Shown here: positions 1 through 22,206 of the stretch, piece after piece
Position numbering within the stretch: position 1 is the stretch's first letter
Layout: the number at the start of each line of letters is the position of its first letter
IMG/VR virus record: IMGVR_UViG_3300029397_000034
Coordinates: 1-22,206 of that record
Reading direction: 5' to 3' (one strand)
DNA from: a virus
Length of the DNA: 22,206 nt
Made by a program: the position numbers and the translations under genes
The notes under the pieces: generated by a model
Told to the model about the DNA's origin: nothing
The model's database searches: none
Seen by the model: the letters and a program-made list of their open reading frames with translations, nothing else

Positions 1-129
1 GCCGGGTACGGCCAGCACCATGCCGATCAGGGCGCAGAACACGATGAGCTGCACCACGCGCGGCTTGGTCAGCGCGTAGAACTGGCTGATTCGCGAGGTG
101 TTGTTCAACAAGGCTTCACTTTGACTCAT
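1..129 (-). CDS. cyoE: Protoheme IX farnesyltransferase (haem O synthase), N-terminal fragment
   Basis: This is the first 43 codons of a gene that runs off the left edge. The protein begins [10 protein letters not shown] and continues with the stretch [17 protein letters not shown], the hallmark N-terminus and first membrane helix of CyoE/CtaB, the UbiA-family membrane enzyme that farnesylates protohaem to haem O for cytochrome oxidases. The ATG is the complement of 127-129. It lies 24 bp downstream of the ctaA stop on the same strand, the usual haem A synthase then haem O synthase order of betaproteobacteria, so the two are probably co-transcribed. Catalytic DxxxD-type motifs lie outside the window. 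Family call is firm; nothing can be said about completeness. Confidence 0.93.
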
Positions 130-153
130 GCAATCACTCTTTTGCGCTATGCC

Positions 154-1332
154 TCAGGCAGGGCGGTGCGCCATTTCAGGGTCGGGGGCGGTGACGGCAT
201 GGCTACGCGTCACGGCCAGGCTCCAGACCACAATCGTTACCAGGGCCGCAGCTCCACCGGTGTGGAGCACGGCCGCCACCAGGGGCCAGTCCAACACCAC
301 ATTGGACAGACCCGTCAGAACTTGCAGCACCGCAAAAAATCCAAGCAGCCGGCGCTGCTTGGCCAGCGCAGGAGCATGACGCAATGCCCACCACAGGCTG
401 GCCAGTGCCAGAACCACCACATAGGCTGCCAGCCTGTGGGTGTAGTGGATCGCGGTCAGCGCTTCGAAGCTGATGTGGCTGCCGTCCTTGAGCATGCCCA
501 GCGGGCGCCAGATCTGCAGCGCTTCGGCGAAATTCATGGCCGGCCACCAACTGCCCTGGCAGCCGGGGAAGCTCGTGCAGGCCAGCACGGCGTAATTGGT
601 GCTGACCCAGCCGCCCAGGCTGACCTGGACGATGAGCAGCGCCAGACACAGCCATAGCGCGATGCGCAAGCGTCCGGCAATCGGGGCCGCAGAGCGACCG
701 GCCTGCTGCTGGCTCAGTCCCGATGCAGGAATGGCCAGCAAGGCCAGCAAGCCGGTACCGCCCAGCAGATGCAGGGTGACGATGGCCGGAAACAGCTTCA
801 TGGTGACCGTCAAGGCGCCGAAAGCGCCCTGTATGCAGACCCATACCAGAGCCAGAGTCGGCCACCAGGGGTTGGCCGCGCCGCTGAAAGACGCGTGCTG
901 ACCCTTGCGCCTGGCGGCCCGTGCCTGCTTCCAGCTCATGACCGTCATGGCAATGATGAGCACGCCGACCGTGGTCGCCAGATAGCGGTGAATCATTTCC
1001 ACCCAGGCCTTGCCATGGGTGACCGGGCCGGTCGGCATGGCAGCTTGCGCCTCGGAGATCTGGGCATGTGCCGCGATAGGGCTGGCCGTGCCATAGCAGC
1101 CAGGCCAATCCGGGCAGCCCAGGCCCGAGTCCGTCAGCCGTGTGAAGGCGCCGAACAAGACCAGATCGAAGGTCAGGAACAGCGTCAGCACGCAAAGGGC
1201 CTGCAGACGTTTGCCGGGGCCGGTGCCGCGACTGCGCCACCAGACCCAGCACAAGGGCCCCAGGGCCAGCATCAGACCGAAAGCCATCAGCTCCAGCGCA
1301 GGAGCCAGGTCATAAAGCTGCTGCTCCGTCAT
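154..1332 (-). CDS. ctaA: Haem A synthase, COX15/CtaA family
   Basis: A 392-residue polytopic membrane protein that oxidises the C8 methyl of haem O to the formyl group of haem A for aa3-type oxidases. Visible signatures are the first-half segment FGAFTRLTDSGLGCPDWPGC and its counterpart TNYAVLACTSFPGCQG in the second half, each with a cysteine pair, plus the histidine-containing helix IHRYLATTVGVL and the later IHYTHRLAAYVV; these supply the haem ligands in the family. About eight hydrophobic helices are visible. I chose the ATG at 1330-1332 because a GGAG lies about 7 nt upstream; an in-frame ATG at 1357-1359 would add nine residues but has no good ribosome binding site. Gene order with cyoE supports the call. 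A SURF1 gene, common upstream in relatives, is not present here. Confidence 0.93.
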   Translation of the reverse strand: MTEQQLYDLAPALELMAFGLMLALGPLCWVWWRSRGTGPGKRLQALCVLTLFLTFDLVLFGAFTRLTDSGLGCPDWPGCYGTASPIAAHAQISEAQAAMPTGPVTHGKAWVEMIHRYLATTVGVLIIAMTVMSWKQARAARRKGQHASFSGAANPWWPTLALVWVCIQGAFGALTVTMKLFPAIVTLHLLGGTGLLALLAIPASGLSQQQAGRSAAPIAGRLRIALWLCLALLIVQVSLGGWVSTNYAVLACTSFPGCQGSWWPAMNFAEALQIWRPLGMLKDGSHISFEALTAIHYTHRLAAYVVVLALASLWWALRHAPALAKQRRLLGFFAVLQVLTGLSNVVLDWPLVAAVLHTGGAAALVTIVVWSLAVTRSHAVTAPDPEMAHRPA

Positions 1333-1840
1333 GCCGCAGCTCCGCGGGCCGGCTTCCATCGTCCAGCCGCCTGTGCTTCAGACAAGGCACGGTGGTCAGC
1401 GGGCAGGAAAAAATCGCAGAAGCAAAGCGGCATGATTCGGCAGGGGCGGTCAGTACTTGGCCAGTATTTACAGAAATTATTGAAGATCTTGGTCAAGCGC
1501 AAAACGAGAGCAACCTGCTTGCCCGTAGCGAGACTTGCGTGCTCCAGGACCAGGACTTTGCTCGACGCTTGGAGCAGCAGTTGAATGCAGGCTCTTTGAT
1601 CCCGCACAATTTTACCCATGTGATTTGAGGCTAGGCAGTCGTGACCGGAGTGTCCCTAACAACGAGGAAGAAAGGCTGGTCCTCAAAACCCTGCTTTCGG
1701 GGAAACTCCGAGGCAAAAAATTGCCAAAATGCTCCGATTTTGAATGGAGGCTACACAGCCTTGATGTACGATAGCCCAAGCTCGCAGCCTGGAACTGTGA
1801 GCGTGTCGAAGACAGCTGCAGTCGTGGCTTCGTCGCAGAC
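1333..1840. other. Region without a convincing gene between ctaA and tRNA-Gly
   Basis: About 500 bp lie between the ctaA start and the tRNA. Short open frames exist on both strands but none has a good ribosome binding site or recognisable family. One plus-strand frame around 1476-1600 reads IIEDLGQAQNESNLLARSET and then VLQDQDFARRLEQQL, which faintly resembles the C-terminal tail of phospholipase D/cardiolipin synthase proteins; if real it is a decayed fragment. The stretch must also hold the promoter of the leftward ctaA operon and of the rightward tRNA, but I see no clear promoter boxes. Confidence 0.4.
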
Positions 1841-1914
1841 GCGGGTGTCGTTCAATGGTAGGACTCTTGCTTCCCAAGCAAATAACGTGGGTTCGATTCC
1901 CATCACCCGCTCCA
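1841..1914 (+). tRNA. tRNA-Gly, anticodon CCC
   Basis: A 74-nt cloverleaf can be drawn by hand. The acceptor arms are GCGGGTG (1841-1847) and CACCCGC, the D-stem is GTTC/GGAC, and the anticodon loop is TTCCCAA (1871-1877) with anticodon CCC. The T-arm is GTGGG-TTCGATT-CCCAT, and CCA is encoded at the 3' end (1912-1914). The first pair of the anticodon stem is a C-A mismatch. It reads GGG glycine codons. The integrase gene starts its 3' end about 200 bp downstream, so the 3' half of this tRNA is the likely integration target; the gene is intact at this junction, as expected when a phage restores the tRNA end. Confidence 0.95.
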
Positions 1915-1990
1915 ATTTTCCCCAATGAAATCAATTGGTTATGTTGATTTCATGTGACGCTGGGCAAAAAATTGGGCAAAAATTGATTTT
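1890..1990 (+). other. Probable attL: tRNA 3' end plus phage arm repeats
   Basis: The tRNA-Gly 3' end is followed by phage-like AT-rich DNA. Just after it is an inverted repeat, TGAAATCAA (1926-1934) and TTGATTTCA (1944-1952), then a direct repeat GGGCAAAAA at 1962-1970 and 1974-1982. Such short repeats between a tRNA end and a tyrosine integrase gene fit core and arm sites of an attachment region. The crossover limits cannot be fixed because I see no second copy of the tRNA 3' end in the window. Confidence 0.5.
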
Positions 1991-2076
1991 GAGCGTCGGC
2001 AGCTATATGATCAGCACTCAACGTGCGCATTACGCGTAAGAGCCGCTGATGCCATCAGGCCGCTCAGCACACCAAG

Positions 2077-2104
2077 AAAAAGCCACTCATCGAGTGGCTT
2101 TTTT
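2077..2104. terminator. Bidirectional intrinsic terminator after integrase
   Basis: A perfect 7-bp stem GCCACTC/GAGTGGC (2082-2088, 2092-2098) with a 3-nt loop is flanked by A5 on the left and T6 on the right, so it can terminate both the leftward integrase transcript and rightward transcripts from the tRNA side. Confidence 0.85.
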
Positions 2105-2120
2105 GTTTCCAGGACTGGAC

Positions 2121-3410
2121 TCACTTGCGATGAGCTTGTGTACCAGCAATGCCGCGCACTGATCGAACGTACGCAGCTGCGTGCTGCTGACCCTGCTGCG
2201 CAGCTGTGAGCAGCTCCAATTTTTCGAGCTCGACTCGATCTTGCTCCCCGTCGAGCCAGCGCGCATAAGTGCGCGTGAACATCTCAATGCTGTGGCCCAT
2301 CTGCCCCGCGGCATATCCGATTTTCTGACCCGACATCAGTCGCATTGTTGCATTCGTGTGCCGCATGTTGTACGGCCTGCGATAGCGAATGCCAAGCGCT
2401 CGCAATGTTGGGATCCAATACTTGTTGCGGATCGATTTTTCGCTGTGCCATGGCAGCTCGTCGTATGGATTTGTGAACACGAATGCGTCGTTACCGCCCA
2501 TGAAGGTAAATTTTTTCTGAGCTTTGAGCAGCTCTAGGGCTCGTTTCGTCAGCAACACCATACGTGATGATTCTGTCTTCGTGCTTGACTTGTGTTCGCC
2601 GAAAACAAGGGCTTCATGCACCTTAATCTCAGCTCTGTTGAAGTCGACTGATCCCCAGCGCAAACCATAAATCTCCGATGAGCGCAGGCCTGTGAGTGAC
2701 CAAAATTCAACGAGATTCGCAATGCGCTCGTCGTATCGTTCACGCATGTACGCAACGACGCTGTTGATCTCTTGCATCGAAAAAGGGTCTGCTTTCTTTT
2801 TCTGCCACTTCTTGTGCGCACGAGCTGTAGAAACAGCTTCAGTGAGAATGCCATCTTGCACCGCCAGCGCCAGCGCACTGGACACCGCGCTGAGGTAATT
2901 ATTGAACGTTTTTCCGCTCAACTCTGAGGCTTTTTTACGCGCCAGCTGAAGTTGCGACAACGTCAACTTGTCGATCGGAATGTCCGCGATCTTCACTTCT
3001 TCGACGCGAGCTTTCTTTCCTCTACCGACTGTGACTTCAATCGTTGTACGACGCCAAAAATTGCAGCAAACGGCGTAGCCACGCATCGTCGACTTAGCCA
3101 GATCCAGGGTGTTGAACCAGTGGTCAATCTGCTCAATCAGAGTTGGTATCGGCTTCGTTTCAGAAGTCGAAGTTTCGGTTGCGAAATAGTTTTCGTGTTC
3201 GTACGTGCCGAGCTTGATGTCTGCTTTGATTTTTGTGACCAGCTGCGTGGCATAGAGCACGTTCTGAGCGGTTGGTAGAAGGGCGCTGCCATCCGGGGCG
3301 TTAAGCCGCTGGATAACGCTCGTCCCTCGCATGTTGATGCGAATCCGAATAGATGCGTCGCGAACCTCAACGCCAGGGATCGACTTCACTTTTTTCACTG
3401 TTGTAGCCAT
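2121..3410 (-). CDS. int: Tyrosine recombinase (phage integrase)
   Basis: A 429-residue site-specific recombinase that would join phage and host att sites. The N-terminal ~90 residues resemble an arm-binding domain and residues ~95-185 a SAM-like core-binding domain. The catalytic half carries the family tetrad: R243 in SLTGLRSSEIYGLRW, a lysine in the SSTKTESSR strand, R350 in RPYNMRHTNAT (the usual box II histidine is a tyrosine, as in many phage integrases), H373 in QMGHS and the nucleophile Y382 in RTYARW. I chose the ATG at 3408-3410, preceded by an AAGAAGAG ribosome binding site. A frame extending to 3479 would have to overlap the excisionase stop and has no support. The C-terminus faces tRNA-Gly, the standard layout at attL. 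Confidence 0.93.
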   Translation of the reverse strand: MATTVKKVKSIPGVEVRDASIRIRINMRGTSVIQRLNAPDGSALLPTAQNVLYATQLVTKIKADIKLGTYEHENYFATETSTSETKPIPTLIEQIDHWFNTLDLAKSTMRGYAVCCNFWRRTTIEVTVGRGKKARVEEVKIADIPIDKLTLSQLQLARKKASELSGKTFNNYLSAVSSALALAVQDGILTEAVSTARAHKKWQKKKADPFSMQEINSVVAYMRERYDERIANLVEFWSLTGLRSSEIYGLRWGSVDFNRAEIKVHEALVFGEHKSSTKTESSRMVLLTKRALELLKAQKKFTFMGGNDAFVFTNPYDELPWHSEKSIRNKYWIPTLRALGIRYRRPYNMRHTNATMRLMSGQKIGYAAGQMGHSIEMFTRTYARWLDGEQDRVELEKLELLTAAQQGQQHAAAYVRSVRGIAGTQAHRK

Positions 3411-3441
3411 GTCTCTTCTTTCTGAAATATGTTGATATATT

Positions 3442-3479
3442 TTGATATCAGATTGTCTCGAAAAAAGAGCGCAAGTCAA
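3442..3479 (-). promoter_or_regulatory. Candidate int promoter with overlapping TTGATAT repeats
   Basis: On the minus strand a TTGACT box (complement of 3474-3479) lies 16 nt upstream of GACAAT (complement of 3452-3457), a plausible sigma-70 promoter inside the excisionase 3' end that would let int be expressed alone. The sequence TTGATATCAGAT (3442-3453) and a second TTGATAT ten bases away overlap the expected start point and could be an operator. Read by eye only. Confidence 0.35.
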
Positions 3480-3706
3480 AGCCTGCGCTGTCCGCGCTGC
3501 CAGCGAGCAACGGCTTGTAGATCAATGAAAATTTGACCAGTTGGGGTTCTGCTGTACTCGATTGTCTCGAGCCAGATGCCATCCTCCATTTTTCGGCGAA
3601 TTGCTTTCTCAGTGAGTCCTGTATGCGCTGCGGCAGCGCGGACGGTGACCAAGACCTGAAGCTCGGGGATGGCTGCAGCGGGAGTGAATTTTTTGATAGT
3701 TTTCAT
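3476..3706 (-). CDS. Excisionase-like small DNA-binding protein
   Basis: A 76-residue basic protein encoded immediately upstream of int on the same strand. The middle part VTVRAAAAHTGLTEKAIRRK is a helix-turn-helix of the MerR/AlpA-like excisionase type, followed by a short wing containing TPTGQIFIDLQAVARW. Size, fold and position match recombination directionality factors that bend att DNA and bias the integrase toward excision. The ATG (complement of 3704-3706) lacks a clear ribosome binding site and sits inside a 10-bp inverted repeat, which suggests translational or transcriptional control. Assignment as the excisionase partner of this integrase is inference from fold and neighbourhood. 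Confidence 0.72.
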   Translation of the reverse strand: MKTIKKFTPAAAIPELQVLVTVRAAAAHTGLTEKAIRRKMEDGIWLETIEYSRTPTGQIFIDLQAVARWQRGQRRL

Positions 3707-3738
3707 TACGTCAACGTTTTTGTTGCGGTGACGTAATG
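3704..3738 (-). promoter_or_regulatory. 10-bp inverted repeat over the excisionase start codon
   Basis: CATTACGTCA (3704-3713) and TGACGTAATG (3729-3738) are perfect inverted copies separated by 15 nt. The first arm contains the excisionase ATG. As DNA it could be an operator; as RNA it would form a hairpin hiding the start codon. Confidence 0.6.
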
Positions 3739-3877
3739 ATGTTGTAGCAGGGGGAAAGTGCGCGGAGGTTCGAGTCCTCTGGGGTGATTGGGTTCTGCTG
3801 AAAGTAAAACTGTCATGTCAACCACGCATGAATGAAGGCGATATGACACCTTCAAAAAGCGGATTGAACCTTGGCAG
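3707..3877. other. Intergenic gap with a tRNA T-arm-like element
   Basis: This gap between the excisionase gene and the nuclease-like gene holds half of the inverted repeat above and, at 3763-3781, CGGAGG-TTCGAGT-CCTCTG, which has the sequence and pairing of a tRNA T-arm. No matching acceptor, D-arm or anticodon arm can be assembled around it, so it is not a tRNA gene; it could be a tRNA 3' remnant of an older integration. Confidence 0.35.
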
Positions 3878-4966
3878 CTAAACAGATGCTCTAACAACCT
3901 CATCTTTAAGATGCTCAGAGCAGTCCTGCAGCAGCCTAGACAAAGACCCAATATACCGATTCACAGCGAGAGCGAACTGCCTAGCACGTGGATTGGAAGT
4001 CAGTTCACGCTTGATTCGTGCATCCGCCAAAATAGAAGGCGTACCAAGCTCGCGGAATGCCAAATCCTTGATAGGTAGAGCAGAGCTACCGACAAGAATT
4101 GGTGCATCCAATAATGAGCGCACCAATTCAACAAAGGCATCCCACCCTGGCAGTTGTACCTCCTGTCCGTCCTCTGGACGATCAGCATGAAGAGCAGCCT
4201 GCAGTCGCTTTCGCAGTTCATATCCTTCTCTACCGCCCCAAATATAATTCCGCAATGACTTCTGAAAAGCATCCAGCTTCATTGATGGATCAAAAATGGT
4301 GTTGAAGTTGCGAACGACGTCAGCTAAGTATGCTGTTGCCTGACTAACCAATACCCCATACAGCATCCGGTGTTCTGGCTTGGAAACGTCAAACTCTCCT
4401 TCAGCTTGTTTAAGCCTTGAGAGTAGTGCTCTAAAGCCAGAGGCAGGGTCCTGCTCAAATGCCGCTTCGCTCGTAAGGTACTCAACCAAGGCTGATGCTC
4501 GAGGAAGCTTGGTGCGTATATCCCACAGAGCATCCCACGCACGCAAATCATCCAAATAAGTGATTTTCTCGACGTAGTCGATGGAAGAGGCTTGGGCGTA
4601 CTGGTCGAATAGTATCTCTGAGAAAAGATGTACGTCTACTTTGCTTGCTGCGAGGCGGTGCCCATGCGGAGCAGCTTTTATAAGTATGACGAAGGCTTCG
4701 TCGGCCCCGACTAAGCGTTGAAGTCCAGCAGCCCATAGCGCTCGATTTACGCCACTTGTCTTTGCCAGCGTCTTGCAGTCGAAGACAACACGTCGTGCTG
4801 GCGCTTCACTGGCAGGTCGCAAGCCTAGAACGTCTACGTCCGTGATGTCAGATATTGAGTCAGATGTGTCGCCGGAAAACCTGACAATACATTCCATGTA
4901 AGGGACGTATCCGTGCGCCACGCAGTAACGAACTGCCTTCTGTTTTTGAGCCGCATCTTTGATCAT
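3878..4966 (-). CDS. Putative PD-(D/E)XK-like nuclease, second gene of a two-gene cassette
   Basis: A 362-residue protein that I cannot place in a named family. Near the N-terminus it shows E25, then DITDVDVLGL with D45 at the end of a predicted strand, and VVFDCKT with D63-x-K65 on the next strand, followed by the helix GVNRALWAAGLQRL. This E...D...DxK spacing is the signature of the restriction-endonuclease-like fold (Mrr/HJC-type nucleases). The remaining ~270 residues are helical and could recognise DNA or the partner. Its ATG overlaps the stop of the upstream gene by 4 nt (ATGA), implying translational coupling and a joint function. Location between the excisionase and replication genes is where temperate phages often carry defence or exclusion cargo. 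Nuclease activity is inferred from motif only. Confidence 0.6.
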   Translation of the reverse strand: MIKDAAQKQKAVRYCVAHGYVPYMECIVRFSGDTSDSISDITDVDVLGLRPASEAPARRVVFDCKTLAKTSGVNRALWAAGLQRLVGADEAFVILIKAAPHGHRLAASKVDVHLFSEILFDQYAQASSIDYVEKITYLDDLRAWDALWDIRTKLPRASALVEYLTSEAAFEQDPASGFRALLSRLKQAEGEFDVSKPEHRMLYGVLVSQATAYLADVVRNFNTIFDPSMKLDAFQKSLRNYIWGGREGYELRKRLQAALHADRPEDGQEVQLPGWDAFVELVRSLLDAPILVGSSALPIKDLAFRELGTPSILADARIKRELTSNPRARQFALAVNRYIGSLSRLLQDCSEHLKDEVVRASV

Positions 4967-6255
4967 TTGAGATCGAGAAATAGTTGTTCCATTTCGGCCT
5001 TAGCCTGCTCATCGAGAGCAGGCCGCGGAGTTTGCCTTAGCGCTGTAGATGCGAGAATCGATTGCACATACGATTCATCGCGCTGTAGTGCGATGCGCGC
5101 GTCTTCGGAGACCCCCATAGATAAAGGTTCTCCCGTTTGGAAAATTCTTATGGCATCGTTGACTGCCTGCATGTTTTCTGGCGTATCAATCAGATGAAAT
5201 TGAAACCAGCCTGAAGAGCTAGTCGGCACAAGACGTCCAACCCTGAGCGTCACTAGATTTGTGTATTGGAGTGCAGCTTCGGTGCTTGCACGAATCATTT
5301 TTTTATCACGCAGGGTTTCTAGGAGTCTTACCGGTAAGCGAATTGCAAACTGGCTGGGGAGGAGCTGACCCTTACGAACGGCGGCAACAATGGCCATTGT
5401 CCTCTCGTAGATCTCGCGTGCAGCTCCGTCCATTGAACGAACACCAGGCATTGGTGTAAAAACAAAATGCTCATCGCGATTTGTTTGAGTATTTCTTAAG
5501 CTAGGAGGACGGAGAACACCGTCTGCAACCATTTCTTTGAGCAACTGCAGCTCTGTGGCACTCAGCTTGGTACCGTTGATTCCACCGGTACTTATGATCA
5601 AAGACAGCGGCCAACCTTGGGCCTTTTTGAGGAGTTCTAGAACTGCTTGAACCCCTCGGGCTCCTCCGGCTGCAGCATGATTCGCGAGCGCATCCAAGCT
5701 ATCCGCAAAGTAGAAAGGACTCACTAAAACGTCTTGTCCACGAGCTCTCTTGGGAATTACTAGGCCACCAGTCTGAGTGATAAGTTCTACACGTGAAAAG
5801 ACCTGTTTTTGCGCCCCCAGCCTTCCCATCAGTGCGTCGCGCTTTTCCGGCTTTCTCTTAAGCTCATTCAATACTGCTATTGCTACTTCCTCATGCTCGT
5901 TGAGGCTAATTGTCCCAACATAGTTGCCTAGTCCGCTATAGACGGACGAAAAGTGAGGAACATCTGGAATGATTGAGTTGAGTGTCTTGCCTGTTGTTAC
6001 AAGTTGTACGTATCCGATTTCTGCAAGGATCTCCAAGACCGGCTGCAACACAAGAGATGGAATGTCAAAGTAGTGGTCAGCAACGGGTCTCAAGACTTCC
6101 GCTTTGATCTCGCCCAAGCCCCTGATGTTTAGAGCTAGCTTCCCGGCCATTCCAATTAATGGGAGGTTCGCGAACTCCGGAACGCTAGCCCGAGCTAAGC
6201 CAACCTGCAAGTCATGTGCGAATTCCGCTTTCACTTGATTCGATGTCACCGTCAT
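4963..6255 (-). CDS. Unknown 430-residue protein, first gene of the nuclease-linked cassette
   Basis: A complete gene with an AAGGA-type ribosome binding site about 8 nt before the ATG (complement of 6253-6255). I do not recognise the family. No signal peptide, transmembrane helix, P-loop or catalytic motif is visible. The protein has several segments of the form helix-helix-two strands that look like winged helices: about 68-100 (LQPVLEILAEIGYVQLV), the segment LKEMVADGVLRP followed by HFVFTPMPG, and RLLETLRDKKMIRAS followed by LVTLRVGRLVP. This would suit a DNA-binding or target-sensing subunit. It overlaps the nuclease-like gene by 4 nt and both are likely made in a fixed ratio. Function is unassigned; a defence or regulatory role is inference from the pairing. 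Confidence 0.6.
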   Translation of the reverse strand: MTVTSNQVKAEFAHDLQVGLARASVPEFANLPLIGMAGKLALNIRGLGEIKAEVLRPVADHYFDIPSLVLQPVLEILAEIGYVQLVTTGKTLNSIIPDVPHFSSVYSGLGNYVGTISLNEHEEVAIAVLNELKRKPEKRDALMGRLGAQKQVFSRVELITQTGGLVIPKRARGQDVLVSPFYFADSLDALANHAAAGGARGVQAVLELLKKAQGWPLSLIISTGGINGTKLSATELQLLKEMVADGVLRPPSLRNTQTNRDEHFVFTPMPGVRSMDGAAREIYERTMAIVAAVRKGQLLPSQFAIRLPVRLLETLRDKKMIRASTEAALQYTNLVTLRVGRLVPTSSSGWFQFHLIDTPENMQAVNDAIRIFQTGEPLSMGVSEDARIALQRDESYVQSILASTALRQTPRPALDEQAKAEMEQLFLDLK

Positions 6256-6356
6256 CTCTTATCCTTTGATACTTTTTATTACTCTCATTCTATGGTTGAA
6301 ATGTGACTCGAAGCTATCAGCGGACTACACACGCTTTAGTGAGTTGCGGCTATCAG

Positions 6357-6381
6357 TCAAGCATACCTAAACTATGCTTGA
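6357..6381. promoter_or_regulatory. 9-bp inverted repeat between DNA-binding gene and nuclease cassette
   Basis: TCAAGCATA (6357-6365) and TATGCTTGA (6373-6381) are perfect inverted copies with a 7-nt spacer, overlapping the last codons of the leftward small DNA-binding gene. A T7 tract follows on the plus strand only, so it could terminate rightward RNA. On the minus strand there is no T tract and a TTGACT box lies in one arm, so an operator controlling the nuclease cassette is equally possible. Confidence 0.5.
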
Positions 6382-6725
6382 TCTTTTTTTGTGACCCTTG
6401 ATGGTGCTCTACGAGAAGCCGCTGCAGCTGGAGATGAAAACTGATCGAGCAAGTGCTCGTCTAGCTGCGTAGCGTCAAGATCCTGAGCTTGGATGATCTC
6501 TACTGGGTTGACGGGGCGTGATTTGAGATCATCAATCAATCGGCGCATAGCAATCTCGATGAGTAAGTACGTCTGGCCGTCCGCAACTTCTTTGAGTTCT
6601 TGGTACAGCGATTCGCGAAGCCGTAAGAGATGAGGGCGCCGGCCGCGGGTTTCGCCTCGACCGACAACAACCAAGCGCAAGCCTTTTTCCGCTTCATCAG
6701 CGCCAGCTTTCTTCTTTGTAGCCAT
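6372..6725 (-). CDS. Small basic protein, ribbon-helix-helix-like
   Basis: A 117-residue protein beginning MATKKKAGADEAEKGLRL. The start is fixed by a consensus AGGAGG six bases upstream of the ATG (complement of 6723-6725). The core reads GRRPHLLRLRESLYQELKEV followed by the helix YLLIEIAMRRLIDDLK. A basic strand followed by two helices is typical of ribbon-helix-helix (Arc/CopG/MetJ) regulators, but the match is not strong enough for a family name. The C-terminus is acidic then Ser/Ala/Arg-rich. It lies 52 bp downstream of the polymerase gene and probably shares its transcript; the inverted repeat overlapping its stop is a natural candidate binding site. A replication accessory role is also possible. 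Confidence 0.6.
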   Translation of the reverse strand: MATKKKAGADEAEKGLRLVVVGRGETRGRRPHLLRLRESLYQELKEVADGQTYLLIEIAMRRLIDDLKSRPVNPVEIIQAQDLDATQLDEHLLDQFSSPAAAASRRAPSRVTKKDQA

Positions 6726-6777
6726 AAAATACCTCCTTGATTTCAGGTGGTACTCTACAGTATCAGTTGCTATCAGC

Positions 6778-9012
6778 TCATGACCAATGTTTTCCCGTTG
6801 TGACATCGACAGATGCTGGTATTCCATATGCAGCAAATACCGATTCCTCCGCAGCAAGCATGGCACGTTGCACCTCAGCTGCTGCATCATCAGCATCACA
6901 TTCTGGAACACACAGAACCAGCTCATCATGAACGACATTGATAAGATGCCTGAGCACAGATGGATTCATGCCGTCAATTGCATCAATGATGATGTCAGCG
7001 CCGCTTCCTTGGCACTCGTAATTGAGCAGTTGCAGAGGGTTAGTCGCAACAACTGTTCGACCACTCAATGTTGACCCGCTAACAATCCGAGCGCCAGCAA
7101 CTGCGAACGTCCCGTCATACATGCGCGTGAAAATTTCCTCGCGTGGTGCGTCGTTGAACATACGTCTGTGATCGTCATGCAGCTGACCAATTTCCGGGTA
7201 CATAGAGAACCATGCGGCTCTAGCCGCAGCGGCCTCATCGATAGTCCATACGAGTCCGAATGCGAGTCGGCCGTACTCCCAGAATGCCTCATCTGACATT
7301 CCGTAGAGCAACCCAAAATTCTGCGCTTTTGCTGTGTCGCGTTCGATACTGAATTGCTCGCGCAGCTGTGTCCTGACATCGTCTGCCATGCCTGTGATAA
7401 ATGCTGCGGCATTGCCATCAAACGATAGATCACCACGCATCTGAATGGTCTGTGTTGCTGTAACGAGATGAGGATCAATGCCGTTTCTAAGTGCCGTGGC
7501 TAACATTCCAGGTTGTCCAGCGCCATCACGCATTTTTTCCGCGTAGCAAGCTGCAATACGCAGCTCGATTTGGCTGTAGTCCGCGCTAATAATCACGTGC
7601 CCAGCAGGTGCTACGACAGCTGACCTAAGCCTGCGGTCCATAGCCATGGCAGCGGGCTTTTTTGCAGTGAGTCGGCCTGTCGCTGTGTCGTAGCCAAACA
7701 CAGGGTGTACGCGGCCATCCGAACCAACAGACGCCAGCATTTCATCGCATGCGGCCAGGTTGCGGCGGGTATCACATAGATCACGCCAGGCAACCACGCC
7801 CGGTAGTGAGATAGCGCCGTTTTTTGATAGTGCCTTTTGACTAATGAGTGGCACACCACTATCGCCAGTATCAAGTTCAATCCCAGCACCTGCAACATAG
7901 CTACCGATTGCACGCCGGATGTCATCATTCGCACCGCCAGACAGTGTCGATATGCGTGACCGCATAGGCGCTAGCGTTGGTATATGGCCAATAACAGCAT
8001 CTGATGCAGTAGCAACACCGGCCGCAGCACCGCCTCTAATCTCTGCCAGCACATCAGCGTCAACCGGTATTCCGTTCGCACCCAGCCGTGCTAGATTCAC
8101 AGGGAGCATCGAGCCTAGCACCTTGTCACCAGGCATCAGATCCATTGCATTCATGGCACCACGGACGGCGCTCGTGTAGTGCCACTGGCTCAGCGGCGCG
8201 ACGCACCAAATCCTTCCGTGCCAATCACCAGCACCAGCAAGGTCGTACTGATGCCCAGTACCGCGCATTAGCGCCAACATTGATGCTGGCGGCGATGCTT
8301 TTCCATGTGAACGGATTGCATTAGCGGCGACATCGTCATACACAGCGGCCATTGACGCATCGTAGAGACGTGCTGGGTCTTGATATCGCACATGTAAGAG
8401 CGGGTCGTATATCTCACCTGGTTCTAGATCGCGTGTTCCTGCCGCATGCATAGCCCATGTCAGCAGCTCCGCTGCGTTGTAGCAGTAAACTCTATTGAAA
8501 TTGATACTATCTGATATCAAAGCATGTATAGCAAATCGATCCAGTGCATCCAGATCCCATACCATCACGCCGTACGCTGTGCCGACAACCCAGACCCGCA
8601 GCCTGGTTGCACTATCAACCTCAGCATTGGAACCAGCCACCTGCGCCAGCTGCCGATATCTGCGCCAATCGCAGCCAGGTCCAATTTCAGTAGCATTGCC
8701 AATTGCCAGCGGCCTAGAGCTGGGTGCATCAGCTGTAGCCCGGAACGACAGACACACATAATCAGAATCTAGGATCCGCTGTTTCATCGCTGACGAATAC
8801 TCAGTCAAAAACCCAGTATTTTCGAAAACGAAATCCTTTTCGTTCGCGAACAGTATTCGCCGGCGCTTTTCTTCGATATCGATATTTTTCGATGACGAGA
8901 TGGTTCGCTGAGTCGATGTGTTTTTCGTTGACGTGATGCTGTTTCGTTGACGCTTGATGCGTTCGATATCGAAACTGGACATTTCGTTAGCGTTAAATGC
9001 AGTTTTTGCCAT
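6778..9012 (-). CDS. Phage DNA polymerase, family A (Pol I type)
   Basis: A 744-residue replicative polymerase. Palm and finger motifs are intact: motif A DYSQIELR (D478), motif B RDTAKAQNFGLLYG (R558 to G571) and motif C VHDE (D696). The N-terminal region resembles the 3'-5' exonuclease domain of Pol I-like phage enzymes, with YNAAELLTWAM (179-187) and IYDPLLHVRYQDP (201-213) at the ExoII/III-like positions. The ExoI D-x-E is replaced by S89-F90-R91 in DYVCLSFRAT, so proofreading is probably lost. The first ~75 residues are low-complexity, rich in Ser, Lys and Arg. The ATG (complement of 9010-9012) has only a weak GGGG upstream and lies inside the end of a 32-codon leader ORF, suggesting coupled translation. 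It lies downstream of the primase-helicase gene. Confidence 0.93.
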   Translation of the reverse strand: MAKTAFNANEMSSFDIERIKRQRNSITSTKNTSTQRTISSSKNIDIEEKRRRILFANEKDFVFENTGFLTEYSSAMKQRILDSDYVCLSFRATADAPSSRPLAIGNATEIGPGCDWRRYRQLAQVAGSNAEVDSATRLRVWVVGTAYGVMVWDLDALDRFAIHALISDSINFNRVYCYNAAELLTWAMHAAGTRDLEPGEIYDPLLHVRYQDPARLYDASMAAVYDDVAANAIRSHGKASPPASMLALMRGTGHQYDLAGAGDWHGRIWCVAPLSQWHYTSAVRGAMNAMDLMPGDKVLGSMLPVNLARLGANGIPVDADVLAEIRGGAAAGVATASDAVIGHIPTLAPMRSRISTLSGGANDDIRRAIGSYVAGAGIELDTGDSGVPLISQKALSKNGAISLPGVVAWRDLCDTRRNLAACDEMLASVGSDGRVHPVFGYDTATGRLTAKKPAAMAMDRRLRSAVVAPAGHVIISADYSQIELRIAACYAEKMRDGAGQPGMLATALRNGIDPHLVTATQTIQMRGDLSFDGNAAAFITGMADDVRTQLREQFSIERDTAKAQNFGLLYGMSDEAFWEYGRLAFGLVWTIDEAAAARAAWFSMYPEIGQLHDDHRRMFNDAPREEIFTRMYDGTFAVAGARIVSGSTLSGRTVVATNPLQLLNYECQGSGADIIIDAIDGMNPSVLRHLINVVHDELVLCVPECDADDAAAEVQRAMLAAEESVFAAYGIPASVDVTTGKHWS

Positions 9013-9091
9013 GGCTACCCCAGAATAATTGTTGCATTATTAAAATTGAGGATATATAATTGGCATATCCATCCCAGATGGTTTTTTGCAT
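8993..9091 (-). CDS. 32-codon leader ORF overlapping the polymerase start
   Basis: The minus strand reads GGAGG, five bases, then ATG (complement of 9089-9091), and continues as MQKTIWDGYANYISSILIMQ plus QLFWGSHGKNCI before a TAA at 8993-8995. The polymerase ATG at 9012 lies six codons before this stop in another frame. The leader's ribosome binding site is far stronger than that of the polymerase, so ribosomes reaching its stop could reinitiate at the polymerase gene, as in plasmid rep leader peptides such as Tap of IncFII. The peptide itself has no recognisable domain. That it is translated is inference from the ribosome binding site and overlap. Confidence 0.5.
   Translation of the reverse strand: MQKTIWDGYANYISSILIMQQLFWGSHGKNCI
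9032..9060 (+). promoter_or_regulatory. Candidate promoter for antisense RNA
   Basis: On the plus strand a perfect TATAAT (9055-9060) lies 17 bases after TTGCAT (9032-9037). It faces against the polymerase operon and toward the terminator at 9119-9157. The -35 box matches consensus at three positions. Confidence 0.45.
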
Positions 9092-9157
9092 ATACTCCTC
9101 CCTGTGTTTCAGCACAGTTAGCCCCGACAGTGTGTAGCTGCCGGGGCTATTTTTTTT
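9067..9157 (+). ncRNA. Candidate antisense RNA against the polymerase leader
   Basis: Starting from the TATAAT at 9055-9060 and ending at the strong terminator, a plus-strand RNA of about 90 nt would be made. It contains CTCCTCC (9095-9101, within ATACTCCTCCCTG), exactly complementary to the leader ORF ribosome binding site, and covers its start codon. Two further small stem-loops are visible: CCATC/GATGG (9069-9081) and CTGTG/CACAG (9102-9117). This is the arrangement of plasmid copy-number antisense RNAs, which act on a leader ORF coupled to the replication gene. The existence of the RNA is inferred from promoter and terminator signals only. Confidence 0.45.
9119..9157 (+). terminator. Intrinsic terminator, rightward
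   Basis: TAGCCCCG (9119-9126) pairs with CGGGGCTA (9142-9149), with an inner CAG/CTG extension past one mismatch and a 7-nt loop, followed by T8 (9150-9157). The T tract exists only on the plus strand, although the flanking genes are on the minus strand. Confidence 0.8.
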
Positions 9158-9225
9158 ATCCGGCACAATTCAATTATCAGTCTCAGAAGGGTTTTTTGTT
9201 CCTTCTTGGGCTTGATAACAGTGTT

Positions 9226-11706
9226 TTATTTGGCATTCATAACAGAAACGTTAGAATTACTATTGTATTCTTCATCGTTTGCGGCTGACAGAGATTCAGT
9301 CTGCTTATTGGACAGTGGTATCTCCACGCATCTTCTCGAAACACTGCTAATTGATTGGGATGTTTTCACAGTTTTTGCGCCAGCTATTTTCAAGCTGTGC
9401 TTCAGTGATTTCGTATCCAAAAACATCGTTTTAACGAGCTGCAATGCGGATTCAGGGTGAATGAACAGACGTTCCTTCCCGATGTGCCTGACAATATTCT
9501 TTCCGTTTTTTTCGTACGGAGTATCAACTTTTAAACCGTACAATCCGAGAGCATTTTGATATCTACCTAAACGACCTGCTTGCTCTTCATGAATTGCTTC
9601 TGCTACTGCTGTGGCCACTGTATGCATTTTGCCATCAACAAAAATGTGAGCTGCCATCAGTGTATCGATTGCATTTCCGCTAGTCATGGCATCATTGATT
9701 CGATTTTTTTGCTCATCAAATTCAATCGATTTAACCAGTGCTTTAGCTTCGATTTCACTGAGCTCGCCTTCATTCATGGCTACCCATGATGCCGCCACAA
9801 TGGGTGTGAACGTATCCAAAAATCTGCTTGAGCCGGCCATGCATTTTCGAATTACCTTTTCAGCGGCGACAAGTCGTTGCCATGAGTTGATCATGCGCAT
9901 AAACAACCGCCTACCAATTTTTTGGACTTCCTTTTTATCTAGTGCTTCTCTGCTAGCTAAGAGATGAATTTCCTGCCCCTCAGCGAGTGGATCTATTTCA
10001 ATGCATAGAAATCTGGACTCGTCTGCGGGCGTCATGTTGGGTGGTGTAATTCCTGCAACCATCCCCATAGAGCGGAGCACAAACCGTTTGCGGTCGTGTG
10101 TTTGCGTGCCCTTATCTCCAACAGCCCCATCCGAGCAGCTTCTCAAAAACACCAGAAGGTCTTTGGTCTTTTGAGCTGCTTTTTCTGTATCTGACTCTGC
10201 TTCACCAACAATAACAGCAATGGCGTCTTGATTTAGACCTTGCATGATACCTATTGCAGTGCTCTGGGAGCCTTCAAGATAAATGCACGCCTTCCCAAGA
10301 AGATTTGCAAATGCATTTTGCAGAGTGGTTTTACCTGATCCAGCAGGTGCTGTTAATGATGCGTGAGGGCGCCATGGGGCTGCTGCAGCCAAGTAACTTA
10401 ACATCAACCATCCGAACATCAAAGTACGATCCGAGACGCTGCGGAAATTCCACGTACCCATTCCGTCGAACACAAATTTGGCGTCCTCTGCAGTGCCAAC
10501 TTCTGAATCAGGCGTAATTCCAAGAGAGATTGAAGCCTGGTAGATGCGGTCATCTTCATTTTTTACGCGATCCGCAGCCGTTCCATCCGCGTTCCAAAAA
10601 TGTTCCGCGCTGTTAATTGATATTCCACCGTTAACGTTCATCCACACACCGGAACCGCACAACATGTCGGGATTAAAAATTCCGGCTTTATCGCATCGGC
10701 TGATCAAATCCCCGCCCATCCTGGTGAAATTGACTGTTGTCGTGGCTGTTTTGGGGCTTGTTTCACCATATTCGGCCACACAATAGTCATATCCACCAAC
10801 GATATTCATCAATTCAGCAGGCGAGGTGGAGTCTTTTCCGGCGAGAGCATAGACCTGATTTTTTGAGATGGACCAGACGTAATTTGTGCGGTCCTTGTAG
10901 CCAAGTGCTTCGTAACCTCCACCACTTTTGGCTTTGATGCGCTTCATCTCTGTGTTCCACGTGTGGTTCAGTAGGCCGCGGACATTTTCAGTGCCAGCGT
11001 TTACGATCCAGTCATCGAGACCCTGTTTTTCAGATATTTTTTTGCGCCCCTCTTGCGTAACCTTAGCTGGCACACGTGCATACATAACAGGGATATCCAG
11101 AGCGCATTTGAGCGCTCCAGTGAACGCATTCATAGCATTCGAAACCAAGATGTTTTCGCTAGCATCGCTGTCCGCTAGCACAATAACCCCTGCTGCGCAC
11201 ATTGCATCTATCGCATCCAGGATTTCGCCGTCGATCGCGCTATCAGCCCCCAGTGATCCAACCCCGTCTGACCACATTGTGACTCCAGGGATAGCGATTG
11301 TAGGGATGCCGATAGATGTAGCTGCTGCTGCTTTAAATTCACCCTCTGTGATAACAATAAATGGCGCCCCGATAGCGCTCAATTGCGCAGCATCGTATGG
11401 GATGTACGGCATTGCACACGCTCCGCTGCGACCGATATAGCGTTGGTGCTTTTTCCCGGCTAGCTCATTATCAGTTCTGGCATCGATCACGCGGAATCGC
11501 ACGTGCTGTGTGCCATCTTCGTTGATAAATGGGGATCCGTCGATATTCATATAGGGAATGCGGATGGCATCCCCAGCAACTCCACCAACCATCCCGAGTT
11601 CATTCGCGGCAGCCGCAGCTGAGACCGTTTCGAATTGGTTGTCACTCGCAGTTTTAGTGTCGATGGCCCTTTTTGCCAAGAAAGTAGCATGTTCATTGTT
11701 CAGCAT
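9226..11706 (-). CDS. Phage primase-helicase (Toprim-like domain plus P-loop ATPase)
   Basis: An 826-residue replication protein. Residues ~100-200 show a Toprim/DUF3854-like nucleotidyl-transfer core: FIVITEGEFKA with E121/E123, then VIVLADSDAS with D179 and D181. Residues ~260-680 are a helicase domain of the DUF927 kind with Walker A APAGSGKTT (453-461). At the Walker B position the sequence is IAVIVGEAESD, with E502 but no preceding aspartate. A segment CSDGAVGDKG and an MVAGITPPN sensor-like strand follow. The last ~60 residues are low-complexity, rich in Ser, Lys and Asn. GGAG about 8 nt before the ATG (complement of 11704-11706) supports the start. It would prime and unwind DNA for the downstream polymerase and is probably first in the leftward replication operon that begins near the repeat region. 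Confidence 0.85.
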   Translation of the reverse strand: MLNNEHATFLAKRAIDTKTASDNQFETVSAAAAANELGMVGGVAGDAIRIPYMNIDGSPFINEDGTQHVRFRVIDARTDNELAGKKHQRYIGRSGACAMPYIPYDAAQLSAIGAPFIVITEGEFKAAAATSIGIPTIAIPGVTMWSDGVGSLGADSAIDGEILDAIDAMCAAGVIVLADSDASENILVSNAMNAFTGALKCALDIPVMYARVPAKVTQEGRKKISEKQGLDDWIVNAGTENVRGLLNHTWNTEMKRIKAKSGGGYEALGYKDRTNYVWSISKNQVYALAGKDSTSPAELMNIVGGYDYCVAEYGETSPKTATTTVNFTRMGGDLISRCDKAGIFNPDMLCGSGVWMNVNGGISINSAEHFWNADGTAADRVKNEDDRIYQASISLGITPDSEVGTAEDAKFVFDGMGTWNFRSVSDRTLMFGWLMLSYLAAAAPWRPHASLTAPAGSGKTTLQNAFANLLGKACIYLEGSQSTAIGIMQGLNQDAIAVIVGEAESDTEKAAQKTKDLLVFLRSCSDGAVGDKGTQTHDRKRFVLRSMGMVAGITPPNMTPADESRFLCIEIDPLAEGQEIHLLASREALDKKEVQKIGRRLFMRMINSWQRLVAAEKVIRKCMAGSSRFLDTFTPIVAASWVAMNEGELSEIEAKALVKSIEFDEQKNRINDAMTSGNAIDTLMAAHIFVDGKMHTVATAVAEAIHEEQAGRLGRYQNALGLYGLKVDTPYEKNGKNIVRHIGKERLFIHPESALQLVKTMFLDTKSLKHSLKIAGAKTVKTSQSISSVSRRCVEIPLSNKQTESLSAANDEEYNSNSNVSVMNAK

Positions 11707-12316
11707 ATATATCTCCAGTTTGTTTCAGACAAGTTGATGTCGGTGTGTAGCCGCTGTTTAATCAACCCATGCATCAATTCTGAATGTTATTTTTTAGTTT
11801 GTGTTGCCAAAATGGAATTTAAGAGCTGTTTTTTTTGCTGATTCGCCGGGACCCCTGAAATCGTCGGTCTACTCGAAACGGACGAAACGTGTTTACGGTT
11901 TTATTTACGTTTTATGGTTCATTTAAGAACCGTAAAAAAACGTAAATGGGTTTTTCCAAGGCGCAGAGCCAAATCCTCCCGGAAATTTACGCTTTTACGT
12001 TTTTACGTTCCGAAACTGCATCTATGAGAGATGAATGCATATTGTTCTATATGTGTATTTCTCTCGCGTAGAGGGTAGATAGACCGTAAAACCGTAAAAC
12101 CGTAAATTTAAGAATGTAATAACTAAGAAAAGCCCAGTGTTTAAGCCAAAAACAGACCATCCAAAAAATTTACGGTTTCGTTTACGTTTTTTTTAAACCG
12201 TAAAACCGTAAAACCGTAAAACCGTAAAACCGTAAATTTAAAGCGTAAAAATAGTCAACAAAAAAATTCTGACATGCATATCATTACTGTATAGAAAAAC
12301 AGTATAGGTATATAGC
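11707..12316. repeat. Gene-free AT-rich region with CGTAAA iterons: putative replication origin
   Basis: No credible gene lies in these 610 bp. CGTAAA or its complement TTTACG occurs 18 times between 11892 and 12249 by my reading. Units of ACCGTAAA stand in perfect tandem, three at 12083-12106 and five at 12197-12236. TTTACG copies in the opposite orientation lie at 11892, 11904, 11986, 11994, 12002, 12169 and 12181, creating long inverted repeats such as 11903-11947 and 12166-12240. The region separates the leftward replication genes from the rightward packaging genes. Iterons of this kind bind initiators at origins or repressors at divergent promoters; which applies here is unknown. Confidence 0.6.
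12285..12304 (+). promoter_or_regulatory. Short inverted repeat upstream of the rightward operon
   Basis: TACTGT (12285-12290) and ACAGTA (12299-12304) are inverted copies 8 nt apart, ending 12 bases before the RuvC-like start codon, in the position of an operator or leader hairpin for the packaging operon. A short repeat; weak support. Confidence 0.3.
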
Positions 12317-12781
12317 ATGCATTACATCGGAATAGATCCGGGATTGAAGGGGGCCATATCGATCCTGAATGAACAGCTGGCAATCGTTGCTATTCATGAC
12401 ATGCCAACACGTAAAGCCGGAAAATCTGCAGTGGTATGTGCGCTGAAATTAGGGGAGATTTTTAAACCATACTCAAACGATGGATCAATAGCAGTTATAG
12501 AGACAGCAATAGTGATGCCACCGATGACGAGGGGTGCGTGCCGGACTGTTGGTGTGAACTACGGAACTGTGCTAGCGACATTACTACATCACGGAATCGG
12601 ATATAGAGAATACAGTCCAAACGACTGGAAGAAACGCCTCAATTTAAACGCTGAGAAATCCGCGTCAATAGCATTGTGCACATCGCTTTATCCACGTGAT
12701 ATACATCGATTTACACGACATGACCAGGCTGAGTCTATTTTAATTCCAAGAGCAGCGCTAAGGAACGGGGTGATTATATGA
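12317..12781 (+). CDS. RuvC-like Holliday junction resolvase
   Basis: A 154-residue RNase H-fold endonuclease that would cut four-way junctions in replicating phage DNA before packaging. The first acidic residue lies in the opening strand MHYIGIDPGLKGAIS (D7), the second in the strand SIAVIETAIV (E61), and the C-terminal helix RHDQAESILI supplies the last acidic pair, as in RuvC (D-E-D-x-x-E type). Length is close to RuvC. The ATG has no strong ribosome binding site. It is first in the rightward operon and overlaps the next gene by 4 nt (ATGA). The helix after the catalytic acids is a little unusual (SILIPRAAL instead of the common ALLIA). Confidence 0.82.
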   Translation: MHYIGIDPGLKGAISILNEQLAIVAIHDMPTRKAGKSAVVCALKLGEIFKPYSNDGSIAVIETAIVMPPMTRGACRTVGVNYGTVLATLLHHGIGYREYSPNDWKKRLNLNAEKSASIALCTSLYPRDIHRFTRHDQAESILIPRAALRNGVII

Positions 12782-13194
12782 GCGAGACAGGATACTTAAA
12801 CAGCACACCGATGTGCAATTACCAAGCTTTCGCGCTTCATATTATTTACAGTGCTGTGCTCGATATTGCTAAACGCGATAGCGCGAGACTTCTAGTCCAT
12901 AAAAAATCTGAGGCCATCCGTGCAGTCGAATGGCTGAATGGTGGACCAGCTATGTTTCCATGCAGCCTAGCGTGCGACATTATCAATATTGATATTAATT
13001 CGTTGCGCCAGCGTATTGCAGATGTGGGTGAGCTCTATTTAGATGCAGACAAGCTGCATATGCCGAAACGCATTAATAGTGCAGCACTAAGGAAAATGGC
13101 TGACTCAATGCAACGAGCAGCATTGAGAATAATCGACTACCGCGGCCAGGCAACTAATGAGAAAATAGATGAATATGACAACGATTGCATTTAA
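12778..13194 (+). CDS. Hypothetical phage protein between RuvC and Ntn hydrolase
   Basis: A 138-residue protein I do not recognise. The start is coupled to the RuvC-like stop by an ATGA overlap. It is largely helical, and the middle reads SLACDIINIDINSLRQRIAD, which has the shape of a helix-turn-helix with the pattern of a second helix entering the groove. This is preceded by AIRAVEWLNGG, like phage proteins that carry a short DNA-binding segment. The C-terminus is acidic and polar. The position before the terminase genes suggests a role in late gene control or packaging, but that is inference from context only. Confidence 0.6.
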   Translation: MSETGYLNSTPMCNYQAFALHIIYSAVLDIAKRDSARLLVHKKSEAIRAVEWLNGGPAMFPCSLACDIINIDINSLRQRIADVGELYLDADKLHMPKRINSAALRKMADSMQRAALRIIDYRGQATNEKIDEYDNDCI

Positions 13195-13663
13195 AAATGG
13201 TGTGCTGGCGGCGGATTCAATGGCCTGCATCGGTAACAGAAAATCGACAACGAAAAAAATCCACATCGTTGACGGTAAATTCGTCATCGCGGGCGCTGGA
13301 GCGCTCGCGGACATTATGCGCGTTGTCGAATATGTTCACGAGAACGGACTGAGTGAATGCACCAGGCTGTTTGATATTGAAGCTTTTCCATCAGCTATTG
13401 CAATCGATATTAATAGCGGCACGCCGTACCGTCTCGAGCGCGGTGTCTGGCTAGCTATTACCGATGAATATTACGCCGTTGGCTCCGGCGCGGATTTCGC
13501 GCTTGGAGCTATGGCTATGGGTGCTGACGCTGTAGCTGCTGTGCAACATGCATGCAGCCTGGACATCTATACCGCTGAGCCTGTGGAGTGCTATGCGTTA
13601 GACAAGGGGGAACCTGATGGCAACAAGAAAAACAACGACGAAAAAAGCGCCAGCAGCTCCTAA
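13175..13663 (+). CDS. Proteasome-like (HslV-type) Ntn hydrolase
   Basis: A 162-residue protein of the Ntn-hydrolase fold used by proteasome beta subunits and HslV. From the ATG at 13175 it reads MTTIAFKNGVLAADSM. After Met removal Thr1 would be the N-terminal nucleophile, Asp13 matches Asp17 of HslV, and the lysine pair in STTKKIHIV matches Lys33 and its neighbour. The later YAVGSGADFALGAMAMGADA is the classic strand and helix of the fold. The upstream in-frame ATG at 13169 would add Met-Asn before it and block the nucleophile unless processed, so I prefer 13175. Such proteins occur near the terminase genes of some phages, perhaps as a head-maturation or host-directed protease; substrate unknown. 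The 3' end overlaps the small terminase gene by 47 nt. Confidence 0.75.
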   Translation: MTTIAFKNGVLAADSMACIGNRKSTTKKIHIVDGKFVIAGAGALADIMRVVEYVHENGLSECTRLFDIEAFPSAIAIDINSGTPYRLERGVWLAITDEYYAVGSGADFALGAMAMGADAVAAVQHACSLDIYTAEPVECYALDKGEPDGNKKNNDEKSASSS

Positions 13664-14213
13664 AACCTCTCGCAAACCTATTCAAGTTCCTGCTTCCGCA
13701 TCTATTGTTGTCACCCCTCCTAAAGGGCGCGGACGACCGTCCGCGTTTAAGCAAGAGTACATAGAGTTGGCCAGGCGTTTGAACATGCTCCGGACCTACA
13801 CAAACGAGGAGCTTGCAGGTGTTTTCGGTGTGGGCATCACTACTTTTAAGAAATGGATGCACGACAGTCCGGATTTTGCGGCCGCCATCGCGTGCGCGAA
13901 GGATTTCGTTGACGCAAAAGTCGTGAACGAGCTATTTCGCAGAGCGATTGGTTACGACTACGAAGAAGTCCAAGTCACCACCGGTACTGAAAAAGGCAAG
14001 AAGCTCAACAGAACTACGACAACGAAAAAGCATCTCGCTGGCGATGTCACTGCTCAAAGTCTGTGGCTGCGCAACCGGCAGCCACAGCACTGGAAAGCGC
14101 AGCCAGTGCCGGCAGATATCGACGACGCAACACCCGCGCCGACGCACATCACTATCGGTGTCGTAGATGCATCGAAACCGAAAGAGTACGTTGACGAAGG
14201 GAAGTCTTCGTGA
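13617..14213 (+). CDS. terS: Terminase small subunit
   Basis: A 198-residue DNA-recognition subunit of the packaging motor. The N-terminal ~40 residues are basic and Ala/Lys/Thr-rich. A helix-turn-helix follows in the stretch ELAGVFGVGITTFKKWMHDS, then the family segment AKVVNELFRRAIGYDYEEVQ and GDVTAQSLWLRNRQPQHWK, characteristic of phage small terminases. GGGGGA seven bases upstream of the ATG supports the start even though it lies inside the preceding gene. The stop overlaps the large-subunit start by 4 nt (GTGA). Confidence 0.88.
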   Translation: MATRKTTTKKAPAAPKTSRKPIQVPASASIVVTPPKGRGRPSAFKQEYIELARRLNMLRTYTNEELAGVFGVGITTFKKWMHDSPDFAAAIACAKDFVDAKVVNELFRRAIGYDYEEVQVTTGTEKGKKLNRTTTTKKHLAGDVTAQSLWLRNRQPQHWKAQPVPADIDDATPAPTHITIGVVDASKPKEYVDEGKSS

Positions 14214-15499
14214 GCGAAATCAAGCCGTTGCTCAATGTTCCGCAAGCGAAATTCCTTGCGTTGCCGAACAAATTTAAAGCGTTTGTGGCGGGTTTCGGTA
14301 CCGGAAAAACCTGGGTCGGTTGCGCAGGCGTTTGTTCGCATACGTTCCAGCATCCTCGCGTCGCTGCAGGCTACTTTGCGTCGACGTACCCTCAGATCCG
14401 GGATATTTTCTACCCAACGATTGAAGAAGTCGCGCACACATGGGGTCTGCGCGCAAAGGTGCGTACGGGCGATAAAGAAGTGGACTTGTACCGTGGAAAA
14501 ACGTACATGAACACTGTGATTTGCAGGTCGATGGAGCGCCCTGAGACGATCGTCGGCTTCAAGATCGGTCACGGTGTCGTTGACGAATTCGACGTTATGC
14601 AGCTCGTCAAAGCCAAAACTGCGTGGCGCAAGATCATTGCGCGTATGCGTTACAAAGTGGACGGACTGCGAAACGGTTTGGATGTCACAACCACCCCAGA
14701 GGGGTTTAAAGCGACGTACGAGCTGTTCGTCAAAGAAGCAGGCAAGAAAGAAGAGCTAAAAAAGCTCTACGGGCTTATACACGCAAGCACCTACGACAAC
14801 GAGCGAAACCTCCCAGACGACTACATCCCGTCCTTACTTGCGTCATACCCGCCTGAGCTTATCTCCGCATACCTGCGGGGTATGTTCACGAATCTGACCA
14901 GCGGCAGCGTCTATCGCAATTTCAGCAGGCTGCTGAACTGCACAAACGAAAAGCGCCGGCCGAACGAACCGCTGCACATTGGGATGGACTTCAACGTCAA
15001 CAATATGTCTGCTGTTGTGTGTGTGATCCGTGATGGCCGTCCGATCGTTGTCGAAGAAATTACCAAGGGTGTAGACACCCCCGCAGTCATCAAGACAATC
15101 AAAGAGCGTTATGGAGCACTGCACCCTTCGATCACGATCTATCCAGACCCCGCAGGAAAAAATGCGTCATCGAAAAGCGCGTCAACGAGCGACCACCTTC
15201 TGTTGCGTAAGGCCGGATTCAATGTCGTTGCGCATGCAGCGCACCCGGCTGTTAAAGATCGAGTCGCAGCGGTGAACATGCAGATTCTGAACACAGATGA
15301 TCAGAGACGTCTTCTCGTCAACGTAGATGCATGCCCGACAGTCACTGAAAACCTCGAGCAGCAGGTTTATGACACGAACGGTGAACCAGACAAGGGATCC
15401 GGGAAAGATCACGCCAACGACGCCTTGGGATATTTCATTGAGAAGACCTGGCCAATCGGTTTTGACAGACGTGCTGCGCTGCGCGTTTCAGCGTATTGA
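14210..15499 (+). CDS. terL: Terminase large subunit (packaging ATPase-nuclease)
   Basis: A 429-residue motor protein with GTG start coupled to the small subunit. The ATPase half has Walker A AGFGTGKTW (K33) and Walker B HGVVDEFDVM (D125, E126). The RNase H-like nuclease half has acidic residues D260 in GMDFNVN, D313 in YPDPAG and D400/D404 in GKDHANDALGYFIEK. It would dock on the portal and translocate and cut phage DNA. Length is usual for the family. It is separated from the portal gene by 61 bp that hold two palindromes, one of them parS-like. Confidence 0.94.
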   Translation: MSEIKPLLNVPQAKFLALPNKFKAFVAGFGTGKTWVGCAGVCSHTFQHPRVAAGYFASTYPQIRDIFYPTIEEVAHTWGLRAKVRTGDKEVDLYRGKTYMNTVICRSMERPETIVGFKIGHGVVDEFDVMQLVKAKTAWRKIIARMRYKVDGLRNGLDVTTTPEGFKATYELFVKEAGKKEELKKLYGLIHASTYDNERNLPDDYIPSLLASYPPELISAYLRGMFTNLTSGSVYRNFSRLLNCTNEKRRPNEPLHIGMDFNVNNMSAVVCVIRDGRPIVVEEITKGVDTPAVIKTIKERYGALHPSITIYPDPAGKNASSKSASTSDHLLLRKAGFNVVAHAAHPAVKDRVAAVNMQILNTDDQRRLLVNVDACPTVTENLEQQVYDTNGEPDKGSGKDHANDALGYFIEKTWPIGFDRRAALRVSAY

Positions 15500-15507
15500 T
15501 AGCATCA

Positions 15508-15523
15508 TGTTTCACGTGAAACC
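15508..15523. promoter_or_regulatory. parS-like ParB-binding palindrome
   Basis: The sequence TGTTTCACGTGAAACC matches the chromosomal parS consensus TGTTTCACGTGAAACA at 15 of 16 positions, with the inner 14 bases a perfect palindrome. Host ParB proteins of most bacteria recognise this site. It lies between the large terminase and portal genes, and no parA or parB gene is present in the window. Confidence 0.7.
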
Positions 15524-15538
15524 ATCTGATATCAGATG
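15523..15538. promoter_or_regulatory. 16-bp perfect palindrome beside the parS-like site
   Basis: CATCTGATATCAGATG is a perfect palindrome abutting the parS-like site and ending 22 bases before the portal ATG. Its inner part ATCTGATATCA recurs at the int promoter (complement of 3443-3453) and inside the polymerase gene (8509-8519). No T tract follows, so it is not a terminator; a protein-binding site is likely. Confidence 0.5.
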
Positions 15539-15560
15539 AAAAGAAGAAAGAGAACAACAT

Positions 15561-17000
15561 ATGCCAATCGACTCATTCCACCCGAGCTACGCCAGCGCCA
15601 GCCAGGCGTGGAAACGTGTACGCAACGCTGCATCCGGTCAGGCTGCTATCCATGCCGCAGGCAAAACGTACCTGCCACCGCTGCCTGAGCAAACTCCTGA
15701 GGAGTACGACGCATACAAGAGCCGCGCTGTCTATTTCAACGCTACCGGCCGCACCAACGAGGCCCTCATCGGTCTCGTAAACAGACGTTCGCCGACGCAT
15801 GATTTTTCGCATGCAGCACAGTACCTTATCGATGACGTATTTAACGCCAACGTAACTGCTGCTGCGTTGTCGAAAACGCTGCTATCTGAGGTTCTGATAA
15901 CAGGTAGGGCAGGATTGCTGGTTGAGTACCCCCTCGTTGACGAAACCCCATCGTCAGCGGCTGCTGCCGCGGCCCAGGGCCTGCGTCCCTATATCTCGAT
16001 GTACACGACTGAGAGCATCCGCAACTGGCGCGAGGCTCGCATCAACAATGTGCTGCATCCGGTGCTTGTAGTGCTTGAGGAATCGTACGAAGAGAGCGTT
16101 GACGAATGGACCTCGGAAACGAAAACCCAGTTCAGAGAGCTGACGCTGATTGAAGGTGTGTACCACCAGCGCCTGTGGCGCCAGGCTGCGTCGGCGGGAT
16201 ATGTGATCGTTGACGATATTGTTCCGATTTCGAGCGGGGCTCCGTTGACGAAAATCCCGTTCGTAGCCGTGGGGGCCGAGGAAAACACGCTTGCGCCCAC
16301 AGCACCACCACTCAGCGACCTGGTGGACATGAACCTGGCGCATTACCGCGTGACTGCCGATTATGAGCACGGCTGTCATTTCGCAGCACTACCGACAGCA
16401 GTAGTCAAAGGACATATGCTGCAGCACGGTGAAGCGTCATTAAAGCTTGGTTCATCTACAGCGTGGGTGCTGCCCGACCCAAATGCTGATGCTAAGTATC
16501 TGGAGTTCACGGGGCAGGGCCTGGCTCCGATTGAAAAGAACCTCGCAAGCAAAGAGCAACAGATGGCCGCCCTTGGCGCGAGAATGCTGGCGCCAGATAA
16601 AGCTGCAGCAGAAGCAACGCAGACGCTCCAGCTGCGCAGTAATGGCGAGTATTCAGCGCTCGCATCAGTGACGAATAACGTCAGCGAGGCTATGACCGCT
16701 GCTATTCGTTTGATGTGCGCCTGGGCCGGGATTTCCGGCACAGACTTGGCCACATACAAGCTCAATACAGACTACCTGCCAACGGGCCTTACAGCCCAGG
16801 AGATCACGGCTCTTGTTGGTGCATGGCAATCAGGTGCGATCTCGAAACGCAGTCTGTTGGCGAAGCTGCAGCGCGGCGAGGTTGTCGCAGCCGATCTCAG
16901 TTACGACGACGAACAAGAGTTCGCAAACGAAGAGGGCCCCGCACGCGGCATCAAAACAGCACCAGCAGCCAATGACCCACAAGCCAGGGCCGCAGCATGA
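15561..17000 (+). CDS. Portal protein (DUF4055 type)
   Basis: A 479-residue head-vertex protein that forms the channel for DNA. The N-terminal region (AASGQAAIHAAGKTYLPPLP followed by ATGRTNEALIGLVNRRSP) and the segment LLSEVLITGRAGLLVEYP are typical of the DUF4055 portal family of podoviral and siphoviral prophages. A middle segment LSDLVDMNLAHYRVTADYEH and the clip/stem-like FTGQGLAPIEKNLASKEQQM follow in the expected order. The acidic C-terminus ends with a proline/alanine-rich tail. AAAGAG upstream of the ATG supports the start. The stop overlaps the MuF start (ATGA). Confidence 0.85.
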   Translation: MPIDSFHPSYASASQAWKRVRNAASGQAAIHAAGKTYLPPLPEQTPEEYDAYKSRAVYFNATGRTNEALIGLVNRRSPTHDFSHAAQYLIDDVFNANVTAAALSKTLLSEVLITGRAGLLVEYPLVDETPSSAAAAAAQGLRPYISMYTTESIRNWREARINNVLHPVLVVLEESYEESVDEWTSETKTQFRELTLIEGVYHQRLWRQAASAGYVIVDDIVPISSGAPLTKIPFVAVGAEENTLAPTAPPLSDLVDMNLAHYRVTADYEHGCHFAALPTAVVKGHMLQHGEASLKLGSSTAWVLPDPNADAKYLEFTGQGLAPIEKNLASKEQQMAALGARMLAPDKAAAEATQTLQLRSNGEYSALASVTNNVSEAMTAAIRLMCAWAGISGTDLATYKLNTDYLPTGLTAQEITALVGAWQSGAISKRSLLAKLQRGEVVAADLSYDDEQEFANEEGPARGIKTAPAANDPQARAAA

Positions 17001-18016
17001 ACATGACGCGCTTTGATCCAGCAGACGGCCTCACACCCCAGCAATGGGTGTTTGTACAGACTGTGCTTGAGCAGATCCTCATGTCCCAGTACGCCAGCAC
17101 CATCGTCAGCACTGTGCTGTGGAACGGGCTGACTTCGCTTAACGAAAAGATTTCGTCATCGATCCCATCGACGCCGCAGCAGTTGCAGCTGAACCTCAGT
17201 TCGCAGTCGCACCTCATCGAATCCGCATTTGATTCGATCGCGAAACAGTCCGCACTCGATCTGAGTCTCGCTGTCGAAGCTATAGCTGCGCATGCGGAAA
17301 AAGTGGTGCGGCTTGGGGACTATGCGATGCCGAAAGTCTCGGGTTCGCGTGCGAGACAGATCGTTGACGAAACTCTGATCGACGGTGCGCCGAGCCGGGA
17401 CTGGTGGGATAAGCAGTCTCGAGACGCCACATTCAGATTCAAGGCAGTGGTGCAGCAGGGGGTGCTGGACGGCTCGTCGCTCGGTGAGATGGGTACTGAG
17501 ATCAGGGATGCATTTAATATCTCTGGAAGACAAGCAGAGGCCTTGATCCGGACCTCTGCTTTGGCCAGCACAAACGCTGTGCGCAATGAAGTGATGCAGG
17601 CGAACAAAGACCTGCTTGATGGCCAACGCTTTCTCGCAACATTGGACAGCAGAACCACCCCCGTATGCCGGCGCTTTGATGGATTGATGTGGGATATGGA
17701 TGGCAAGCCTGTTGGGCACAGCACGACGCTAAAAAGACCGCCGTTGCACTGGCAATGCAGGTCTCTACTCATACCTGAAGTGTCGATCCCCGGGTTCGAG
17801 AGCGAAGGCAAGCGTGCCTCTATTTACGGCCCAGTGTCTGGGAAGCTGACGTTCGAAACCTGGCTCAACACGCTGACGAAAAAACAGCTCGACAGCGTGC
17901 TTGGCCCCAGGCGTGCTGAGATGTTCGTAGACGGGAAAGTTACGTTTTCGCAGCTGATTAACGCTGATGGGCGCCAGCTGACACTCTCAGAACTGAAGTC
18001 AATTCTCGAGATTTAA
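16997..18016 (+). CDS. MuF-like head morphogenesis protein
   Basis: A 339-residue minor head protein of the Mu gpF/SPP1 gp7 class, injected or assembled with the portal. The C-terminal half has the MuF domain: ALIRTSALASTNAVRNEVMQ, then ATLDSRTTPVCRRFDGLMW with C224, and PPLHWQCRSLL with H251 and C254, the conserved metal-like Cys/His set. The start is coupled to the portal stop. The protein appears complete, but the operon ends here: its last 18 bases overlap the end of a convergent minus-strand gene, with no scaffold or capsid gene downstream. Confidence 0.85.
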   Translation: MNMTRFDPADGLTPQQWVFVQTVLEQILMSQYASTIVSTVLWNGLTSLNEKISSSIPSTPQQLQLNLSSQSHLIESAFDSIAKQSALDLSLAVEAIAAHAEKVVRLGDYAMPKVSGSRARQIVDETLIDGAPSRDWWDKQSRDATFRFKAVVQQGVLDGSSLGEMGTEIRDAFNISGRQAEALIRTSALASTNAVRNEVMQANKDLLDGQRFLATLDSRTTPVCRRFDGLMWDMDGKPVGHSTTLKRPPLHWQCRSLLIPEVSIPGFESEGKRASIYGPVSGKLTFETWLNTLTKKQLDSVLGPRRAEMFVDGKVTFSQLINADGRQLTLSELKSILEI

Positions 18017-18454
18017 CTCTTGTAGAGCCGCTTGCATCGCAGCTTCTGCAGCATTCTTTGTGTTGATTACACTTGCGTAGTGTGCCGCTGTGTCCAGCAT
18101 CCTTCGCTCGTTTGGCAGCAGATCAACATTGATGCGATTTGACCTAGTGACATCAAAAACGTCATCTCTTAGCTGCGGATCAAGCAATCTGCGGTTCATG
18201 ATGTCCGCACCATAAGCATCAAAATAGTTCTGCCAGTCTGCCTGGTCGTCAGACTGCAGAGAGGTTTCGAATTCGATATTCGTTATCGGATCTACGTTTT
18301 CGAGAAGCGGAGCGAAAACTTGGCGCAGTGTCATTCGAGCACGAAATTGTTCGATTTCGATCAGCGCTTCGAAGCTCAGTTCGTCATCGACATCCCCAAC
18401 CAAATCTGGGTACAGCTGCATCACTGCTGCGAGTGCATCTTTCCATGACGCCAT
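17999..18454 (-). CDS. Unknown acidic protein, last gene of reverse cassette
   Basis: A 151-residue, strongly acidic, helical protein. I see no known motif, signal peptide or membrane helix. It begins MASWKDALAAVMQLYPDLVG and ends with an Ala-rich helix, AAEAAMQAALQEL. Its ATG directly follows the stop of the upstream gene (TAGATG) with GGGG eight bases before, so it is co-translated with that gene. Its 3' end overlaps the MuF gene by 18 bp in convergent orientation. Size and acidity could suit an inhibitor, immunity or chaperone protein, but nothing in the sequence shows this. Confidence 0.6.
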   Translation of the reverse strand: MASWKDALAAVMQLYPDLVGDVDDELSFEALIEIEQFRARMTLRQVFAPLLENVDPITNIEFETSLQSDDQADWQNYFDAYGADIMNRRLLDPQLRDDVFDVTRSNRINVDLLPNERRMLDTAAHYASVINTKNAAEAAMQAALQELNLEN

Positions 18455-19042
18455 CTATAACCCCATCTCTCTGAGCACTGCGTTAGCACTTTTTTTGCAT
18501 TCAGCAGCCTTGCGAATGCGATAAAACTGCGCTGATGCAATGTGATAGTGGTCAACACTCAAATGACCGCCAAGCATTTTGAAAATTTCATCAGCTTTGG
18601 ACGGAACCTCTTCTATTAGGACAACCACAGACGCTGTGGGAACATACGAGAGTGCATACCTGCGAACTGCTTGTAGCCCATGAATATGTGGATTAAACAT
18701 CTCGTCTACTGTGAGTTTGCTCAGCCGTACAAACTCATTGAAATCCTCATGCATTGCGCAGCGGTCGCAAAAACCGATAAGCTCAGCGAGCGGATACAAC
18801 GTTGAGTCAGCGCCAACGTCAATGTCCAAGTAGCCGTATTTTCGCTTCATATACACGCCGCTACGCATGGATTTCACAAACATTCTGAGATCTGCCAGCA
18901 GATCGTCATCAATGATACCTACATGTCCGCGTCGGGCGTTTATAACTAATGCCAGCAGCGTGTCCGGCAACCCTGGGAGGGCCTGCAGGCGCACATGCCC
19001 ACCGCGCAACCTGGCCTTGGCACGTATGCTGAGTTTCCTCAA
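18455..19042 (-). CDS. Unknown basic protein with TTG start
   Basis: A 195-residue protein with a basic N-terminus (RKLSIRAKARLRGGHVRLQA) and mixed alpha/beta remainder. Segments such as YPLAELIGFCDRCAMHEDFN and ASVVVLIEEVPSKADEIFKM look like a folded domain, with a CDRC pair and nearby His, but I recognise no family. The start is TTG (complement of 19040-19042), supported by GGAG eight bases upstream and by the TTGA overlap with the preceding stop; no downstream ATG is better. Translational coupling with both neighbours implies a shared function. Confidence 0.6.
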   Translation of the reverse strand: MRKLSIRAKARLRGGHVRLQALPGLPDTLLALVINARRGHVGIIDDDLLADLRMFVKSMRSGVYMKRKYGYLDIDVGADSTLYPLAELIGFCDRCAMHEDFNEFVRLSKLTVDEMFNPHIHGLQAVRRYALSYVPTASVVVLIEEVPSKADEIFKMLGGHLSVDHYHIASAQFYRIRKAAECKKSANAVLREMGL

Positions 19043-19314
19043 TGCAGCGCTCCAGCAGGTGCATTGATCAGCATCCCAAGTTGCTGCTGTAGTTGTGCCC
19101 TAGCCAAACCTGGTGCTCGATCGAAAAGTTGCATTTTTGGATCGTTGTCGAAAATGTCGAACTCGACGCATAGCACACGAACCGCAGTTTCATTGACGAC
19201 AAAAAGCACGTCAGCACAGTGCTCGAAGACATACCCAGACTCTACGTAAGTGAAATTTACGCGTGCGACCCTTGCATCATCTTCGATGTCCATGATCTGG
19301 AAGTTGAATGGCAT
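19039..19314 (-). CDS. Unknown small protein of reverse cassette
   Basis: A 91-residue protein starting MPFNFQIMDIEDDARVARVN. I chose this ATG (complement of 19312-19314) because AGGGA lies seven bases upstream, two bases after the stop of the preceding gene; an upstream in-frame start at 19350 would overlap that gene by 34 bp and has no ribosome binding site. The content is a beta-rich acidic core (VNFTYVESGYVFEHCADVLF) followed by a C-terminal helix. No family recognised. Confidence 0.55.
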   Translation of the reverse strand: MPFNFQIMDIEDDARVARVNFTYVESGYVFEHCADVLFVVNETAVRVLCVEFDIFDNDPKMQLFDRAPGLARAQLQQQLGMLINAPAGALH

Positions 19315-19316
19315 TG

Positions 19317-20018
19317 TCAGTTCCCTAAAATATCTTTGAGTGTGTTGCATGCTTGGCGCTTGGCCTGGATAGCTGGCTCTAGCGCTTTCATTTTAGAAAT
19401 GATGCAGTTTCGTTCTGGGAAATTCCTGAGCTGCATCACTTTCTCTAGAAGGCCAGACTCTTCTTCGAGCCGCTTGACAAGCACGTCTGTCAGTTCAGAG
19501 CGTACTTCTTTTGTATTGACGGATGCTGGATTGATTTTTACGTATAGTAAATCTTCACCAAAAATAGCCAGAGCCTCGTCTTTCACTCTGAAGCGTTCGA
19601 TCGCAATAGCGGTGTATATGCGCATAGCGACAGAGTTTGCTGTCGCTACGTCGAGATGATTGAAATTCATCCGAATCGCTCGGTCTGTAATGTGTCGAGG
19701 CACAGCCGCCGTGTTCGCGCTCGCACCGTTTCGCAATTGGTTATACAACGTACAAAATGCCAATTTTGCAGCGCAGACATACAAAATTCGTTCTATGCGA
19801 TTTAATGTGCTTGCGCTTAGCTGAACATCAGTGCGTTTGTAAAACGTTCCATGATTGTTCGTTGTGCCATCGGTCAATGACTGTGCGTGGGTAACCCGTA
19901 CACGCAGTCCGTTCACTTCAGCTGTTTTAACCGCATGCAGCACACCATCAATAATGAACTCCGATGGGCGGTACTCATCGGGAGGGCTGTAGTTTTTGAT
20001 GCTAATGTTGTGTGTCAT
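19317..20018 (-). CDS. Unknown protein, first gene of reverse cassette
   Basis: A 233-residue soluble protein. The N-terminal third is beta-rich (YRPSEFIIDGVLHAVKTAEV), the centre is helical (TLNRIERILYVCAAKLAFC), and the last ~70 residues look like a coiled coil (DVLVKRLEEESGLLEKVMQL). No catalytic motif or known family is visible. The ATG (complement of 20016-20018) has no clear ribosome binding site, so an internal start or a leaderless-like message is possible. It heads a four-gene run (20018 to 17999) with gaps of 2, -4 and 0 nt, on the strand opposite to the phage head genes. Confidence 0.6.
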   Translation of the reverse strand: MTHNISIKNYSPPDEYRPSEFIIDGVLHAVKTAEVNGLRVRVTHAQSLTDGTTNNHGTFYKRTDVQLSASTLNRIERILYVCAAKLAFCTLYNQLRNGASANTAAVPRHITDRAIRMNFNHLDVATANSVAMRIYTAIAIERFRVKDEALAIFGEDLLYVKINPASVNTKEVRSELTDVLVKRLEEESGLLEKVMQLRNFPERNCIISKMKALEPAIQAKRQACNTLKDILGN

Positions 20019-20048
20019 ACAGAGAGTGTTTACGCTTTAGGATTTTTC

Positions 20049-20393
20049 TCAAAATCCACTATCTGCTTGCATTTGATGCAAGCACAACAGCTGGATTTTG
20101 TGGAAATCAACATTCGTGATACATGCTGATATCGGATTAACACAACCATCGTAGTGATGTACTTCATCATCACGGATGAGAAAGGAGTGCAAGCACTGTC
20201 CTGGGAGCGGGTTTGGATCTTCTCTTGGTGTGACCTCAACTGTACTGGCGGGCAATCTCTTCATGCCGTCTCTTGCTTGTATCCGGTGCAAGCAGCGACT
20301 CACCGCTGCGAACATACCAGGACTGGTGGAGTAGAGATCGTCAGTACAATCTAAGAAGCACTTGCGAAAGAGGTTCCACTCAACCTCGGTCAC
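20049..20393 (-). CDS. Weakly supported Cys-rich ORF
   Basis: A 114-codon frame with a GTG start (complement of 20391-20393) and a poor ribosome binding site. The product would hold seven cysteines and three in-frame copies of Cys-Leu-His, encoded by the repeated word TGCTTGCA/TGCAAGCA at 20077, 20188 and 20287. A competing frame at 20030-20239 (TTG start) encodes a CxxC-containing tail, so a frameshift or a non-coding repeat region cannot be excluded. It would be upstream of, and on the same strand as, the four-gene cassette. No family recognised. Confidence 0.3.
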   Translation of the reverse strand: MTEVEWNLFRKCFLDCTDDLYSTSPGMFAAVSRCLHRIQARDGMKRLPASTVEVTPREDPNPLPGQCLHSFLIRDDEVHHYDGCVNPISACITNVDFHKIQLLCLHQMQADSGF

Positions 20394-20441
20394 AATAGAT
20401 GCTCTCGCATCGAAATTGCGTCGACGACAACGGATCTACCC

Positions 20442-20777
20442 ATGACAACCTACAGCGAACTTCTGGCTAAAAAAGCAGAGCTGGATCGGCGCATTGCCGA
20501 GGCCCTTTCCACAGAAAAAACAGCAGCGCTGACCCAGATTCGAGGCTTGGTTGAGACTTTTGGATTTACTCTTCAAGAAGTGTTCCCGCTACCAACGAAG
20601 CCCAAAAAAGCCCCCGCCAAATACTATGACCCCAGCACGGGCAAGTCATGGAGCGGCCGAGGCAAGCCCCCAAGCTGGATCACTGACAAAGACCGTAGTC
20701 AGTTCGAAATCGATACCACCCCAAGGTATGACTTCAGCGGCCCGCGCGATGAGTCCAACCCGTTTCCAGTACAGTAA
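20442..20777 (+). CDS. H-NS family histone-like nucleoid protein
   Basis: A 111-residue xenogeneic-silencing type protein. The N-terminal 45 residues form the oligomerising coiled coil (YSELLAKKAELDRRIAEALS). The C-terminal AT-hook-like DNA-binding domain is KYYDPSTGKSWSGRGKPPSWI, a textbook H-NS signature of the betaproteobacterial Bv3F/BpH3 type. It would bind AT-rich DNA such as the neighbouring phage region. The gene stands alone on the plus strand between minus-strand genes and ends at a strong terminator. H-NS paralogues are common next to mobile DNA in this family; whether this copy is host or element-borne is unclear. Confidence 0.9.
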   Translation: MTTYSELLAKKAELDRRIAEALSTEKTAALTQIRGLVETFGFTLQEVFPLPTKPKKAPAKYYDPSTGKSWSGRGKPPSWITDKDRSQFEIDTTPRYDFSGPRDESNPFPVQ

Positions 20778-20801
20778 GCGAAGCCCCAGCCAATGAAAGG
20801 T

Positions 20802-20828
20802 AAGCGACCCAAGAGGTCGCTTTTTTTT
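20802..20828 (+). terminator. Intrinsic terminator of the H-NS gene
   Basis: AAGCGACC (20802-20809) and GGTCGCTT (20815-20822) form a perfect 8-bp stem with a 5-nt loop, running into T10 from 20819 minus-side pairing outward (T8 at 20821-20828). It lies 25 bp after the H-NS stop. Confidence 0.88.
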
Positions 20829-20854
20829 CTATGTGCGGAGCACGGAGTGCTCAA

Positions 20855-20890
20855 TTAGTCAGGTTGAGCGCAGATGAAACCGGGGGACAT
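20855..20890 (-). pseudogene. C-terminal remnant of a secreted-protein paralogue
   Basis: The minus strand reads SPGFICAQPD then TAA. The nine residues PGFICAQPD are identical to the C-terminus of the secreted protein at 21835-22206, yet five of the nine codons differ at the third base only. Such purely synonymous drift means an old paralogue once ended here; upstream of the fragment its frame meets a stop, and the rest is gone, replaced by the gene at 20896-21345. Confidence 0.6.
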
Positions 20891-20895
20891 CGGTC

Positions 20896-21345
20896 TCAGA
20901 GCTTAGTTTTTTGATAGCGATGCCTTCCTGTCTCGATAAATAGGCGGGCAAAAGCCTCCCAGTCGTATAGAAAAACCAATACATCCCCGTTCGGTGTCCC
21001 TAAACAGGTGCTGCCTCTGGACGACTGTCGCCAGAAATCAAAAAACGGAAGTTGGGCAATCTCAGATTGCAAAACATATCTTCCATCTATGACTTGAAGG
21101 CCGAAATAGGTGCGTTGTGCGACTGGCTCTGTTGTGGTGGGTTGAAGCATGAAGATTGAACTTGAAGCACAGCTGCGTTGTGCTTGTTCCCGTCTGAGCT
21201 TCCGGCACTCAGGTGTCGTCAGAGCGAGCATCGGGTTGATTAGTGCAACTCCTGTTGTGGGAGCCAACGTACTGAAATGTTCGCGCACAGCATGCGGGAT
21301 AACCGGCTTTCTATGAATGGTCCTTCTTTGAGAAGGGGTGACCAA
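20896..21345 (-). CDS. Unknown protein downstream of XRE regulator
   Basis: A frame of up to 149 codons whose 5' part overlaps the XRE gene end by 35 bp. The first start is TTG; internal ATGs at 21231 and near 21150 are alternatives, none with a good ribosome binding site, so the start is uncertain. The C-terminal half looks like a real folded protein (YFGLQVIDGRYVLQSEIAQL, then GDVLVFLYDWEAFARLF) but I recognise no family. It does not resemble HipA, the usual partner of this regulator type. If functional, it would be co-expressed with the regulator. Confidence 0.45.
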   Translation of the reverse strand: MVTPSQRRTIHRKPVIPHAVREHFSTLAPTTGVALINPMLALTTPECRKLRREQAQRSCASSSIFMLQPTTTEPVAQRTYFGLQVIDGRYVLQSEIAQLPFFDFWRQSSRGSTCLGTPNGDVLVFLYDWEAFARLFIETGRHRYQKTKL

Positions 21346-21643
21346 TCAGACTGCGTGTGGCTCGCAGGCGCTGCTTGCCCGCACGTTTGGCAATATCCAT
21401 AGGGCTGATGCGCACCGCAGGTGCAAATGTGCAAAGCCATTCTTCTTTGCCAAGGGCCTTCATCACTCGTATGAACGAATTCAGTCGTCCACCGGAACCG
21501 TTCTCCAATGAGCGCAGTGTTTGCTCTGAAATTCCAGCGCTTAGGGCGACATCGTGCATGGTCAGGTTTTTTCGAAGGCGCTCGGCACGAAGTTGTTCAC
21601 CCAGTTCTACCTCAAGTTCATCGGGTGTTTTGAAAGACTGCAT
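21311..21643 (-). CDS. XRE-family helix-turn-helix regulator (HipB-like)
   Basis: A 110-residue repressor-type protein. The HTH spans about residues 16-55: LGEQLRAERLRKNLTMHDVA then LSAGISEQTLRSLENGSGG, with the glycine-rich turn and the ENG motif typical of XRE proteins. The region LNSFIRVMKALGKEEWLCTF is the dimerisation part seen in HipB-like regulators that sit upstream of a kinase toxin; here no hipA follows. The ATG (complement of 21641-21643) has no strong ribosome binding site. Repeats TAGGTT/AACCTA just upstream are probable autoregulatory sites. Confidence 0.85.
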   Translation of the reverse strand: MQSFKTPDELEVELGEQLRAERLRKNLTMHDVALSAGISEQTLRSLENGSGGRLNSFIRVMKALGKEEWLCTFAPAVRISPMDIAKRAGKQRLRATRSLIGHPFSKKDHS

Positions 21644-21659
21644 AAGCTATGAGAATTGG

Positions 21660-21706
21660 TAGGTTACCTTCAGTATTTCAAATGAACCTATGAAATTTAG
21701 TAGGTT
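21660..21706. promoter_or_regulatory. Putative operator of the XRE gene
   Basis: TAGGTT occurs at 21660-21665 and 21701-21706, and its complement AACCTA at 21685-21690, giving inverted and direct copies within 63 bp upstream of the XRE start codon. This is the expected place and form of a binding site for the encoded repressor. Confidence 0.5.
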
Positions 21707-21834
21707 GCGAGCCATCCGAAATGTGCCGTTTTGCACACATCGTCGCTTTCCATCAGTCAGCCTTGAGAAGTGAGTCGGCCCCCCAATCACCCCAATATTG
21801 TGCGAAAAACTGAAATTGGTCGCTGTCCTGGCGT

Positions 21835-22206
21835 TCATTGATCGGGCTGAGCACAGATGAATCCGGGAATTTCCCCTGAGTATTCATCAACAAATTTCTG
21901 GGACTTTGATCCCTTAGAGGGTTTTCCTGCTTTGAACTGGCCTTTTTCCATCGGGCTGAAATTCTTTGGCGCTAAAAAAGTGTATCTCACGATACCTTTT
22001 TGATCCGTGGCCTTATGCGTAATGATAACGGGCTCATCATTTTTATTAGCGCATTTAAAATCATCGAAATCAGTTTCACTCATGCCTTTAGCGGTCATCG
22101 CTTTGTCTTTTGGCAGGCTGGTCGGAATTCTGTAGTGCACAGGATTGGCTGCCAATGCAGCGTTTGCAGAGACTAAATACGCAAATGCAATCAGTAGAAT
22201 TTTCAT
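21835..22206 (-). CDS. Small secreted protein of unknown function
   Basis: A 123-residue protein whose ATG is the last three bases of the window. The N-terminus MKILLIAFAYLVSANAALA is a clear Sec signal peptide with an A-L-A cleavage site before ANPVHY, so the mature protein is about 104 residues in the periplasm or outside. It has two cysteines (FKCANKND and the C-terminal PGFICAQPD), which could form one disulphide. A beta-rich core (DEPVIITHKATDQKGIVRYT) is visible. No family recognised. A remnant of a second copy lies at 20855-20890. Because the window ends at the start codon, the upstream region is not visible. Confidence 0.8.
   Translation of the reverse strand: MKILLIAFAYLVSANAALAANPVHYRIPTSLPKDKAMTAKGMSETDFDDFKCANKNDEPVIITHKATDQKGIVRYTFLAPKNFSPMEKGQFKAGKPSKGSKSQKFVDEYSGEIPGFICAQPDQ

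Follow-up and report, generated by a model that had tools for sequence, protein, structure and literature searches.

Between two genes that a prophage transcribes in the same direction, a primase gene and the DNA polymerase gene that follows it, there lies a promoter and a terminator that both point the other way, and the question raised by this locus is what they could be doing there. The window analysed, a stretch of 22,206 nucleotides, is part of a prophage integrated beside tRNA-Gly(CCC), and the host ctaA-type gene that adjoins the prophage has its best matches in the Comamonadaceae. As had been read from the letters alone, both neighbouring genes run opposite to the candidate RNA: a phage DNA primase/helicase gene (11706-9226, minus strand; phrog_35358 DNA primase, 2.4e-48) lies 5' of the gene for a family-A phage DNA polymerase (9012-6778, minus strand; Pfam DNA_pol_A, 2.8e-32; phrog_17, 7e-50), the presumed target, and the gap of 213 bases between them holds most of the elements that this sequence-only reading had listed, at the positions it gave. 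On balance, the sequence favours a cis-antisense RNA gene opposite the polymerase leader that would lower polymerase production, probably an RNA that puts a brake on phage replication and has not been listed before. Elsewhere in the window, an HslV-family peptidase-like gene (13169-13663, plus strand; phrog_1040, 1.5e-39) immediately precedes the small terminase gene. The conservation of a 188-aa ORF (6372-6938, minus strand) is limited to its last ~87 residues (99% in a related phage, L082, and 92% in a related prophage, L337), so that the real gene start probably lies well inside the ORF.

The antisense promoter consists of TTGCAT (9032-9037), a 17-bp spacer and TATAAT (9055-9060) on the plus strand, as first noticed by eye, and in a sigma-70 weight-matrix scan of both strands of the window, using approximate E. 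coli frequencies, it ranked first of 44,400 positions. With a -35 that fits the consensus at only three of six positions, it escapes a simple consensus scan. A terminator with T8 had been placed about 60 bases beyond the promoter, and the hairpin (9119-9149) of an intrinsic terminator does start 58 bases after the -10; together with its T tract (9150-9157) it is the strongest found in the window (-20.0 kcal/mol). When a promoter-terminator pair was defined as two such elements 40-150 nt apart at a set cut-off, the window contained two pairs against 0.2 expected per shuffled 22-kb window, other phage loci contained 0.014 per kb and strand (728 kb), and a pair as strong as the 9032-9157 unit occurred once in 100 shuffles. 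The second promoter-terminator unit (1983-2110, plus strand; TTGATT-17-TATGAT, ~92 nt, terminator -16.6) is situated between tRNA-Gly and the integrase gene and is conserved in L337, at 16613 to 16497 on the minus strand; it is a candidate small RNA beside the attachment site. Some other signals were set aside: antisense terminator-like sites at 7658 and 10180, inside the polymerase and primase genes respectively, have no counterpart in L337, and two promoters, one in the sense direction at 9291-9262 (rank 9) and one on the plus strand at 9252 (rank 6), are apparently unconserved there on comparison by eye.

Transcription from 9032-9060 would begin about 7 nt after the -10 and give an RNA of ~91-92 nt (9066-9157, plus strand), antisense to the primase-polymerase junction and the polymerase 5' leader. 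The predicted minimum free energy is -31.6 kcal/mol, with a z of -5.35 against shuffles and of -5.59 for the L337 counterpart. Several stem-loops had been expected in this RNA and the fold prediction gives three, namely stem-loop 1 (CCATC-CCA-GATGG, 9069-9081), stem-loop 2 (CTGTG-TTTCAG-CACAG, 9102-9117) and the terminator hairpin. Between the first two is CTCCTCC (9095-9101; ACTCC in L337), predicted to be single-stranded, which is indeed the exact complement of the ribosome binding site of a short leader ORF, as it must be because the RNA is cis-antisense. The sole ATG-started frame noticed inside the RNA (ATG near 9078, ~19 codons) has no Shine-Dalgarno (SD) sequence and is not kept in L337. 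As a promoter-terminator unit opposite a phage gene and without an ORF of its own, the element would class with phage cis-antisense RNAs of the OOP/sar type. No Rfam family matched the window RNA at gathering score, a match to anti-hemB being on the sense strand and below threshold (19.4 of 49.5 bits). A covariance model gave strong matches to the window and L337 only, and when 53 Comamonas/Delftia-genus genomes were searched with an earlier version of it, which had one spurious pair, no further convincing copy turned up.

The RNA gene is probably real, because a distant relative in which the surroundings have diverged still has its promoter, terminator and folds. Relatives were sought via polymerase, primase and terminase in IMG/VR, in phage and plasmid records and in ~1,300 genomes (mostly Burkholderiales), and among the databases searched only L337 (60-70%), L082 and a third record, L164, had a primase-polymerase pair close enough for comparison. 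L337 is a prophage from the Comamonas/Delftia genus at the same tRNA-integrase site and was the sole find of a whole-genome search of that genus; its polymerase is 60% and its primase 70% identical to those of the window. Across the junction, where aligned identity is 58%, the antisense strand of L337 carries TTGCAG-17-TATAAT at the aligned place (rank 2 of 39,988 in a weight-matrix scan), giving a common promoter core of TTGCA-N18-TATAAT, and a terminator of -18.8 kcal/mol followed by TTTTGTTTTTT, the second strongest in L337. Identity is high in the -10 (100%, TATAAT 6/6), the T tract (88%), the -35 (83%), stem-loop 2 (75%) and the terminator (71%), and low in the spacer (35%), in 9013-9031 (42%), in 9061-9101 (44%) and upstream (57%). 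The conservation of stem pairs among related phages had been suggested as a check, and between the window and L337 four of 21 base pairs carry a change in both partners and all the pairs are preserved, the covariation being drawn from two sequences because a single close homologue was found. One of these pairs is in stem-loop 1, the pairing of which is aligned in L337, one is a U-A to A-U double change that preserves stem-loop 2 (CAGTG-GATCAG-CACTG in L337) and two are in the terminator stem. Compensatory changes alone are silent on the acting strand, because DNA stems fold on both strands, and the strand was therefore assigned from the promoter and the U-tract. In a neutral simulation to 57% identity none of 3,000 trials retained both promoter and terminator, and at 75% identity both were retained in 0.13%, figures that apply to independent sites with indels ignored and to a region picked after the window had been seen.

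More distant relatives offer a less regular picture. L082 is a phage with flanks 97-99% identical to the window, with 97% DNA identity on one side, a primase of 42% and a polymerase of 32% identity, and its replication module has been swapped as a block between the near-identical flanks (5184-11706 of the window, 1-7294 of L082). The antisense strand of its junction has a modest promoter (TTGATT-17-TACAGT, score 9.0) and a hairpin of -18.5, and shares a homologous-looking GTGTTTCAGC-plus-hairpin motif with the window; its U-tract is interrupted (TTTTGGTCGTTTT). In L164 (primase 33%) the single promoter-terminator unit in 12.6 kb, TTGCCG-18-TACAAT followed by CGCCTCCGG...CCGGAGGCG-TTTTTATTT, is antisense over the 5' end codons of the polymerase gene, within the reading frame and not 5' of its start. 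These two cases are supporting and not independent proof, because the polymerase start was examined only after the window had been seen. Within 2.5 kb around the match or upstream of it, none of 80 remote phage polymerase loci had an antisense unit, and such a unit is therefore rejected as a general property of phage polymerases. A further phage, L254 (polymerase 26%), has no antisense unit between primase and polymerase; a small HTH-like ORF (3761-3948 of L254) lies there, at a place where other phages have an antisense unit or little DNA. It may tentatively be suggested that a temperate phage family has an antisense RNA dedicated to restraining the replicative DNA polymerase that it encodes, the unit being kept while the proteins diverged to 30-60% identity and shifting between leader and coding positions, which would amount to plasmid-like dosage control in a prophage.

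The sequence-only reading had gone further, in proposing that the logic of IncFII-type plasmids is applied to the polymerase. Of that proposal the antisense RNA is supported, by conserved promoter, terminator and stem-loops, but the leader peptide is not, its start and SD being lost in L337. The leader ORF (MQKTIWDGYANYISSILIMQQLFWGSHGKNCI; 8993-9091, minus strand) is a real reading frame in this phage and was correctly described: it has 32 codons, begins with the ATG at 9091 five bases after GGAGG (9101-9097) and reaches 20 bases into the polymerase gene, which is read in a different frame. A full relay, in which the antisense RNA keeps the leader from being translated and polymerase translation needs ribosomes ending the leader at the polymerase start, draws support from this arrangement and from the predicted fold of the sense RNA of the window, in which the leader SD is paired with a downstream CCUC. 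It is also in keeping with L337, where an open leader frame runs from a GTG to an end 7 nt short of a polymerase ATG without an SD. Yet the leader ATG and GGAGG are absent from L337, the GGAG that is present having no suitably spaced start codon after it, and amino-acid similarity in the leader frame, with some similar residues (NYI-S/T-S), is at chance (P ~0.12 under random change of equal amount), so that the leader peptide is rejected as a conserved gene. An SD-plus-start scan of L082 and L164 yielded no leader candidate, and the window polymerase has an SD-like sequence of its own, GGGG. The relay is thus an unlikely account of the locus and could be peculiar to this single phage at most. 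Translational coupling through the leader ORF may be an addition here; the ORF is not an essential part, because the related prophage lacks its start codon.

It is also improbable that the hairpins serve the processing or stability of the sense mRNA between primase and polymerase, with the antisense promoter being incidental. The stems do form in the sense strand too, and in L082 a hairpin comes right after the primase stop, but the sense hairpin has no U-tract, and such an element would require neither a U-tract on the antisense side nor a TTGCA-N18-TATAAT conserved although its spacer has diverged. That the terminator merely stops stray antisense transcription, or that the promoter acts through transcription interference and not through an RNA product, would suit a convergent promoter within an operon and an RNA without conserved protein coding but is very unlikely, as a pure insulator requires no promoter and interference could do without the conservation of the stem-loops that lie between the two elements.

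The preferred reading therefore remains a cis-antisense RNA directed at the polymerase leader. The elements, their statistical strength and their in-register conservation with compensatory changes invite a model of transcription, pairing and repression, and of the direction and timing of control, that would run as follows. A plus-strand RNA would be made from the promoter at 9032-9060 and ended by the intrinsic terminator at about 9157, and its three stem-loops would meet mirror-image folds in the polymerase leader. Once paired, the RNA would mask the leader SD region and form an RNA-RNA duplex open to RNase III, and polymerase output from the primase-polymerase message would drop until sense transcription outran the antisense RNA; such control would presumably depend on the lysogenic state. 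In the window fold the polymerase GGGG is partly free; when the antisense-covered stretch is blocked it becomes paired, and the switch that this predicts, hiding GGGG upon antisense binding, is missing in L337 and so is not relied on. If expressed, the RNA would provide a small, portable case for how a prophage silences its replication proteins in the lysogen and frees them upon induction, and one more unlisted RNA family.

Control of plasmid replication by antisense RNAs is textbook knowledge, and a few phage examples control lysis-lysogeny genes. In plasmid R1, CopA inhibits RepA through prevention of Tap translation (PMC12779154), and the resemblance of the present locus to the CopA/CopT-Tap-RepA system of the IncFII group lies in an RNA of ~90 nt with stem-loops, opposite the leader of a replication gene and with its own promoter and terminator, all predicted here, and, in this phage, in a short leader ORF that runs into the gene start. 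The target differs, being a prophage family-A DNA polymerase (DNA_pol_A) and not a RepA initiator, the leader ORF is not conserved and there is no Rfam family match, so that the element falls outside the IncFII system, although by analogy it may work like plasmid CopA. Phage-encoded cis-antisense RNAs are a recognised class in a catalogue of phage-derived sRNAs (PMC12197685), in the main text of which the word 'polymerase' is absent, and a search of open-licence papers found no antisense RNA against a phage replicative polymerase. Lambda OOP, which acts via RNase III on cII mRNA (PMC12197685, PMC5415839), and P22 sar are likewise small RNAs of phages that have a promoter of their own and are antisense to a regulatory phage gene, but their targets are cII and ant, whereas the target here would be the replication polymerase, and no Rfam family is matched. 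Judged by its sequence features, the element is best placed among the phage cis-antisense RNAs, as a new one whose target is unusual.
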